From contig NZ_CANLQB010000002.1 in NCBI RefSeq assembly GCF_947493125.1, positions 186,001-250,000 on the forward strand: a DNA stretch of 64,000 nucleotides, given 5' to 3'. Within the stretch, counting starts at the first letter, position 1; each line of letters opens with the position of its first letter. A program made the translations under genes and the position numbers. A model generated the notes under the pieces. That model worked only from the letters and a program-made list of their open reading frames with translations, was not told where the DNA came from and made no database searches. This document shows, one piece after another, positions 1 to 64,000 of this stretch. This stretch comes from an uncultured Roseobacter sp. (GTDB lineage Bacteria > Pseudomonadota > Alphaproteobacteria > Rhodobacterales > Rhodobacteraceae).

Positions 1-1
1 G

Positions 2-355
2 ACCGGCGCGACCCAGGCGGAAGATGTCTTCGTGAAGATCGACATGGCATCCGGCACCACAATCAACGTGACGTCAGATTCAGCCCTCGTGAACGTCGCC
101 AACGACCATGCGAACTTGACCGGCAATGTGGTCATCACCACCTCCCAAGGGTACGTGATGACCAGCCAGGCGCTTTCGGCCCGGGTGACCGTGCTAAACC
201 TGCGCTCACCCGGCACCGTGCTTGCCACGACCCCCGGAGGCGACCTCGTCGCAGGCGCCATGGAGCTTTCGACGGAAGAATCCGGCGGCCCCGCCCAATT
301 GGTTTTCACAAACGGCGTGAAGCTGGTATATCAACCGAAACAGGTGGATGACTGA
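2..355 (+). CDS. lptC: LptC, LPS export factor (3' part only)
   Basis: C-terminal 117 codons of LptC; the 5' end with the membrane anchor lies outside the window. LptC is the bitopic inner-membrane protein that receives LPS from the LptB2FG ATPase and hands it to periplasmic LptA. What is visible is a run of alternating beta-strand segments of the OstA/LptA-like fold, with repeated patterns such as NLTGNVVI and VAGAMELST. The frame is open from base 2. A GTG at 32 is in frame but is internal, not a start. The stop lies 3 bases before the lptA start, which supports co-transcription with lptA and lptB. The identity rests mainly on fold pattern and gene order. Confidence 0.85.
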   Translation, partial: TGATQAEDVFVKIDMASGTTINVTSDSALVNVANDHANLTGNVVITTSQGYVMTSQALSARVTVLNLRSPGTVLATTPGGDLVAGAMELSTEESGGPAQLVFTNGVKLVYQPKQVDD

Positions 356-358
356 CCC

Positions 359-847
359 GTGACATTGTTAAGACTGATCCTCTTGCCCCTGGTCCTGATG
401 GCCACAGCACAGGCTCTCGCTGCGCAGGGCACCCAGGTCGCCTTTGGCGCAATCAAGCAAGACACGGACCTTCCGGTGGAGGTCACCGCCGACAATCTCG
501 CCGTCGATCAGGACACCGGCGAAGCCGTCTTCACCGGCAATGTGGTCGTCGGCCAGGGTGAGATGCGGCTCTCCGCCAAACGGCTGCTCGTCGTCTACCG
601 CGAGGACACCCAGGGCATCGAACGGATGGAAGCCACAGGCGGGGTCGTGCTGGTCTCCGGACCCGATGCCGCCGAATCCGAACGCGCGGATTACAGCATC
701 GATGACGGCGTGATCGTGATGACCGGCAACGTGCTGCTGACCCAGGGGCCTTCCGCGCTCACCGCGGACAAGATGACCGTGCAGCTCGAAGACGGCACCG
801 CGCAGATGAGCGGATCGGTCAAGACCATCCTGCAGACGGGCGACTGA
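359..847 (+). CDS. lptA: LptA, periplasmic LPS-transport bridge protein
   Basis: 162 aa. LptA molecules are thought to form the periplasmic filament that carries LPS from LptC to outer-membrane LptD. A signal peptide is visible (a hydrophobic run from residue 4, then AQALAAQG with likely cleavage near residue 22). The rest is the OstA-type repeat pattern (VTADNLAVDQDTGEAVFTGNV, then similar units), which forms a beta-jellyroll. The start is GTG at 359, 3 bases after the lptC stop. lptB begins 2 bases after the lptA stop, so the three genes form a tight operon. Length is normal for the alphaproteobacterial family. Confidence 0.92.
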   Translation: MTLLRLILLPLVLMATAQALAAQGTQVAFGAIKQDTDLPVEVTADNLAVDQDTGEAVFTGNVVVGQGEMRLSAKRLLVVYREDTQGIERMEATGGVVLVSGPDAAESERADYSIDDGVIVMTGNVLLTQGPSALTADKMTVQLEDGTAQMSGSVKTILQTGD

Positions 848-849
848 TC

Positions 850-1608
850 ATGGCGCACCCCACGCTGACCGTCGCCGAAGGCTCTGCGGGGCTGCATGTC
901 GAGCACCTGCGCAAGTCCTACCGCAAAAAGACCGTGATCCGCGACTTCTCCATGTACCTCGAACGCGGCGAGGTCGTGGCCCTGCTCGGCCCCAACGGCT
1001 CGGGCAAGACGACCACCTTCTACGCCGTGGCGGGTCTTGTCACTCCCGAGGGCGGCAGCGTCACGATTGACGGGCAGGACGTGACCACCCTGCCCATGTA
1101 CCGTCGCGCGCGTCTCGGCATCGGCTACCTGCCGCAGGAAATGAGCATCTTTCGCGGCCTCTCCGTGCAGGACAACATCAGCGCGATCCTCGACATCACC
1201 GAGGACGACCGCCACAAGCGGCGCGAACGGCTCGAAGAACTGCTCAGCGAGTTTTCCATCGAACACCTGCGCCGCGCCCCTGCACTGGCGCTCTCGGGCG
1301 GTGAACGCCGCCGGGTGGAGATCGCCCGCTGCCTCGCCGCCAATCCGAAATACCTGCTGCTCGACGAACCCTTCGCCGGCGTCGATCCGATTTCCGTGGG
1401 CGATATCCGCCACCTCGTGGCCGATCTGAAAAAGCGCGGCATCGGCGTGCTCATCACTGACCACAACGTGCGCGAAACGCTCGAAATCGTCGACCGCGCC
1501 TATATCCTGCACGAAGGCCGCGTGCTGATGTCCGGCACCCCCGACGAGGTGGTCCAGAACGAGAACGTCCGCCGTGTCTATCTCGGCGACAACTTCAAAA
1601 TCTCGTAA
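850..1608 (+). CDS. lptB: LptB, LPS export ABC ATPase
   Basis: 252 aa. The cytoplasmic ATPase of the LptB2FG transporter, which powers LPS extraction from the inner membrane. The nucleotide-binding domain is complete: Walker A GPNGSGKTT at about residues 47-55, Q-loop in YLPQEMSIF, signature LSGGERRR, Walker B YLLLDEPFAGVDP, and an H-loop histidine in ITDHNVRE. The short C-terminal extension (LGDNFKIS) is typical of LptB. ATG at 850 follows the lptA stop. LptF and LptG are not in the window, as is usual because they are encoded elsewhere. Confidence 0.97.
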   Translation: MAHPTLTVAEGSAGLHVEHLRKSYRKKTVIRDFSMYLERGEVVALLGPNGSGKTTTFYAVAGLVTPEGGSVTIDGQDVTTLPMYRRARLGIGYLPQEMSIFRGLSVQDNISAILDITEDDRHKRRERLEELLSEFSIEHLRRAPALALSGGERRRVEIARCLAANPKYLLLDEPFAGVDPISVGDIRHLVADLKKRGIGVLITDHNVRETLEIVDRAYILHEGRVLMSGTPDEVVQNENVRRVYLGDNFKIS

Positions 1609-1660
1609 CCGAAGCCATCGGCACAAAAACACTTTTTACGCGAATCCGATCCGCTTTTGT

Positions 1661-1690
1661 TTGACTCTCTGCGCGCTTTTCGGGCTCAAT
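1661..1690 (+). promoter_or_regulatory. Possible hpf promoter
   Basis: The 251-bp gap between lptB and hpf contains a good -35 hexamer, TTGACT at 1661-1666, but the matching -10 near 1685-1690 (CTCAAT) is poor. The rest of the gap holds no ORF with a credible ribosome-binding site. hpf is expected to have its own stress-responsive transcription, so a promoter here is plausible but not proved. Confidence 0.25.
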
Positions 1691-1859
1691 GAGGGCATGG
1701 CGCGCACCCATTTCTGTCTGACCACGCATCCGCCTCTCTGCAAGAGGCCAGCCGCCGGTCATTGGGCAAAGCGTCATTTTCCGCGACCGTCAAACGCTGC
1801 ATCCCGGTGCCCCCGCGCCCGGGCGGCAAGCCCACGGTCCGCCATACGAAGGAGTGACT

Positions 1860-2426
1860 ATGCGGTATCAAATCAGCGGCAAACAGATCGACATCGGCGA
1901 AGCGCTGCAAACCCATGTAAAGGAAGAGCTGGGGGAAGCTGTGAAGAAATATGCCGAACGCCCGACCGAAGCGGTCGTCGTGTTCTCCAAGTCGGCCCAT
2001 GAGTTTGTCTGCGAGGCGACCGTGCACCTGTCCACCGGCCTGACCGCCCAGGCCAAAGCCCACCAGACAGAGATCTACGCCGCCTTCGATGCCTGCTGCG
2101 ACAAGATGGAGAAGCAACTGCGCAGATACAAGCGTAGGTTGAAGGATCATCACAAAGATCGAGCCGAACCGGTTGAAATCTACGGCGCGTCCTCATATAT
2201 CCTCGCATCAGATGCCGACTCAGGCGCGCAGGAACCCGAGACGCTGCAGCCGATCATCGTCGCCGAGATGGAAACCAAGATCCCCTCTCTTTCGGTTGGC
2301 GAAGCGGTGATGCAGATGGAATTGGCCGGAGCGCCGGTTCTCGTCTTTAGAAACGAAGGCAAAGAGGGCTTGAATGTCGTATACCGTCGCGATGACGGGA
2401 ACATTGGCTGGATAGACCCGCAGTAG
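1860..2426 (+). CDS. hpf: Ribosome hibernation promoting factor, long form
   Basis: 188 aa. Binds the 30S decoding region and, in the long form, promotes 100S dimer formation when growth slows. The N-terminal half (MRYQISGKQIDIGEALQTHV, about residues 1-100) is the S30AE domain. The C-terminal half (from about residue 125, TLQPIIVAEMETKIPSLSVGEAVMQME) is the dimerization domain of long HPF, ending in NVVYRRDDGNIGWI. ATG 1860 is chosen because AAGGAG at 1849-1854 sits 5 bases upstream; a GTG at 1854 overlaps that site. ptsN follows, an order common in alphaproteobacteria, here without rpoN between lptB and hpf. Confidence 0.94.
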   Translation: MRYQISGKQIDIGEALQTHVKEELGEAVKKYAERPTEAVVVFSKSAHEFVCEATVHLSTGLTAQAKAHQTEIYAAFDACCDKMEKQLRRYKRRLKDHHKDRAEPVEIYGASSYILASDADSGAQEPETLQPIIVAEMETKIPSLSVGEAVMQMELAGAPVLVFRNEGKEGLNVVYRRDDGNIGWIDPQ

Positions 2427-2470
2427 GATTTCTTCAGAGGCACACGCGCCTCCCAACTAGTGCGAGAAGA

Positions 2471-2935
2471 ATGGATTTTAACACACTCCTCAAGCCTGAG
2501 GCCGTGAAGGTATTGACCTCCGCCTCAAGCAAGAAGCGCCTGATGCAGGATCTTGGTGATCTTGCGGAGCAGGCTTACGGGCTGAACGCGGGCGATGTGC
2601 TCGACGCCCTTCTGGCGCGCGAGGCCCTGGGCCCCACCGGTGTCGGCCACGGGATCGCACTGCCGCACGCCCGTCTGGACGGTATCGACGCGGTCGTCGG
2701 CGCGTTCGTCCTGCTCGACAAGCCAATCGACTTCAATGCCGTGGACCGCCAGCCGGTCGACATAGCCTTCGCGCTCTTTGCGCCGGAAGATGCCGGGGTC
2801 GAACACCTCAAGGCGCTTGCGCTTGTGTCCCGCACGCTGCGTGATCCGGGCATCTGTTCGAAACTGCGGGCCAACCCGAATCCGGCAACCCTGCACACCA
2901 TCCTGACCTCGTCGGAATCCGAACAGGCGGCATGA
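2471..2935 (+). CDS. ptsN: PTS IIA-like nitrogen regulatory protein PtsN
   Basis: 154 aa, the usual length of EIIA(Ntr), the terminal phosphoacceptor of the regulatory PTS(Ntr) phosphorelay (PtsP, NPr, PtsN), which influences potassium, nitrogen and carbon metabolism rather than sugar uptake. The phosphorylated histidine is visible in GIALPHARLDG (His66). ATG 2471 follows a purine-rich GAGAAG. It lies 44 bases downstream of hpf and is probably in the same transcript. It converges with the glycosyltransferase gene downstream. Confidence 0.95.
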   Translation: MDFNTLLKPEAVKVLTSASSKKRLMQDLGDLAEQAYGLNAGDVLDALLAREALGPTGVGHGIALPHARLDGIDAVVGAFVLLDKPIDFNAVDRQPVDIAFALFAPEDAGVEHLKALALVSRTLRDPGICSKLRANPNPATLHTILTSSESEQAA

Positions 2936-3008
2936 CGCCGGTCCACAGAGGCTTCCTCGGAGGCGCCGCGCGCATTTTTCTGCGGCCGCCGGCCTCACCC
3001 TCCGGGGC

Positions 3009-4709
3009 TTAGCGGACCAGATAGGGCTTGCGCGGTCGGTCCCGGTCCTCCGACATCTCGCTCTGGTCCAAGGGAAAATCGCCCATCAGATAAGGGTGCA
3101 TGCCCTGGTTCTTGAGGTTCTGCAGGAACTGGCCGAACCCGTTCAGGTCCACCATCCGCGGCACCTCCGCCAGGTGATGAGGGGCGCTGATCCCGATCTC
3201 CTCGAGAATGGTCTGCAACGGCTCCATCGGCGCGTCGATAAAATCGGCCATGGTCCAGATACGGACCCGCGCCTTGACCCAGGGCGCGCGCAACAGATCG
3301 AGCAGATCGCTCTCGGTCTTCTGCAGCTGTGCCGCCGCCTTGCGCAGGTTGGAGAAATTCGCATTCGAGCGGAACAGAGGAACGGCCCAAGCGCCGCTGA
3401 TCACCGAGACCTGCGCATTGGGGTCCCTCGCAATCTGCAGGTTGATCGCCTGGTTGTCCTGGGGTCCATGCTGAAAGCACTGCCGCTCGCCGCGGGTGTT
3501 CCAGATCAGGTTCGTCAAAAAGCCTTCGGGATTGTAGTCGCGCAGCCGCGCATCATCGCTGAGCGCGCCGTTCATCACCGACTGATTGTCGGCGAACTGC
3601 ACGCGATCCGGAGCAAAGAGATGCCCGTGCACCCGCGCAGCCGTCGCCTTGGCGAGCCACGGCTCGAAATTCTCGAACAGCTCCGCAAAGCCCTGAAACA
3701 CGGAATAGGGCGCGGCGGTCAGGCCGTTTTCGCGCCCGTCCTGCGGATAGCGGCTGTGCATGTAGAGCCCCGGACGCCCTCGGGTCCGCCGGTCCACGGC
3801 CTTGGCGAAAATCCGGTCGATCTTGCCCGGGTTCGGCTCGGTCTTCTTCATGGCACCGGCGGGATCGACAAGGAAGGCGTCATAGAGGCGATGCGCATAG
3901 GGCCAGATCTTGCGCGCGACGAAACAGTCCGACCGCCGCAACAGCTGCAGGTGATCGTCGTAGAACACATGCGGCTTGCCCTGGAAGTCGAATTTCGACA
4001 GCGTCAGCGACCGGCTCTCGATCCGAACCCCATATTGCCGCACCAGCGTCTGGAAATAGCTCTCATCGGGGATCCACACGCGGCGGAAGTACCGCTCGAA
4101 AGTGGCGCGCGCGGGATCTTGGAGTATTGCGGTCAAGGTTTGGCGGGTCAGGCACCACCACTGCGACCCGATGTGCGGCACCAAGCCTCCGGGCACCTGC
4201 CGGTTCACGCGCAACAGCCGCTGCAGCGTCACGTAGCGATCAAAGAGGAACCGGTGCCGCTTCCAGGCAAACGGGAAGCGCAGGGTAAAGCGCTCGGCCT
4301 CGAGCCCGCCCACCGCCCACGGCACATCCGAGGTGGTGGCGCTTTCGATGAAATCGGTCTTGGGCCGATCGGCAAGGTAATCCACCAATTCGCTGACCGG
4401 GCGCAACGGCAGGCATGCGCCCGAAGCGAGATAAACATGCCGCACCTCCGGGTGCCCCGCCAAAATCTGCTCCGACGCGCATTGCGTCGCCGCCACGATC
4501 CCCCACGTGCCCCACTCACAGCGGAACCGCTTGGAAAACGTCACATGCGGCACATCGGCCAGCGCCTGCTGAAAGGCACCGAAGCTCTGGGCCGGCACCC
4601 GCTTGTCCACGTGAATGACCACCGGACAGCCGCCCGCCGCCCAGTGCCGCGCCACCTGCTCGGCCCGGTCGAAGGCGGTGTGCACCAGCATGACGACGCC
4701 GACGCTCAC
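3009..4709 (-). CDS. GT14-type branching glycosyltransferase with C-terminal extra domain
   Basis: About 566 aa. The N-terminal ~300 residues resemble the core-2/I-branching beta-1,6-N-acetylglucosaminyltransferase family: VVMLVHTAFDRAEQVARHW near the start, HVDKR, YLASGACLPLRP, GSQWWCLTRQ and a PDESYFQTL motif. The remaining ~250 residues form a second domain seen in Rhodobacteraceae homologues (DUF5928-like, from memory), with GERQCFQHGP and a C-terminal RKPYLVR. GTG 4709 is chosen because it overlaps the upstream stop as GTGA, implying translational coupling; ATG 4691 is the alternative. Acceptor and sugar are unknown. With the two upstream GT2 genes it probably builds a surface glycan. 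Confidence 0.8.
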   Translation of the reverse strand: MSVGVVMLVHTAFDRAEQVARHWAAGGCPVVIHVDKRVPAQSFGAFQQALADVPHVTFSKRFRCEWGTWGIVAATQCASEQILAGHPEVRHVYLASGACLPLRPVSELVDYLADRPKTDFIESATTSDVPWAVGGLEAERFTLRFPFAWKRHRFLFDRYVTLQRLLRVNRQVPGGLVPHIGSQWWCLTRQTLTAILQDPARATFERYFRRVWIPDESYFQTLVRQYGVRIESRSLTLSKFDFQGKPHVFYDDHLQLLRRSDCFVARKIWPYAHRLYDAFLVDPAGAMKKTEPNPGKIDRIFAKAVDRRTRGRPGLYMHSRYPQDGRENGLTAAPYSVFQGFAELFENFEPWLAKATAARVHGHLFAPDRVQFADNQSVMNGALSDDARLRDYNPEGFLTNLIWNTRGERQCFQHGPQDNQAINLQIARDPNAQVSVISGAWAVPLFRSNANFSNLRKAAAQLQKTESDLLDLLRAPWVKARVRIWTMADFIDAPMEPLQTILEEIGISAPHHLAEVPRMVDLNGFGQFLQNLKNQGMHPYLMGDFPLDQSEMSEDRDRPRKPYLVR

Positions 4710-5716
4710 GCCCAATTCCCCTTGGACATCAAGCCGAGGATCTCCAGCTGCCGCCAGTTGATGTATTTCTCCGACCACTTGCACCAGAGCTGCCCCTCAT
4801 CTGCCAGCCCATCGGCATAAGCGCCGTATTCCTTGGCATCCGCATAATGCTCGCGCCGCCTGGCTTCTTCCGCTGCCTTCGCCGCGAAACTGTCGACGAA
4901 CTTCGCATGCAACAGCACGCCGGACGCTTTCTCGCCCCCGCGTTGGTCGTAGACGAGGTTCAGCCCCCGGGGCAGCAGCATATGGGTGGAGCTCACATAG
5001 GCATAGCGCCGGTCCCATTTCACAAGCGGGATCTTGTTCAGCGCCGGCGCCCGCTCCGGCACATCGGCGAAAAACAACCGCGCGCGCGGGCCGCCCTGGA
5101 TCCACAGGTTCTTATAAACCGGATTGCGCGACATGGTGTAATTGCCGCTGTCGAACCAGCACGCGATGTCGATGGGGTTCTGCCCCGGCAGGCAGGGCTC
5201 CGCATCCAGCCGCCCCTTGGGGTACATGTCCAGCAGCATCGCCGAAAACGCCCGGATCGAGCAGGTATCGAGCCAGTCCGTCAAGGCCCGCAGCGGGCGC
5301 GTATCACAGAACGGATAGACCAGGAACTCGTCGGAGTCGACCGTCAGGCACCAGTGACCATGACCATATCTGCTCTGCAGATGGTTCAGCCAATCCACCC
5401 CGAAGCGCGCCTGTTTATAGCTGGCCGAGGTCTGCCACAGCGAAACATCGTCTTGCTCGGCCAGATAGTCCGCTGCCCCATCGGTGCTGCCGTTGTCGAC
5501 AATCAGAAAATGCGACACCCCCATGTCCCGGTAGTATTCCAGGAAATACGGCAGCCGCGGCATCTCGTTGCGCTGGGCGGAAAACAGCAGGATGTCGTCG
5601 GCGCGCAACTGCGCCGTCCGGTCGGCAACCCGACGCAACTGCAGGCTCTTGCGGCGCGCGCGCATACGCAAACGCTTGCGCGCCCAACGCATCCGGTAGG
5701 ATCCCAGAACACCCAA
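4706..5716 (-). CDS. Glycosyltransferase family 2-like protein (paralog 1)
   Basis: 336 aa. A cytoplasmic or peripheral glycosyltransferase of the Glyco_tranf_2_4 type. Motifs in order: RNEMPRLPYFLEYYRDMGV, IVDNGSTDG, a DxD-like metal/nucleotide-sugar site (TVDSDEFL), QGGPRARLFF, LNKIPLVKW and SGVLLHAKF. A basic N-terminus (RKRLRMRARRKS) may contact the membrane. The start is TTG at 5716: the same AAAGG-7 nt-start arrangement is found at the paralog's GTG start, which supports the unusual codon. Its stop overlaps the GT14 start. Clearly related to the gene immediately upstream, so a tandem duplication is likely. Confidence 0.82.
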   Translation of the reverse strand: MGVLGSYRMRWARKRLRMRARRKSLQLRRVADRTAQLRADDILLFSAQRNEMPRLPYFLEYYRDMGVSHFLIVDNGSTDGAADYLAEQDDVSLWQTSASYKQARFGVDWLNHLQSRYGHGHWCLTVDSDEFLVYPFCDTRPLRALTDWLDTCSIRAFSAMLLDMYPKGRLDAEPCLPGQNPIDIACWFDSGNYTMSRNPVYKNLWIQGGPRARLFFADVPERAPALNKIPLVKWDRRYAYVSSTHMLLPRGLNLVYDQRGGEKASGVLLHAKFVDSFAAKAAEEARRREHYADAKEYGAYADGLADEGQLWCKWSEKYINWRQLEILGLMSKGNWA

Positions 5717-5894
5717 GGTTCAGCCTTTCTCCGCCCCTCCACCGCATTTCGGACAGACCCCTTCGCCCCGGCCTTCCAGCAGTCGATCATTGTCGCATGT
5801 GGTTAACTGCGACTTATTGATATTCTATTGCTCAAAAATCGAATTTTCACAATAAATTCTAAAGTCGTAGGCTATTTCGGCGGATCCTGGTCGA

Positions 5895-6911
5895 TCACCA
5901 CCCCCCGCGGGTCATCAGGCCAATCCGCAGAAGCTGTCGCCATCCGGCCATCCGGAGCGATTCAGGCGTCCACAGATCGGGGTTCCGCCCGACCGCGACA
6001 TAGTAGTCGTCATAGAGCGCCGAGTTGGAAAAATGCTCCTTGCGCTTCTGCTCCTGCAGGGCGCGCGCCGCGGCATCGGGCAGGAACTTGGTGTGTAGCA
6101 ACACCCCGCTGACCTTCTCGACACCGCCTTCGTCATAGGTCCGGTTCAGCTCGGGCGGCAGCGCGTTGTGGGTGGAATTCACGAACACATAGCTGCGGTG
6201 CCATTTGACCAGCGGGATCTTGTTCAGCGTGGGCGCGCGGCGCGGGTCCTTGGCAAAGAAGCACCGTGCACGCGGGCCGCCCTGCAGCCAGAGATTGCCC
6301 ATCTTCCGCTGGCGCTGCACCCAATAGCCGTATCCGTCGAACCATTGCAGAACCTCGCAGGGGTCCTGCCCGGCGACATACTCATGTGTATCGGGCGGAC
6401 CCTTGGGGTAAAGATCGAGCATGATCGCCCCCATCATGCGCTGCCCCCGCCCATCGAGCCACGCGGTCAGCTCGGGCAGCGGGCGCGTGTCATGGTCGGG
6501 ATAGATCAACAGTTCATCCGCATCGACCGTGACCGTCCAATGCCCGTGACCGTGCTGCCGCATCAGCCAGGTCAGCCAATCCATGCCGAACCGCGATGCC
6601 TTGTAGCTTTCGGCGGTCCACCACAGCGACACATCCGGCTGCGCCTCGAGCAGCGACATCGTCTCGTCCTCGCTGCCGTTGTCCACGATCAGAAAGTGCC
6701 GCACCCCAAGCTTTCGGTAGTGTTCGAGGAAATGGGGCAGCCGCATCGCTTCATTGCGCATCGTGGCGAAGAGCAGGATGTCACCTTCCAGGATCTCCAC
6801 GGTCCTGTCCCGCAGCGCGGTCAGCTGATGCCGGCTGCGAAAGGCGCGCCACAGCATGCGTTTGCGCCGCAGCCGCAGCTTGTATCGGGACCAGGGCGAA
6901 TGCAGCGCCAC
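5895..6911 (-). CDS. Glycosyltransferase family 2-like protein (paralog 2)
   Basis: 338 aa. Same architecture as the downstream paralog: MRNEAMRLPHFLEHYRKLGV, IVDNGSEDE, DADELL at the metal site, a WLQGGPRARCFF segment, LNKIPLVKW and KVSGVLLHTKF. Start GTG 6911 with AAAGG 7 bases upstream. A 178-bp AT-richer gap separates it from paralog 1, so paralog 1 may have its own promoter. The donor sugar is unknown. Genes for UDP-glucose and CMP-Kdo synthesis just upstream suggest an envelope polysaccharide role (inference). Confidence 0.82.
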   Translation of the reverse strand: MALHSPWSRYKLRLRRKRMLWRAFRSRHQLTALRDRTVEILEGDILLFATMRNEAMRLPHFLEHYRKLGVRHFLIVDNGSEDETMSLLEAQPDVSLWWTAESYKASRFGMDWLTWLMRQHGHGHWTVTVDADELLIYPDHDTRPLPELTAWLDGRGQRMMGAIMLDLYPKGPPDTHEYVAGQDPCEVLQWFDGYGYWVQRQRKMGNLWLQGGPRARCFFAKDPRRAPTLNKIPLVKWHRSYVFVNSTHNALPPELNRTYDEGGVEKVSGVLLHTKFLPDAAARALQEQKRKEHFSNSALYDDYYVAVGRNPDLWTPESLRMAGWRQLLRIGLMTRGGW

Positions 6912-7058
6912 GGCAGAACCTTTCAGTCAGGACAGGTTTGCCCCTTCCGTATCGCGCCACCGTCAGGCGCCACCACAAAAAACTTGGCTCAGACAAAAGA
7001 AACGGCGCGAAGGAGGACTTCGCGCCGCACATCCGGTCCGAATGGGTGGGGATCGGCG

Positions 7059-7952
7059 CTATTCGGCCGCCTTGCCCATGTTGACCACGTCGTGCAGATA
7101 GGCCGACAGGTCGTCGCGCAGATCGTCCCGGTCGAGCCCGAAAGCGACCGTCGCCTGCAGGAAGCCCGACTTCGACCCGCAGTCGAACCGCTGGCCGCGG
7201 AAGCGGTAACCGAAAACGTTGCCCTTCTTCTCGATGTCCTGCGCAATCGCATCCGTCAGCTGGATCTCGCCACCCGCGCCGGATTTCATCTTGTTCAGAT
7301 TGCTGAGAACCGACGGTGACAGGATGTAGCGGCCAATCACGGCGAGGTTTGACGGCGCCTCGTCCGCCTTTGGCTTTTCAACCATGCCCTTGACCTTGAC
7401 CATCGCGCCCATGTCTTCGGACACATCCAGAACGCCGTAGGACGACGCCTTTTCCGGAGCCACCTCCATCGCCGCAACCATATTCCCGCCGGTCTCGGCG
7501 TAGGCTTCGACCATCTGCTGCAGGCAGGGCTTGTCCGCCGCGATCACGTCATCGGGCAGAATGACCGCGAAGGGCTCATCCGCAATGAGACGGCGCGCGC
7601 ACCAGACCGCGTGGCCAAGCCCAAGCGCCTTGTGCTGGCGGATATAGGCGATGGCGCCGCTGTCCATGTTGGTGGTTTCGAGCACGTCCAGAAGATCGGT
7701 CTTGCCCTTCTTGCGCAATTCCTGCTCCAGGGTCGGCGCGTGGTCGAAGTAATCCTCAAGGGCGCCCTTGCCGCGCGAGGTGACGAAGATGAACTCCTTG
7801 ATGCCGGCCGCACGCGCCTCGTCGATCGCATATTGGATCAGCGGGCGGTCAACCAGCGTCATGATTTCCTTAGGTACGGATTTGGTCGCAGGTAAAAAGC
7901 GTGTTCCCATCCCGGCTACGGGAAAGATCGCCTTGGTGACTTTGCGTTTCAT
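7059..7952 (-). CDS. galU: UTP-glucose-1-phosphate uridylyltransferase
   Basis: 297 aa. Makes UDP-glucose from UTP and glucose-1-phosphate, the donor for exopolysaccharide, LPS core and galactose metabolism. The nucleotidyltransferase signature is at the N-terminus (KAIFPVAGMGTRFLPATKSVPKE, residues 5-27), followed by VDRPLIQYAIDEA, EQELRKKGK, a LGHAVWCAR segment and VEKPK. ATG 7952 is chosen because GAGGG lies 8 bases upstream and the conserved N-terminus begins there; upstream in-frame sequence is not conserved-looking. Transcribed with the glycosyltransferases downstream or independently. Confidence 0.96.
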   Translation of the reverse strand: MKRKVTKAIFPVAGMGTRFLPATKSVPKEIMTLVDRPLIQYAIDEARAAGIKEFIFVTSRGKGALEDYFDHAPTLEQELRKKGKTDLLDVLETTNMDSGAIAYIRQHKALGLGHAVWCARRLIADEPFAVILPDDVIAADKPCLQQMVEAYAETGGNMVAAMEVAPEKASSYGVLDVSEDMGAMVKVKGMVEKPKADEAPSNLAVIGRYILSPSVLSNLNKMKSGAGGEIQLTDAIAQDIEKKGNVFGYRFRGQRFDCGSKSGFLQATVAFGLDRDDLRDDLSAYLHDVVNMGKAAE

Positions 7953-7988
7953 ACTGTTGCCCTCACACATGGAAAAAATCGTACCCCG

Positions 7989-8008
7989 CGAGCGATACAT
8001 AGCGCTCG
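7989..8008. repeat. Short inverted repeat upstream of galU
   Basis: Perfect 6-bp arms CGAGCG (7989-7994) and CGCTCG (8003-8008) separated by 8 bases, 37 bases before the galU start codon. A TTGACG hexamer in galU orientation lies just upstream at 8018-8013, but no good -10 fits it. It could be an operator or an mRNA leader hairpin. The remainder of the 250-bp galU-kdsB gap shows no gene. Confidence 0.3.
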
Positions 8009-8202
8009 AATGCGTCAAAAACACGACTTGCACTGCAATAAAAGCGAAATTTGAGCGCAATCGAGCCGATCATATGGAATATTCCGGCAGACTGCCAGTA
8101 TGCTCGCATGACGTGCAGATAAATAGGCACTTTCAAAACTATGGCGGGAGGCCTTGTTGGGGGATCCGCCGCTAACTCCTTGACGTCCGCTGCTGTTTGG
8201 CG

Positions 8203-9003
8203 TCACTCCACGCCCATCTGCGCCATCATCTTCTCCAGCTTGGGCACGTCCTGGGGGTTGTTCAGCTCCCAGAAATGGCGGCCCTTCGCGGCCACTTCGA
8301 CGCACAGCACTTGCCGTCCATTCTCCATGAAGCGCAGCTGTTCCAGCCCCTCGAGCCGCTCCAGCGGGCCCACATGCCAGGTCGGATAGGCCGCCAGCGC
8401 CGCGGGCCGATAGGCATAGACACCGACGTGGTGAAACACCGGCGTCTCCTCCGCAGCGCCATAGGTCGCAGAGGTGAACGGAATCACCTCCTTCGAGAAA
8501 TAGAGGGCATGGCGTGCGGCATCGAAGACCGCCGTGGTGCCGCCGACCCGCCCCGCCTTGCGATCCTCAAGAAAACCGTTCAGCGTCGCGCCGTCGCAGC
8601 GCAGGACCGGTGTCGCAATCTCGGCCTGCGGTGCGGCGCGCAGCCCGGCCACAAGGTCCTCGATGAACCAATGCGGGGTCAGCGGCGCATCGCCCTGCAG
8701 GTTCACCACCACCTCATAGCCACCGCCCAGCGCCGCATGCGCCTCCGCACACCGCTCCGTCCCGTTGACCCAGTCCGACGAGGTCATCACCACCTCCGCA
8801 CCGAAGGCCTCCGACGCCTCCCTGATCCGGTCATCATCAGTCGCCACCACCACGCGGTCCACCCCGGCCACCTCGCCTGCGGCCCGCCAGCTGCGCTCGA
8901 TCAGGCTGCGGGACTGGCCCGAGGCCCCGGTGAGCCCGACCAGCGGCTTGCCCGGATAGCGCGTCGACGCATAGCGCGCCGGAATGACGATCAGGACGGA
9001 CAT
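8203..9003 (-). CDS. kdsB: 3-deoxy-manno-octulosonate cytidylyltransferase
   Basis: 266 aa. Activates Kdo as CMP-Kdo for lipid A core and some capsules. N-terminal nucleotide-binding motif VIPARYASTRYPGKPL (residues 6-21), then VVVATDDDRI, NLQGDAPL and a QLRFMENG segment near the C-terminus, all typical of KdsB. Its ATG shares a base with the cysQ stop (TGATG), so the two are translationally coupled. Slightly longer than E. coli KdsB, as usual for Roseobacter homologues. Confidence 0.95.
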   Translation of the reverse strand: MSVLIVIPARYASTRYPGKPLVGLTGASGQSRSLIERSWRAAGEVAGVDRVVVATDDDRIREASEAFGAEVVMTSSDWVNGTERCAEAHAALGGGYEVVVNLQGDAPLTPHWFIEDLVAGLRAAPQAEIATPVLRCDGATLNGFLEDRKAGRVGGTTAVFDAARHALYFSKEVIPFTSATYGAAEETPVFHHVGVYAYRPAALAAYPTWHVGPLERLEGLEQLRFMENGRQVLCVEVAAKGRHFWELNNPQDVPKLEKMMAQMGVE

Positions 9004-9800
9004 CAGCCGCCCTTCAGATCGACGGACGGCGCATAGGCGATGAAGAACGGGTTCGCATACTCGTCCTTGCCATAGGTCAGCGGCGTCAGATCATCGAAGC
9101 GCACAACCGCCCCGCCTGCGCCGGCCAGCACCGCATGACCTGCCGCCGTATCCCACTCCATGGTGCGGCCCAGACGCGGGTAGAGATCCGCCTCTCCCGT
9201 CGCCACCAGGCAAAACTTCAGCGAAGACCCCGCACTCTTCATGTCCTTCACGGCGTATTTGTTGATGTAATCATCCGTCGCCTGATCCCGGTGCGACTTC
9301 GAGGCCACGACCATCAACGCCGCGTTGTCCGCGTCCGACACAGACATCGCCTGCGTCGGCCCCACCTGATCCAGCGCCAGATCGCCCGTTTCCTCGACCG
9401 AATGGCCATCGGCCTCGGTATAGAACATGCGCCCCTTGGCCGGCGCATAGACCACGCCGCGCGTGGGCACACCCTTCTCCACCAGCGCAATGTTCACCGT
9501 GAAGTCGCCCCGGCGGTGGATGAACTCCTTGGTGCCATCGAGCGGATCGACGATCAGGAAGGTATCGCCCGAGGTGTCATGCGTGGCCGATTGTTCCTCG
9601 GTCACCAGCATCACATCCGGAAAGGCCTCGCGCAGCCCCGCCGAGATCAGCGCATCCGCCGCTTCATCCGCCGCCGTCACCGGGCTGTCGTCCGACTTCA
9701 CCTTCACGTCGAAGTCGTCGGCGTCATAGATCTCCATGATCTTCGCCCCCGCCTCGATCGACAACCGGCGCATGACCTCTACCAACTTCACGTAATCCAT
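9003..9800 (-). CDS. cysQ: 3'(2'),5'-bisphosphate nucleotidase CysQ
   Basis: 265 aa. Mg2+-dependent, Li+-sensitive phosphatase of the inositol monophosphatase superfamily that hydrolyses PAP, the by-product of sulfate activation and sulfotransferases. Metal-site motifs: SPVTAADEAAD, LVTEEQS, IVDPLDGTKEFIH, and MEWDTAAGHAVL near the C-terminus. ATG 9800 gives the family N-terminus MDYVKLVEVMRRL; an in-frame ATG at 9815 is the alternative. Overlaps kdsB by one base. It lies next to polysaccharide genes, a pairing that can accompany sulfated glycans (inference only). Confidence 0.93.
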   Translation of the reverse strand: MDYVKLVEVMRRLSIEAGAKIMEIYDADDFDVKVKSDDSPVTAADEAADALISAGLREAFPDVMLVTEEQSATHDTSGDTFLIVDPLDGTKEFIHRRGDFTVNIALVEKGVPTRGVVYAPAKGRMFYTEADGHSVEETGDLALDQVGPTQAMSVSDADNAALMVVASKSHRDQATDDYINKYAVKDMKSAGSSLKFCLVATGEADLYPRLGRTMEWDTAAGHAVLAGAGGAVVRFDDLTPLTYGKDEYANPFFIAYAPSVDLKGG

Positions 9801-9918
9801 AACCCTACCGTCCATGTCTCGATGATTGATGTTGAAAACGAGGCCCCTTATGCTGAACCTCTAACGGAACAGCAAGAATTCCGTGCAAAGGTGATGAACA
9901 ACAACTCGCAGAGCGGTT

Positions 9919-10743
9919 ATGTTCCAGGCAACCAGACGCAAATCCACCGGGGTCTCCTCAGCCTTGACGCTGTTGGAGCTGATCTATCACTCCACCGTGC
10001 GCTCGGTCCGCAAAACCCACAACAACGCCTTCGCGGCCATCTTGATCAATGTGCTGCAGATGCTGATCTTCGTCCTGGCCTTCTATGTGATGTTCTCGCT
10101 TCTGGGCCTGCGCGGCGCCGCCATACGCGGCGATTTCCTGCTCTACCTGATGTCGGGCATCTTCCTCTTCATGACCCACACCAAATCGATGAGTGCTGTG
10201 GTCGGCTCCGAGGGGCCCGCCAGCCCGATGATGCAGCACGCCCCGATGAACACCATCATCGCCATCGCCTCCGCCGCCGTGGGCGCGCTCTACATCCAGA
10301 TCCTCTCACTGGCCATCATTCTCTTCGGCTACCATGTTGCCTTCGCCGCCGTGGTGATCGAAGAGCCTGCCGCCGCCTTCGGCATGCTCATGGTGTCCTG
10401 GTTCACCGGCATCTCGCTCGGCCTCGTGCTGCTCGCGATCAAACCCTGGTTTCCCCAGGTCGTCAGCATTTTCTCAACGGTCTACCAGCGCGCCAATATG
10501 ATTGCCTCGGGCAAGATGTTCGTGGCCAACAGCCTGCCCAGCTTCATGCTGGCGATGTTCGACTGGAATCCGCTGTTTCACGCCATCGACCAGGCGCGCG
10601 GCTTCACCTTCATCAACTACAATCCACGCTACACCGACTGGCATTACGCCATGTGGGTCGGCGTGGTCCTGCTGATGATCGGCCTGATGGGCGAATTCTA
10701 CACCCGCCGCCACGCCTCGCTGAGCTGGAGCGCACGGCGATAG
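9919..10743 (+). CDS. ABC-2 type permease, KpsM-like polysaccharide exporter
   Basis: 274 aa with about six hydrophobic segments (for example residues 42-62, 67-89, 113-140, 150-180 and the C-terminal GVVLLMIGLMGEFYT). Resembles the membrane subunit of capsule/O-antigen ABC-2 exporters, including an amphipathic N-terminal stretch before TM1 and a C-terminus in the cytoplasm. No ATPase (KpsT-like) gene is adjacent, so its partner must be elsewhere. ATG 9919 is the first ATG after an in-frame stop at 9895; its ribosome-binding site is weak. It is transcribed divergently from cysQ-kdsB. Confidence 0.8.
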   Translation: MFQATRRKSTGVSSALTLLELIYHSTVRSVRKTHNNAFAAILINVLQMLIFVLAFYVMFSLLGLRGAAIRGDFLLYLMSGIFLFMTHTKSMSAVVGSEGPASPMMQHAPMNTIIAIASAAVGALYIQILSLAIILFGYHVAFAAVVIEEPAAAFGMLMVSWFTGISLGLVLLAIKPWFPQVVSIFSTVYQRANMIASGKMFVANSLPSFMLAMFDWNPLFHAIDQARGFTFINYNPRYTDWHYAMWVGVVLLMIGLMGEFYTRRHASLSWSARR

Positions 10744-10870
10744 CACCGCCCGAGGCCTTTCGATCCGTAAAGTTTGGATAAAGTCCAAGGCGCTTTGACC
10801 GGGCCGGTTCACCGGTTGGCAACCGAGCAGATCTAGGCTCGCGCGCTGGAAAGACCGGAAGGCCCTTGTG

Positions 10871-12481
10871 ATGTTCAACAGTATTCGCACAACCCGCTGG
10901 CGGAATAAAATCTTCAACGCGCATGTCGCATTCTTTGTCTCCGCCGTCTTGACCTGGCCGATCATGGCCGAGATGGAGCTCTTCGAGGAATTCTATGAAT
11001 TCTCCCGCGCGCATGAAGACTGGGATCTGGACGAACTGGCGCTGCTCGTGGTCAACCTCACCGTGGCGCTGATCTTGTCGTCGATCTATCGCGCGCGTGT
11101 GTTGCGTAAGGTCATGCGCGAGCGCGCGCAGGAGTATCAGCGGGCCGAGCGCAATGCGCGGCACGACCCGCTCACCGGGCTGATGAACCGCCGGGCCTTC
11201 GCCGCCTCCATGCAGGAAATCGAGGCCGACCCCAACAGTGCGGGCCGCTATATGGCGATGATTGATCTGGACCGCTTCAAGCCGATCAACGACGTGCAGG
11301 GCCACGCCGCCGGCGACGCACTTCTGCAGGGCGTGGCCGAACGGCTCGAAGCCATGCTGACGCCGTCCGATACCATCGCGCGGCTCGGCGGCGACGAGTT
11401 TGCCGTGATCTTCGATCCCAAACGCAATTCCGCAACCGTCGAGCGCATCGCCCGGCGGCTGCTGCACGCCATGGAAAAGCCCTTCGAATTCCAGGGCACC
11501 GCGCTATATATAAGCTGCAGTGTAGGTCTCGCGCATTGGGTCGGCGGCACCTGCCACTCCGACGCGCTCAGCCAGGCGGATCGCGCGCTCTACACCGCCA
11601 AGAAGGATGGCCGGGCCCGCTTTGCCTGGTATGACGCCGAACTCGACACTCAATCGACCGAGCGCGCCCAGATCGAGGCCGAGTTGCGCGAAGCCATCAC
11701 GACCGGCCAGATCGAGCCCTGGTTCCAGCCCATCGTCGATATCGAAAAACAATATATCACCGGCTTCGAGGTGCTGGCCCGCTGGCACCACCCGGAGCGC
11801 GGGACAATCTCCCCCGCCGTCTTCATCGAGATCGCCGAGGACAGCGGCCAGATCAGCGCGCTGGGCAACAGCCTGCTGCGCCGGGCCTGCACAGCGGCCA
11901 ACGACTGGGATGCGCGCCTGTCCATGTCCTTCAATGTCTCGCCGCTGCAGTTCCATGATCGCTCGCTGGTCGATGACATCAAAACCATTCTGCAGGAAAC
12001 AGCGTTCGATCCGACCCGGTTGACCATCGAGGTCACGGAACGCTCGGTCATTCGCGACTTCTCCTCCGCGCGCGAAAAGCTGGATGCGTTGAAAGCCATC
12101 GGCATCTCCGTGGCGCTCGATGACTTCGGCACCGGGTATTCGAGCCTGGCCAGCCTGCGGCAACTGCCCTTCGACCGCATCAAGATCGACCGCGGGTTTG
12201 TCACCGACATCGGCGGTCAGCCCCAGAACCAGAAGATCGTGACGGGCATCATGTCGCTGGCCCGCGGGCTGGAGCTCGACGTGACCGCCGAAGGGATCGA
12301 ATCGCAGCAGGACCTCGCGTTCATCAAATCGCTGAACTGTGGCCTCGGTCAGGGCTTTCTCTTTGACAAAGCGGTCTCCGCCAGCGACGTCTCCTGGCTG
12401 CTGGAAACCAAGTGGAGCGATCTGAAGGTCGACGATCCCGACAGCACCGCGACGCAGCCGCCGGACAGCAAAGCAGGCTAG
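10871..12481 (+). CDS. Membrane-bound GGDEF-EAL cyclic-di-GMP protein
   Basis: 536 aa. Two N-terminal hydrophobic helices (about residues 18-34 and 53-73) flank a short acidic segment (EMELFEEFYEF), then GGDEF (about 95-255) and EAL (about 270-520) domains. The cyclase site RLGGDEFAVIF is intact. There is no RxxD inhibitory site before it (TPSD instead). The EAL motif reads EVL (GFEVLARWHHP), but the downstream phosphodiesterase motifs are intact: NVSPLQFHD, TIEVTER, DDFGTGYSSL, IKIDRGFV and AEGIE. It may therefore do both activities or mainly hydrolysis. ATG 10871 has GGAAGG 8 bases upstream; GTG 10868 is possible. No sensory domain beyond the membrane hairpin. Confidence 0.92.
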   Translation: MFNSIRTTRWRNKIFNAHVAFFVSAVLTWPIMAEMELFEEFYEFSRAHEDWDLDELALLVVNLTVALILSSIYRARVLRKVMRERAQEYQRAERNARHDPLTGLMNRRAFAASMQEIEADPNSAGRYMAMIDLDRFKPINDVQGHAAGDALLQGVAERLEAMLTPSDTIARLGGDEFAVIFDPKRNSATVERIARRLLHAMEKPFEFQGTALYISCSVGLAHWVGGTCHSDALSQADRALYTAKKDGRARFAWYDAELDTQSTERAQIEAELREAITTGQIEPWFQPIVDIEKQYITGFEVLARWHHPERGTISPAVFIEIAEDSGQISALGNSLLRRACTAANDWDARLSMSFNVSPLQFHDRSLVDDIKTILQETAFDPTRLTIEVTERSVIRDFSSAREKLDALKAIGISVALDDFGTGYSSLASLRQLPFDRIKIDRGFVTDIGGQPQNQKIVTGIMSLARGLELDVTAEGIESQQDLAFIKSLNCGLGQGFLFDKAVSASDVSWLLETKWSDLKVDDPDSTATQPPDSKAG

Positions 12482-12496
12482 AAACAGGGCAGCGGG

Positions 12497-13099
12497 TCAG
12501 GTCACCACGCGCAGCGTCAGGTTGATCCGCCCGCCTTTCGGCAAAAGCGCGCTCGATCCGAACCGGATCCGGTCCACCCCGTGATGGGCCAGCCGCGCGG
12601 CCCCTCCCATCACCACCACATCCCCCGACTGCAACCAGATCGACCGGGTCTTGCCACCCCGGACGGCGCCCCCCATGCGAAAGAGCCCCTCGTCCCCCAG
12701 CGAGACAGACACCACAGGCCAGTCATAGCTCGCCTCGTCCTTGTCCTGGTGCATCCCCATCCGCGCACCTTCGCCATAGTAGTTGATCAAACAGCACTCC
12801 GGCCTGCGCTCCAGCCCGGTCAGCGCGTCCCAGATGCCGATGATCTGCTCGGGAATGGCAGGCCAGGGCGTGCCATTGGGGTGCGCGGCGGCATAACGAT
12901 ATCCCTGCCGGTCGGTGATCCACCCATAGCGCCCGGCCGCCGTCATCCGCACCGACATCGGCTTGCCGCGCGGCGTCACCGGCGCCACGAAGGGCGCTTT
13001 TGCCACAACCTCGCGCAGCGCTGCCACCAGCGCCTCCTGCGCAGGCCCATCAAGGTAAGATTTGTAAATGTCGAACCCCGCGACCGTCAGATCTGCCAC
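12497..13099 (-). CDS. alkB: AlkB-type Fe(II)/2-oxoglutarate DNA dealkylase
   Basis: About 200 aa. Removes methyl groups from 1-methyladenine and 3-methylcytosine by oxidative demethylation. Iron ligands are visible as HQDKD (HxD) and a later His in LAHHGVDRI; the 2-oxoglutarate/substrate arginines are in the RINLTLR motif at the C-terminus. [12 protein letters not shown] matches the nucleotide-recognition region. GTG 13099 is chosen because GGAGG lies just upstream and the family N-terminus ([12 protein letters not shown]) starts here; a TTG at 13141 is in frame but lacks support. Divergent from dnaK. Confidence 0.92.
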
Positions 13100-13170
13100 G
13101 TGCCTCCGCCTCTCGCTGAAAATGCGCCGTCCGTGCCGCAAGAATCCCTAAAAGACACTGGTTCTAAAGG

Positions 13171-13199
13171 TTGCAGCGCCCGGGACCCCTCCTTATATA
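13171..13199 (+). promoter_or_regulatory. dnaK promoter
   Basis: TTGCAG at 13171-13176, 17 bp, then TATATA at 13194-13199, about 114 bases before the dnaK start. No CIRCE inverted repeat is visible between alkB and dnaK. A sigma-32-like reading of the same region (CCCCT before TTATATA) is possible, since heat-shock control of dnaK in this group is usually by RpoH. Confidence 0.5.
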
Positions 13200-13312
13200 C
13201 GCTGCGAACCGCACGAAGCGACCCGCTTCATGTGTTACCAGATCGGGGCAGCGGCGCCATAACGGGCCACTCGCTCCGTGTCATCGCCTTGAAGTTAAAG
13301 AGGGATCAAAAC

Positions 13313-15223
13313 ATGGCCAAAGTCATTGGTATCGACCTGGGAACCACCAACAGCTGCATCTCCATCATGGATGGCAGCCAGCCCCGCGTCATCGAAAACT
13401 CCGAAGGGGCCCGGACAACCCCGTCCATCGTCGCCTTCACGGATGACGAGCGCCTCGTGGGCCAGCCCGCGAAACGGCAAGCCGTCACCAACCCCGAAAA
13501 CACCATCTTCGGCGTCAAGCGTCTGATTGGCCGTCGGTTCGACGATGCGGATCTCGCCAAGGACAAGAAGAACATGCCGTTCAACGTCATCGACGGCGGC
13601 AACGGCGACGCCTGGGTGGAAGCCAAAGGCGAGAAATACTCGCCCAGCCAAATCTCCGCCTTCATCCTCGGCAAGATGAAAGAGACCGCCGAGAGCTACC
13701 TCGGCGAAGAGGTGACCCAAGCGGTCATCACCGTCCCCGCCTACTTCAACGACGCCCAGCGCCAGGCCACCAAGGATGCCGGCAAGATCGCGGGCCTCGA
13801 AGTACTGCGCATCATCAACGAGCCGACAGCGGCGGCATTGGCTTATGGCCTCGACAAAGAGCAGACCCAGACCATCGCGGTCTATGACCTCGGCGGCGGC
13901 ACCTTCGACGTGACCATCCTCGAGATCGACGATGGCCTTTTCGAAGTGAAATCCACCAATGGCGACACCTTCCTCGGTGGGGAAGACTTCGACATGCGGA
14001 TCGTCAACTACCTCGCCGATGAGTTCAAGAAAGAGCATCAGGTCGACCTGACCCAGGACAAGATGGCCCTGCAGCGTCTGAAAGAGGCGGCTGAGAAAGC
14101 CAAGATCGAACTCAGCAGCTCGAGCCAGACCGAGATCAACCAACCCTTCATCTCGATGGGCGCCAATGGTCAGCCGCTGCACATGGTCATGAAGCTGACC
14201 CGCTCCAAGCTGGAAAGCCTCGTCAGCGACCTGATCAAGAACTCGATCAAACCCTGCCAGGCGGCGCTGAAAGACGCGGGCCTTTCCGCCTCCGACATCG
14301 ATGAGGTCGTGCTCGTGGGTGGGATGACTCGCATGCCGAAGGTGGTCGAAGAGGTGACCAAGTTCTTCGGCAAGGAGCCCCACAAGGGTGTGAACCCGGA
14401 TGAAGTGGTCGCCATGGGTGCCGCCATCCAGGCCGGTGTTCTGCAAGGCGACGTCAAGGACGTGGTCCTGCTCGACGTGACCCCGCTCAGCTTGGGCATC
14501 GAAACCCTCGGCGGTGTCTTCACCCGCCTGATCGACCGCAACACCACGATCCCGACCAAGAAGTCGCAGATCTTCTCCACCGCCGAAGACAATCAGAACG
14601 CGGTCACGATCCGGGTCTTTCAGGGTGAACGGGAAATGGCGTCCGACAACAAGATCCTCGGCGCCTTCAACCTCGAAAACATCCCGCCTGCCCCGCGCGG
14701 CATGCCGCAGATCGAGGTGACCTTCGACATCGACGCCAACGGTATCGTGTCGGTGGGCGCGATGGACAAAGGCACTGGGAAAGAACAGAAAATCACCATC
14801 CAGGCCTCGGGCGGTCTCTCCGACGAGGATATCGAGAAGATGGTCAAGGACGCCGAGGAGAACGCGGAGGCCGACAAGGCCCGTCGCGAGCTCATCGAGG
14901 CGAAAAACCAGGCGGAAAGCCTCATCCACTCGACCGAAAAGTCGATGGAGGAGCATGCCGACAAGGTCGACCCGACCACCATCGAGGCCATCGAGCTGGC
15001 GATTGCCGCGCTCAAAGACGAGCTGGAAACCGACAATGCCGACAAGATCAAGTCGGGCATCCAGAACGTGACCGAAGCGGCGATGAAGCTGGGCGAAGCC
15101 ATCTACAAGGCGGCGCAGGAAGAGGGCGAAGACGTGGCCGAAGCCACAGACGAGCCTCGCGCGGACGATGACGACATCGTCGATGCCGAGTTCGAAGATC
15201 TCGACGACGACAAGCGCGCATAA
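13313..15223 (+). CDS. dnaK: Hsp70 chaperone DnaK
   Basis: 636 aa, normal length. ATP-driven chaperone working with DnaJ and GrpE. ATPase domain begins [15 protein letters not shown] with further phosphate motifs [13 protein letters not shown] and [10 protein letters not shown]; the interdomain linker is in [16 protein letters not shown]; the substrate-binding domain and helical lid follow. It ends with an acidic tail ([15 protein letters not shown]). ATG 13313 is 8 bases after AGAGGG. The frame stays open far upstream, but that part has no Hsp70 similarity. dnaJ follows after 76 bases that contain a strong hairpin. grpE is unlinked, at 60.7 kb. Confidence 0.99.
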
Positions 15224-15250
15224 GCGGCGCGTAACCCGGAACCACTGCAT

Positions 15251-15272
15251 AGGCCGACCCCCGGGTCGGCCT
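15251..15272 (+). terminator. Hairpin between dnaK and dnaJ
   Basis: Perfect 10-bp arms, AGGCCGACCC (15251-15260) and GGGTCGGCCT (15263-15272), with only 2 bases between them (effective loop of four). It is followed by CTCACGTT, not a U-run, so it is more likely a partial attenuator or an RNA stability/processing element than a full terminator. It would set the DnaK:DnaJ ratio. Confidence 0.55.
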
Positions 15273-15299
15273 CTCACGTTCCAGTAAGGGGACCATCGG

Positions 15300-16457
15300 A
15301 TGGCAAAACGTGACTATTACGACGTGCTGGGTGTCGCCAAAGGCGCGTCAGCGGACGAGATCAAGAAAGGCTATCGCCAGAAGGCGAAGGAGCTGCACCC
15401 CGACCGCAACAAGGACAACCCCAACGCCGAAGCTCAGTTCAAGGAGGCCAACGAGGCCTATGAGGTCCTGAAGGACGCCGAGAAAAAGGCGGCTTATGAC
15501 CGGTTCGGCCACGCAGCCTTCGAAGGCGGCATGGGCGGCGGCGGCGGGCGCCCCGGAGGCGGCGGTTTTGGCGGTGGTCAGGGCGATTTCGGATCGGCCT
15601 TCTCTGACGTCTTCGACGATCTCTTCGGCGACTTCATGGGCGGCGGACGCGGCGGTGGCGGACGGCGCGCCGCGCGCGGGTCAGACCTGCGTTACAACCT
15701 GCGGGTCACGCTGGAAGAGGCCTATAGCGGGCTGCAGAAAACCATCAACGTGCCGACCTCGGTCAGCTGCGACAGCTGCAAGGGCTCCGGCGCCGAAGGC
15801 GGGGCCGAACCAACGCAATGTCCCACCTGCTCCGGCATGGGCAAGGTCCGCGCGCAGCAGGGCTTCTTCACCGTGGAGCGCACCTGCCCGACCTGTTCCG
15901 GCCTTGGCCAGATCATCAAGAACCCCTGCAACAGTTGCCAGGGCGCAGGCCGGGTCGAGAAAGACCGCGCGCTCAGCGTGAACATTCCCGCAGGCGTCGA
16001 AACCGGCACCCGCATCCGCCTCGCCGGCGAGGGCGAAGCGGGCATGCGCGGCGGGCCGTCGGGCGATCTCTACATCTTCATCGACGTGGCCGAGCACGAG
16101 CTCTTCACGCGCGAGGGCAGCAACCTCTTCTGCCGCGTCCCGGTCTCGATGGCCAAGGCCGCTTTGGGCGGGTCGATCGAAGTGCCGACCATCGACGGCG
16201 GGCGCGGGCGCGTGCAGATCCCCGGGGGCAGCCAATCGGGCCGCCAGATGCGCCTGCGCGGCAAGGGCATGCCCGCCCTGCGCGGTGCGGGCTCGGGGGA
16301 CATGTTCATCGAACTGGCCGTCGAGACCCCGGTCAACCTGACCGCCCGCCAGAAAGAATTGCTGGAAGAGTTCGAAGAGCTGTCGGAGAACAACAACCCC
16401 GAGACCTCCAGCTTCTTCTCCTCGGTGAAGACTTTCTGGGATTCGATGAAAGGGTAA
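15300..16457 (+). CDS. dnaJ: Hsp40 co-chaperone DnaJ
   Basis: 385 aa. Stimulates DnaK ATPase and delivers substrates. J domain at residues 3-70 with the HPD motif at 33-35; Gly/Phe-rich region at about 75-125; four zinc-finger repeats ([32 protein letters not shown]); then the C-terminal substrate-binding domains. All eight zinc cysteines are present. ATG 15300 is preceded by AAGGGG. It is in the dnaK operon, separated by the hairpin at 15251-15272. Confidence 0.99.
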
Positions 16458-16550
16458 ATGGCGTCTCGGAACGGCTCCGGTGGAGCCTTTCAGCCGTGAA
16501 TGGGCGGAGCCCCGATAAACCGCCCCCTATCTCCCCAACACTCACCCAAA

Positions 16551-16624
16551 GGTGGCCTGAAAGCCCACCTTACCTGCCGGTCCATAGGGTCGTGTTGGCA
16601 GGTGGGGTGGGCTTTCAGGCCACC
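16551..16624. repeat. Long imperfect inverted repeat (REP-like palindrome)
   Basis: 28-bp arms at 16551-16578 and 16597-16624, matching at 26 of 28 positions (the only differences are TT against CC), with an 18-base loop. Outer CCAACAC (16533-16539) and GGTGTTG (16628-16634) extend the pairing imperfectly. Each arm is itself almost self-complementary (GGTGGC...GCCCACC). It lies 93 bases after the dnaJ stop and could end that transcript, but it has no U-run. It looks like a dispersed intergenic palindrome. Confidence 0.8.
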
Positions 16625-16664
16625 CCTGGTGTTGCACATCTCAACGTTTGACCGCGCGCAGCGC

Positions 16665-16719
16665 ACCGACGTGATACCGACGTAAAACCGACGCGATACA
16701 GACATCACACCGACAGCGG
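16665..16719. repeat. Five imperfect 11-bp tandem units upstream of radC
   Basis: Units start at 16665, 16676, 16687, 16698 and 16709. Each begins ACCGAC (ACAGAC in the fourth) and is followed by five variable bases (GTGAT, GTAAA, GCGAT, ATCAC, AGCGG). The block ends 52 bases before the radC start. The 11-bp period is close to one helical turn, so it may be a multi-site protein-binding array; it could also be simple slippage. Confidence 0.65.
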
Positions 16720-16771
16720 TTTTGGGCCCGGATTAACCAATCGGAAACCATGCTTGCGCACAGTCGATCTC

Positions 16772-17533
16772 ATGAGTCGTGATCCCCATATCTTCGCCGA
16801 ATCCGCCCTGCCGTTTCTGCTCGACGAAGCAGAGCCTTTGCCACTTCCAAGCGGCACTACCCCCTCTTACATCGCCGATCATCGCAAACGCCTCCGGCAC
16901 CGTTTCATGCAGGGCGGTGCCGCTGCGATGCCGGACTACGAGTTGCTCGAACTGGTTCTGTTCCGCGCCATTCCCCGCCGCGATGTCAAACCCCTCGCCC
17001 ATGCACTGATGGACCGCTTCGGCGATTTCAACCGGGTCGTGACTGCGCCAGTAGAGCGTCTGCGCGATATCTCTGGCGTGGGCGATGCAGTGATCACCGA
17101 ACTGAAAATCATGGAAGCCGCCGCGCACAGGATGGCCCGCGCCCGCGTGATTCAGCAGAATGTGGTCAGCAGCTGGGACGCGCTGCTCGACTATTGCCAT
17201 ACCACCATGGCGCACCGCGAGACCGAACAGTTCCGCGTGATCTATCTCGATCGCAAGAACGTCGTCATCGCGGATGAAGAGCAGGCTAAAGGCACGGTCG
17301 ACCATGTCCCCGTTTACCCCCGCGAGGTGGTCAAACGCGCGCTGGAGCTCAACGCCAGTGCCTTGATTCTCGTGCATAATCACCCATCCGGCGACCCCAC
17401 ACCCTCCCAGGCAGACATTGCCATGACCGACCAGATCAACAACGCCTGCCTCGCCCTCGGGCTCACGCTGCACGACCATCTGATCATCGGAAAATCGCGG
17501 GAGCTCAGCTTTCGCAGCGACGGCTATCTCTGA
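16772..17533 (+). CDS. radC: RadC family JAMM-domain protein
   Basis: About 253 aa. UPF0758/RadC family: an N-terminal helix-hairpin-helix region (LRDISGVGDAVITELKIMEA) followed by a JAB/MPN metalloprotease-like domain. The zinc motif is complete (HNHPSGDPTPSQAD, with an upstream Glu in TVDHVPVYPREV). The biochemical function is unproven; the original link to recombination repair is doubtful. ATG 16772 is preferred; a TTG at 16754 in the same frame is less likely. It converges with the OmpA-fusion gene with 3 bases between stops. Confidence 0.9.
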   Translation: MSRDPHIFAESALPFLLDEAEPLPLPSGTTPSYIADHRKRLRHRFMQGGAAAMPDYELLELVLFRAIPRRDVKPLAHALMDRFGDFNRVVTAPVERLRDISGVGDAVITELKIMEAAAHRMARARVIQQNVVSSWDALLDYCHTTMAHRETEQFRVIYLDRKNVVIADEEQAKGTVDHVPVYPREVVKRALELNASALILVHNHPSGDPTPSQADIAMTDQINNACLALGLTLHDHLIIGKSRELSFRSDGYL

Positions 17534-17536
17534 GTC

Positions 17537-19096
17537 TCAGCGCACCCAGACCTCGACCCGTCGATTGGTCAGCCGCCCCCACGCGCTGCCGTCACAAGCC
17601 ATGGGCATCGCTTCCCCGAAGGCATCAATCTCGAGTGTCACCTGGTCTACATCCGCCGTTTCCGCAGCCGCGATGACCGCGCGACGGACCGCCTCGGCGC
17701 GCTGCAAGGCGATGCTCTGATTAGCAATCGCGGGCCCTTCCCCGTCGCTGAAGCCAACGAACACCAGCTTGCGGGCGTCATAGCGCCCTTGCTCCAGAGC
17801 GCGGGCCAACTGCTGCACATTGGACCGAGACTGCGCGTCCAAACGCACAGAGCCCGCCTCGAACCGGAAGGATGTGGTGAGCCGCTTCATGGGAGACAAC
17901 AGGCTCACCATACGCTGCAGTTCCGTCAGCGCGATCTCGTCGCCCGCCGCCGCTATCGCGTTGGCCAGGCGATTCCCCTGATCATCCAGCGGGACTTCCT
18001 CCGGAGCCTGATCCACAAAGCCCGCGCGCCGGGTCACGATCTGAGCGGATGGCCCTCCCGTATAAGCCAGAAACTCGCGCGCAATCTTCGGCAAGCGGCG
18101 CGCCGGACGGTAGAGAAACATCGGCGCGGTTAGCGGATAATCCTCTGTCTTGATCGTGCGCCGCGTGGCACGGAGCGCCCGGCCGCATCGCCCAGCCAGC
18201 GTCAGCGCTTGGGCATTGCCGACCTCGGCAAAACTCACCAGGCCTAGGGCAAAGGCGTCGGAGGCAACCTTCGCTGATAGCTCGATCCCGCGGGCATGGC
18301 GGACCACGTTGGGCGACATCTGCAGACCCGCGGTGATGATGATCTTGTCTTCAATGGCCTGACCCAAACCCGTTCTTTGCGCGGGCGCATGCAGACTGAT
18401 CGGCGCATCCGGCCCACCCAAATCGGACCAGTTGGTGATCTGACCGGCATAGGCCCGCGCCAGATCAAGCGGCGAGATACGGCGCACGGGATTGTTGGGC
18501 GCGACAATCGGGACGATCCCGTCAAGCGCCACCACCCGGCTGCGATTGTCCTCGGTCATGTCGCCCATTCCAGCCTCTTCCGCGCGCATATGCTCGTCTG
18601 CCCGGATCTCGCGGAGGGCCATGACGATATCGGCCTCATTGGCCAGAAGATCGGCGAACCCCTCGTCGGTGTTGGTGACGCGAAACGCAAAGACGGCAGC
18701 CAGTTTTCCGGTCTGCTCGTTGGTCAACCGATAGCTGAAATGGGTCTTGTCCTCCACGCTCCGCTCGGCTGTGTAGCCATTGCGCAGAGCAAAACCTTCG
18801 ATCAGCGCGGGCATCAAAACAGCGCCCATGGTCGCGGAGCCAGAGATGCTCAGCTCTGCGACAAAATCCTGAAGGTTTGGACAGCCGGGCCCATCGCAGA
18901 GTACCCCCGACCCATCCACCGTCAGTTCCCCGTAAATCGTATCGACGCGATAGAACTCACCGTCAAATCCGAGAAGAGTTCCGGTCAGCTCGATAGTTCC
19001 ATCCCGCGAGGTCAACGTCACATCCTGCGCCGAAGCCGAATGGCAAAGCGTCGATAGAAGAATTGCAGCGCCCGCAGCTGCACGCCTCAATCTCAT
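17537..19096 (-). CDS. Periplasmic PstS-like binding domain fused to OmpA domain
   Basis: 519 aa. Signal peptide (MRLRRAAAGAAILLSTLCHSASAQ). Three parts follow: residues ~25-80, a small beta-rich module with two cysteines (LCDGPGCP); ~80-375, a phosphate-binding-protein-like domain (SISGSATMG phosphate-loop pattern, ISPLDLARAYAGQITNWSDLGG, IVAPNNPVRRIS); and ~400-519, an OmpA peptidoglycan-binding domain (FVGFSDGEGP, ALQRAEAVRRAV, TNRRVEVWVR). No ABC permease or ATPase genes are nearby. It is probably a peptidoglycan-tethered periplasmic sensor or scavenger (inference). Confidence 0.85.
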   Translation of the reverse strand: MRLRRAAAGAAILLSTLCHSASAQDVTLTSRDGTIELTGTLLGFDGEFYRVDTIYGELTVDGSGVLCDGPGCPNLQDFVAELSISGSATMGAVLMPALIEGFALRNGYTAERSVEDKTHFSYRLTNEQTGKLAAVFAFRVTNTDEGFADLLANEADIVMALREIRADEHMRAEEAGMGDMTEDNRSRVVALDGIVPIVAPNNPVRRISPLDLARAYAGQITNWSDLGGPDAPISLHAPAQRTGLGQAIEDKIIITAGLQMSPNVVRHARGIELSAKVASDAFALGLVSFAEVGNAQALTLAGRCGRALRATRRTIKTEDYPLTAPMFLYRPARRLPKIAREFLAYTGGPSAQIVTRRAGFVDQAPEEVPLDDQGNRLANAIAAAGDEIALTELQRMVSLLSPMKRLTTSFRFEAGSVRLDAQSRSNVQQLARALEQGRYDARKLVFVGFSDGEGPAIANQSIALQRAEAVRRAVIAAAETADVDQVTLEIDAFGEAMPMACDGSAWGRLTNRRVEVWVR

Positions 19097-19375
19097 AATA
19101 AGACCCTCGACGCTGTGTCGTTCGACGCGACTGTCGGGTCTCGGGGCGGATTATTCAACACCTGAAAGTCCCAACCGCCCATCGGGAGTGGCGGCAGCAA
19201 GGCTCTGCGGCAATAGCGCGCTTCCGCTTCGCGGTTTCGGACCCGTCTCCAGACGTATTCAGTGCGGCCTATAACTCGACAGCCACGGTATGCTCCATGC
19301 GTGAGACGCATGCGAGGCGCGGACCAACACGATAAGCCGGAAGCCGCACCAGTCACGCTTGCAGAAAGCCGCCTT

Positions 19376-22072
19376 CTAAACGAGGCGACCGTGACAGTGC
19401 TTGAATTTCTTTCCCGATCCGCACGGGCAGGGTTCATTCCGGCCGGGGTTGCCCCAGGTAGATGGATCGTCTTCGACGAAGCCATCTGCCGTATCTCCCG
19501 ACGTGGCAGCCACAGCCGCACCCCCCGCAGCGGACACTTGTGCTGCCTGCTGCGCGCGGATCTGCTCAAGCATCTGACGCTGTTCTTCTTCGGAGAGAGG
19601 CCGGATTTGAGCAAGCTTCTGAGTCACATCCGCACGCAGCCCGTCGAGCATCCCTTCAAAAAGCTGAAACGCCTCGTTCTTGTATTCATTCAGCGGATCA
19701 CGCTGCGCGTAGCCACGAAAGCCGACAACCGAGCGCAGATGCTCGAGGGTCAGCAGATGTTCGCGCCACTTCGCATCGATCACCTGCAGCAGGAGTTGCT
19801 TTTCGATGTTGCGCATGTTCTCCGAACCGAACTGCTCGGCCTTCTCGGACATGAACGTATCTGTTGCCTGCACCAGACGGTCTCGGATCGCTTCATCGTC
19901 GACACCTTCTTCCTCGACCCAATCCATCACCGCTACGTCGATACCCAACTGCTCCCTGACCGCAGTGTGCAACCCTTCGGAATCCCACTGGTCCGCGTAG
20001 GTGTTGGGGGGCAGATACTGGTCGATCATGTCGTCGATGACCTGATGACGCATATCGGTGGTGATCTCGCTGAGGTCAGCAGCCTCCATGATATCCCGAC
20101 GCTGGGTGAAGACGACCTTCCGCTGTTCGTTCATCACGTCGTCGAACTTCAGAAGCTGCTTGCGAATATCGAAGTTGCGCCCCTCGACCTTGGCCTGAGC
20201 ACGCTCCAGCGATTTGTTCACCCACGGATGCACGATCGCCTCGCCCTCTTTGAGACCAAGGGTCGTCAACACTTTCTCAAGCCGCTCTGAACCGAAGATG
20301 CGCATCAGGTCATCTTCAAGGCTCAGGTAGAAGGAGGAGCGTCCGGGGTCACCCTGACGGCCCGACCGCCCGCGCAACTGGTTGTCGATCCGGCGGCTTT
20401 CGTGCCGTTCGGAGGCCAGAACATAGAGGCCGCCCGCTTCGAGTACCTTCGCCTTTTCATCGGCGTGTTGCGCTTCGACCTTGGCACGGATCTCCTCGGG
20501 GTCGGCCTCCGGGTCCGCTGCGATGGCGTTCATCACCTGCATATCGACGTTGCCGCCAAGCTGAATGTCAGTCCCGCGGCCCGCCATGTTGGTCGCGATG
20601 GTCACGGCGCCGAACTTGCCCGCATCCGCGACGATCTGCGCTTCCTGCTCATGCTGCCGCGCGTTGAGCACGTTATGCGCGATCCCGGCCTCGGTCAGCA
20701 TCTTGCTCAGCGCCTCGGACTTCTCAATCGAAGTCGTACCGACCAGGACCGGCTGGCCCTTGGCATTGCTCTCCTTGATCTGGTCCAGCATGGCCGAATA
20801 CTTCTCGCGGACAGTGCGGTAGACCTGATCATCCTCGTCCACCCGGGCGATGGGCCTGTTGGTTGGCACTTCCACCACGCCAAGGCCGTAGATCTCCTGG
20901 AACTCCTCTGCTTCGGTGAGCGCCGTGCCCGTCATGCCTGCAAGTTTGTCGTAGAGGCGGAAGTAGTTCTGGAAGGTTACCGAGGCGAGCGTGACGTTCT
21001 CGGGCTTGATCGGCACGCCTTCCTTGGCCTCGATCGCCTGATGCAAACCATCGGACAACCGCCGACCCGCCATCATGCGCCCGGTGAACTCGTCGATCAG
21101 CACCACATCGTCATCGCGCACGATGTAGTCCTTGTCGCGCTGAAATAGTTTATGCGCGCGCAGGCCCTGGTTGATATGGTGCACGATGGTGGTGCTTTCG
21201 GGGTCGTAGAGCGTCTGACCCTCCTCCAGCATCTCCCGTTGACGCAGCAGATCTTCGAGGAACTCGTTGCCCTCATCGGTGAAAGTCACGTTGCGGGTTT
21301 TCTCGTCGAGCTCGAAGTGGTCTTCTTCCAACTCGGGGATCACCGTGTCGATCACCTTATACATGTCCGAGCGATCCTGCGCCGGCCCAGAGATGATCAA
21401 CGGTGTGCGTGCCTCGTCGATCAGGATGGAGTCCACCTCGTCCACAATCGCGAAGTTGTGATGCTTCTGGAAGATCTGGCTCAATTCGGACTTCATGTTG
21501 TCGCGCAGATAATCGAACCCCAGTTCGTTGTTCGTGGCATAGGTGATATCGCTGCTGTAGGCTGCGCGCTTGTCCTCCTCGGACATCTCTGCGTGCGCCA
21601 CCCCTGTACTCAGACCCAGCGCTCCGAAGACCTGCCCCATCCAGGCCGCATCCCGCTTGGCGAGATATTCGTTCACGGTCACGATGTGAACGCCTTTGCC
21701 GGTCAAGGCGTTCAAATAGGCCGCGAAGGTCGCGGTCAGCGTCTTGCCCTCACCCGTCTTTTGCTCTGCGATATTGCCCTGATGCAGGAAAATGCCACCC
21801 ATCAGCTGGGTATCGAAGGCGCGCAAGCCCAAAGCACGGCGCGCCGCCTCACGGCAATTGGCAAAGGCTTCCGGCAGCAGGTCATCAAGGCTCTCACCGC
21901 CCACGGCACGCTCACGCAGCTCTTCCGTCTTCTCCTTGATGCCGTCGTCGCTCAGCTGTTCAAAGTCCGGCTCAAGTGCATTGATCTTGTCGATGAGAGG
22001 GCGGGTCGCTTTGATTTTGCGGTCGTTTGGCGTTCCAAAGACCTTTTTCGCGAGTGTTCCGATGCCCAGCAT
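19376..22072 (-). CDS. secA: Preprotein translocase ATPase SecA
   Basis: 898 aa. Motor of the Sec export pathway. Walker A is GEGKT at residues 107-111, DEAD-box-like motif in [13 protein letters not shown], nucleotide-binding fold 2 motifs ([36 protein letters not shown]), and the C-terminal SecB/zinc-binding tail [17 protein letters not shown] 22072 fits the family N-terminus [13 protein letters not shown]. Divergent from the parvulin gene, a frequent arrangement in Rhodobacterales. The 279-bp spacer downstream (19097-19375) shows no gene and no clear terminator. Confidence 0.99.
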
Positions 22073-22245
22073 GCGTTCTCCAGCCGAAGTTCAAGTATTG
22101 GCGCTGATCTGCTTGCTCGTCTGCGACACAGCCCATAGATAGAAAAGGATCGCAGCACCCTGGCCGCGCCCATAGGGCGATGTAAGGGTCACGCCAAACC
22201 GTGTCAATGTCGTGCTCAATCGCGACGCAGCCCAAGGACAAATCC

Positions 22246-23109
22246 ATGACGAACCACCTAAGACGACTGGCGAGCGCTGCTCTTGTGGCCAGCCTCGCGA
22301 CCGTGTCCTTGGCCCAGGACCAGACAGAGGCCGACGCGCCGGACGCGGAGACAATCGTGGCCACGGTCAACGGTGTCGAAATCACCCTCGGCCACATGAT
22401 CGCCGCGCGTGCGACCCTGCCGGAGCAGTATCAGCAGTTGGACGACAAGGTGCTCTTCGACGGGATCCTCGAACAGCTGGTTCAGCAAAGTGCCTTGGCC
22501 CAGACGCTGGAAGGCGAGGCTCCGCTGCGCATCACCAAAGCGCTGGAGAATGAAGAGCGGTCTTTGATGGCGGGTGAGGTCGTGGAAGGTGTCCTGCGGG
22601 ACGCAATAACCGAGGACGCTCTGAAGGAGCTCTATGATCGCCAGTTCGGCGACATCGATCCGGAGGAAGAGTACAACGCATCGCATATCCTCGTCAAAAC
22701 CGAGGAGGAAGCCATTGCCGTGAAGGAGACCATTGATGGCGGCGCGGATTTTGCGGCCACGGCCCGCGATAAATCCATTGGGCCCTCGGGGCCGAATGGC
22801 GGTGAGCTTGGCTGGTTCAGTTCCGGCATGATGGTGCCGGGTTTCGAAGCCGCAGCCATTGCGCTGAGCGCGGGAGAAGTCTCCGACCCGGTCGAAACCC
22901 AATTCGGCTGGCATATCATCAAGCTCAATGAAACACGTCAGGCGGAGATCCCGAGTCTGGAGGACGTTCGTGCGGATCTGACCCAGGAACTGAGCCAGAT
23001 CAAAGCGCAGGAGGCCATCCGGTCCGCAACTGAGTCGGCGGATGTTCAGGTGCGGGCGGATGTGGAGATTGACCCCGCAATCCTCAAACAGACCGACCTT
23101 CTGGACTAA
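22246..23109 (+). CDS. Parvulin-type peptidyl-prolyl isomerase
   Basis: 287 aa. Periplasmic folding catalyst of the PrsA/SurA/PpiC type. Signal peptide MTNHLRRLASAALVASLATVSLAQ, an N-terminal helical chaperone-like part (about 40-135), then the rotamase domain (about 140-235: NASHILVKTEEEA, GPNGGELGWFSSGMMVPGFE, VETQFGWHIIKL). ATG 22246 has AAGGA 7 bases upstream. Divergent from secA and 5 bases before argJ; the Sec connection makes sense because the enzyme folds exported proteins. Confidence 0.93.
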   Translation: MTNHLRRLASAALVASLATVSLAQDQTEADAPDAETIVATVNGVEITLGHMIAARATLPEQYQQLDDKVLFDGILEQLVQQSALAQTLEGEAPLRITKALENEERSLMAGEVVEGVLRDAITEDALKELYDRQFGDIDPEEEYNASHILVKTEEEAIAVKETIDGGADFAATARDKSIGPSGPNGGELGWFSSGMMVPGFEAAAIALSAGEVSDPVETQFGWHIIKLNETRQAEIPSLEDVRADLTQELSQIKAQEAIRSATESADVQVRADVEIDPAILKQTDLLD

Positions 23110-23114
23110 GACCG

Positions 23115-24341
23115 ATGGCTGCCAAGACCGGGGTGTCGCCGCTGGCACCCAAGGAGTTTCCCGACCTGCCTGTCGTGGAGGGTGTCAGTTTCGCAACCGT
23201 CGCCGCCGGGGTGCGCTATCAGGGGCGCGACGATGTGATGCTGGCCAAGCTGGCTCCGGGTACCCGGATCGCCGGGGTCTTTACGACGTCGGCCACGCGG
23301 GCGGCTCCTGTTCTGGACTGCCAGGACAAACTGGGGCTGGTTTCAGCAGACGGGGCCGCAATCCTGGTCAACTCAGGCAACGCAAATGCCTTCACCGGCC
23401 GCAATGGCCTGGATGCCGTTGCGACCATCGCATCGGCGACGGCCGCCGCCTGCGCAGTCCCGGAGACGCGCGTTTTCACTTCGTCGACGGGTGTGATTGG
23501 CGAGCCGCTGCCCTTCGACAGGATCACGTCGCATCTGCAGACCTTGTCCGACACGGCCGATGCAAAAGCCATCAAGTCCGCTGCGATGGCGATCATGACG
23601 ACGGACACCTTCCCAAAGGGTGCGTGCGCAACGGTCGACACGTCGGCAGGCGAAGTCAGGATTGTCGGCATTGCAAAGGGATCGGGGATGATCGCGCCGG
23701 ATATGGCGACGATGCTGGTCTATATTTTTACCGATGCGGTTATCGAGCAGGATGAGTTGCAAAGCCTCGTTGCGACCCACAACGCGGGAACGTTCAACTG
23801 TATCACCGTCGACAGCGATACCTCAACCTCCGATACTTTGCTCGTTGCCGCGACGGGAGCATCGGGCATCGACGTCAGCGGACGTTCCGACTTCTCGGAC
23901 GCGCTCAGGGCTGTGATGCTGGGGCTGGCCCACCTCGTCGTGCGCGATGGCGAAGGCGCCACGAAGTTTGTGGAAATTGCGGTCAATGGAGCTGCCGACG
24001 ACGAGGATGCCAAGACGCATGCGCTGTCGATTGCAAACTCACCGCTGGTGAAGACGGCAATTGCCGGTGAGGATCCGAATTGGGGTCGGGTCGTCATGGC
24101 CGTCGGAAAGTCCGGCGCCGCCGCAGACCGCGATCGGCTGTCGATTCAATTCGGAGACGTCCTGGTTGCCGAGAACGGCTGGGTCAGCGCCGGATATGAC
24201 GAGGCAGCAGCGGCGGCTCATATGAAAGGTGAAAATCTCAGAATTGCGGTCGATATCGGGATCGGGCCTGGCCAGGCCACGGTTTGGACGTGCGATCTGA
24301 CGCATGGCTACATCGACATCAACGCCGACTACCGGTCCTGA
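23115..24341 (+). CDS. argJ: Glutamate N-acetyltransferase / amino-acid N-acetyltransferase ArgJ
   Basis: 408 aa. Transfers acetyl from N-acetylornithine to glutamate (and may make acetylglutamate from acetyl-CoA) in arginine synthesis. It is made as a precursor that cleaves itself before a Thr in KGSGMIAPDMATML (about residues 185-200), giving alpha and beta chains. Other conserved parts: NSGNANAFTG, TSSTGVIGEPLP, DSDTSTSDT, and EDPNWGRVVMAVG. Starts 5 bases after the PPIase stop. argG is at 52.8 kb. Confidence 0.97.
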   Translation: MAAKTGVSPLAPKEFPDLPVVEGVSFATVAAGVRYQGRDDVMLAKLAPGTRIAGVFTTSATRAAPVLDCQDKLGLVSADGAAILVNSGNANAFTGRNGLDAVATIASATAAACAVPETRVFTSSTGVIGEPLPFDRITSHLQTLSDTADAKAIKSAAMAIMTTDTFPKGACATVDTSAGEVRIVGIAKGSGMIAPDMATMLVYIFTDAVIEQDELQSLVATHNAGTFNCITVDSDTSTSDTLLVAATGASGIDVSGRSDFSDALRAVMLGLAHLVVRDGEGATKFVEIAVNGAADDEDAKTHALSIANSPLVKTAIAGEDPNWGRVVMAVGKSGAAADRDRLSIQFGDVLVAENGWVSAGYDEAAAAAHMKGENLRIAVDIGIGPGQATVWTCDLTHGYIDINADYRS

Positions 24342-24344
24342 CCG

Positions 24345-24743
24345 ATGAACACGGTTCTTGTCTCCGCCGTCGCTCTGATTGACGTGGATGGGCGCGTCTT
24401 GATCGCGCAACGGCCGGAGGGAAAATCCATGGCGGGGCTGTGGGAGTTTCCGGGCGGCAAAATCGAGCCGGGCGAAACACCGGAATCAGCACTAATCCGC
24501 GAGTTGCACGAAGAGCTTGGTATTGACACGTGGAAGTCATGCCTTGCGCCGTTAACCTTCGCGAGTCACAGCTATGATGATTTTCACCTTCTCATGCCGC
24601 TCTTCGCGTGCCGTAAATGGGAAGGAACTCCGATTTCAAAGGAAAATCAAGATCTTAAATGGGTGAAACCGACGACCCTAAAAGACTATCCAATGCCTGC
24701 AGCGGATCTCCCCCTTATTCCGATACTGCGGGACTGGTTGTAA
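24345..24743 (+). CDS. mutT: MutT-like Nudix hydrolase (8-oxo-dGTP diphosphatase)
   Basis: 132 aa. Sanitizes oxidized nucleotides, principally 8-oxo-dGTP. The Nudix box is intact (GGKIEPGETPESALIRELHEELGI at about residues 38-61 in two overlapping pieces: G-x5-E and RELHEELG), and the N-terminal VSAVALIDVDGRVLIAQRPEGKSM fits MutT. It starts 3 bases after the argJ stop, so it is the last gene of the PPIase-argJ-mutT operon. Somewhat lower GC towards its 3' end than neighbours. Confidence 0.92.
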   Translation: MNTVLVSAVALIDVDGRVLIAQRPEGKSMAGLWEFPGGKIEPGETPESALIRELHEELGIDTWKSCLAPLTFASHSYDDFHLLMPLFACRKWEGTPISKENQDLKWVKPTTLKDYPMPAADLPLIPILRDWL

Positions 24744-24807
24744 GTATTAACGCCTAGGTCGACGTCATTTGCGGTTTTTCGCCTATAAGAAGAATTTCTC
24801 AAAAATG

Positions 24808-24837
24808 TTTATGGTAATTTAATAAATCCGAGATAAT
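24808..24837 (+). promoter_or_regulatory. Possible promoter of the 44-residue ORF
   Basis: TTTATG (24808-24813), 18 bp, GATAAT (24832-24837) inside an AT-rich stretch that contrasts with the GC-rich surroundings, 37 bases before the small ORF. Hexamers are imperfect. Confidence 0.3.
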
Positions 24838-24873
24838 TGTGTCTTAGTCATGATCCTGGGGAGGAGAACGACA

Positions 24874-25008
24874 ATGTTACGCACTATTACTCTGGGGAGT
24901 GCTGTGTCTATCCAAGGGCTGTATGTCCGGGCGTTGCCTGATGGACGTATCGTCGTGAAAGTTGACGACACGAGTTACACGGGCGCGCCGGTCACCAAAG
25001 CAGCCTAA
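24874..25008 (+). CDS. Small conserved-looking protein, 44 residues
   Basis: ATG to TAA, 44 codons, preceded by a near-perfect ribosome-binding site (GGGGAGGAG, 24857-24865). The product starts MLRTITLGSAV and has an alternating hydrophobic pattern with PDGRIVVKVDD and YTGAPV, which suggests a small beta-sheet (SH3-like) fold. No signal peptide or membrane segment. It has a possible promoter upstream and a terminator 30 bases downstream, so it looks like a monocistronic gene. Function unknown; I believe similar short ORFs occur in Rhodobacteraceae, but could not check. Confidence 0.65.
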   Translation: MLRTITLGSAVSIQGLYVRALPDGRIVVKVDDTSYTGAPVTKAA

Positions 25009-25030
25009 CGTATCAGCACTCAATACGCAA

Positions 25031-25067
25031 AAAAGGGCGCGGCAATTACGCCGCCCCCTTTTTTTGT
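25031..25067. terminator. Bidirectional terminator between the small ORF and infB
   Basis: GC stem (GGGCGCGGC at 25035-25043 against GCCGCCC at 25050-25056, one bulge) with a 6-base loop, flanked by an A-run on the left (25029-25034) and a T-run on the right (25059-25065). It can end the plus-strand small-ORF transcript and the minus-strand infB operon. Confidence 0.85.
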
Positions 25068-25081
25068 TTTTCGCAAAGATC

Positions 25082-27559
25082 TTACGACAGTGTACGCGTA
25101 ACCTCTTCCCGCTCGAAGATTTCGATCACATCATCTGCGCGAATATCGTCGTAGTTCTCGAAAGCCATACCGCATTCTTGCCCGGACTGGACCTCGGCCA
25201 CTTCATCCTTGAAGCGCTTAAGCGTTTTCAGCGTACCTTCGTGAATCACGACGTTGTCGCGTAGCAGACGCACACCGGCCGACCGCCGCGCGACACCTTC
25301 GGTGACCAGACAGCCGGCAACTTTGCCGACGCCCGTGACTTTGAAGACCTCTTTGATCGTCGCGTAGCCGATGAAGTTTTCGCGGATCTCTGCGCTCAAC
25401 AGACCGGAAGCTGCTGCTTTCACGTCGTCCACAAGGTCATAGATCACCGAATAATAGCGAATCTCGACACCCTTCTGGTTCGCCGTGTTGCGGGCCGAGG
25501 CATTGGCACGAACGTTGAAGCCCATGATCGGCGCCTGGCTTGCTTCGGCGAGACCGACGTCCGTCTCGGTGATCGCACCCACGCCGGAATGCAGCACCCG
25601 CACGCGGACCTCGTCATTGCCGATCTTCTCCATCGCCTGAACGATGGCTTCGGCAGAACCTTGCACATCAGCTTTCACCAGGATGGGCAGTTCGGAGACG
25701 TTCTCGTCCGCCTTTGCATTGGCCATAAGCTGTTCCAAGGTGGTCGCAGCACCAGCCGCTGCCCGCTTGTCCTTGGCAGCCTGTTCGCGATACTCAGCGA
25801 TTTCGCGGGCCTGCGCTTCGGTCTCGGTCACGTTGAGGACGTCACCAGCTTCCGGCGTCCCATTCAGACCCAGGACCTCGACAGGAACGGACGGGCCAGC
25901 TTTCTTGACCCGGTCGCCCTTGTCGTTGATGAGCGCACGGACCTTGCCGTATTGCTCGCCAACCACAAAGATATCGCCCTGCTGCAGCGTACCATTCTGA
26001 ACCAGAACGGTCGCCACAGGGCCCCGGCCCACGTCCAGCTGTGCTTCGATCACGGCACCCACGGCAGCCCGATCAGGGTTGGCCTTGAGTTCCAGGATCT
26101 CGGCTTGCAGCGCAATGGCTTCAAGCAACTCGTCCAGACCCTGCCCGGACATCGCGGAAACCTCGACATCCTGCACATCACCCGAGAGTTTCTCGACGAT
26201 GACTTCATGCTGCAGCAGATCGGTGCGCACCTTGTCCGGGTTCGCTTCGGGCTTGTCGATCTTGTTGATCGCCACGATCATCGGAACTTCAGCGGCTTTC
26301 GCATGGTTGATCGCCTCGATGGTCTGCGGCATCACCGCGTCATCAGCGGCCACCACCAGCACCACGATATCCGTGACCTGAGCACCGCGCGAGCGCATCG
26401 ACGTGAACGCCGCGTGGCCAGGCGTGTCAAGGAAACTCAGCATCTGTCCGCTGTCGGTTTTCACCTGATAGGCGCCAATGTGCTGGGTGATCCCACCCGC
26501 TTCACCCGCCACAACCTTTGCATTGCGGATCGCATCCAGCAGTGAGGTCTTACCATGGTCAACGTGGCCCATGATGGTGATGACCGGCGGACGCGATTTG
26601 AGATCGTCTTCGGAATCCTCGACCTCCTTGATCACATCCTCGACGTCCGCATCCGAAACACGCACCACTTTGTGGCCGAATTCCTCGACGATCAGCTCAG
26701 CGGTGTCCTGATCGATGGTCTGGTTCTGCGTGACCATCATGCCGTTCTGCATCAAAGCTTTCACGACGGCGCCCACCTTTTCCGACATGCGGTTGGCCAA
26801 TTCCGAAACCACAATCGCCTCGGGCACCTGCACGTCGCGCACGACCTTCTCACGCTCGATGGGACCACCCATCGCTTTTTGACGCGCCCGTTCCTGCTTG
26901 CGCTTCATTGCGGCCATGGAGCGTTGACGGCCTCCATCTCCCCCGGCCAACGCCTGGTTCAGCGTCAGTTTGCCTGAACGCCGATTGTCCTCGCCGCCCT
27001 TGCCGCCGCGGCGATTGTTGTCGCGATCCCGCTCTTGTTGCTTGCGCGGCGCGCTGTCCGGCGCCTTGGTGTTCGGCTGGCGTGCGACGACAGGTTCTTC
27101 GGCCGGGGCTGTTGCTGCCTTGGCGGCGGCTTCGGCCTCTTGCTTGCGGCGCGCATCTTCCTCGGCCTTCGCCTTCAGGCTCTCTTCGCGCTCGCGCTCT
27201 TCACGTTCCTTCGCTTCCTGTTCGGCCCGCCGGCGCTCGCGCTCTGCCGCGCGGGCTTTCTCTTCCGCCTCACGGGCCGCAGTTTCTTCCGCCTCCCGGG
27301 CCTTGGCCGCCTGAACCGCCTTCAGCCGACGTTCCATTTCCGCATCGGAAATCCCGGCGGGCCGTTTGGACGGATCACCGACGGTTGCACTTCCGGACGT
27401 TGGCTTCGCCGCGCCCGGCTTCGGCACCACAACGCGCTTGCGCTTGGTTTCAACCACGACGTTCTTGGTCCGCCCGTGGCTAAAGCTCTGCTTTACGTTG
27501 CCCGGACGCGCGCCACCGCCACGCAGACCCAATGTTTTCTTGCCGTCAGTATCGCTCAT
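25082..27559 (-). CDS. infB: Translation initiation factor IF-2
   Basis: 825 aa. GTPase that places fMet-tRNA on the 30S subunit and promotes subunit joining. Residues ~80-150 form a charged, coiled-coil-like helix rich in E, R, K and A, typical of the alphaproteobacterial N-terminal extension. The G domain starts near residue 325: [13 protein letters not shown] (G1), DTPGHAAF (G3), [10 protein letters not shown] (G4). The C-terminal tRNA-binding domain ends [13 protein letters not shown]. Last gene of the rimP-nusA-ylxR-infB operon, followed by a terminator. Confidence 0.98.
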
Positions 27560-27568
27560 GAAGCTCGT

Positions 27569-28198
27569 CTATCCTTTCGAGTGGCCGATGCCACCCTCGT
27601 TTTCGCGCACGCCTTTTAGTCGGTTGGCTTCCTCTACAACACGTTGCGTGAGTCCACCAGAGGCGAGCGCCCCATGTATCACAGTTTGACGTCCGAATGC
27701 CAAACCCAATTCATCTGCCGTCAGCCAGCCAATATAGTGGCCGAAGTGCGGCGTGCTTAGTTTCGATTTGCCGCGCCCCGATCCATCCACCGCCTGGATC
27801 AGCACCTCGGCCTCTTCCATCTGAAGCCAGCTTTTGACCTTCTCGTAGCCCGCGACTGCCTTGCCTGCCTTGCGCTGCAGCGAGATCAGATCCACAACGC
27901 GCCGCGCCAACTGCGTTTCCACCTCAGTCACCAGCCCGTCGGGGATGGTAACCGGCTTCTTCGCGCCACGGGCAAAGAGCTTTTTGTCCACGGCCTTTCG
28001 CAGCGCTGTCCGGTCCGCCGAGACATAAATCCCGCGCCCAGGCAGCTTGCCCAAAATATCGGGCACAATACGATCGTCCGGCCCAGCCACGAAGCGGATC
28101 AGCCCATATTTTGGCTGCACATCACCTGTGGCAATACACTTGCGGTCTGGACCGTCACCGCGATCTTTCGGAGCGCCACCGCGACCCATCAGGCTCAT
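27569..28198 (-). CDS. YlxR-type RNA-binding protein with L7Ae-like C-terminal domain
   Basis: 209 aa. The N-terminal part (about 10-85) is the YlxR/DUF448 fold: RKCIATGDVQPKYGLIRFV and LPGRGIYV. The C-terminal part (about 95-190: LISLQRKAGKAVAGYEKV, EEAEVLIQAVDGSGRGK) resembles the YlxQ/ribosomal L7Ae family, so two proteins that are separate in Firmicutes are fused. It lies between nusA and infB, as ylxR does widely, and is probably nucleoid- or ribosome-associated. ATG 28198 is taken; ATG 28189 is possible. Confidence 0.88.
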   Translation of the reverse strand: MSLMGRGGAPKDRGDGPDRKCIATGDVQPKYGLIRFVAGPDDRIVPDILGKLPGRGIYVSADRTALRKAVDKKLFARGAKKPVTIPDGLVTEVETQLARRVVDLISLQRKAGKAVAGYEKVKSWLQMEEAEVLIQAVDGSGRGKSKLSTPHFGHYIGWLTADELGLAFGRQTVIHGALASGGLTQRVVEEANRLKGVRENEGGIGHSKG

Positions 28199-28211
28199 CC
28201 GAGGCCTGAAA

Positions 28212-29831
28212 TCAGGCCTCGGCCTCCTCGGTTTCAGCGTCGTCTAGCTCAGCTTCTGCTTCAGCCTCAAGTTCCGCTGGGTCAACCCAGCCTAGCATGA
28301 TGCGGGCAGTCATGATCAGATCCTGCGCTTCTTCCAGCGAGACATCGAAAGGCTCCAGAACGCCATCGTCTTTTACTCGTTCGCCATCGACGGTTGTCCA
28401 ACCGCCTGCCAGTTCCCAATCGGCACAGGTGGCGAAGTCTTCCAGCGTCTTTACATCATCTTTGGCGAGAGCCTCAATCATTTGGGGTGTGAGCCCCTCG
28501 AATTCAACCAGGCTGTCTTCGACACCCAAGGCACGCGCACTCTCAAGCGCGGCCTTGTTCTGCGCTTCAAGCACGTCGCGCGCACGGGCTTGCAACTCAT
28601 TCGCGGTGTCTTCGTCCACACCGTCGATCACCAGCAGCTCATCGAGCTCCACATAAGCGACTTCTTCGAGGTTGGTGAACCCTTCGGAGACCAGAAGCTG
28701 CGCGAAGAACTCGTCCAGATCGAGGTTGTCCACAAACAGCTTGGTGCGCAGTTCGAACTCGGCCTGACGGCGCGCGCTTTCCTGCTCTTCGGTCATGATG
28801 TCGATGTCGAGCCCGGTCAACTGGCTGGCCAGACGGACGTTCTGACCGCGGCGGCCAATTGCGAGGCTCAGCTGTTCTTCCGGCACAACCACCTCGATCT
28901 TGCCTGCTTCCTCGTCCAGAACCACCTTGCTGACCTCGGCAGGCTGCAGCGCGTTCACGAGGAACGTGGGTTGGTCTTCGTTCCACGGGATGATGTCGAT
29001 CTTCTCGCCCTGCAGCTCGTTCACAACCGCCTGCACGCGGGAGCCACGCATACCAACGCAAGCGCCCACCGGGTCGATCGACCCGTCATAGGAAATCACG
29101 GCGATCTTGGCGCGGCTGCCGGGGTCGCGGGCCACGGCCTTGATCTCGATGATGCCGTCGTAAATCTCGGGCACTTCCATCTTGAACAGTTCCGCCATGA
29201 ACTCGGGCGCCGTGCGGGAGAGGAAGATCTGCGGGCCGCGCTGCTCGCGGCGCACGTCCTTGATGTAAACGCGAATGCGGTCGTTGGGGCGATAGCTTTC
29301 TCGCCCGATCTTCTCGTTGCGGCGCAGGATCGCCTCGCCCGCGCCGACATCGACGATGACGTTGCCGTATTCCTCGCGCTTGACGAGACCGTTGATGATG
29401 GTGCCTGCACGATCCTTGAATTCTTCGAACTGGCGGTCACGCTCGGCTTCGCGGACCTTCTGCAAGATCACCTGCTTGGCCGATTGCGCGGCAATCCGGC
29501 CCATCTCCACCGGGGGCACTTCTTCGACCAGCTGCTGACCCACTTCGGGGTTTTCCATATACTGTTTGGCCTGCTCGACGGTGAACTCAGCCTGATAATT
29601 CTCCAGCTCTTCATCCTCGACCACGGTCCGCACGCGGGTGAAGGTCGCCTTGCCGGTCTTGCGGTCGATGGAGACGCGAATGTCCATCTCGGCGCCGTAG
29701 CGCGACTTGGCCGCACGGGCGAGCGATTCTTCCATCGCCTCTACCACCAGACCGGGGTCGATCATCTTCTCGCGGGCCACGGCCTCGGCGGTTTGCAACA
29801 GCTCAAGCTGGTTTGCAGATGTGATTGCCAT
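28212..29831 (-). CDS. nusA: Transcription termination/antitermination factor NusA
   Basis: 539 aa. Binds RNA polymerase and nascent RNA, enhances pausing and hairpin-dependent termination, and takes part in rRNA antitermination. N-terminal RNAP-binding domain (1-~125), S1 domain (~130-200), two KH domains (~205-345, with [22 protein letters not shown]), then two C-terminal helix-hairpin-helix acidic repeats and an acidic tail. ATG 29831 directly abuts the rimP TAA, and its ribosome-binding site (GGGAG) lies inside the end of rimP, so translation is coupled. Confidence 0.98.
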
Positions 29832-30410
29832 TTATAGGTCTCCCTCAGCAGACTGATCTGGTTGGATCTCGTCAAATTTCGTCTCGTCGATGGCACCTGA
29901 CGCTTTGCGCTGGCGCAGCATTTCCTTGATCAGATCATCGGTCAGCACGAGTTTCGCATCCGACAACCAACCGAATTTTAGGCCAATCGTGCCCTCGGCC
30001 ACATTGATCAGAACCTCGTCATTCTCAACGCCCGCCAGCTCACCCTTGAAGCGGCGGCGGCCGTCGATCATCTCACCCGTCTCGATCTTGGCCTCATAGC
30101 CTTCGAACATCTCGAAGTCTTTCAGCCGCGTCAGCGGGCGGTCGATCCCGGGGCTGGACACTTCCAGCGTATACTCATCCAGGATCGGGTCTTCGACATC
30201 GAGAATGGCGCTGACCGCCTGGCTGATCTCGGCGCAGTCGTCCACCTCGATGCCGCCCTCGGGCTTGTCGGCCATGATCTGCAAGGTGGTCGACTTGCCC
30301 GACATCAGACGCACGCGCACCAGTTCAAACCCCATATCCTCGATCACCGGGGTGATGATCTCGGCCATGCGGCGGTCGATGGCGGCTTTTGCGATCAAAT
30401 CGTTTGTCAT
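29832..30410 (-). CDS. rimP: Ribosome maturation factor RimP
   Basis: About 192 aa. Needed for 30S subunit maturation. Two-domain RimP fold: N-terminal alpha/beta part ([40 protein letters not shown]) and C-terminal SH3-like part ([16 protein letters not shown]). ATG 30410 has GAAAG 5 bases upstream. A GTG at 30425 is in frame but directly follows the U-run of an intrinsic terminator. First gene of the rimP-nusA-ylxR-infB operon. Confidence 0.95.
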
Positions 30411-30497
30411 CAGTCTTTCAGGCACAAAAAAACGGGCGCGCGGCCCGTGTCGTGTTCCGGTGGAGCGTTTGGTGTGGACCCGAACGCGCCGCTGTTA
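30411..30497 (-). ncRNA. rimP leader RNA with intrinsic terminator (candidate attenuator)
   Basis: Transcript region between the expected start (near 30497) and rimP. It contains an upstream stem option (GTTC at 30485-30482 with GAAC at 30457-30454) and then the terminator hairpin. A leader segment GGCGCG (30490-30485) can pair with CGCGCC (30440-30435), which includes half of the terminator's 3' arm, giving a possible antiterminator. A 31-codon ORF (start 30505, inside the -10 box) runs through the leader and overlaps the rimP ATG, but its start lies upstream of the predicted RNA start. Enterobacterial rimP leaders are a described attenuator class; this one is not obviously related in sequence. 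Confidence 0.6.
30426..30448 (-). terminator. Intrinsic terminator just before rimP
   Basis: On the minus strand: ACGGGC (30448-30443), 5-base loop, GCCCGT (30437-30432), followed by a run of seven T (30432-30426). It ends 15 bases before the chosen rimP start. It could serve the upstream binding-protein gene, but a promoter lies between that gene and this terminator. Confidence 0.8.
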
Positions 30498-30502
30498 CGA
30501 TG

Positions 30503-30531
30503 CATATACGCAGCAGGTGCTGAGTCTGCAA
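30503..30531 (-). promoter_or_regulatory. rimP operon promoter
   Basis: On the minus strand: TTGCAG (30531-30526), exactly 17 bp, TATATG (30508-30503). The same -35 hexamer and spacing are seen before dnaK. RNA should start near 30497, upstream of the terminator at 30448-30426, so rimP transcripts pass through it. Confidence 0.6.
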
Positions 30532-30543
30532 CCCCTGATCGCG

Positions 30544-31440
30544 TCAGCCCATCCACCAGCGCTCGGCGGCGCGCAGATTGTCGAGCGGGGCGCACCTGCC
30601 GACGACCTGCGGGATCTGCACATTCTGCACCGCGACCGCGCTGACGCGCCCTGTGTCGGGCAACAGCGACAGCTGGTCCGTTCCACTCAGGAGGCCAAGA
30701 TCTGTCAGGTCGGCTGCGTCTACAAATCCTTCCCGCAGCGCCTCGACTCGCACCTCATCGGACGGGATCGAAACCAGCTCGACGCTGTCGAACCAGCCAG
30801 CCTCACCATCCTTGTAGTGAGTCTCGACCCGCTGGCCGATGACCTGTCGCCCCGGCAGGAAGCGATGCAGACGATAGAGCCCGGTACCGATCCCTTTGGC
30901 CATAGCCTCCAAAGTGTTGGCGGCGGGGTACATCACCAAGTGAGCGGATGAGAGCCGATAAGGGAAATCTGCATCCGGTACCGCGAGCGTGATCCGTACG
31001 GTCGCGGCATCGGTCACCGTAATGCCCTCAATATCCGCCAGCAGCGTGTCGCGATGCAAAGCGAGGGACGCGACAACATCATCGCCGGTGAACTCGGCAC
31101 CATCGTGGAAGTGCACGCCGCGCCGCAGCTCTAGCTCCCAGATGCGGGCATCCGCGCTGCCTCGCCAAGCAGTCGCCAGCTCGCCCCGCAAGATACCATC
31201 GGCGCTCACTTCGGTGAGTGTGTCAAAGATCATACCGGACATGGCCACCTGCATGAAGAGGCCGTGACTCGACCGCGTATCAAAGCTGTCATCGCGCGCA
31301 GCCCCGGACAACGCCATGCGCAACCGCCCGCCGCGCCGCGGCTGCGGGCCCGCCGACACCCCGGTGGCTGCCAGCAAAGCGGCCGCCGCACCAGAGGCGA
31401 AGAGCGCGCGCCGGTCGATATGCCGTGTGACCCGGTTCAT
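30544..31440 (-). CDS. Short Tat-exported ABC substrate-binding-like protein
   Basis: 298 aa. Resembles the N-terminal lobe and hinge of peptide/nickel-binding proteins (DppA/OppA class, SBP_bac_5): PRRGGRLRMALSG, LTEVSADGILRGELATAWRG, WELELRRGVHFHDGAEFTGDDV, GTGLYRLHRF. Full-length members are about 500 residues or more, so most of the second lobe is absent. A twin-arginine signal (DRRALFASGAAAALLAATG) is present, with no lipobox. ATG 31440 overlaps the pip stop (ATGA). No permease genes are adjacent. Likely a conserved short variant rather than a broken gene, because the frame ends cleanly. Confidence 0.75.
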   Translation of the reverse strand: MNRVTRHIDRRALFASGAAAALLAATGVSAGPQPRRGGRLRMALSGAARDDSFDTRSSHGLFMQVAMSGMIFDTLTEVSADGILRGELATAWRGSADARIWELELRRGVHFHDGAEFTGDDVVASLALHRDTLLADIEGITVTDAATVRITLAVPDADFPYRLSSAHLVMYPAANTLEAMAKGIGTGLYRLHRFLPGRQVIGQRVETHYKDGEAGWFDSVELVSIPSDEVRVEALREGFVDAADLTDLGLLSGTDQLSLLPDTGRVSAVAVQNVQIPQVVGRCAPLDNLRAAERWWMG

Positions 31441-32408
31441 TTCCCTGCGATCCTGTCCATCGTGCGCACAAGCTCCGCACTGATCCCCGGTTCCGACAGC
31501 GCGTGTCCCGCATTGCGCACCATCTTCAGCTCAGCATTCTCCCAGCGCTGCGCCAGCGCATAGGCGCTGTCGGGCGGGCAAATCATGTCGTAGCGGCCCT
31601 GAACGATCACGCCCGGGATATGAGCGATCCGGCCCATATGCGCCAGGATCTGGCCGTCGAATTCCAAAAAACCCGCGTTGGAAAAATAGTGATTCTCCAA
31701 CCGCGCAAATGCGCGGGCATAGTCGCCTGGGCTCTCTCCGGTCGTACCGGACGAATGGATCGACGCCAGCGCATTCTCCCAGGACGACCAGGCCCGCGCG
31801 AAGCGCGTCTCAAGACTGATGTCCCCGGAAAAGAGCCTCCTGCGGTACGCTTCAATAAGATCACCACGCTCGTCTTCAGGGATCAGCGCCGTGAACCGCG
31901 CCCAGACCTCGGGCCAGAACTTGCCTGCGCCGCCGCCATAGAACCAGTCCAGCTCCGCGCGCGTCATCAGGAAAACGCCACGCAACACGATGTGGCGCAC
32001 GTGGTCGGGATGCGCCTGCGCATAGATCAACGCCAGTGTCGCGCCCCAACTGCCGCCAAAGACAATCCAGTCTTCAATCTCCAGCTCACGGCGGATGAGC
32101 TCGATGTCGTCGACGAGATGCCAGGTGGTATTGTGCGTCACACTCGCGTGAGGCCGCGACCGGCCGCAACCGCGCTGGTCAAAGAGAATCACGCGATAAA
32201 TCTCGGGGTCGAAATAGCGCCGCATCGCCGGACTGCATCCGCCGCCCGGGCCGCCGTGCAAGACGATGACAGGCACGCCGCGCGGGTTGCCGCATTGCTC
32301 CACATAGACCTTATGCCCTTGGCCCACGTCCAGCATCCGCTGATCGAAGGGATCGATCGGCGGGTAGAGGTATTGGACTGCGCGCTTTTGGTCCGAGAAT
32401 TTATCCAT
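31437..32408 (-). CDS. pip: Proline iminopeptidase
   Basis: 323 aa. Alpha/beta-hydrolase (S33 family) that removes N-terminal proline from peptides. Motifs: HGGPGGGCSPAMRRYFD (oxyanion region), DQRGCGRS, nucleophile Ser in GGSWGATLA, and a C-terminal catalytic His in NAGHALSE. ATG 32408 matches the family N-terminus; further upstream the frame runs into ubiG. Overlaps the short binding-protein gene by four bases, which hints at a shared role in peptide use. Divergent from ubiG with a 48-bp spacer. Confidence 0.95.
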   Translation of the reverse strand: MDKFSDQKRAVQYLYPPIDPFDQRMLDVGQGHKVYVEQCGNPRGVPVIVLHGGPGGGCSPAMRRYFDPEIYRVILFDQRGCGRSRPHASVTHNTTWHLVDDIELIRRELEIEDWIVFGGSWGATLALIYAQAHPDHVRHIVLRGVFLMTRAELDWFYGGGAGKFWPEVWARFTALIPEDERGDLIEAYRRRLFSGDISLETRFARAWSSWENALASIHSSGTTGESPGDYARAFARLENHYFSNAGFLEFDGQILAHMGRIAHIPGVIVQGRYDMICPPDSAYALAQRWENAELKMVRNAGHALSEPGISAELVRTMDRIAGK

Positions 32409-32418
32409 TACGGGCCTA

Positions 32419-32424
32419 TATAAT
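32419..32424 (+). promoter_or_regulatory. Candidate ubiG -10 element
   Basis: Perfect TATAAT in TATATAATAC, 32 bases before the ubiG ATG in the short pip-ubiG spacer. No matching -35 at 16-18 bp is visible, so it is only a partial promoter. On the opposite strand it is too close to the pip start to serve it. Confidence 0.35.
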
Positions 32425-32456
32425 ACGAAAATGCACTTGAGCACATGGAGATCAGA

Positions 32457-33203
32457 ATGCAAGCGCCGCAGACCACTGTTGACCCTTCCGAGATCGCCAA
32501 GTTCGAAGCGATGGCGGCGGAATGGTGGGACGAGAATGGCAAGTTCAAACCGCTGCACATGCTCAATCCCTGCCGGTTGGATTATATCACGTCGCAGATT
32601 GCTGCCGAATTCGACCGTGATCTGACGTCGGATCTGCCTTTCAAGGGGTTGCGTCTATTGGATATCGGCTGCGGGGGCGGCTTGTTATCGGAACCAATGG
32701 CGCGGCTGGGAGCGGATGTGGTCGGCGCAGATGCCGCAGAGCGGAACATCCCCGTTGCACAGATCCATGCAGAACAGTCCGGCCTGACCATCGACTATCG
32801 CCACACGACGGCGGAGGATTTGGCCGAGGCCGGGGAGCAGTTCGACGTGGTTCTGAACATGGAGGTGGTTGAGCATGTCGCCTCGCCCATCGACTATCTG
32901 ACCGCCTGCCGCATGCTATTGAAACCCGGTGGCCTGCACGTCTGCTCGACACTCAACCGCAACCCGAAGTCCTACATGATGGCGATCATCGGGGCCGAGC
33001 ACGTGATGCGCTGGTTGCCGAAGGGCACGCACGAGTGGTCGAAATTCATCACGCCAGATGAACTTTACGATCTGTTGCGGCAGGCGGGGCTGGACCCGGT
33101 CGACCGAAAGGGATTTGTGTTCAACCCACTGTCCTGGTCTTGGCGCTTGTCGGATCGGGATCTGAGCGTCAACTACGTCACTGCAAGTGTGAAACCAAGC
33201 TAG
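32457..33203 (+). CDS. ubiG: Ubiquinone O-methyltransferase UbiG
   Basis: 248 aa. SAM-dependent methyltransferase carrying out both O-methylations of ubiquinone synthesis. N-terminal [26 protein letters not shown] motif [29 protein letters not shown], and [29 protein letters not shown] is typical of UbiG. ATG 32457 has TGGAG 6 bases upstream; the in-frame ATG at 32445 overlaps that site. Converges with marR: the stops overlap in CTAG. Confidence 0.96.
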
Positions 33204-33643
33204 GCGTCCTCGCCCAGCTGGCGGCGCATCTCGCGCAGGATCGGCAGCGCTTCGCGAACCTGACTGTCACCCAGCTTCTCCACCACCTGATTGATCAGCG
33301 GGGTGATCGATCCGACCGCATGGTCGTGGGCCTGTCGTCCCGCAGGGCTGATCGCCACCATCTTGCGCCGGGCATCGTCCCAATCCGGTCGGATGTGCAC
33401 ATAGCCCGCCCATTCCAGCTTGCTGAGCGTATTGGTCATCGCACCACGGGTTACGTGGAACGTCTGGGCCAACTGCGCCGGCGTTCGTTCGTCCATGGTG
33501 CGTGCAAGATGATTGAGGACGGAAAAATGCGAGATCTCCATACCTTTGGGCAGAACCCTGCTTAGCCGGGCGCGAACCATCTGGTCCGCCGCCAGCACCT
33601 CGCTAAAGAGCGCTATTGCCAGGGCATTTCTGTCTTCGCTCAT
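33200..33643 (-). CDS. MarR-family transcriptional regulator
   Basis: 147 aa. Winged-helix DNA-binding repressor-type protein: [13 protein letters not shown], the recognition-helix region [29 protein letters not shown], and the wing [17 protein letters not shown]-terminal dimerization helix. Ligand and target unknown. ATG 33643 overlaps the nitrilase-family stop (ATGA), so it is the third gene of grxC-amidase-marR. It may regulate its own operon, though no operator was recognised. Confidence 0.9.
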
Positions 33644-34473
33644 CCGGGTCCATCAAAGGATCGCGCATTTTCAAGGCTGGGCACACGGCTCCGCGCCCGC
33701 ATCACTTCTCCCATATCGAGGTCCGTGATGTAAACGCCCGGGGCCTCCCCTGCGTCCATTTGGACCTCTCCCCAAGGACTTACGACGAGCGAATGCCCAT
33801 AGGTCTTGCGGGTCTTGTGTTTTTCGCTGGCATGCTCCCCGGTCTGAGCCGGTGCGAGGACAAAGCAGCCGGTCTCGATTGCCCGTGCGCGCAAGAGCGT
33901 GTGCCAATGCGCGGCCCCGGTCACTGGCGAGAACGCGGCGGGAACCGTCAGGACCTGCGCCCCGGCGTTCGCAAGCGCCGCATGCAGTTTCGGAAACCGC
34001 AGATCATAGCAAATCGTCATACCGATCTGCCCAAAATCGGTTTGCGCGAGCACTGCCTCCGAACCCGGGCGATACCCTTCGGATTCGCGCCAGGTCTCCT
34101 CCGGCGTCACATCCACGTCAAACATGTGGATCTTGTCATATCGCGCAACGATCTCACCCTGAGGGTCAATCACGAAGGATCTGTTGGCAAACCGCCCATC
34201 CGCATCCTGTGTCTTCAGCGCCAGCGACCCGATCAGCAGCCAGATGCCATGCGCCTTCGCCTCAGCGCGCAAGGTCTTCAGCGTCAGGTCATCGTTTTCG
34301 AGCCGCAGCACGCCGTTCTGATGCGACCGGCTGGTCGAGATGCAGTTGGTTACTTCCGGCGTGAGGACAAATTGCGCGCCCTGATCTGCTGCCGTCCGAA
34401 CATGAGCCCGGGTCACCTCTAGATTGGCCGCCGGATCGTCCGAAACATTGAGCTGCAACAGCGCGATTTTCAT
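33640..34473 (-). CDS. Carbon-nitrogen hydrolase (Nit2/omega-amidase-like)
   Basis: 277 aa. Nitrilase-superfamily amidase of the Nit1/Nit2 branch, candidate deaminated-glutathione or omega-amidase. Catalytic triad visible: Glu40 (VLTPEVTN), Lys114 (YDKIHMFDVD) and Cys155 (GMTICYDLRFP). Its location directly after glutaredoxin 3 is consistent with the deaminated-glutathione repair role assigned to Nit1-type enzymes, but substrate is inferred. ATG 34473 shares a base with the grxC stop (TGATG). Confidence 0.9.
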   Translation of the reverse strand: MKIALLQLNVSDDPAANLEVTRAHVRTAADQGAQFVLTPEVTNCISTSRSHQNGVLRLENDDLTLKTLRAEAKAHGIWLLIGSLALKTQDADGRFANRSFVIDPQGEIVARYDKIHMFDVDVTPEETWRESEGYRPGSEAVLAQTDFGQIGMTICYDLRFPKLHAALANAGAQVLTVPAAFSPVTGAAHWHTLLRARAIETGCFVLAPAQTGEHASEKHKTRKTYGHSLVVSPWGEVQMDAGEAPGVYITDLDMGEVMRARSRVPSLENARSFDGPG

Positions 34474-34730
34474 CAGGCTGCCAGAAGCGCGTCAAGCTTC
34501 CCCGAACGTTCCAGCGCATAGAGATCATCGCAACCGCCCACATGGGTCTCGCCCACAAAGATCTGCGGCACGGTCCGGCCCCCATTGGCACGCTGGATCA
34601 TCTCGGGCTTGCGGTCGGGGTTGGCCCAGACGTCGACCTCGGAAAAGCTTACACCCTTCTGGGTCAGAAGGCGTTTGGCCGCATGACAGAACCCACAGAG
34701 CGGCGAGGTGTAAATTTCAACAGGTTGCAT
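34473..34730 (-). CDS. grxC: Glutaredoxin 3
   Basis: 85 aa. Glutathione-dependent disulfide reductase. Thioredoxin-fold with active site Cys12-Gly-Phe-Cys15 (the family usually has CPYC), then the cis-proline region RTVPQIFVGETHVGGCDDL. ATG 34730 has AGAGGAA upstream; a longer in-frame start at 34748 is less likely. First gene of the grxC-amidase-marR operon. Confidence 0.95.
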   Translation of the reverse strand: MQPVEIYTSPLCGFCHAAKRLLTQKGVSFSEVDVWANPDRKPEMIQRANGGRTVPQIFVGETHVGGCDDLYALERSGKLDALLAA

Positions 34731-34766
34731 GATCGTTCCTCTTGGCACAGAGCGTTGCTAAGGAAC

Positions 34767-35495
34767 TTAGGCATCCTTCACCGTACGTGCCAGTGTCACC
34801 ACGTAAACCGGCCCAGATCCGGCTGCAAGACAGGCATCGGCTGCCACAGCCAGCGTCGCGCCCGACGTCAGAACATCATCGACGATCAGCACAGGTCGGG
34901 CGACCAGGCGATGGCGCCTGCGTGGATGCACGGAAATCGCACCCTTGACCGAGGAGAAGCGCACCTCACGCGTCATGCCCTCCATCGGCGGCGTACGCCG
35001 GGGCCGTTGCAAAAGATCGGGACAGACGGGCAATCCGGTCTGTTTGGCAAGGGCCTGGGCCAAAAGAGCCGACTGATTGTATCGGCGTTTGACCATGCGC
35101 GTCCAATGCAACGGCACCGGCGCGATAATCAGATTCTCCTTTGGAATGTCCGACATCGCCTGTGCCATCCATTGCGCTGCGGGCTTGGCGATTTCCTGAC
35201 GGTCACCGTGTTTCAGCCCCAGCACCAATCGCCGGCCATTGTCCTTGTAAATGAGCGCGGAGCGCCCGCGGCTCCATGGGCGTGGATTGCGCATGCAGTC
35301 GTCGCATGTCAGCGTTTCGTCGCGATCCTCTCCGGGCAGAGGCACTCCGCACGAATCGCAAATTGTACCCCCGATAAACAACGTGTCCCGCCAACACGGG
35401 CCACAAAGACCGAAGTCGCTCAGAACCTTGTCGCCACACCCAAGGCATCTTGGTGGATAAATCGTTGAAACCGCTGTTTGAAAACTGAACACCAC
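34767..35495 (-). CDS. comF: ComF family phosphoribosyltransferase-like protein
   Basis: About 242 aa. ComF/GntX family: an N-terminal double zinc ribbon (CLGCG, CGPCW, CDSCG, CDDC) followed by a type I phosphoribosyltransferase-like domain with the PRPP-binding motif VLIVDDVLTSGATL. In other bacteria linked to DNA uptake; here the role is unknown. The start is uncertain: GTG 35495 (GGAAGG 12 bases upstream) fits homologues by length, while an ATG at 35561 would overlap the divergent methyltransferase gene. Confidence 0.85.
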   Translation of the reverse strand: MVFSFQTAVSTIYPPRCLGCGDKVLSDFGLCGPCWRDTLFIGGTICDSCGVPLPGEDRDETLTCDDCMRNPRPWSRGRSALIYKDNGRRLVLGLKHGDRQEIAKPAAQWMAQAMSDIPKENLIIAPVPLHWTRMVKRRYNQSALLAQALAKQTGLPVCPDLLQRPRRTPPMEGMTREVRFSSVKGAISVHPRRRHRLVARPVLIVDDVLTSGATLAVAADACLAAGSGPVYVVTLARTVKDA

Positions 35496-35513
35496 CAGCT
35501 TACGTTCCCTTCC

Positions 35514-36326
35514 ATGACCGACCCCAAACGCCTGACCGATGTGACCGCCTTGCAGCTTCATCGTGCCCGTGCCACCGCCCTGTTTCTTCAGGAGGCCGCC
35601 GCAGACGAACTGCAGGATCGCCTCTCCATGGTTAACAGGTCGTTTACATCTCCGGCGGTCGTCACCCCATTTCCCACCATCTGGAAGATGCGACTGCCGG
35701 CGGCCCTGACCTGCTCAGATGAGGAGGAGTTGGCGCTAACGCCGGGGGCTCATGATCTGGTGGTGCATGCCATGGGTCTGCATTGGGCCAATGACCCCGT
35801 CGGACAGTTGATCCAGTGCCGCCGTGCTCTGAAACCCGATGGTATGCTGATAGCGGCTACCCTCGGCGGGCAAACCCTGCAAGAGCTTCGAAGTTGTCTG
35901 GCGCAGGCGGAGATTGCACTGAGCGGTGGTCTGTCGCCACGGGTGCTGCCGATGGGAGAGATCCGCGATCTCGGCGCTCTGCTGCAACGAGCCGGGCTTG
36001 CACTGCCCGTGGCAGATAGTCTCACCCTGACGGTCGAGTATCGCGACGCCTTTCACTTGATGCGCGACCTGCGCGCCATGGGCGAGACCAATGCGCTGAC
36101 CGCGCGCCCGAAGACGGCAGCCAACAGACGCCTCTTTGAAGAGACATCTCGTCTCTATGCAGAGCATTTCGCCACGAGTACTGGCCGAATTCCTGCAACC
36201 TTCGAGATGGTATTTCTCACCGGCTGGGCGCCTGATGACAGTCAGCAGAAACCGCTGCGTCCGGGATCTGCCCAACAGCGTCTCGCAGATGCTCTGGACG
36301 TTTCAGAAACGCCCTTGCCTGATTGA
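35514..36326 (+). CDS. NDUFAF5/BioC-like methyltransferase, degenerate SAM motif
   Basis: About 270 aa. Strong family features in the second half: HAMGLHWANDPVGQLIQCRRALKPDG, GGQTLQELR, LSPRVLPMGEIRDLGALLQRAG, HLMRDLRAMGETNAL, and GRIPATFEMVFLTGWAPD, as in NDUFAF5-type proteins (arginine hydroxylation/complex I assembly in mitochondria). The glycine-rich SAM motif I expected around residues 40-70 is not visible (region reads AVVTPFPTIWKMRLPAAL). ATG 35514 matches the N-terminus TDPKRLTDVTALQLHRARA. Only 18 bp separate it from the divergent comF start. Confidence 0.8.
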   Translation: MTDPKRLTDVTALQLHRARATALFLQEAAADELQDRLSMVNRSFTSPAVVTPFPTIWKMRLPAALTCSDEEELALTPGAHDLVVHAMGLHWANDPVGQLIQCRRALKPDGMLIAATLGGQTLQELRSCLAQAEIALSGGLSPRVLPMGEIRDLGALLQRAGLALPVADSLTLTVEYRDAFHLMRDLRAMGETNALTARPKTAANRRLFEETSRLYAEHFATSTGRIPATFEMVFLTGWAPDDSQQKPLRPGSAQQRLADALDVSETPLPD

Positions 36327-36381
36327 CCCCTGCGCAAAAGCGTCTATCTGAGGCGTAACTTCGTGTCACAAGGACCTGCCG

Positions 36382-37452
36382 ATGCTGGACAGCAGCACAT
36401 CAACACCCGTGAAAGTTCGACCAAAGCACGCCGAGGAGGATCACCCCGAAATCGCGCTGCCCAAGATCGGCATCCTGCTGGCCAATCTCGGGACACCGGA
36501 CAATTACGATTATTGGTCCATGCGGCGCTATCTTAATGAGTTTCTCTCGGACCGCAGGGTCATTGATTACAGTCCGTGGATCTGGCAACCCCTGCTCCAA
36601 CTGATCATCCTGTCGAAACGCCCCTTTTCCAGCGGTGCCGCCTATAAATCGATCTGGAATGAAGAGGCCGGTGAAAGTCCCTTGATGACGATCACCAAGG
36701 CTCAAGCTGCAAAAATCAAAACGGAAATGCTCAAGCGACATGGCAGCGAGGTCATGGTTGACTTCTGCATGCGGTATGGCAACCCGTCGACACGCTCGAA
36801 AGTGGCAGAGATGACCGCCGCAGGCTGTCGGAAGATTCTTTTTTTCCCTCTCTACCCCCATTATGCGGGCGCGACATCAGCCACCGCAAATGATGAGTTT
36901 TTCCGAGCGCTTACGTATGAGAAGTGGCAGCCGGTCACACGTACGGTAGAGCCCTACTATGATCGGCCGGACTACATCGAAGCGCTTGCACAATCGATCG
37001 AGCGATCCTACGCCACGATGGATACCAAACCAGATATTCTGGTCTGCTCCTACCACGGCGTACCGATCCGCTACCTGATGGAGGGTGACCCCTACCATTG
37101 CCAGTGCCAGAAAACGACACGACTTCTCAAGGAGCGCCTGGGCTGGAAAGACACTGAGATCACCACCACGTTCCAGTCAAGGTTTGGCCCTGAGGAATGG
37201 CTGCAGCCCTACACGGTCGAAGAAGTTGCGCGGCTTGCGGAAGCTGGAAAGAAAAACATCGCGGTCTGCGCGCCCGCGTTTTCGGCGGACTGCATCGAAA
37301 CGCTCGAAGAGATCAACGAGGAAATCAAGGAGAGCTTTGAAGAAGCGGGTGGCGAGACATTCACCTATATTCCTTGCCTCAACGACGATGATGCGCATAT
37401 CGCGGCGCTCTCGAATGTCATTGATGACAACCTGGAGGGGTGGCTGCGCTGA
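36382..37452 (+). CDS. hemH: Ferrochelatase
   Basis: 356 aa. Inserts Fe2+ into protoporphyrin IX, the last step of heme synthesis. Family features: GILLANLGTPDNYDYWSMRRYL, FPLYPHYAGATSA, the catalytic His in CSYHGVPIRYL, a CQCQKTTRL segment, and VCAPAFSADCIETLEEI with the conserved Glu. ATG 36382 has AAGGA upstream. Followed by a bidirectional terminator. hemW, another heme-related gene, starts at the window's end. Confidence 0.97.
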   Translation: MLDSSTSTPVKVRPKHAEEDHPEIALPKIGILLANLGTPDNYDYWSMRRYLNEFLSDRRVIDYSPWIWQPLLQLIILSKRPFSSGAAYKSIWNEEAGESPLMTITKAQAAKIKTEMLKRHGSEVMVDFCMRYGNPSTRSKVAEMTAAGCRKILFFPLYPHYAGATSATANDEFFRALTYEKWQPVTRTVEPYYDRPDYIEALAQSIERSYATMDTKPDILVCSYHGVPIRYLMEGDPYHCQCQKTTRLLKERLGWKDTEITTTFQSRFGPEEWLQPYTVEEVARLAEAGKKNIAVCAPAFSADCIETLEEINEEIKESFEEAGGETFTYIPCLNDDDAHIAALSNVIDDNLEGWLR

Positions 37453-37470
37453 CCCAGCTTTAGGCATAAA

Positions 37471-37499
37471 AAAAGGCGGCGCACTCGGCACCGCCTTTT
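37471..37499. terminator. Bidirectional terminator after hemH
   Basis: AAAAGGCGG (37471-37479), 11-base loop, CCGCCTTTT (37491-37499): a perfect 9-bp stem with an A-run before and T-run within the arm, lying between the convergent hemH and small membrane-protein genes and able to serve both. Confidence 0.85.
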
Positions 37500-37519
37500 G
37501 ATACGATACTGTCGCCCGA

Positions 37520-37696
37520 TTAGGAGACAGCTGCAGCAACAATTATCAGCAGCAGAATAGGCAGCAGCACGCCTGTGGACGAGCTTTCTGCTTCTTCAAC
37601 AACAACAGGTGCTTCAACGACAGGCTCGGCCAGAGAACCGGCGTAGGCTGTCGATGCGGCTGCTGTCAGTGCAGCGGCGAGAACGAGTTTTTTCAT
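37520..37696 (-). CDS. Small secreted/membrane protein next to ferrochelatase
   Basis: 58 aa. MKKLVLAAALTAAASTAYAG is a clear signal peptide; the mature part has a short acidic, Pro/Val/Glu-rich segment (EPVVEAPVVVEEAE), Ser-rich linker, and a C-terminal hydrophobic helix (GVLLPILLLIIVAAAV). It would be a tiny periplasmic-facing membrane protein. ATG 37696 has GGAGG 7 bases upstream. Convergent with hemH through a shared terminator. Similar ORFs near hemH in Rhodobacteraceae are, I believe, common; function unknown. Confidence 0.75.
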   Translation of the reverse strand: MKKLVLAAALTAAASTAYAGSLAEPVVEAPVVVEEAESSSTGVLLPILLLIIVAAAVS

Positions 37697-37836
37697 ATCA
37701 TAACCTCCAGAATCGGCGAACCACGCATAGCGATAGAACGCACCCAAGACTTACCTCGTGATTGTCGGTAAAGCATCATAAGGTGATGTTTGCAAACTCG
37801 ATTCCTGAGTCGATCCGCAGATCGAAGCCAATGTCG

Positions 37837-38448
37837 TCAAATTAGCAACACTTGCGTACCGACCTTGGTCAGCTCGTAAAGTTCCGCGATGTGCTCGTTA
37901 TAGAGCCCGATGCAGCCGTTCGAGGACTGACGCCCGATCTTACGTGTATCGTGCGTCCCATGGATGCGGTAATAGGTCCAACTGAGATACAGTGCGTGTG
38001 TCCCCATGGGGTTATCAGGTCCCGGTCCGATGTATTCCGGCCAATCCGGGTTCCGCTTCAGCATCGACGGTGTAGGCCGCCAACTGGGGCCCTCGACTTT
38101 GCGAACAACCTTGGTGCGCCCGCGGCGGGTAAGCTCCTCGGTCAGCGGGACGCTTGACGGATAAAGCTTATAAAAGCTTTCATCTTCAGACCAGTAGTGC
38201 AGCGCGCGGCTGTCGATATCGACGAGCACAGCTCCGTTCTTCAGGTTGCTGAAATAGGGCTGCCAATCCAACGTCCGAAAGCTCGAAATATTGCGGCGCA
38301 CAACCTCGCTGAGGTCGCGCTCGCCTTGTGTCGTTGAGGCAGAATTGACGGACGACGCATCTTGCGCGATGGCAGGTGTCGCCAGCATCGCGGCGCTACC
38401 AACCAGAAAGGACCGGCGGCTCGGTGTTTTAAAACGTTTTACGGACAT
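37837..38448 (-). CDS. L,D-transpeptidase (YkuD domain), Tat-exported
   Basis: 203 aa. Forms 3-3 peptidoglycan crosslinks or attaches proteins to the wall. A Tat signal (SRRSFLVGSAAMLATPAIAQ) and a YkuD catalytic region HGTHDTRKIGRQSSNGCIGL, with catalytic Cys179 and the preceding His in IHGTHD. The position after Cys that is usually followed by Arg reads Ile-Gly here. ATG 38448 has GGAGG 6 bases upstream. Divergent from a CAP lipoprotein gene. Confidence 0.9.
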   Translation of the reverse strand: MSVKRFKTPSRRSFLVGSAAMLATPAIAQDASSVNSASTTQGERDLSEVVRRNISSFRTLDWQPYFSNLKNGAVLVDIDSRALHYWSEDESFYKLYPSSVPLTEELTRRGRTKVVRKVEGPSWRPTPSMLKRNPDWPEYIGPGPDNPMGTHALYLSWTYYRIHGTHDTRKIGRQSSNGCIGLYNEHIAELYELTKVGTQVLLI

Positions 38449-38557
38449 CAGATGCCTCCATGACATGCGCTGCTGTTTTGACGCGGCACTTTATTGCGCG
38501 AAAGCCGCAGTCGCAAATCAAACACTTGTCATCTGAACACCATGGCGTGATGTGCGT

Positions 38558-38586
38558 TTGAATTGCCACGTCCCGCGGGATATGCG
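38558..38586 (+). promoter_or_regulatory. CAP-protein gene promoter
   Basis: TTGAAT (38558-38563), 17 bp, TATGCG (38581-38586), about 26 bases before the CAP gene start, which has GAGGAG as ribosome-binding site. Confidence 0.4.
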
Positions 38587-38612
38587 GTAAAACAACGTCT
38601 GAGGAGTGCAAA

Positions 38613-39140
38613 ATGATCCGTTTGTTTTCGATTTTTCTGGCGATGAGCCTCACGCTCGCCGCCTGTGGGCCGGGCCCGACGGTATCGGATGGCTCCAGCA
38701 ATGGTAAGATTTACCGAATCGGACGCGCGGACACGGGCAAAATACAATTCCGCATGCTCGACTCCGTCAACGCACTCCGCAGCGCGTCTGGCCAAGCACC
38801 TCTGGAACTGGATCCCAAACTGAACGCGGCAGCTGCGACCCACTCGCGGGACATGTCGGTTCAGAACCGTCCATGGCATTTCGGATCCGACGGCTCTTCT
38901 CCGATCGACCGTGTTCAGCGGGTCGGATATTCCGGCACTCTGGTGGGGGAAAACATCTCGGAAACATACGAGTCCGAGCTTGAAACCCTCGCGGCCTGGA
39001 TGGAAAAACCGGACACACGCAGGGTGATTTTGTCGCCTGACGCCACGCAAATGGGGTTCGCCTGGTTTCAGGAGAATAACGGCAAGATCTGGTGGACGCT
39101 GGTGACCGGCAGTACCGCCGTGAATGCAGGCCCTGTTTAG
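38613..39140 (+). CDS. CAP/SCP-domain lipoprotein
   Basis: 175 aa. N-terminal lipoprotein signal with lipobox LAAC (Cys18). The rest is a CAP (PR-1/SCP) domain: MLDSVNALRSASGQAPLELDPKLNAAAATHSRDMS, PWHFGSDGSSP, GENISETYES, TQMGFAWFQ. Bacterial CAP proteins have no settled function; some affect cell wall or fibre assembly. It sits between two L,D-transpeptidase genes and its stop is 3 bases from the second one's stop (convergent). Confidence 0.88.
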   Translation: MIRLFSIFLAMSLTLAACGPGPTVSDGSSNGKIYRIGRADTGKIQFRMLDSVNALRSASGQAPLELDPKLNAAAATHSRDMSVQNRPWHFGSDGSSPIDRVQRVGYSGTLVGENISETYESELETLAAWMEKPDTRRVILSPDATQMGFAWFQENNGKIWWTLVTGSTAVNAGPV

Positions 39141-39143
39141 GCC

Positions 39144-39644
39144 TCAGGCGTTCAGAACGATCAGAGTGTTGTCGGGGACCATCGCGTAGATTTCCTCGAT
39201 CTCATCATTGGTGACCGCGATGCAGCCCCATGTCCAATCTGTCTTCTTTCGTCTGAATGGGTTTTCCTGACCGTGGATGAAGATATCACCGCCTGGAGAC
39301 TTTCCCATCGCCTTGGCGAAAGCCACATCGTTCACGTTCGGGTATGAAATCCCGAGCGACAGGTGAAACTGCGAGTTGGGATTGCGCCGGTCAATCCGGT
39401 AGACACCCTCGGGGGTCTTGCCATCGCCTTCTATCTGCTTGTGTCCAATTGGTGCAAAGCCGAGTTGTATGTCATAGCTTTTTAGAAGTGAGTCATGATG
39501 CAAAAGGTGCATCCGCCTCTGAGTCTTGTTGACGACCACATAGGTGACCTCGGGCCCATTGTATCTCCGGAATTTCGAACTGCCTGCGCATCCACCCAAA
39601 GCCACGACGGCTGCGGTGGTGATAATCAGATCTCTGCGACGCAT
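39144..39644 (-). CDS. L,D-transpeptidase family lipoprotein
   Basis: 166 aa. Lipobox ALGGC at residues 15-19 after a RRRDLIITT start. Catalytic motif: IFIHGQENPF (His) and DWTWGCIAVTN with catalytic Cys141, as in the short ErfK/YkuD class. DGKTPEGVYRIDRRNPNS is also typical. It may crosslink or modify peptidoglycan from the inner leaflet or outer membrane. It is the second L,D-transpeptidase within 2 kb. Confidence 0.9.
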   Translation of the reverse strand: MRRRDLIITTAAVVALGGCAGSSKFRRYNGPEVTYVVVNKTQRRMHLLHHDSLLKSYDIQLGFAPIGHKQIEGDGKTPEGVYRIDRRNPNSQFHLSLGISYPNVNDVAFAKAMGKSPGGDIFIHGQENPFRRKKTDWTWGCIAVTNDEIEEIYAMVPDNTLIVLNA

Positions 39645-39730
39645 TTTTGCTGCCCCGTATGTCTTTTCGACGTTCTGCTCTTTTAGACACAGCTACCATG
39701 GATAATTGGTTAAACAACCTCACAAATTTG

Positions 39731-40510
39731 TCAGTTATCCGATTTTCCTTCCAGCCGTTTCTCGATTGCAATAAGGCGCGTCAGCACTTCATCGCGGTAC
39801 GCATCGGTAACCGCGCCGGCCTCCTCCTGATGCGCATCCTGCATCGAGTTCACGATCAGACCGACGAGCAAGTTCACCACCGCAAAGGTGGTGATCATGA
39901 TGAAGGGCACGAAGAAGGCCCAGGCGTAGGGGTAGACCTCCATCACAGGGCGGACGATCCCCATGGACCAGCTTTCCAGCGTCATGATCTGGAACAGTGT
40001 GTACCCGCTCAGCGGCAGCGACCCGAACCATTCCGGAAAGCTCGTGGCGAAGAGCTTGGTCGCGATCACCGCGCCAATATAAAAAATGATGGCCATCAAC
40101 AAAAACACGCTGGCCATGCCGGGCAAGGCGGTGACAAAGCCTTCGACCACCCGCCGCAACCGCGGCGCAACGGAGATCACGCGCAGGACCCTCAGGATGC
40201 GCAACGCCCGCAGGACCGACATCGTCTGCGACCCGGGCACCAGCGCTGCAGCGACGATGGCAAAGTCGAACAGATTCCAACCATTTTGGAAAAAGCGTTT
40301 GCCGCGCGCAAATATCTTTAGCAAAAGCTCCGCGATGAAGAACCCCAGGCAGGCGGTGTCCAGCGCCACTATGAGCGGACCTGCTTGCGCCATCAGGGTC
40401 GGTGAGGTTTCCATCCCCAGAAGTACGGCATTGAAAATGATCACCGCCATGACAGTGTTGATCACCCAAGTCTGATCGAGCCAGACGTCCAGTTTCTGCC
40501 GCAGTGTCAT
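39731..40510 (-). CDS. Voltage-gated sodium channel (NavMs/NaChBac type)
   Basis: 259 aa. One six-helix subunit of a tetrameric channel. S1-S4 voltage sensor: S4 has arginines every third residue (R101, R104, R107, R110, in RALRILRVLRVISV). Pore: selectivity filter TLESWSM at residues 177-183 (Glu179), the Na+-selective type; S6 then a short C-terminal coiled-coil helix (VLTRLIAIEKRLEG) that assembles the tetramer. ATG 40510 has AAGGAG 6 bases upstream; an ATG at 40531 overlaps the upstream stop (ATGA). Found in several marine bacteria; probably for motility or pH/Na+ homeostasis. Confidence 0.93.
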   Translation of the reverse strand: MTLRQKLDVWLDQTWVINTVMAVIIFNAVLLGMETSPTLMAQAGPLIVALDTACLGFFIAELLLKIFARGKRFFQNGWNLFDFAIVAAALVPGSQTMSVLRALRILRVLRVISVAPRLRRVVEGFVTALPGMASVFLLMAIIFYIGAVIATKLFATSFPEWFGSLPLSGYTLFQIMTLESWSMGIVRPVMEVYPYAWAFFVPFIMITTFAVVNLLVGLIVNSMQDAHQEEAGAVTDAYRDEVLTRLIAIEKRLEGKSDN

Positions 40511-40527
40511 TTGCCTCTCCTTGTCAG

Positions 40528-41757
40528 TCATCGGCGCATATGGGGCGACGTGAAGCTGGCAACAAGCTCCACATGCGCCGACCAGCGGAATTGATCCACG
40601 ACTTGTATCCAATCGAGCGTGAATCCCGCGTTTACCAACTGGCGGGCATCACGGGCGAAACTTGTCGGATGACAGGACACATAGGCGATCCGGACGACAT
40701 TCGTCTGTTTCAATTCGGCAATCTGGGCGTCCGCTCCGGCACGCGGCGGGTCAATCACGACAGCATCAACACCCCGGAATTCGTCTGCGAGGAGCGGGCG
40801 GCGAAACAGGTCCCTTGTTTCGGTCGTCACGGCCTTCAGCCCCGACGCGGCGCGCCAGGCCCGATCGAGTGCATGGATCATGTCCTCATCATTCTCCACG
40901 GCCAGAACTTCGGCGTGGCGCGACAGTGGCAAGGCGAAGGTGCCGCATCCCGCAAACAAATCGACGATCTTGTCGGTTCCGGAGGTAATCTCCTTCACTG
41001 CTGACAGCAGCGTGGCCTCCCCATGCGTGGTGGCTTGCAAAAATGCGCCTGGTGGTGGCGACACGTCGATGCCATCAAATGCCTGAACGGGTGCGCAGCG
41101 CATCGCAATCACTTCGCCATCCCAGGAAAGGCGCGCCAGCCCGGATTGCTCGCAAAGCCCGGCCAGCTGCAGTCGGAGCGGACCGTCGAGCGGCTTTCCA
41201 CCACTCACCGCAACGTCGAGGCCGGTTTTTGTCTCTGTTATCATCACGGACAAGGTCGCCTTGCGGCTTGCGCCGGCCAATGCCAGAGCCTCCGCGACCG
41301 ATGATCCTGCGAGCACTGCGGGATCAAGCAGAATGCAGTGCGGGATTGCGACAACTGTGTCGGAGCCTCGCCCAAAGAATCCAGAGAGCGCGCCTTTCTT
41401 TGTGCGTCTGGCTGCAAAGCCCGCCCGCCGACGTGTCTGCGGTGGCGAAGTTTGGATCGGCCTGAACTCGGTCCGAAGATCATGTGCCGACAGCGCGCGT
41501 TGCACGATCTCGATTTTCCATGCCGCAACGAAATCATCATCGGCATGCTGAAGCTGGCAACCGCCACAGGTCTTGAAATGGCAGCAAGGGGGTCTGACCC
41601 GGCGATCAGAGGGCTGCACGATCCTGACATCACGCAGCGCCGTGCCTTCTACAGTTCCGGAGACGACCTCTCCCGGAAGGGTCAACGGCGCATAGATGGG
41701 CCCATCCGCCACGCCATCTCCGTGCAGCCCCAGATATTCGATCTTCAACTCCGCCAT
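40528..41757 (-). CDS. Class I SAM-dependent rRNA m5U methyltransferase (RlmC/RlmD-like)
   Basis: 409 aa. Methylates uridine at C5 in 23S rRNA (TrmA/RumA family). An N-terminal TRAM-like stretch (IEYLGLHGDGVADG), a [4Fe-4S] cysteine set in CCHFKTCGGCQLQH plus HC in AIPHCILLD, SAM-binding (DLFAGCGTFALPLSR), DPPRAG, and the catalytic cysteine in YVSCHPTSFARD. ATG 41757 is the family start. Which uridine is modified (747 or 1939) cannot be told. Follows the ABC exporter genes by 40 bases. Confidence 0.92.
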   Translation of the reverse strand: MAELKIEYLGLHGDGVADGPIYAPLTLPGEVVSGTVEGTALRDVRIVQPSDRRVRPPCCHFKTCGGCQLQHADDDFVAAWKIEIVQRALSAHDLRTEFRPIQTSPPQTRRRAGFAARRTKKGALSGFFGRGSDTVVAIPHCILLDPAVLAGSSVAEALALAGASRKATLSVMITETKTGLDVAVSGGKPLDGPLRLQLAGLCEQSGLARLSWDGEVIAMRCAPVQAFDGIDVSPPPGAFLQATTHGEATLLSAVKEITSGTDKIVDLFAGCGTFALPLSRHAEVLAVENDEDMIHALDRAWRAASGLKAVTTETRDLFRRPLLADEFRGVDAVVIDPPRAGADAQIAELKQTNVVRIAYVSCHPTSFARDARQLVNAGFTLDWIQVVDQFRWSAHVELVASFTSPHMRR

Positions 41758-41797
41758 ACCACCTGAAGTACGGCAGGAGGGAGATGCAAAAAACCCC

Positions 41798-43630
41798 CTA
41801 TTCAGCAGCTTGGGTACGAATGAAACCGCCTGATTGACGGTCCCAATACTGAGCGTAGAGCCCGCCGCGCGCCAAAAGTGCCTCGTGCGTGCCATTCTCC
41901 ACGATCTGGCCGCCGTCCATCACGACGATCCGGTCCATCTCTGTCAGTGTGGACAGCCGGTGGGCGATGGCCAGCACGGTCTTGCCCGCCATCACCCGAT
42001 CAAGCGCTGTCTGGATCGCTGCTTCGACCTCGCTGTCGAGGGCACTTGTCGCTTCGTCGAGTACGAGAATGGGCGCATCCTTGAGAATGGCGCGCGCCAG
42101 AGCGATCCGCTGACGCTGGCCTCCGGACAGCTTCACGCCGCGCTCACCCAGATGCGCGTCGTATCCAGTCCGGCCCTCATGGTCGACGAGATCAACAATG
42201 AACTCATGCGCCTCCGCTTTGCGGGCCGCCTCAATCACCTCGGCTTCACTCGCGTCCGGTCGGCCATAGATAATGTTCTCACGCGCCGAACGATTGAACA
42301 TTGCCGTCTCTTGCGTGACCATCCCGATGCTGTGACGCAGGCTTTCCTGACTCACACCGGTGATATCCTGTCCATCGATTTCGATTGAGCCTTCTTCTGT
42401 ATCGTAGAGCCGGAGAAGCAGCGCGACGAGCGTGGATTTGCCAACGCCGGACGCCCCGACAATGCCAAGTTTCTCGCCGGGTCCGACCGTGAGGTCGATA
42501 CCACGCACGCCCCCCTTGTCGCGACCGTAGGCAAACCCGACGTTCTTCAGGGTGATCTCACCGTTCGGCACCTGGAGGTCCCGTGCATCGTCATTATCCT
42601 CGACACGGTTGCGTGGAGTGAGCGTGCGGATCCCGTCTTCGATTTCTCCGATATTGGAATAGATCGCCATCAGGGTGAAGCTGACCCAACCGGTCATCTG
42701 GGCGATTCTGATCGCCACGGCACCGGCGGCCACGATATCCCCCTGCGTCGCCTGTCCGGATTGCCACAGCAGAATGGTCCCACCCAGCAAAATAACAGGC
42801 AGAACCCCAGCCATCGTCATCAAGGCAAACCGGAACCCGGCGGCCAGGTACCCAAACGCCAAGGCCCTTGTACGGAAGGTCTTCATCGCATTCAGCGCAG
42901 CCTGGTCTTCCTGGTCCGCGTGGGCAAAAAGCTTGACCGTCTTTATGTTGGTAATTGTGTCAACGACCTGACCCGAGACCATCGCCCGCGCGCCGGCTCT
43001 GCTGGCCGAGCGCTTGCGGACGCGCGGCAAAAACCAGTTGATCATGGCGAAGTAGCCGATCAGCCAAACACCAAACCCCAAGGCGACGCGCCAGTCGATG
43101 GCGAAGAGCAAAAGCACCGATCCGGCCAATGACGCCAGCGCAAAGGCGACCACGTTGATGACTTCGGAGACGACATCTGTCACAGCACGCGCGCATTGCA
43201 TCTGCTTCTGCGCGATCCGGCCTGCGAAATCATCATCGAAAAACCCGACCGTCTGCCCCAGCGTCCAGCGATGCAGGCGCGACAGGACCAGCGGGTTCAC
43301 ATTTGGCTGCACGATGATCGCGTTCGCAGACGCCGACAGACCAAAAAGTATCGGTCGAGCGATCATAAAGAACACGATGGCCGCACTCACCAGAGCGAGG
43401 TTCGATCCGTCGAAAAACGCATCCGGCCCTGCCGCAGCCGTCGCGTCGATGACCTTGCCGAGGATAAACGCTGTGCCAGCCTCCATGGCACCGGCGGCAG
43501 CAGACAGGAACGCCGCCAGCCACAAGGCGGGCCACGACCCGGACAGGCACCAGCGCATGAACGCCCCCAGACTGCGCGGCGGTGGCCCGTCGGCAGCGCG
43601 GAAGGCATTGATCCAGTTCGATATGTTCAA
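41798..43630 (-). CDS. ABC exporter subunit B (fused TMD-NBD)
   Basis: 610 aa. Six transmembrane helices (about 30-330) then an ABC ATPase domain: Walker A GASGVGKST, signature LSGGQRQRIALAR, Walker B ILVLDEATSALDSE, H-loop AHRLST; all consensus residues are present. Start is TTG 43630, overlapping the upstream gene's stop as TTGA, with GAGGAGG 4 bases upstream. It pairs with the gene before it, so a heterodimeric MsbA/lipid- or drug-exporter is likely; substrate unknown. Confidence 0.88.
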   Translation of the reverse strand: MNISNWINAFRAADGPPPRSLGAFMRWCLSGSWPALWLAAFLSAAAGAMEAGTAFILGKVIDATAAAGPDAFFDGSNLALVSAAIVFFMIARPILFGLSASANAIIVQPNVNPLVLSRLHRWTLGQTVGFFDDDFAGRIAQKQMQCARAVTDVVSEVINVVAFALASLAGSVLLLFAIDWRVALGFGVWLIGYFAMINWFLPRVRKRSASRAGARAMVSGQVVDTITNIKTVKLFAHADQEDQAALNAMKTFRTRALAFGYLAAGFRFALMTMAGVLPVILLGGTILLWQSGQATQGDIVAAGAVAIRIAQMTGWVSFTLMAIYSNIGEIEDGIRTLTPRNRVEDNDDARDLQVPNGEITLKNVGFAYGRDKGGVRGIDLTVGPGEKLGIVGASGVGKSTLVALLLRLYDTEEGSIEIDGQDITGVSQESLRHSIGMVTQETAMFNRSARENIIYGRPDASEAEVIEAARKAEAHEFIVDLVDHEGRTGYDAHLGERGVKLSGGQRQRIALARAILKDAPILVLDEATSALDSEVEAAIQTALDRVMAGKTVLAIAHRLSTLTEMDRIVVMDGGQIVENGTHEALLARGGLYAQYWDRQSGGFIRTQAAE

Positions 43631-45471
43631 GAGGCCTCCTCGATATCAGCGGCCAGAAATCCACCCGACTGCCGCGCCCAGAATTCTGCATATAGGCCGC
43701 GCCGCGCCAAAAGCGCGTCATGGCTGCCATCTTCCACGATCATGCCGCGATCCAGCACCAGGATGCGGTCCATCTGCGCAATGGTGGACAGGCGGTGGGC
43801 AATCGCGATCACCGTCTTGCCCTCCATCATGCCATAAAGCGTGTCCTGAATCGCCGCCTCCACCTCGCTGTCGAGCGCACTAGTGGCCTCGTCGAGCAGC
43901 AGGATAGGCGCGTCCTTCAGGATCACCCGGGCCAGCGTGATCCGCTGACGCTGACCGCCTGACAGCTTCACGCCGCGCTCACCCACCTGCGCATCGTAGC
44001 CCTGTCGACCCTCCGGATCCTCGAGGTCAAGAATGAACTCATGCGCCTGCGCCTGACGCGCAGCGGCAAAGACATCCTCCTCCGTCGCATCGGCACGTCC
44101 ATAGAGGATGTTGTCCCGAACAGACCGATGCAGCAGCGAACTGTCCTGCTGCACCATGCCGATGGCCAACCGCAGACTGTCCTGCTGCACCTTCGTGACG
44201 TCCTGTCCATCGATCAGAATCTGCCCGCGCTCCGGGTCGTAGAACCGCAGGAGAAGTTTCACCAGCGTTGACTTGCCGGCGCCAGACCGACCCACTAGTC
44301 CAATTTTCTCGCCCCGACGGATCGTCAGGTCGATCCCGTCCAGACCGCCGGAGCCACGCCCATAGTGATGCGACAGATCCTTTATCTCGATGGTACCATC
44401 GGTCAGCTGCAGGGGCCGTGCTCCTTCTCTGTCTGTCAGTCTGATGGGTTGCGCTATGGTCTCCATACCCTCGGAGACAACACCAAGCTCCTGAAAGAAT
44501 GTGGTCAGAGCCCACATGATCCACCCCGTCATCGCGTTCAGGCGCAGGGTCAGCGCGGTTGCAGCCGCGACGACCCCCACACTGGCCATCCCCTGCATCC
44601 ACAGCAGGATCGCCCAGCCGACAACCCCGATGATGAGCAAGCCATTCAACAGCACCAGCATCACGTCCATGACCGTGAAGATGCGCATCTCCACCTGGAA
44701 GGTCCGACGCGTCTCCTCGATGGCCTCCTTGGCGTAGTCGAGCTCCTTCTCGTGATGCGCGAACATCTTCACAGAATGAATGTTGGTGTAGGCATCGACG
44801 ACGCGCCCTGTGACCGCAGACCGCGCGTTCGAGGCCGCCTTTGAGGCTGGCCCAACCCGCTTGATCGTCCAGCGGAGCAGCAGGCCATAGAGCGCAAACC
44901 ACCCCAGAAGCGGGATCAGCAGTCGGGGATCGGAAGACGACAGCAGGATCGCTGCGCCGATCAGATAGGCGAGCGAAAAGGAGATCGCGTCGAAGACCTG
45001 AAACACCACCTCGCCTGCCGCTGGCGGTGTCTGCATGATCCGGTTGGCCACACGCCCTGCAAAGTCGTTCTCGAACCACCCCACCGACTGGCGCAGCACC
45101 TGGCGGTGCGACCGCCATCGTATCATGGTGGTGAAATTCGGCAGAATTGCATTGTTGAGAAGTGCCACGTCGATGGCCTGCAACAAGGGCCGCATCAGGA
45201 GAATAAAAAGGGCGACGAGGATCAGCTCGGTGCTGTGCTTCTCCCACATGTCCTGCGGTTCGTCTTCGAGCAGGTCCACGACCCGCCCCATGTAGAAGAT
45301 CAGCCAGATCTCGATGGCAGCCACGACGACTGACATTATGCCAGCCAGCCAGAAAACCTTTTTGAAGGGCTGCGCGTACTGCAGCATGAACGGCCAGAGC
45401 GTCTGAGGTGGCGTGTCTGTCTCCTTATAGGCGCAATAGGGGTCAACAAGACGTTCGAAAAAGCGGAACAT
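43627..45471 (-). CDS. ABC exporter subunit A (fused TMD-NBD)
   Basis: 614 aa. Six transmembrane helices (about 35-330) followed by a complete ATPase domain: Walker A GRSGAGKST, signature LSGGQRQRITLAR, Walker B ILLLDEATSALDSE, AHRLST. Neither subunit has a degenerate catalytic site, unlike many heterodimeric exporters. Overlaps the second subunit gene. The region upstream to cca (45472-45637) shows no gene; a promoter was not recognised. Confidence 0.88.
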   Translation of the reverse strand: MFRFFERLVDPYCAYKETDTPPQTLWPFMLQYAQPFKKVFWLAGIMSVVVAAIEIWLIFYMGRVVDLLEDEPQDMWEKHSTELILVALFILLMRPLLQAIDVALLNNAILPNFTTMIRWRSHRQVLRQSVGWFENDFAGRVANRIMQTPPAAGEVVFQVFDAISFSLAYLIGAAILLSSSDPRLLIPLLGWFALYGLLLRWTIKRVGPASKAASNARSAVTGRVVDAYTNIHSVKMFAHHEKELDYAKEAIEETRRTFQVEMRIFTVMDVMLVLLNGLLIIGVVGWAILLWMQGMASVGVVAAATALTLRLNAMTGWIMWALTTFFQELGVVSEGMETIAQPIRLTDREGARPLQLTDGTIEIKDLSHHYGRGSGGLDGIDLTIRRGEKIGLVGRSGAGKSTLVKLLLRFYDPERGQILIDGQDVTKVQQDSLRLAIGMVQQDSSLLHRSVRDNILYGRADATEEDVFAAARQAQAHEFILDLEDPEGRQGYDAQVGERGVKLSGGQRQRITLARVILKDAPILLLDEATSALDSEVEAAIQDTLYGMMEGKTVIAIAHRLSTIAQMDRILVLDRGMIVEDGSHDALLARRGLYAEFWARQSGGFLAADIEEAS

Positions 45472-45637
45472 GGCGGGAAGCCTTCGGTAGATTTACGAAA
45501 TGGTCAGGCGCTGCAGAGCAGGCCATCCGGAGCATGGTTATGACGGCCTCAGCCCAACCAGATCCCGCGATACATCTCGTATTCCTCCGTCTTGAGTAAG
45601 CTCTGGTTACAGGAGAATTTCTGCTTTGTCGACCGGC

Positions 45638-46795
45638 TCACGCCAGTTTCATCAACTCTTCGCGTGTGAGCCGAAAACCGGATGCGATCCACTGCTTTTC
45701 GACGGACTTGAGATGGGCACCCAGAGCCTTGCCGGTGAACCTTTGCATGAAATCTTTTGCGCTGACGGGCAACTGCGCGTCGGACGCTTTTTTCAAGGCT
45801 GTCAATGCCGTTCGGTCGACCGACTTCTGCGCCAGCGCCGCGCGCATGATCAGGGTGTGCGCTGCCATCTGAAACCCGTGGCGGTAGGCGACTTCGGGCT
45901 CAGGCATCATATCGCGCATCACCTCGGCCAGACGTGCAAGTGTCTTTGCATCACGGTTGCGGAGGCGCAGCCGATCCGGGACGGCATCGCCACCCAGAGC
46001 AGCGAGTCGCAGACGCCAATCAGGTTCAAAACCCAATTCGGCCTCCAGATGCACCACCGGACCCACCAACGTCGTGTCACTGCCCGGCAAAAGAACCGGC
46101 AAGACACCCGTTTGCCGCATCGACGCCAGCGCTCGCGTCGGCTCCGGTGCCGCCAAAAGACGGCAGATTTCCTGACCGACGCGCTCAGCCGAAAGCCGCG
46201 CCAATCCATCGGTATTCGCCGCAATCGCGGCCAAGGCGTCAGGATCAAACCCATCTGATGGGTTCGCGTACCACGCATGAAACCGAAAGAAGCGTAAGAT
46301 GCGCAGATAGTCTTCGCGAATCCGCTGCTCTGCACTTTCAATAAAGCGGATGCGTCGGGCCAAACAGTCCTGCAACCCCCCGAGAGGATCGACGATTTGA
46401 CCGTCTTGCGTGGCATAAAGTGCGTTGAGAGTGAAATCGCGACGGCGGGCGTCGTCCAGGATATCTTTGGAAAAAGCGACAACAGCGCGCCGTCCATCGG
46501 TTGCCACATCCTTGCGAAAGGTCGTGACTTCAAAACCTGTCCCCCCAGCGACCACCGTGACTGTGCCGTGATCAAGACCCGTCGGCACAACTTTCAATCC
46601 GGCGGCCTCCGCCAATCGGCAGACCTCCTGCGGGGTCGCTGGCGTGGCCATATCGACATCCGATCCATTGATCCCAAGGATGGCGTCCCGGACACAACCG
46701 CCAACCATATAGACCGGGGTGCCTTCCGCACTCACCGCCGTACAGACAGCTTTGACGCCTGCGTCCGACAACCAGGCCGTATGAGGCGGGATCAT
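45638..46795 (-). CDS. cca: CCA tRNA nucleotidyltransferase / poly(A) polymerase family
   Basis: 385 aa. Class II nucleotidyltransferase that builds or repairs the tRNA 3' CCA. N-terminal catalytic motif GGCVRDAILG and DVDMATPA (two metal-binding Asp), VTTFRKDVATDGRR, RRRDFTLNALYA; head-to-body region EDYLRILRFFRFHAWY; helical tail. ATG 46795 overlaps the Nudix gene stop (ATGA); ATG 46816 is also in frame. Distinguishing CCA-adding from poly(A) polymerase is not possible from sequence reading alone, but Rhodobacterales have one such gene, normally cca. Confidence 0.9.
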   Translation of the reverse strand: MIPPHTAWLSDAGVKAVCTAVSAEGTPVYMVGGCVRDAILGINGSDVDMATPATPQEVCRLAEAAGLKVVPTGLDHGTVTVVAGGTGFEVTTFRKDVATDGRRAVVAFSKDILDDARRRDFTLNALYATQDGQIVDPLGGLQDCLARRIRFIESAEQRIREDYLRILRFFRFHAWYANPSDGFDPDALAAIAANTDGLARLSAERVGQEICRLLAAPEPTRALASMRQTGVLPVLLPGSDTTLVGPVVHLEAELGFEPDWRLRLAALGGDAVPDRLRLRNRDAKTLARLAEVMRDMMPEPEVAYRHGFQMAAHTLIMRAALAQKSVDRTALTALKKASDAQLPVSAKDFMQRFTGKALGAHLKSVEKQWIASGFRLTREELMKLA

Positions 46796-47388
46796 GTTGA
46801 GAGTTGGTCGCTCCATGCTCGCAACATACGCGCAGTCGCACCCCAGATGTAATAGGGTCCGTAGGGCACGGCAAAGTAGAGGCGCTTCTGTCCGCGCCAG
46901 CGGCGGGACTGGATCACAAAGTTCTCGGCGTTCAGAACGTGAGACAGCGGAACGGCGAAAACCTCATCGACTTCACCCGACTCGGGCAGAATATCGAAGG
47001 GGCCGGTCACTCTACCGATGACAGGTGTCACGATGAACCCCGTGACCGTCTCATGCGCGGGCAATGTGCCGAGTATCTCAACCTTTGATGAAGGCAAACC
47101 AATCTCTTCGCGCGCCTCCCGCAGAGCCGCTGCGACCACATCGGCATCCCCCTCATCCTGCTTCCCTCCGGGGAAGGCAATTTGACCGGGATGGTGTTTG
47201 AGCGCCGAGGAGCGTTTGGTCAGCAAAAGATGATGCGTACCACCCTGTTCGATGATCGGAGCGAAAACACCTGCGGGCCGCAACTTGCGACCCTCCGGCA
47301 AAACCGTTTCTGGATTGAGATCAAAGTCCGAGGACGGGCGCCCCGGGCGCGACAATGCCGCCCGGAGCTCCCCGATGTCATGTGTCAT
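46792..47388 (-). CDS. CoA pyrophosphatase (Nudix)
   Basis: About 198 aa. Nudix hydrolase of the NudL/CoA-diphosphatase type: LLTKRSSALKHHPGQIAFPGGK precedes the Nudix box (ALREAREEIGL), with the UPF0035 motif. It hydrolyses CoA and derivatives. ATG 47388 lies inside the end of hslO (11-bp overlap), and its stop overlaps the cca start; so hslO-nudix-cca form a tightly packed operon. Confidence 0.9.
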   Translation of the reverse strand: MTHDIGELRAALSRPGRPSSDFDLNPETVLPEGRKLRPAGVFAPIIEQGGTHHLLLTKRSSALKHHPGQIAFPGGKQDEGDADVVAAALREAREEIGLPSSKVEILGTLPAHETVTGFIVTPVIGRVTGPFDILPESGEVDEVFAVPLSHVLNAENFVIQSRRWRGQKRLYFAVPYGPYYIWGATARMLRAWSDQLST

Positions 47389-48367
47389 GACTGTCCTGTT
47401 TGGCCTCAAATCCGACGGTGGCCGGATCCAGATCGTAGTGCGCTCCGCAAAACTGACAGTCCGCCGTCACGCGGCCCGCATCGGTTGTCATCTTTTCGAT
47501 GTCGCGCGCCGAGTAGATCGACAAGCTTTGGCGCACCCGATCCTCCGAACAGGTACAGCCAAACCGGACCGTCTGTGTTTCGAAAACACGCGGCTGCTCC
47601 TCATGGAAAAGACGCAACAGCAGATCGTTCGGTGCCAGCAACGGGCCGATGAGCTCCATATCCTCGACCGTGTCCAGCAGAATGTTGACGCGGTTCCAGT
47701 TTTCCGCTTCGTCATCCTGCACGAGATCGGCGGCAGAGAGGGTTTCGCCATTGCCATCGCCCCCCGCCACGAAAGGCGAAGCTTTCGGCATATGCTGCAG
47801 CATCACCCCTCCCCCGCGCCAGTGTTCGGCCACACCGGGTTCGGTCGATGTCCCGAAGCTGAGGGAGAACCGTGTTGGCAACTGTTCAGATTGCGCGAAA
47901 TAAGTCTCGGCACAGGATGCGAGCGAGCCGCCCTCAAGCGGCGTGATACCCTGATATGGGGTCATGCCCTTGCCCTGGTCGATCATGATCGCAAAGTACC
48001 CTTCGCCCACCTGGTCAAACGGAGCACCCTCTGTCAGTCGGTCGGCGTCATAGCTCGCGTAGGCCCGGATCCGTGCGGAATCGCCCTCCTTTTCAGGTCC
48101 GTAGTAGTCAGTGGCGATCATGCGGACCGCACCTTTTGATTGGACCTGAAGCTGCAATTTCCACCGAAGCTTGATGGTCTGACCGATCAATGCCGTCAGC
48201 AGAGCCATCTCGGCAACCAAGGCTTCGACCTGCGGCGGGTAGTCATGCTGCTGCAGGATACCATTCAATGCGCCATCAAGCCGCGCAACACGACCACGGA
48301 TGTCGCTGGCATCAAGTTGAAAGGGCAGGACAGTATCGTCCCACGCGATCTGATGTCCAAGTGTCAT
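47378..48367 (-). CDS. hslO: Redox-activated chaperone Hsp33
   Basis: About 329 aa. Holdase that becomes active when its zinc is released on oxidation. Conserved Hsp33 sequence throughout (DASDIRGRVARLD, ALLTALIGQTIKLRWKLQLQVQSKGAVRMI, AETYFAQSEQLPTRF, MLQHMP) and a C-terminal Zn site CTCSEDR...CQFCGAHY with all four cysteines. ATG 48367 has AAGGA upstream; longer in-frame starts up to 48469 lack similarity. First gene of hslO-nudix-cca. Confidence 0.95.
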   Translation of the reverse strand: MTLGHQIAWDDTVLPFQLDASDIRGRVARLDGALNGILQQHDYPPQVEALVAEMALLTALIGQTIKLRWKLQLQVQSKGAVRMIATDYYGPEKEGDSARIRAYASYDADRLTEGAPFDQVGEGYFAIMIDQGKGMTPYQGITPLEGGSLASCAETYFAQSEQLPTRFSLSFGTSTEPGVAEHWRGGGVMLQHMPKASPFVAGGDGNGETLSAADLVQDDEAENWNRVNILLDTVEDMELIGPLLAPNDLLLRLFHEEQPRVFETQTVRFGCTCSEDRVRQSLSIYSARDIEKMTTDAGRVTADCQFCGAHYDLDPATVGFEAKQDSHDT

Positions 48368-48448
48368 TGGGGTTTCCTTATCGCCAAGGGGTTGGCATAC
48401 CGGCTCCATATAACCGTCCTGGGTGCGTTGAAAAGAGGGCAAGCCAGA

Positions 48449-48886
48449 ATGATCAGGCGCGTCGGACATGCGCCCCGTGCAGACCGAAACTACACTCTGC
48501 GACCCGGTGCATATGCAATACTACCAATTCAAGGGCGTGTTCTGCTCACTGCTCAGATCTCTGACGTGGTCGATATTCAGCTTCCGGGGGGAGGGATCGA
48601 TCCTGGCGAGAGTACCGTTCAAGCATTGCATCGAGAGGTTATGGAAGAGACAGGATGGCGCATATCGGCGCCCCGCAGGCTTGGCGCCTTCCGACGCTTT
48701 GTGTTTATGCCCGAATATGGCATCTGGGCCGAGAAGCTTTGTCATATCTACGACGCGCGCCCCGTTCGCCAATTGAGCGCACCTTCCGAACCCGACCACG
48801 AGACCCGGGTCATGACGCCGAAGGATGCTGTGAAAAGCGTCGGCAACGACGGGGACAGACTGTTCTTGAAACGCTACTTTTCCTGA
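48449..48886 (+). CDS. Nudix hydrolase
   Basis: 145 aa. Nudix box present (GGGIDPGESTVQALHREVMEETG, residues about 47-69 in pieces), preceded by LLTAQISDVVDIQLPGG. Substrate unknown; similar proteins act on ADP-ribose or other nucleoside diphosphate derivatives. ATG 48449 has GAGGG 10 bases upstream; the frame extends upstream through hslO antisense but without Nudix similarity. The end overlaps the RsbU-type gene by 13 bp, converging. Confidence 0.85.
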   Translation: MIRRVGHAPRADRNYTLRPGAYAILPIQGRVLLTAQISDVVDIQLPGGGIDPGESTVQALHREVMEETGWRISAPRRLGAFRRFVFMPEYGIWAEKLCHIYDARPVRQLSAPSEPDHETRVMTPKDAVKSVGNDGDRLFLKRYFS

Positions 48887-50154
48887 GATGGGCCGGTAAA
48901 CTCAAACAGGATGCCGGAGACGTCGTCCGGGAATTCCGTGAGGCCAGACATGTCAACCATAGACTGTACAAGAGCCTCGAACAGCGCAGGTCCCCGCACC
49001 GCCTGATGCGTTCGCAGGAGCGTCTCAAGCCCATCCTCGCCCAGGAGGCCACCCTGTGCATCAGGGCATTCCGTGACGCCATCCGACAAGATCAACAACC
49101 TGTCACCTGGCTTTAACTGCATCTCGAACTGCGAAAACGTGACGCCGGACATGAGCCCAACAGGGAAACCCCCTGTCCCGTCCTGCTCCATCTCACCATC
49201 AGACCTCTGGATGACCGGATGAGGATGGCCAGCCTGCCCTGCCACGACACGCCCCGTGGCGAGATCAATATCGGCCAGCATCATCGTAAAGTAATGCTCC
49301 GTCTCCATCTCATCGAGGACGAGTTCGTTTAGCGTTTCGATGGCCTCTCGAGGCGGCCGAGACTGATAACCGTCGTCGGTCTTCTCCAATGCGATGTTCT
49401 GATCCAGTGCTGTCGCAGATAGGTAACCAGCCAGACGCGCGGTCATCAGAGCCGAACTGATGCCATGGCCCGAAACATCAATGGAAAAGAGGCCGAGGTG
49501 CCCCTCAGCTGCCGGGAAAAACCCGACAAGGTCGCCTCCGACATGGCCACTTGATCGCAACAACAGCGAAAGGTCACCACCATCGAAGGATTTGAAGCGT
49601 TCCCGAACCAGCGACTGTTGCAGCTGTTTCGCTTCTATCAGGTCGCTGTCCAGCGAATCATATAACCGCTGCAACTCGTCCAGAGTTTCCGTAATGACGC
49701 GGTTCTTCAGGGTCAGTTCACGCTGCATTTCCAAGATACGCTGGCCAGCCGTCAGCCGGGCGCGCAGCTCGTGCCCGTCAACAGGTTTGGTGAGAAAGTC
49801 ATCCGCGCCCGCATCCAAACCCTCGGCGACGTCATTCTTCTCGCTCTTCGATGTGAGAAGAATGAAGTAGCTGTAGTCTTCACCGGATATCTCCCGGAAA
49901 GCTTTGCAAAACTCGATGCCACTCATCCCCGGCATCATCCAATCGCTCAGGATGAGCTCGGGCGCGCGCTGTTTGCAGGCTGCGAGTGCCGCCTCCCCCG
50001 ACTCCGCCTCAATGACATCGTACCCCCACCGCTTCAACGAGCTTGAGAGGATCTTCCTCTGAAGCCGACTGTCATCAACGACAAGCACGAGCTTGGCCCC
50101 CTCCGAATGATCGGACGAGCCTGACAATTCTGGCGCAGGCAAATCAGCTTTCAT
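48874..50154 (-). CDS. Response regulator with PP2C/SpoIIE phosphatase output
   Basis: About 426 aa. N-terminal receiver (about 20-140): acidic residues Asp27-Asp28, phosphoacceptor Asp71 (LILSDWMMPG), Thr in LLTSKS, Lys in DDFLTKPVDG. Linker coiled coil (about 150-195). C-terminal RsbU/SpoIIE-type serine phosphatase: GGDLVGFF, LFSIDVSGHGISSALMTA, LILSDGVTECPD. Likely controls an anti-sigma antagonist in a general stress partner-switch (inference; no RsbV/RsbW gene in the window). Divergent from an Hpt protein gene. ATG 50154 fits; ribosome-binding site weak. Confidence 0.9.
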   Translation of the reverse strand: MKADLPAPELSGSSDHSEGAKLVLVVDDSRLQRKILSSSLKRWGYDVIEAESGEAALAACKQRAPELILSDWMMPGMSGIEFCKAFREISGEDYSYFILLTSKSEKNDVAEGLDAGADDFLTKPVDGHELRARLTAGQRILEMQRELTLKNRVITETLDELQRLYDSLDSDLIEAKQLQQSLVRERFKSFDGGDLSLLLRSSGHVGGDLVGFFPAAEGHLGLFSIDVSGHGISSALMTARLAGYLSATALDQNIALEKTDDGYQSRPPREAIETLNELVLDEMETEHYFTMMLADIDLATGRVVAGQAGHPHPVIQRSDGEMEQDGTGGFPVGLMSGVTFSQFEMQLKPGDRLLILSDGVTECPDAQGGLLGEDGLETLLRTHQAVRGPALFEALVQSMVDMSGLTEFPDDVSGILFEFTGPSQEK

Positions 50155-50304
50155 ACAATACTCGGCCCTTGGCAGTCGTGCTTTAGGCCCGGAATGCTTA
50201 AAGACCGGTGAAATATCCAATTTGCTGCAAGAAACTCCTCTTCAAAAAACCTGTTGTTAGGTTTGGTGTGTCACCGATAGGATAGACGTTTGGGAGACTG
50301 TGCG

Positions 50305-50637
50305 ATGATTGACTGGGATAGGGTCGCAACACTCAAAGAGGAAGTGGGCGCAGAAGACTTTGATGAAGTTGTCGAATTGTTCCTCGATGAAGTCGATGCT
50401 GCAATCGACGATCTCGCTGCGCAAAAGCAGCATCCCGATCTGGAGGACAAACTTCATTTCTTGAAAGGCAGCGCGTTGAGCCTCGGGTTCCGGTCTTTCT
50501 CTGACCTGTGTCAAGCAGGCGAAAGCGCCGCCGCGAACGCATCTGGCGTGGTTGTGGATTTGGATGAGATCCTTCGATGCTATGCTCAGTCGAGAGAAGC
50601 GTTTTTGTCTGACCTGCAGAGCAAGGTCGCCAGTTAA
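50305..50637 (+). CDS. Histidine phosphotransfer (Hpt) protein
   Basis: 110 aa. Four-helix Hpt domain: the phosphorylated His51 is in LHFLKGSALSLGF, the classic HxLKG motif, with an acidic first helix. Carries phosphoryl groups between a hybrid kinase and receivers. ATG 50305 has GGGAG about 10 bases upstream. It lies head-to-head with the RsbU-type response regulator, its most likely partner (inference). The stop overlaps the SDR gene stop by 4 bp. Confidence 0.9.
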   Translation: MIDWDRVATLKEEVGAEDFDEVVELFLDEVDAAIDDLAAQKQHPDLEDKLHFLKGSALSLGFRSFSDLCQAGESAAANASGVVVDLDEILRCYAQSREAFLSDLQSKVAS

Positions 50638-51452
50638 TCCAGCAAATAGAGCTGAGACAGCCGATCCGTGCCAAGCTCCTCGACGGCCTGAGCGTGCAAT
50701 CGGCGCATGCCGTCGATCCAGCGATCATGATCCGCAGCTCGTCTTTGGGCATGAAGCGCCACCTCGGGATGAGGGAGGATAAGAAACCTCCCTGCTTCGA
50801 CGCCTTCAATGATCGCTTGGGCAACTTGATCCGCAGTCAGAAGTCCTTTCCCCTCCAGAACCCCTGACTCGTCGAAGCCGAGTAGCGGGGTCGCGACGTA
50901 CTGCGGGCAAACGACAGACACGTCCAGTCCGGCGTCGCCATGCGCGATGGCCAGCGACTCCGCAAAGCTTACGGCAGCATGCTTCGTCGCAGAGTACGCC
51001 GCATCTCCGATCTGATTGAGCAGCCCAGCCGCGGACGTGATCTGCACCAGGCGACCCGATCCACGTTCGAGCATGGACGGCAAAATGGCCCGCGCCGCAT
51101 AGACATGCGCCATGACATGAACCATCCAGTTCCGCATCCAGACATCGTCTGATGCCGATGCCGGATGGCCGGGTTGCCCGGCGAACAGTCCAGCATTCGA
51201 GACAAACATATCGACGGGACCGAATGCCTTAGTCACTTCGCCAATACACCCGCGTATGTCGCCTTCACGCGTGACATCACATTGGACACCCAAACATCCA
51301 ATCCGCTCAGCCGTCGCCCGAAGTGCCTTCTGATCACGATCGGCTATCGCGACCTCGGCACCGGACTGATGCAGTCGATAGGCCAGTGCTGCGCCGATAC
51401 CGCTGGCACCGCCCGTGATGATAATCGTCTGTCCTTCGAACATCTCACTCAT
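50634..51452 (-). CDS. Short-chain dehydrogenase/reductase
   Basis: About 272 aa. Rossmann-fold NAD(P)-dependent oxidoreductase: TGGASGIGAALA (TGxxxGIG), NAG in VSNAGLFAG, Ser in ITSAAG, and the catalytic YSATK. LSQLYLLD at the C-terminus. Substrate unknown. ATG 51452 lies 2 bases after the ilvA stop, so it is downstream of ilvA and probably co-transcribed. Confidence 0.88.
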   Translation of the reverse strand: MSEMFEGQTIIITGGASGIGAALAYRLHQSGAEVAIADRDQKALRATAERIGCLGVQCDVTREGDIRGCIGEVTKAFGPVDMFVSNAGLFAGQPGHPASASDDVWMRNWMVHVMAHVYAARAILPSMLERGSGRLVQITSAAGLLNQIGDAAYSATKHAAVSFAESLAIAHGDAGLDVSVVCPQYVATPLLGFDESGVLEGKGLLTADQVAQAIIEGVEAGRFLILPHPEVALHAQRRAADHDRWIDGMRRLHAQAVEELGTDRLSQLYLLD

Positions 51453-51454
51453 CG

Positions 51455-52690
51455 TCAAATCACGAACTGGGCGAGTGTTTCGTCATTGGTTATGTCAGTA
51501 TACGTAAATCCGGCAGCATCGAGCTCAGCCAAGAACCGCACAAAATTCTCCGGACGTGTCGTTTCGATCCCGATCAGGACCGACCCAAAATTCCGGGCCG
51601 ATTTCTTGAGGTATTCGAACCGGGCGATATCGTCGTCGGGGCCGAGGATCGAGAGGAACTCTTTCAGCGCACCGGGACGCTGCGGCATGCGCAGGATGAA
51701 GTACTTTTTTACACCGGAATATCTTTGTGCCCGCTCTTTCACTTCGGGCAGGCGCTCAAAATCAAAGTTGCCGCCCGAGGCGACACAGACAATAGTTTTC
51801 CCGAGGATCTCGGCCTTCAAGTCGGAGAGGGCCTCAATCGCAAGCGCACCCGCGGGCTCCAGAACGATACCTTCAACGTTGAGCATCTCGATGATGGTCG
51901 TGCAAATTCGGTCCTCTGAAAGATGCAGCACATCCTGCCGAACCACATCGTTGAGCCGGGCAAATGTCCGCTCCCCCAGCTTTGCTACGGCAGCTCCATC
52001 CACAAAGCTGTTAATCGGTGAAACATCGACAGGCCTCCCGACGTCCAAAGCGGCACCAAGACTTTGAGCGCCCGTTGGTTCCACGAATGTGTATTGAACC
52101 GCGTCGCCGAAGTAACCGCGCACGCCGGCGGACAGGCCGCCGCCGCCCACAGGCAGAACAATTCGGTCTGGATATCGTCCAAGCTGTACTTCGATCTCCA
52201 CCGCGACGGACGCCTGTCCCTCGATGACATCCTCGTCATCAAACGGCGACAGAAAATGCGCCCCTTCTGCTGCACAAAAAGCCTGCGCAGCGGCCAACGT
52301 CTCGTCGAAGTAGTCTCCAACCAGGCGGATATCCACATGATCAGCGCCAAACATTCGGGTCTTCTGAACCTTTTGCTGAGGCGTCGTCACCGGCATGAAG
52401 ACAACGCCGCGTACACCAAAGTGACGGCACATGAAGGCCACACCCTGCGCGTGGTTGCCGGCGCTGGCGCAGACGAACACATCCTTCTCAGCAATCACTT
52501 TCCGCATCGCATTGAAGGCCCCACGGAGCTTGTACGACCGGACCGGGCTCAAATCTTCACGCTTCAGCCAGATATCGGCCCCGAACCGCTCCGACAGATG
52601 ATCGTTGCGCAAGAGCGGCGTCGGCGGAAACACCGCACGCATGTCGCGCTCAGCCGCACGAGCGGCATCTGCAAAGGCGGAGGCGCGCAT
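51455..52690 (-). CDS. ilvA: Threonine ammonia-lyase (threonine deaminase)
   Basis: 411 aa. PLP enzyme making 2-oxobutanoate for isoleucine. Catalytic Lys54 in [13 protein letters not shown]; phosphate-binding loop GGGGLSAG; the C-terminal ~80 residues form an ACT-like regulatory domain ([16 protein letters not shown]). The end SDL/NFDFERL and length fit the single-ACT-like-domain type. ATG 52690 has AAGGA 8 bases upstream; upstream in-frame sequence lacks similarity (it is antisense to argG). Divergent from argG. Confidence 0.95.
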
Positions 52691-52819
52691 CTGCTGGTCC
52701 TTCTTCAGCCAAGACCTTCGATCAGTAGGCGCGCAGCGCGATCCGGTCAACGCATCTGTCTTGCCGCCCCTGCCAAAACCCGATATCGCAGCCCCGATTT
52801 CGAGACGAAGGAACCGGTC

Positions 52820-54037
52820 ATGTCTGCGCCCAAGAAAGTCGTGCTCGCCTACTCTGGCGGCTTGGATACCTCCATCATTCTGAAATGGCTGCAAACCGAG
52901 TATGGCTGCGAGGTCGTGACCTTCACCGCCGACCTCGGTCAGGGGGAGGAGCTCGAGCCAGCGCGCAAGAAAGCCGAGATGATGGGTGCCGCGGACATCT
53001 ACATTGAAGATCTGCGGGAGGAATTCGTGCGTGATTTCGTCTTCCCAATGTTCCGGGCCAATGCGGTGTACGAAGGGCTCTACCTGTTGGGCACGTCGAT
53101 CGCGCGGCCGCTGATCTCCAAACGTCTCGTGGAGATTGCGGAAGAGACGGGTGCCGATGCCGTCGCCCATGGCGCCACTGGCAAGGGCAATGATCAGGTC
53201 CGTTTCGAGCTGGCCGCCTACGCACTGAATCCCGAGATCAAGGTGATCGCGCCCTGGCGCGAGTGGGATCTGTCGAGCCGCACCAAGCTCATCGACTTTG
53301 CCGAGAAGAACCAGATCCCCATTGCAAAAGATAAGCGCGGCGAAGCGCCCTTCAGTGTGGATGCCAATCTGCTGCACACCTCGTCGGAAGGCAAAGTGCT
53401 CGAAGACCCCGCCGTCGACGCGCCCGACTATGTCTACCAGCGCACGGTGCATCCCGAGGACGCGCCCGATACGCCCGAATACGTCGAGATCGGGTTTGAG
53501 AAGGGTGATGCCGTTAGCATCAACGGAGAGTCGATGTCGCCCGCGACGATTCTGACCAAGCTGAACGAGCTGGGCGGCAAGCATGGCTGCGGGCGGCTGG
53601 ACCTTGTGGAGGGGCGCTTTGTCGGCATGAAGTCGCGCGGCATCTACGAGACACCCGGCGGCACACTGCTGCTCGAAGCGCATCGCGCCATCGAGTCGAT
53701 CACACTCGACCGGGGGGCGATGCACCTCAAGGACGAGCTGATGCCGCGCTATGCCGAGCTGATCTACAACGGCTTCTGGTTCTCGCCCGAACGGACCATG
53801 CTGCAAGCGGCGATCGACGCGAGCCAGACCCATGTCACTGGCACCGTCCGGCTGAAACTCTACAAGGGCCACGTCCGGACCGTCGGCCGCTGGTCCGATC
53901 ACAGCCTCTATTCCGAAGCGCATGTGACCTTCGAGGATGACGCCGGTGCTTACGATCAGAAGGATGCCGCTGGCTTCATCCAGCTGAATGCCCTGCGCCT
54001 GAAGTTGCTCGCCGCGCGCGACCGCCGGTTTAAGTAG
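52820..54037 (+). CDS. argG: Argininosuccinate synthase
   Basis: 405 aa. Joins citrulline and aspartate in arginine synthesis. ATP-pyrophosphatase P-loop [12 protein letters not shown] at residues 9-20, then [15 protein letters not shown]-like region [20 protein letters not shown] and [20 protein letters not shown] 52820 has GAAGGA 8 bases upstream. Works with argJ at 23 kb in the same pathway. Confidence 0.98.
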
Positions 54038-54047
54038 GCCACTCTTC

Positions 54048-54743
54048 TCACCTGAGTTTCATGGTTTCGAGCGCGGTATAGTACGGAACCGCCTCAGCCA
54101 TCAGAGACTGCATATCAGGCTCTAACCTAGGCAAATCCCCCTCAGCTCCAGCGAAGCCGGTGCTTTGATGCACTGCCCCGTACCAATGGGCGGCCCAGAT
54201 GCCGTCCTCGGCCCGAGGTCCGGCTGGCCAGTGCAGCATCGCCGGGTCGAAGGGCAAACCAATAGCCTTGCATAACAGGCGCAATATCCGGTCGGGGTCG
54301 ACGCGAATGTCTGTGCTGTCGATCACGATACCGCCAAGCGCGTCATAGATTCGAACCTGCTGAGCAAATCCGATGTCATCCAGCGTCGGTCGTTCGCGCT
54401 TTGCAGCATAGCTGGCGATGACCCGGGCGGGATGGCGGATCAGATGCACATTCACGCAGTCCTGCGCCCAGTCCAGCGGGAAGCCATCGAGCATGTGATG
54501 CGGCATGTGTTTCATATAGAGGTGTGGTGTAGTCGGATCGGCCGCACAGATCTCTGCTACTCGGAATGCGTCAGTCTCATGCGCTGCCAGGATCTCCGTC
54601 CGCATCGGATGATCTGCGCCTGACCCCGCCAGATAGGCCGCGTAAAACGGCTCGTCCATCACAGAAAAATCCGAGCGCGCGCCGAAACTGTACATCATCG
54701 CCGTCGAGAGATTCCGCGGGCCGGACCACATGGCGATCTTCAT
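54048..54743 (-). CDS. Sulfotransferase-like protein
   Basis: 231 aa. N-terminal IAMWSGPRNLSTAMMYSFGAR resembles a PAPS/phosphate-binding loop of branched-chain or sulfotransferase-like P-loop proteins; HLIRHPARVIASYAAKR matches the conserved 3'-phosphate Arg/Ser region. Short for a sulfotransferase but full-length for this bacterial group. Substrate unknown. Convergent with argG, 10 bases apart. CysQ, which removes PAP, is encoded at 9 kb. Confidence 0.75.
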   Translation of the reverse strand: MKIAMWSGPRNLSTAMMYSFGARSDFSVMDEPFYAAYLAGSGADHPMRTEILAAHETDAFRVAEICAADPTTPHLYMKHMPHHMLDGFPLDWAQDCVNVHLIRHPARVIASYAAKRERPTLDDIGFAQQVRIYDALGGIVIDSTDIRVDPDRILRLLCKAIGLPFDPAMLHWPAGPRAEDGIWAAHWYGAVHQSTGFAGAEGDLPRLEPDMQSLMAEAVPYYTALETMKLR

Positions 54744-54845
54744 GCCAACGACCCGATGATTGTTTCAAATGACATCAAACTGCCCTCCACATGTTTCAAT
54801 TGAAGCTAGAAAGGGCTCCTGCGGATGCCAAGCCCGTAAACTCAT

Positions 54846-54877
54846 CTCACCAGCCCGTGACATCGCAGGCTCGTGAG
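54846..54877 (+). promoter_or_regulatory. Imperfect hairpin in the msrA leader
   Basis: CTCACCAGCC (54846-54855) and GGCTCGTGAG (54868-54877) pair at 9 of 10 positions with a 12-base loop, 50 bases before the msrA start. A T-richer stretch follows. Confidence 0.35.
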
Positions 54878-54881
54878 TTGT

Positions 54882-54920
54882 TTGGCTGGCCAAGACTCGG
54901 CAGATTTTTGGCCAAAGGAG
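54882..54920 (+). promoter_or_regulatory. TTGGCC palindromes overlapping the msrA ribosome-binding site
   Basis: TTGGC/GCCAA palindrome at 54882-54893 and a perfect TTTGGCCAAA at 54907-54916. The segment TGGCCAA (54887-54893) can pair with TTGGCCA (54908-54914), which abuts AAAGGAG (54914-54920), the msrA ribosome-binding site. Could limit translation or bind a regulator. Confidence 0.35.
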
Positions 54921-54927
54921 ATACGCT

Positions 54928-55590
54928 ATGTCCAAACGGGAAACGCTCAAGTCCATGGCGCTGGCAGGTATGATCGTCGTCGGTTTCGTGGCGCAAAGCA
55001 AAACGGCGCACGCGGAGAACCTCCAGACCCTCACCGTTGCCGGCGGGTGCTTCTGGTGTGTGGAAGCCGATTTCGATAAGGTGCGCGGCGTGAAAGAAGC
55101 CGTCTCGGGGTTTACCGGTGGTACGGTCGCGAACCCAACCTACAAGCAGGTGACATCAGGCGGCACCGGGCATTACGAAGCGGTGCAGATCACCTTTGAC
55201 GCGGATGTGGTCAGCCGAGACGCGCTGCTTGATCTGTTCTTTCGCTCGGTCGATCCGACAGATGCGGGCGGACAGTTCTGCGATCGGGGCGAAAGCTATC
55301 GCACCGCGATTTTCGCCAGCACATCCGCCGAAGAGAGAGCCGCGTCAGCCGCGAAGGCGAAAGCCGCTGCCGAACTCGGCCAGGCGGTAGTGACCCCGAT
55401 CCTCGGCGCATCGGAGTTCTACCCGGCGGACGCTTACCATCAGGACTACTACAAGGGTCGCCAATTGGTGATCACGCGGTTCGGGCCGAAGCGGCAGGCC
55501 TCTGCCTACAAGGCTTACCGCGAGGCGTGCGGACGGGATGCGCGGGTTAAAGAACTTTGGGGGAACGACGCGCCGTTCGTAAACAGCTGA
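54928..55590 (+). CDS. msrA: Peptide methionine-(S)-sulfoxide reductase, exported
   Basis: 220 aa. MsrA domain with catalytic Cys41 in AGGCFWCVE, then GVKEAVSGFTGG, SGGTGHYEAV, EFYPADAYHQDYY. Unlike cytoplasmic MsrA it has a signal peptide (residues 1-29, ending AHA), so it repairs periplasmic proteins. ATG 54928 has AAAGGAG 7 bases upstream. No msrB nearby. Recycling electrons in the periplasm would need a separate thiol system. Confidence 0.93.
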   Translation: MSKRETLKSMALAGMIVVGFVAQSKTAHAENLQTLTVAGGCFWCVEADFDKVRGVKEAVSGFTGGTVANPTYKQVTSGGTGHYEAVQITFDADVVSRDALLDLFFRSVDPTDAGGQFCDRGESYRTAIFASTSAEERAASAAKAKAAAELGQAVVTPILGASEFYPADAYHQDYYKGRQLVITRFGPKRQASAYKAYREACGRDARVKELWGNDAPFVNS

Positions 55591-55607
55591 CACAATTGCG
55601 TCTGTTT

Positions 55608-55628
55608 GCCCGGCGGTGACCGCCGGGC
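55608..55628. terminator. Perfect hairpin between msrA and maeB
   Basis: GCCCGGCGG (55608-55616), TGA loop, CCGCCGGGC (55620-55628): a perfect 9-bp stem between the convergent msrA and maeB. It lacks a U-run on either strand, so termination may be inefficient or Rho-assisted. Confidence 0.55.
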
Positions 55629-55638
55629 CTCGGCCATG

Positions 55639-57894
55639 TCAGCCAACCTTGCAGGCCGCCAGCACTGCCATATTCAGAATGTCGTTGGCCGTCGAAACAG
55701 TCGAGCAGATCTGGATCGAGCCGTCGACACCGGCGAGGATCGGACCGATCACCGTTGCGCCCGCCATCTCCTGCATCAGTTTGACCGAAATGCTGGCGGA
55801 ATGGCGCGCAGGCACGATGAGGATGTTGGCAGGCCCTGAGAGGCGCGAGAACGGATAGGCCTCTTGCGCAAGGCTGTTCAGCGCTACGTCAACGGTCATC
55901 TCGCCTTCGTATTCAAAACTGACACCACGCTGATCGAGCACTTCTGCGGCCTTGGCCATCTTCTCCGCCCGCTCGGAGACCGGATAACCGAAGGTCGAAA
56001 AACTCACGAATGCCACACGCGGTTCAAGCCCCATATTTTGGGCGACTGTCGCGCCGCGTTCGGCGATGTTGGCGAGGTCCTGCTCATCGGGCCACTCATT
56101 CACGATGGTATCCGCAATGAACACAATACGGCCCTTGTGGAGCAGCGCCGTGATCCCGGCCACGCCATGGTCTTTATCGGCGTCAAAAACATGATTGATG
56201 CGGTCCAGAATATGGGCGGACTTGCGCGTGGCCCCTGTCACCAGCCCGTCGCCATGCCCGTGTTGCAGCATCAGCGCTGAAAACACATGCCGGTCCCGCG
56301 CGGCAAGCCGATGGATGTCCTGCGCATCAAAACCGCGGCGATGCAACCGCTCGTATAGGAACTGTTTGTAGGTCTCCAGATGATGCGTGTTCGCTGCGTT
56401 CACGATCTCGATCTCGCGGTGCGCGTCGTCGAGGCCGGCGGCTTCGAGCTTTGATTTCACGTCATCCTCGCGCCCGACCACCAGCGCTTTGCCAAGGCCC
56501 GCCCGCTGATACATCACGGCAGCGCGCAGCACGCGCGGGTCGTCGCCTTCCGCAAAGATCATCCGCGCCTGGTTGGCCCGGGCCCGCGCGTTGATGCCCC
56601 TCAGGATGCTTGCCGTCGGATCCATGCGGGACTTCAGCGATAGCTCATAAGCCTCCATGTCGATGATGGGCCGCCGCGCCGCGCCTGTGTTCATCCCTGC
56701 CTGAGCCACGGCAGGCGGCACACGGTAGATCAACCGAGGGTCAAACGGGGTGGGGATGATGTAATCGCGCCCGAAGCTAAGGTTCTTGCCATAGGCCAGC
56801 GCCACCTCATCCGGCACATCCTCTCGCGCGAGGTTCGCCAGCGCATGGGCACAGGCAATTTTCATCTCGTCATTGATCGCCCGCGCATTAATGTCGAGCG
56901 CACCACGGAAGAGATAGGGAAATCCCAGCACATTGTTGACCTGATTGGGGTAATCGCTGCGCCCGGTGGCCACAATCGCATCGGGCCGCACCTCATGGGC
57001 ATCTTCGGGCGTGATCTCAGGATCGGGGTTCGCCATGGCAAAGATCACCGGATCATCCGCCATGCTCTGGACCATCTCCTGCGTCACGGCGCCCTTGACC
57101 GAGACACCCAGGAACACGTCCGCACCCTTCATAGCATCCTCAAGCGTGCGCAGGTCTGTCGCCACCGCATGCGCCGATTTCCACTGGTTCATGCCCTCGG
57201 CACGGCCCTGATAGATCACACCCTTGGTGTCGCACATGATGCAGTTCTGTTGCTTCGCGCCCATCGCCTTCAGCAGCTCCAGACAGGCGATGCCCGCAGC
57301 ACCCGCCCCATTCAGCACGATGCGCACATCCTCGATCTTCTTGTTCGACAGCTTCAACGCATTCAGCAGCCCCGCCGCACAGATCACCGCTGTGCCGTGC
57401 TGATCGTCGTGGAAAACCGGGATGTCCATCTCCTCCTTAAGGCGCTGCTCGATAATGAAACACTCGGGCGCCTTGATGTCTTCGAGGTTGATGCCGCCGA
57501 ATGTCGGCCCCATCAGCTTGACCGCGTCAACAAACGCATCCGTATCTTCGGTGTCCAGCTCGATATCGATGCTGTTCACATCGGCGAAGCGTTTGAAGAG
57601 CACCGCCTTGCCCTCCATCACCGGTTTCGACGCCAGCGCGCCCAGATTCCCCAAACCCAGAACGGCCGTTCCGTTGGAGATCACAGCGACCAGATTGCCC
57701 TTGTTGGTGTAGTCATACGCCGTCTCCGGATCGGCCGAGATCGCCTCGCAGGGCACGGCCACGCCGGGCGAATACGCCAGGCTCAGATCGCGCTGCGTCG
57801 TCATCGGCACTGTCGCTGTCACCTCGAACTTGCCGGGGGTTGGTTCCAGATGGAAGGCCAGCGCCTCTTCGGGCGTCACGCGGGTTTTGGACAT
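55639..57894 (-). CDS. maeB: NADP-dependent malic enzyme with phosphotransacetylase-like domain
   Basis: 751 aa. N-terminal malic enzyme (about 1-430): SLAYSPGVAVPCEAI, NKGNLVAVISNGTAVLGLGNLGAL, HDDQHGTAVICAAGLLNAL, GAGAAGIACLE. The C-terminal ~320 residues are PTA-like (RMIFAEGDDPRVLRAAVMYQ, GPANILIVPARHSASISVKL), regulatory rather than catalytic in known proteins. Decarboxylates malate to pyruvate with NADP. ATG 57894 matches the family start MSKTRVTPEEALAFH. Divergent from mutS. Confidence 0.96.
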   Translation of the reverse strand: MSKTRVTPEEALAFHLEPTPGKFEVTATVPMTTQRDLSLAYSPGVAVPCEAISADPETAYDYTNKGNLVAVISNGTAVLGLGNLGALASKPVMEGKAVLFKRFADVNSIDIELDTEDTDAFVDAVKLMGPTFGGINLEDIKAPECFIIEQRLKEEMDIPVFHDDQHGTAVICAAGLLNALKLSNKKIEDVRIVLNGAGAAGIACLELLKAMGAKQQNCIMCDTKGVIYQGRAEGMNQWKSAHAVATDLRTLEDAMKGADVFLGVSVKGAVTQEMVQSMADDPVIFAMANPDPEITPEDAHEVRPDAIVATGRSDYPNQVNNVLGFPYLFRGALDINARAINDEMKIACAHALANLAREDVPDEVALAYGKNLSFGRDYIIPTPFDPRLIYRVPPAVAQAGMNTGAARRPIIDMEAYELSLKSRMDPTASILRGINARARANQARMIFAEGDDPRVLRAAVMYQRAGLGKALVVGREDDVKSKLEAAGLDDAHREIEIVNAANTHHLETYKQFLYERLHRRGFDAQDIHRLAARDRHVFSALMLQHGHGDGLVTGATRKSAHILDRINHVFDADKDHGVAGITALLHKGRIVFIADTIVNEWPDEQDLANIAERGATVAQNMGLEPRVAFVSFSTFGYPVSERAEKMAKAAEVLDQRGVSFEYEGEMTVDVALNSLAQEAYPFSRLSGPANILIVPARHSASISVKLMQEMAGATVIGPILAGVDGSIQICSTVSTANDILNMAVLAACKVG

Positions 57895-58030
57895 CGGTTC
57901 TGGCCTTTTCTGACGGTCTGAGCGTGTAACCTCTAGCCCAGCCAAGACCCAGTCTCAAGCGGTCCGCATTTGAGGCTTTTACCCGGTGGCGCGCATTTGT
58001 AAGGTCTGGCGAAACCCCCCGGGAGGCCTT

Positions 58031-60667
58031 ATGACCGTCACGCCCATGATGGCGCAATATCTCGATTTGAAAGCCGACTACGCGGACGCGCTGCTGTTCT
58101 ACCGCATGGGCGATTTCTACGAGATGTTCTTTGAAGACGCGGTCGCGGCAGCCGAGGCGCTGGATATCGCGCTGACCAAACGCGGTAAGCATGAGGGCGC
58201 TGACATCCCCATGTGTGGCGTGCCAGTGCATGCCGCTGAAGGATACCTGCTGACACTGATCCGCAAAGGATTTCGTGTCGCTGTCTGCGAGCAGATGGAA
58301 AGCCCGGCAGAGGCGAAGAAGCGTGGCTCGAAGTCCGTGGTGAAACGCGACGTGGTACGGCTGGTCACCCCAGGCACGCTCACTGAAGACAGCCTTCTTG
58401 AAGCGCGGCGGCACAATTACCTTGCTGCCTTCGCTGAGGTGCATGATGCGCAGGCCCTCGCCTGGGTCGATATCTCCACCGGCGCCTTCCATGTGATGCC
58501 GCTGAGCGATCTGCGTCTCGGCCCGGAACTGGCCCGTCTGGCGCCCTCCGAATTGATCGTATCTGAGAACAAGGAGGCCGATCTGCGCGAAACGGCGCAA
58601 GACCTTGGCATCGCGCTCACCGGGCTGGCGCGCTCTGCCTTCGACAGCACAGGCGGCGAAGGGCGGCTCTGCGCGCTTTTTGGTGTTGAGACGCTGGATG
58701 CCTATGGCAGTTTCACACGCGCCGAGGTTTCAGCCATGGGCGCGATCCTGCAGTATCTGGAGATCACCCAGAAAGGGGAGCTGCCCCTCCTGCAACCGCC
58801 GCAAAGGGAAGCCGAAGCGCGCACCGTCCAGATCGACGCCGCGACCCGCCGGAACCTAGAACTCACGCAAGCCCTCTCGGGTGGCCGTGCCGGCTCGCTT
58901 CTGTCGGTGATCGACCGCACCGTCACGGCGGGCGGCGCCCGGTTGCTCGAACGGCGGCTCTCCAGCCCCTCGCGCGTACTTGATCTGGTGCAGGCACGGC
59001 TGGCGGCGGTGGACTGGTGCGTCGATCAAACCGCCCAGCGCGAACGTATGCGTGATGCCTTGCGCAAGGTGCCTGACCTTGACCGGGCGATGTCGCGCCT
59101 CTCGATGGAGCGCGGCGGCCCCCGCGACCTCGCCGCCATCCGCAACGGGCTGACCCAGGCCGGGCTGATCCACGAGACGCTCAACGGCACCGATCTGCCC
59201 AAATTGATCGCGGATGCTTTGGGCAGCATGATCGGGCACAATACCCTGATCGACCATCTGGATACCGCCCTGGTGGCCGAACCCCCGCTGCTGGCCCGCG
59301 ATGGCGGCTTCACCGCCCGCGATCACGACGCAGAGCTTGACGAAACCCGGCAGTTGCGCGACGAAGGCCGCGCGGTGATCGCGCGCATGCAGGCGGAATA
59401 CGTCTCTAATACGGGCATTTCGTCTCTAAAGATCAAGCACAATAACGTACTGGGCTACTTCATCGAGACACCATCGACCCATGCGGAGAAGATGCTCTCT
59501 TCGCCGCTATCAGAGACCTTCATCCACCGTCAGACTACCGCCAACCAGGTGCGGTTCACCACGGTCGAGCTGTCTGAAATGGAAACCAAGATCCTCAACG
59601 CCGGGTCCCGCGCGCTGGAAATTGAAAAGCGGATCTTCGAAGAGCTGTGCAATGCCGTCCTGATGGAAGCGGCCAAGATCGCCCAGACAGCAAAAGCCTT
59701 GGCGGAGCTCGATCTGGCCAGCGCCCTCGCCACCCTGGCCGTGGCCGAGACATGGGTTGCTCCCAAGGTTGACACCACCCGCGCCTTTCAAATCACCAAC
59801 GGCCGCCACCCGGTGGTCGAACACGCGCTGAAAACCGGATCGGGCGAACCCTTCATCGCCAACGATTGTGATCTAAGTGCGGAGGCTGATGCCGCGCATA
59901 TCTGGCTTCTGACCGGGCCGAACATGGCGGGGAAATCCACCTTCTTGCGTCAAAACGCGATCATCGCCCTGCTCGCCCAAATGGGCAGCTTTGTACCAGC
60001 CGAGGCCGCGCACATTGGTCTGATCAGCCAGCTCTTCAGCCGCGTCGGCGCCTCAGATGATCTGGCGCGGGGGCGCTCCACCTTCATGGTGGAAATGGTG
60101 GAGACCGCCGCGATCCTCAATCAGGCGGATGACCACGCGCTGGTCATCCTCGACGAAATCGGGCGCGGCACAGCCACTTACGATGGTCTTTCCATCGCCT
60201 GGGCCACGCTTGAACACCTGCACGACGTGAACAGAGCCCGCGCGCTCTTCGCCACCCACTATCACGAGATGACCGCACTCGCGGGCAAGCTGCCCGGTGT
60301 CGAGAACGCAACCGTCACCGTGAAGGAGTGGGAGGGCGAGGTGATCTTCCTGCACGAAGTGCGCCAAGGCGCAGCGGATCGGTCCTATGGCGTGCAGGTG
60401 GCCCAGCTTGCAGGCCTGCCAGCGCAGGTCATTGCGCGCGCCCGCGTCGTATTGGAAGCGCTTGAAAAGGGAGAGCGTGAAGGCGGGGCCACTCAGAAAA
60501 CCCTGATCGACGATCTTCCGCTGTTCTCCGCGACACCGGTCGCACCGCCACCGAAGCAAAAAACATCCGAGGTCGAAACACTACTCGCCGACATTCACCC
60601 AGATGAGCTGACACCCCGTCAGGCGCTCAATGTCCTTTACAAACTGAAAGACGCAGCCAAATCCTGA
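58031..60667 (+). CDS. mutS: DNA mismatch repair protein MutS
   Basis: 878 aa. Recognizes mispairs and recruits MutL. Mismatch-binding Phe-Xaa-Glu in DFYEMFFEDA (residues about 28-37), core and clamp domains, then Walker A LTGPNMAGKSTFLRQ near residue 630, Walker B VILDEIGRGTATYDG, and FATHYHEM. ATG 58031 has GGGAGG 4 bases upstream. Its stop converges with grpE across a small hairpin. Confidence 0.98.
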   Translation: MTVTPMMAQYLDLKADYADALLFYRMGDFYEMFFEDAVAAAEALDIALTKRGKHEGADIPMCGVPVHAAEGYLLTLIRKGFRVAVCEQMESPAEAKKRGSKSVVKRDVVRLVTPGTLTEDSLLEARRHNYLAAFAEVHDAQALAWVDISTGAFHVMPLSDLRLGPELARLAPSELIVSENKEADLRETAQDLGIALTGLARSAFDSTGGEGRLCALFGVETLDAYGSFTRAEVSAMGAILQYLEITQKGELPLLQPPQREAEARTVQIDAATRRNLELTQALSGGRAGSLLSVIDRTVTAGGARLLERRLSSPSRVLDLVQARLAAVDWCVDQTAQRERMRDALRKVPDLDRAMSRLSMERGGPRDLAAIRNGLTQAGLIHETLNGTDLPKLIADALGSMIGHNTLIDHLDTALVAEPPLLARDGGFTARDHDAELDETRQLRDEGRAVIARMQAEYVSNTGISSLKIKHNNVLGYFIETPSTHAEKMLSSPLSETFIHRQTTANQVRFTTVELSEMETKILNAGSRALEIEKRIFEELCNAVLMEAAKIAQTAKALAELDLASALATLAVAETWVAPKVDTTRAFQITNGRHPVVEHALKTGSGEPFIANDCDLSAEADAAHIWLLTGPNMAGKSTFLRQNAIIALLAQMGSFVPAEAAHIGLISQLFSRVGASDDLARGRSTFMVEMVETAAILNQADDHALVILDEIGRGTATYDGLSIAWATLEHLHDVNRARALFATHYHEMTALAGKLPGVENATVTVKEWEGEVIFLHEVRQGAADRSYGVQVAQLAGLPAQVIARARVVLEALEKGEREGGATQKTLIDDLPLFSATPVAPPPKQKTSEVETLLADIHPDELTPRQALNVLYKLKDAAKS

Positions 60668-60705
60668 CCACGTCTTCATTCTTCTAAAAATACTCACATT
60701 CCAAC

Positions 60706-60725
60706 AGCTGAGAAAAGCCTCAGCT
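60706..60725. terminator. Small hairpin at the mutS-grpE junction
   Basis: Perfect 7-bp arms AGCTGAG (60706-60712) and CTCAGCT (60719-60725) with a 6-base loop; it includes the grpE stop codon. A T-rich stretch in grpE orientation lies about 15 bases beyond. A weak terminator at best. Confidence 0.35.
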
Positions 60726-61283
60726 CGCCGGAGCAGACGACACCCCAACCTGCGCCGGGCGTAGAAGGCGGTCATGCAGCATAAAGCCCTCAGCGGCGAC
60801 CTGAATAATATCGCCCGCCTTGGTCCCTGGCACGGGTGCTTCAAACATCGCCTGATGCTGCTGTGGATCGAACCGATCCCCGACCTCAGGAGAAATCATC
60901 TCGATCCCATGTTTCTTGAAGACACTCAGCAGTTCCCGCATGGTGAGCTCAATGCCCTCGATCAGCGCCGAGTTTGCCTCTTTCTGCTCGTCCGTGACCG
61001 TCTCAAGCGCGCGTTTCATATTGTCGTAAACAGATAGCATATCGCGCGACAGCTTCGCTCCACCGTAGTTCTCGGCCTCACGCCGGTCTCGGTCAGAGCG
61101 TTTGCGCGCATTCTCGGCATCGGCAAGTGCGCGCATGAAGCGATCCTTCAGTTCGTCCCGCTCTGCCCGAAGCTGGTCGATCTCAAGCGCCTCATCATCA
61201 ATCTCTTCCATCTCATCGGCAAAAGCCTCCGCTTCCACCGCATCGATATCGTCCAGAAACTCTTCGTTTTTGGGCTCTGCCAT
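60720..61283 (-). CDS. grpE: GrpE nucleotide exchange factor
   Basis: 187 aa. Releases ADP from DnaK. Acidic N-terminus (about 1-40, EEFLDDIDAVEAEAFADEMEEIDDEALEID region), long dimeric coiled coil, then the beta domain (SVFKKHGIEMISPEVGDRFDPQQHQAMFEAPVPGTKAGDI). Start 61283 ATG. Downstream of hrcA by 9 bases; unlinked to dnaK-dnaJ. Confidence 0.97.
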   Translation of the reverse strand: MAEPKNEEFLDDIDAVEAEAFADEMEEIDDEALEIDQLRAERDELKDRFMRALADAENARKRSDRDRREAENYGGAKLSRDMLSVYDNMKRALETVTDEQKEANSALIEGIELTMRELLSVFKKHGIEMISPEVGDRFDPQQHQAMFEAPVPGTKAGDIIQVAAEGFMLHDRLLRPAQVGVSSAPAS

Positions 61284-61292
61284 AGTCCACCT

Positions 61293-62357
61293 CTAGCTCC
61301 GGTCAGAGATCAGCTTCCCGACCAGCTGCGCCGTGTAATTCACGATCGGCACAATGCGTCCATAATTCAGTCTCGTCGGGCCAATGACGCCGACCGCGCC
61401 AATGACCTTTCGATCAGCGTTCATATATGGGGAAACCACCAGAGAGGAACCCGAAAGTGAAAAAAGTTTGTTCTCAGAACCGATAAAAATGCGCACACCC
61501 TCCCCGTCTTCCGCCAGTTCGAGGAATTCTGCGATGTCGCGTTTACGCTCCAGGTCATCGAAGAGGTGTCGGATGCGGTCGAGATCTTCTGTTTCGCCAT
61601 CCTGACCGAGCAAATTGGCCCGTCCGCGCACAATCAGCCGCTCAATCTGATCGCCATCGCCTTCCCAAACGGCAAGTCCGCTTTGCACCAGCTCCTGGGC
61701 CAGCGAATCGATTTCCCGACGGCGCGTGTTGATCTCGGTCTTGATGGTGGCGTGCAGCTCACCCAGTGTTTTACCTTCGATCAAAGCATTGAGGAAATTC
61801 GCCGCTTCCCGCATCGAACTGGGCGTCTGCCCCGGCGGCGGCGTGAAGAGCCGGTTCTCGACGTGACCATCGGCGAAGACCAGCACGACAAGCGCCCGGT
61901 CGGGCGAGAGCGAAACGAACTCAATATGCTTGATCGGCGCTTCGTGTTTCGGTGTCAGCACAAGTGACGCGCCTTGGGTGACACCGGACAACACCGATCC
62001 GACGCGATCCAGCAGACCGCTCACATCCTGTTCGTTGGCCTCAAACGTCGCATCGATTTTCTCCCGGTCTGTCTCATCCGGCGTCCCGACCTCAAGCAGG
62101 CTATCCACGAACATCCGCAATCCAAGTTGTGTCGGAATGCGGCCTGCGCTGACATGTGGGCTGTCGAGCAACCCGAGATACTCCAGATCCTGCATCACAT
62201 TGCGGATCGTCGCTGCGCTGACCTTTTCGCTAAAATCCCGTGTCAGCGTTCGCGACCCGACAGGCGCTCCGTCTTGGAGATACCCTTCGACCACGCGGCG
62301 AAACACCTCGCGAGACCGGTCATTCATTTCTCCAAGGATATGTGACGCGTCATTCAT
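61293..62357 (-). CDS. hrcA: Heat-inducible repressor HrcA
   Basis: 354 aa. Winged-helix repressor of CIRCE-controlled chaperone genes (usually groESL). N-terminal DNA-binding part (SREVFRRVVEGYLQDGAPVGSRTL, SAATIRNVMQDLEYLGLLDSPHVSAGRIPTQLGLR), then the GAF-like and C-terminal domains (VGVIGPTRLNYGRIVPIVNYTA). No CIRCE element was recognised anywhere in the window. Followed by grpE. Confidence 0.97.
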   Translation of the reverse strand: MNDASHILGEMNDRSREVFRRVVEGYLQDGAPVGSRTLTRDFSEKVSAATIRNVMQDLEYLGLLDSPHVSAGRIPTQLGLRMFVDSLLEVGTPDETDREKIDATFEANEQDVSGLLDRVGSVLSGVTQGASLVLTPKHEAPIKHIEFVSLSPDRALVVLVFADGHVENRLFTPPPGQTPSSMREAANFLNALIEGKTLGELHATIKTEINTRRREIDSLAQELVQSGLAVWEGDGDQIERLIVRGRANLLGQDGETEDLDRIRHLFDDLERKRDIAEFLELAEDGEGVRIFIGSENKLFSLSGSSLVVSPYMNADRKVIGAVGVIGPTRLNYGRIVPIVNYTAQLVGKLISDRS

Positions 62358-62378
62358 GATAGGACCCTAGCTGAAGCG

Positions 62379-62408
62379 ATATAAAAGCACGAAACGCAAG
62401 GAATTCAA
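62379..62408 (-). promoter_or_regulatory. hrcA promoter
   Basis: On the minus strand: TTGAAT (62408-62403), 18 bp, TTATAT (62384-62379), about 22 bases before the hrcA ATG, so the leader is very short. The divergent rph start is at 62470. Confidence 0.5.
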
Positions 62409-62469
62409 TCGGGGTTGCATCTCGGCACCGCGGGACGGTATCCGGGAGTACACGAGGAAAGGATATCCG

Positions 62470-63183
62470 ATGCGACCCTCTGGTCGAGCTCTCGACGAAA
62501 TGCGCGCCGTTTCCATCGAAACCGGTTTTACGAAACATGCTGAAGGCTCTGCCCTGATCAAGATGGGCGATACCCATGTGCTCTGCACTGCGACCATCGA
62601 GGATCGCGTGCCACCGTTCATCAAGGGCTCCGGTCTGGGATGGGTGACCGCAGAATATGGGATGCTGCCGCGCGCGACCAATACGCGCATGCGCCGCGAA
62701 GCCGCCGCTGGCAAGCAAGGTGGTCGCACGATTGAAATCCAGCGCCTGATCGGCCGGTCCCTACGGGCGGGGATCGACCGCGTCGCACTTGGCGAACGGC
62801 AGATCACCGTCGACTGTGACGTGTTGCAGGCTGACGGCGGTACGCGCTGCGCGTCCATCACCGGAGGTTGGGTCGCGCTACGTCTGGCGGTCAACAAGCT
62901 GATGAAATCCGGCGATGTCATCAGCGATCCGATGCTGGAACCCGTCGCGGCAATCAGCTGTGGCATCTACGCCGGCCAGCCTGTGCTCGACCTCGACTAC
63001 CCGGAGGATTCGGAAGCCGGTGTTGACGGTAACTTCATCATGACCGCGTCGCACCAACTCATCGAAGTGCAGATGAGCGCCGAGGGCGCCACCTATTCGC
63101 GCGACCAGATGAACACACTGATGGATCTGGCCGAGAAAGGCGTGACGGAGCTTGTCTCTGCACAAAAGGCTGTCACCGCGTGA
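62470..63183 (+). CDS. rph: Ribonuclease PH
   Basis: 237 aa. Phosphorolytic 3'-5' exoribonuclease for tRNA 3'-end maturation. [93 protein letters not shown] are all family motifs. Ribosome-binding site GAAAGGA. Divergent from hrcA. rdgB overlaps its stop. Confidence 0.98.
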
Positions 63184-63791
63184 CCCGAAAGTTTGATGGC
63201 AAAAGGATCCTGATTGCCACGCACAACGCGGGCAAACTTGAGGAGATGGAGGAGCTGTTCGAGCCATACGGTATCGATGTCGTCGGTGCTGCCACGATGA
63301 ACCTGCCGGAGCCGGACGAGACAGAGACCACCTTTGTCGGCAATGCCCGGATCAAGGCCCGCGCCGCAGTCGCGGCCACCGGTCTTCCTGCGCTGGCGGA
63401 TGACTCCGGCATAGAGGTGGATGCGCTTGATGGCCAGCCTGGGGTTTACACAGCGGACTGGGCAGAAACCTCCGAGGGCCGGGACTTCGTGATGGCGATG
63501 ACCAAGACCCACCAGATGCTCGAAGACAAGGGTGCTGCGCATCCACGCACCGCACGCTTTTGCGCCACCTTCGTGCTCGCCTGGCCCGACGGGCATGAAG
63601 AGGTGTTCGAGGGTACGGCCGAGGGCACTCTGGTCTGGCCGATGCGCGGTCATACGGGGCACGGATACGACCCCATGTTCCAACCCCTTGGGCACGACCA
63701 AACCTTTGCGGAAATGGATCCGAGCGAGAAGAATCGTATCAGCCACCGTGCCGATGCCTTCACCAAACTCGTTGCTGGTTGTTTTGGCTGA
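63180..63791 (+). CDS. rdgB: Non-canonical purine NTP pyrophosphatase (ITP/XTP)
   Basis: 203 aa. Hydrolyses dITP/XTP to keep them out of DNA. N-terminal [18 protein letters not shown] (SHNxGKxxE motif), [23 protein letters not shown], and the C-terminal [34 protein letters not shown] 63180 overlaps the rph stop as GTGA. Confidence 0.97.
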
Positions 63792-64000
63792 GGACTGGGA
63801 AGCAGGCGGCTTCGGCCTCTATCTGCACTGGCCCTTCTGCGAGGCGAAATGCCCCTACTGCGACTTCAATAGCCATGTGAGCCGACAGATCGACCAAGCC
63901 GCTTGGTGCGAAGCCTACCTAAAGGAATTGGACCGGGCAGCAACGGAAACATCGGGTCGCATTCTAAGCTCAGTTTTTTTCGGCGGAGGCACACCCAGCC
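63784..64000 (+). CDS. hemW: Radical SAM heme chaperone HemW (5' part only)
   Basis: First ~72 codons, cut by the window end. The radical SAM cysteine motif CEAKCPYC is visible, with LYLHWPFC before it and FFGGGTPS at the end of the visible part. HemW is thought to insert heme into respiratory enzymes (older name HemN-like). TTG 63784 gives an 8-bp overlap with rdgB; an in-frame ATG at 63754 would overlap by 38 bp. Homologues usually start about ten residues before GGFGLY, which favours the TTG, but this is not firm. Confidence 0.85.
   Translation, partial: MAEDWEAGGFGLYLHWPFCEAKCPYCDFNSHVSRQIDQAAWCEAYLKELDRAATETSGRILSSVFFGGGTPS

Follow-up and report, generated by a model that had tools for sequence, protein, structure and literature searches.

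Why should an operon that encodes core components of transcription and translation be preceded, after its own promoter, by what looks like a complete intrinsic terminator, and what might decide whether RNA polymerase stops there or continues? The question arises on the minus strand of the window (the whole 64,000-nucleotide stretch of DNA that was analysed), where a sequence-only reading had described a promoter, a short leader and a terminator ahead of rimP and had suggested that NusA may repress its own operon by promoting termination at this site. The features concerned are the following.

30503 to 30531, minus strand: sigma-70-type promoter (TTGCAG at 30531-30526, 17-nt spacer, TATATG at 30508-30503), read directly
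30489 to 30497, minus strand: 5' end of the leader RNA, (Y)AAYAGCGG, conserved; transcription start predicted from the -10 element to lie near 30497-30496
30458 to 30491, minus strand: P1 hairpin, with an outer CGG:CCG and an inner GCGUU..AACGC stem, ending with conserved CCACCG; from covariation
30426 to 30448, minus strand: intrinsic terminator, ACGGGC-CGCGC-GCCCGT plus T7; read directly, by pattern scan and by comparison
29832 to 30410, minus strand: rimP, first gene of the operon (Pfam RimP_N and RimP C-terminal domain)
28212 to 29831, minus strand: nusA (Pfam NusA_N, KH_5)
27569 to 28198, minus strand: ylxR (DUF448; Pfam YlxR)
25082 to 27559, minus strand: infB, encoding IF-2 (Pfam IF-2, IF2_N)

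At the other end of the operon, just after infB and between convergent genes, positions 25036-25054 show a terminator-like hairpin, and both strands have T tracts there.

Promoter and terminator ahead of rimP

The terminator hairpin occupies 30448-30432, its T7 tract ends at 30426, and the rimP ATG stands at 30410, 15 nt beyond the end of the tract. The complete intrinsic terminator, with a 6-bp stem and T7, that had been claimed for this position can be read directly in the letters. Because terminator-like sites are frequent in the surrounding 10-kb region (17 found versus 8.2 expected in shuffles), one sequence alone proves little, and comparison with other loci was therefore needed. A consensus pattern scan of the same 10-kb region matched the terminator and gave no match to the promoter.

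We gathered 111 loci from relatives and from named genomes (the best 80 among the matches listed), all of them with rimP except L063; the resulting 110 are not a count of species, since the window's own locus and some organisms are represented twice, and they comprise 104 distinct leader sequences. The leader was kept in every one of the 110 loci with rimP. Its start, AA[CT]AG[CT]G, was found at the expected distance in all of them (110/110) and AA.AG.G was invariant across 62 aligned leaders, a constancy that is partly built in, as AA[CT]AG[CT]G served as the search anchor for the leader start. The -10 element reads TATATG or TATATC in 99/110 loci and ends 6 or 7 nt ahead of AAYAG in 107/110; the promoter of the sequence-only reading, in minus orientation, is present in the letters, with its -10 element and the spacing of that element conserved upstream of the terminator. 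The T-tract is equally regular (T7 in 105 loci, T6 in 4 and T8 in 1) and is followed by the rimP ATG after 9-66 nt, which leaves little room for a further promoter between terminator and gene, as had been argued from the window. With a conserved promoter upstream and so few nucleotides between T-tract and ATG, transcription of the operon most likely passes through the terminator in its leader, in agreement with the original proposal. A GTG that follows the T7 was considered as the rimP start codon and rejected, the distance from T-tract to ATG being a multiple of three in only 60/110 loci. By eye, we also noticed in L083 and L104 a GTGGAGG near the start codon that is complementary to the CTCCAC of the leader.

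The stem of this terminator is of a particular kind. GGGC..GCCC was present in 75/75 recognised leader terminators versus 41/359 other predicted terminators in the same set of loci (L032-L111), and a T run of at least 7 in 75/75 versus 16/359; the 359 were predicted on either strand, and 5 of them, with T7GTG, are probably unrecognised rimP leaders, so that the contrast is slightly understated. The median hairpin energy of the leader terminators was -10.4 kcal/mol, weaker than that of the others (-12.8 kcal/mol). Loss of the stem in relatives had been named beforehand as an outcome that would speak against the reading; what we found was its conservation.

Genes upstream of the leader

By homology, 78/109 loci have a co-directional SBP gene no more than 2.2 kb upstream (1.4 kb in short loci); the one in the window has its stop at 30544. 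The hairpin might accordingly be the 3' terminator of that upstream gene, with the rimP start further downstream. We find this scarcely plausible: the leader is preceded by its own conserved promoter, the 9-66 nt after the terminator are all that is left for a later one, and the leader persists at loci with a different or a divergent upstream gene. The last point comes from the 31/109 loci in which an upstream SBP match was absent. Nine proteins from 8 of these loci were checked by Pfam, and the leader was present in all 8; the upstream genes were divergent in three cases (ADH in L022, an ion channel in L109 and a SnoaL-like protein in L110) and co-directional in four (VTT in L030, an epimerase in L024, a hydrolase in L101 and CDGSH in L054), and two of the nine proteins had no Pfam match. 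In the window, the gene upstream of the leader (30544-31440, minus strand) encodes an SBP_bac_5 protein of 298 aa; L032 likewise shows 298 aa, and relatives such as L105 have an open frame of 514 aa at this position; the 298-aa gene of the window may be a shortened remnant.

Architecture of the leader

The leader spans about 72 nt in the window and, with AAYAG and the last T of the tract taken as its limits, 65-74 nt over the 110 loci. From its 5' AAYAGCGG it passes through the P1 hairpin and CCACCG to the GGGC..GCCC terminator with mostly T7, and the RNAalifold fold is composed of the outer CGG:CCG pairs, the inner hairpin of P1 and the terminator, with AAYAG and CCA as conserved unpaired stretches. 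In the inner P1 stem, 7/7 pairs carry changes on both sides and 87.3% of cells are paired; the covariation score was matched in 0/500 shuffles and in no slid control, the structure having been derived from the same alignment of 62 leaders in which it was tested. Five of the six pairs of the terminator stem are unchanged in 60-62 of the 62 sequences. From these comparisons, the terminator is constrained by sequence and P1 by structure. Stability was dropped as a line of evidence, the folding of the whole leader being not unusual (z -0.66); for the P1 region alone the mean z was -1.29 over 104 leaders.

A switch between alternative structures had also been proposed, in which GGCGCG (30490-30485) would pair with CGCGCC (30440-30435) as an antiterminator. 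The letters are present, but their pairing is not conserved beyond chance: there are 0 compensatory changes, 85.4% of cells are paired versus 86.0% in shuffles, 481/500 shuffles reach the observed pairing, and all six pairs are formed in 25/62 sequences. The other candidate for mutually exclusive folding, GCGGC:GCCGC, is complete in 56/62 sequences, with 97.7% of cells paired, but this pairing is uninformative because it is nearly invariant without compensatory change, and it shares bases with the outer P1 pairs. Control by mutually exclusive antiterminator and terminator folds, built on either pairing, is in our estimation highly improbable. Of the two alternative stems in which covariation was to be sought, the terminator stem is kept and hardly varies, and the antiterminator is not supported.

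A GC-rich stem with a perfect T7 and without a supported antiterminator might simply be a constitutive partial terminator, which would set a fixed, low read-through without any regulator. We regard such an arrangement as unlikely. A plain terminator needs pairing only, whereas this stem is near-invariant in sequence and of a form that is shared by all of the recognised leader terminators and by few of the other predicted ones; the 5' end and P1, which lie outside the terminator, are conserved as well; and autoregulation of NusA via leader termination is reported for Bacillus subtilis in the relevant passages of a recent review (PMC12288461).

Distribution in the family and the class

A covariance model built from 62 leaders gave a match at E <= 0.001 in 196/196 sampled genomes of the order (87/87 genera), all of which are listed as one family; there was one match in 189 genomes and two in 7, and scores varied, some genera being weak (down to E 1.6e-4). 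The window's own genome contains one strong match, at the rimP leader (89.3 bits; the next scores 24). In all 84 genomes with compared coordinates the match stood just before rimP: on its contig and strand and 10-83 nt upstream in 66/66 genomes, and 13-35 nt upstream in 18/18 of the weaker-scoring ones, a set of 20 from which G080 and G164, lacking a listed rimP position, were left out. Because the leader is kept in all rimP loci, is found order-wide and always lies just before rimP, we do not attribute it to chance.

A family-wide RNA, single-copy in nearly all genomes and with conserved unpaired AAYAG and CCA, could also be a trans-acting small RNA, namely the terminated leader of about 72 nt, with attenuation as a by-product. 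The invariable placement before rimP (84/84) argues against this, as does the failure of any known small RNA to score over its cut-off here, and we give the idea very little credence. SorX (RF02784) matched the leader weakly over its full length, at 13.2 bits versus a cut-off of 46.6, and was rejected because the genome has its true SorX at another site, with 92.2 bits.

Among 241 genomes of the class, the model matched in 12. Four are listed family members with strong matches (82-92 bits), whereas the matches in the eight non-family genomes were weak (26.6-30.6 bits) and were taken as chance; in G048, G274 and G344, which have listed rimP positions, they do not lie beside rimP. From this difference between strong family and weak non-family matches, we take the extended leader to be specific to one family, Rhodobacteraceae judged by organism names.

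The wider class was represented by 67 better-scoring non-family genomes with a rimP match (L151-L217), 66 of them with a usable start. Between 250 nt before rimP and 30 nt past its start, a terminator was present in 59/66 (versus 7% of shuffles), with the strict GGGC..GCCC stem in 40/66; an earlier and cruder scan, which covered 19 class loci, detected a terminator in only 6 of the 14 that were analysable. In the 50 of the 66 loci that a terminator pattern could anchor, the promoter word CTTGA occurred upstream of the terminator in 24 (versus 3.5 expected) and the word CATAG in 11 leaders (versus 1.6-1.9 expected), and the stretch before the terminator had a mean z of -0.43. AAYAG was not enriched in these non-family leaders (4/50, with about 6 expected), and we rejected it as a class-wide NusA site. 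A GTGGGC..GCCCAC terminator stem recurs upstream of rimP in this non-family set; leaders with this stem and CATAG are possibly an older, class-wide form of the Rhodobacteraceae leader.

Proposed mechanism

The leader is probably a conserved attenuator of the rimP-leader kind, a judgement that draws on the comparison of loci, across which the predicted promoter, the leader, P1, the terminator and their constant spacing are conserved. RNA polymerase would start near 30497 and make an RNA of about 72 nt with two hairpins; at the T7 tract (30426) it would either terminate, releasing the short RNA, or read through into rimP-nusA-ylxR-infB. We infer that termination takes place in the cell and that read-through is partial. 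Since the somewhat weak stem has a fixed sequence and no supported antiterminator, the decision would most likely be made by a protein, for which NusA is the leading candidate: high NusA would bring more termination and lower its own operon, and low NusA would permit read-through. If the leader is indeed an attenuator, NusA is a reasonably likely regulator. Set against attenuation are the considerations that a GC-rich stem with a perfect T7 might terminate without NusA, that an essential operon with a terminator 15 nt ahead of it depends on substantial read-through, and that, with a co-directional SBP gene upstream in most loci, the terminator could also stop the transcripts of that gene.

The boxC-like RNA that is bound by Mycobacterium tuberculosis NusA ends in CAAUAG. 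By analogy, the conserved 5' AA(C/U)AG might be read by the KH domains of NusA, and the leader might then be a dedicated NusA-sensing RNA in which P1 holds the spacing and NusA acts on the GGGC..GCCC terminator some 40 nt later; we put this forward as a speculative and rather doubtful extension of the attenuator reading. The binding of a boxC-like RNA by M. tuberculosis NusA is described in PMC6614801. Were the extension true, the leader RNA would measure free NusA.

Comparison with known systems

No Rfam family scored over its cut-off at the leader of the window, where two fell below it (E 0.82 and 7.4), and at the leaders of 6 family loci no family matched. The Rfam family RF01770 (rimP) bears the same gene name and, by that name, stands for the same operon leader; it gave no match at the leader of the window, exceeded its cut-off in 0/19 relatives and 1/14 control genomes, and was rejected as the identity of the leader. 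In 20 class loci, three below-cut-off matches (SorX, STnc390 and L20_leader) fell on the rimP leaders of L166, L181 and L182 and probably reflect the shared terminator. Elsewhere in the window, at 10486-10638 on the minus strand, there is a match of 113.6 bits to RF02645, the Cis2_sRNA of Ruegeria. Among the listed open-licence matches we found no description of the family's extended leader, which is not proof of its absence; together with the lack of an Rfam match over cut-off at the loci scanned, this makes an extended leader that is shared throughout the family and has a covarying upstream hairpin apparently new.

The kind of attenuator is itself already published, and the extended leader is a variant of it. 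In the main text of Naville and Gautheret (2010, PMC2965389), the rimP-leader is presented as the most ubiquitous attenuator, consisting of a GGGc..gCCC terminator with no larger element, and NusA is suggested as the regulator of rimP-leaders in general. The locus described here fits that class, as the sequence-only reading had supposed: a GGGc..gCCC stem with a T stretch lies in the 5' untranslated region of rimP-nusA-infB, the distance from terminator to gene (15 nt in the window and 9-66 nt across the loci) falls within the 4-130 nt given there, and the general form is likewise without a visible antiterminator and with NusA as the proposed regulator. In contrast to that general form, the leader of this one family is extended by a covarying P1 and a conserved 5' end and keeps a constant length; in the main text of PMC2965389, Alphaproteobacteria appear in one reference title only. 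In the passages of the 2025 review that treat B. subtilis (PMC12288461), it is treated as established that NusA regulates itself by stimulating termination within its 5' leader, whereas for the present leader this is a matter of inference. Our findings bring into the Alphaproteobacteria an attenuator that is widespread but little tested, in a form whose leader is unusually complete and constant. They offer a compact system of about 100 bp in which to study the possible recognition by NusA of its own leader and the reason why the GGGC..GCCC stem is frozen in sequence, and they suggest that, across a large bacterial family, expression of a core transcription and translation operon is metered ahead of the first codon.
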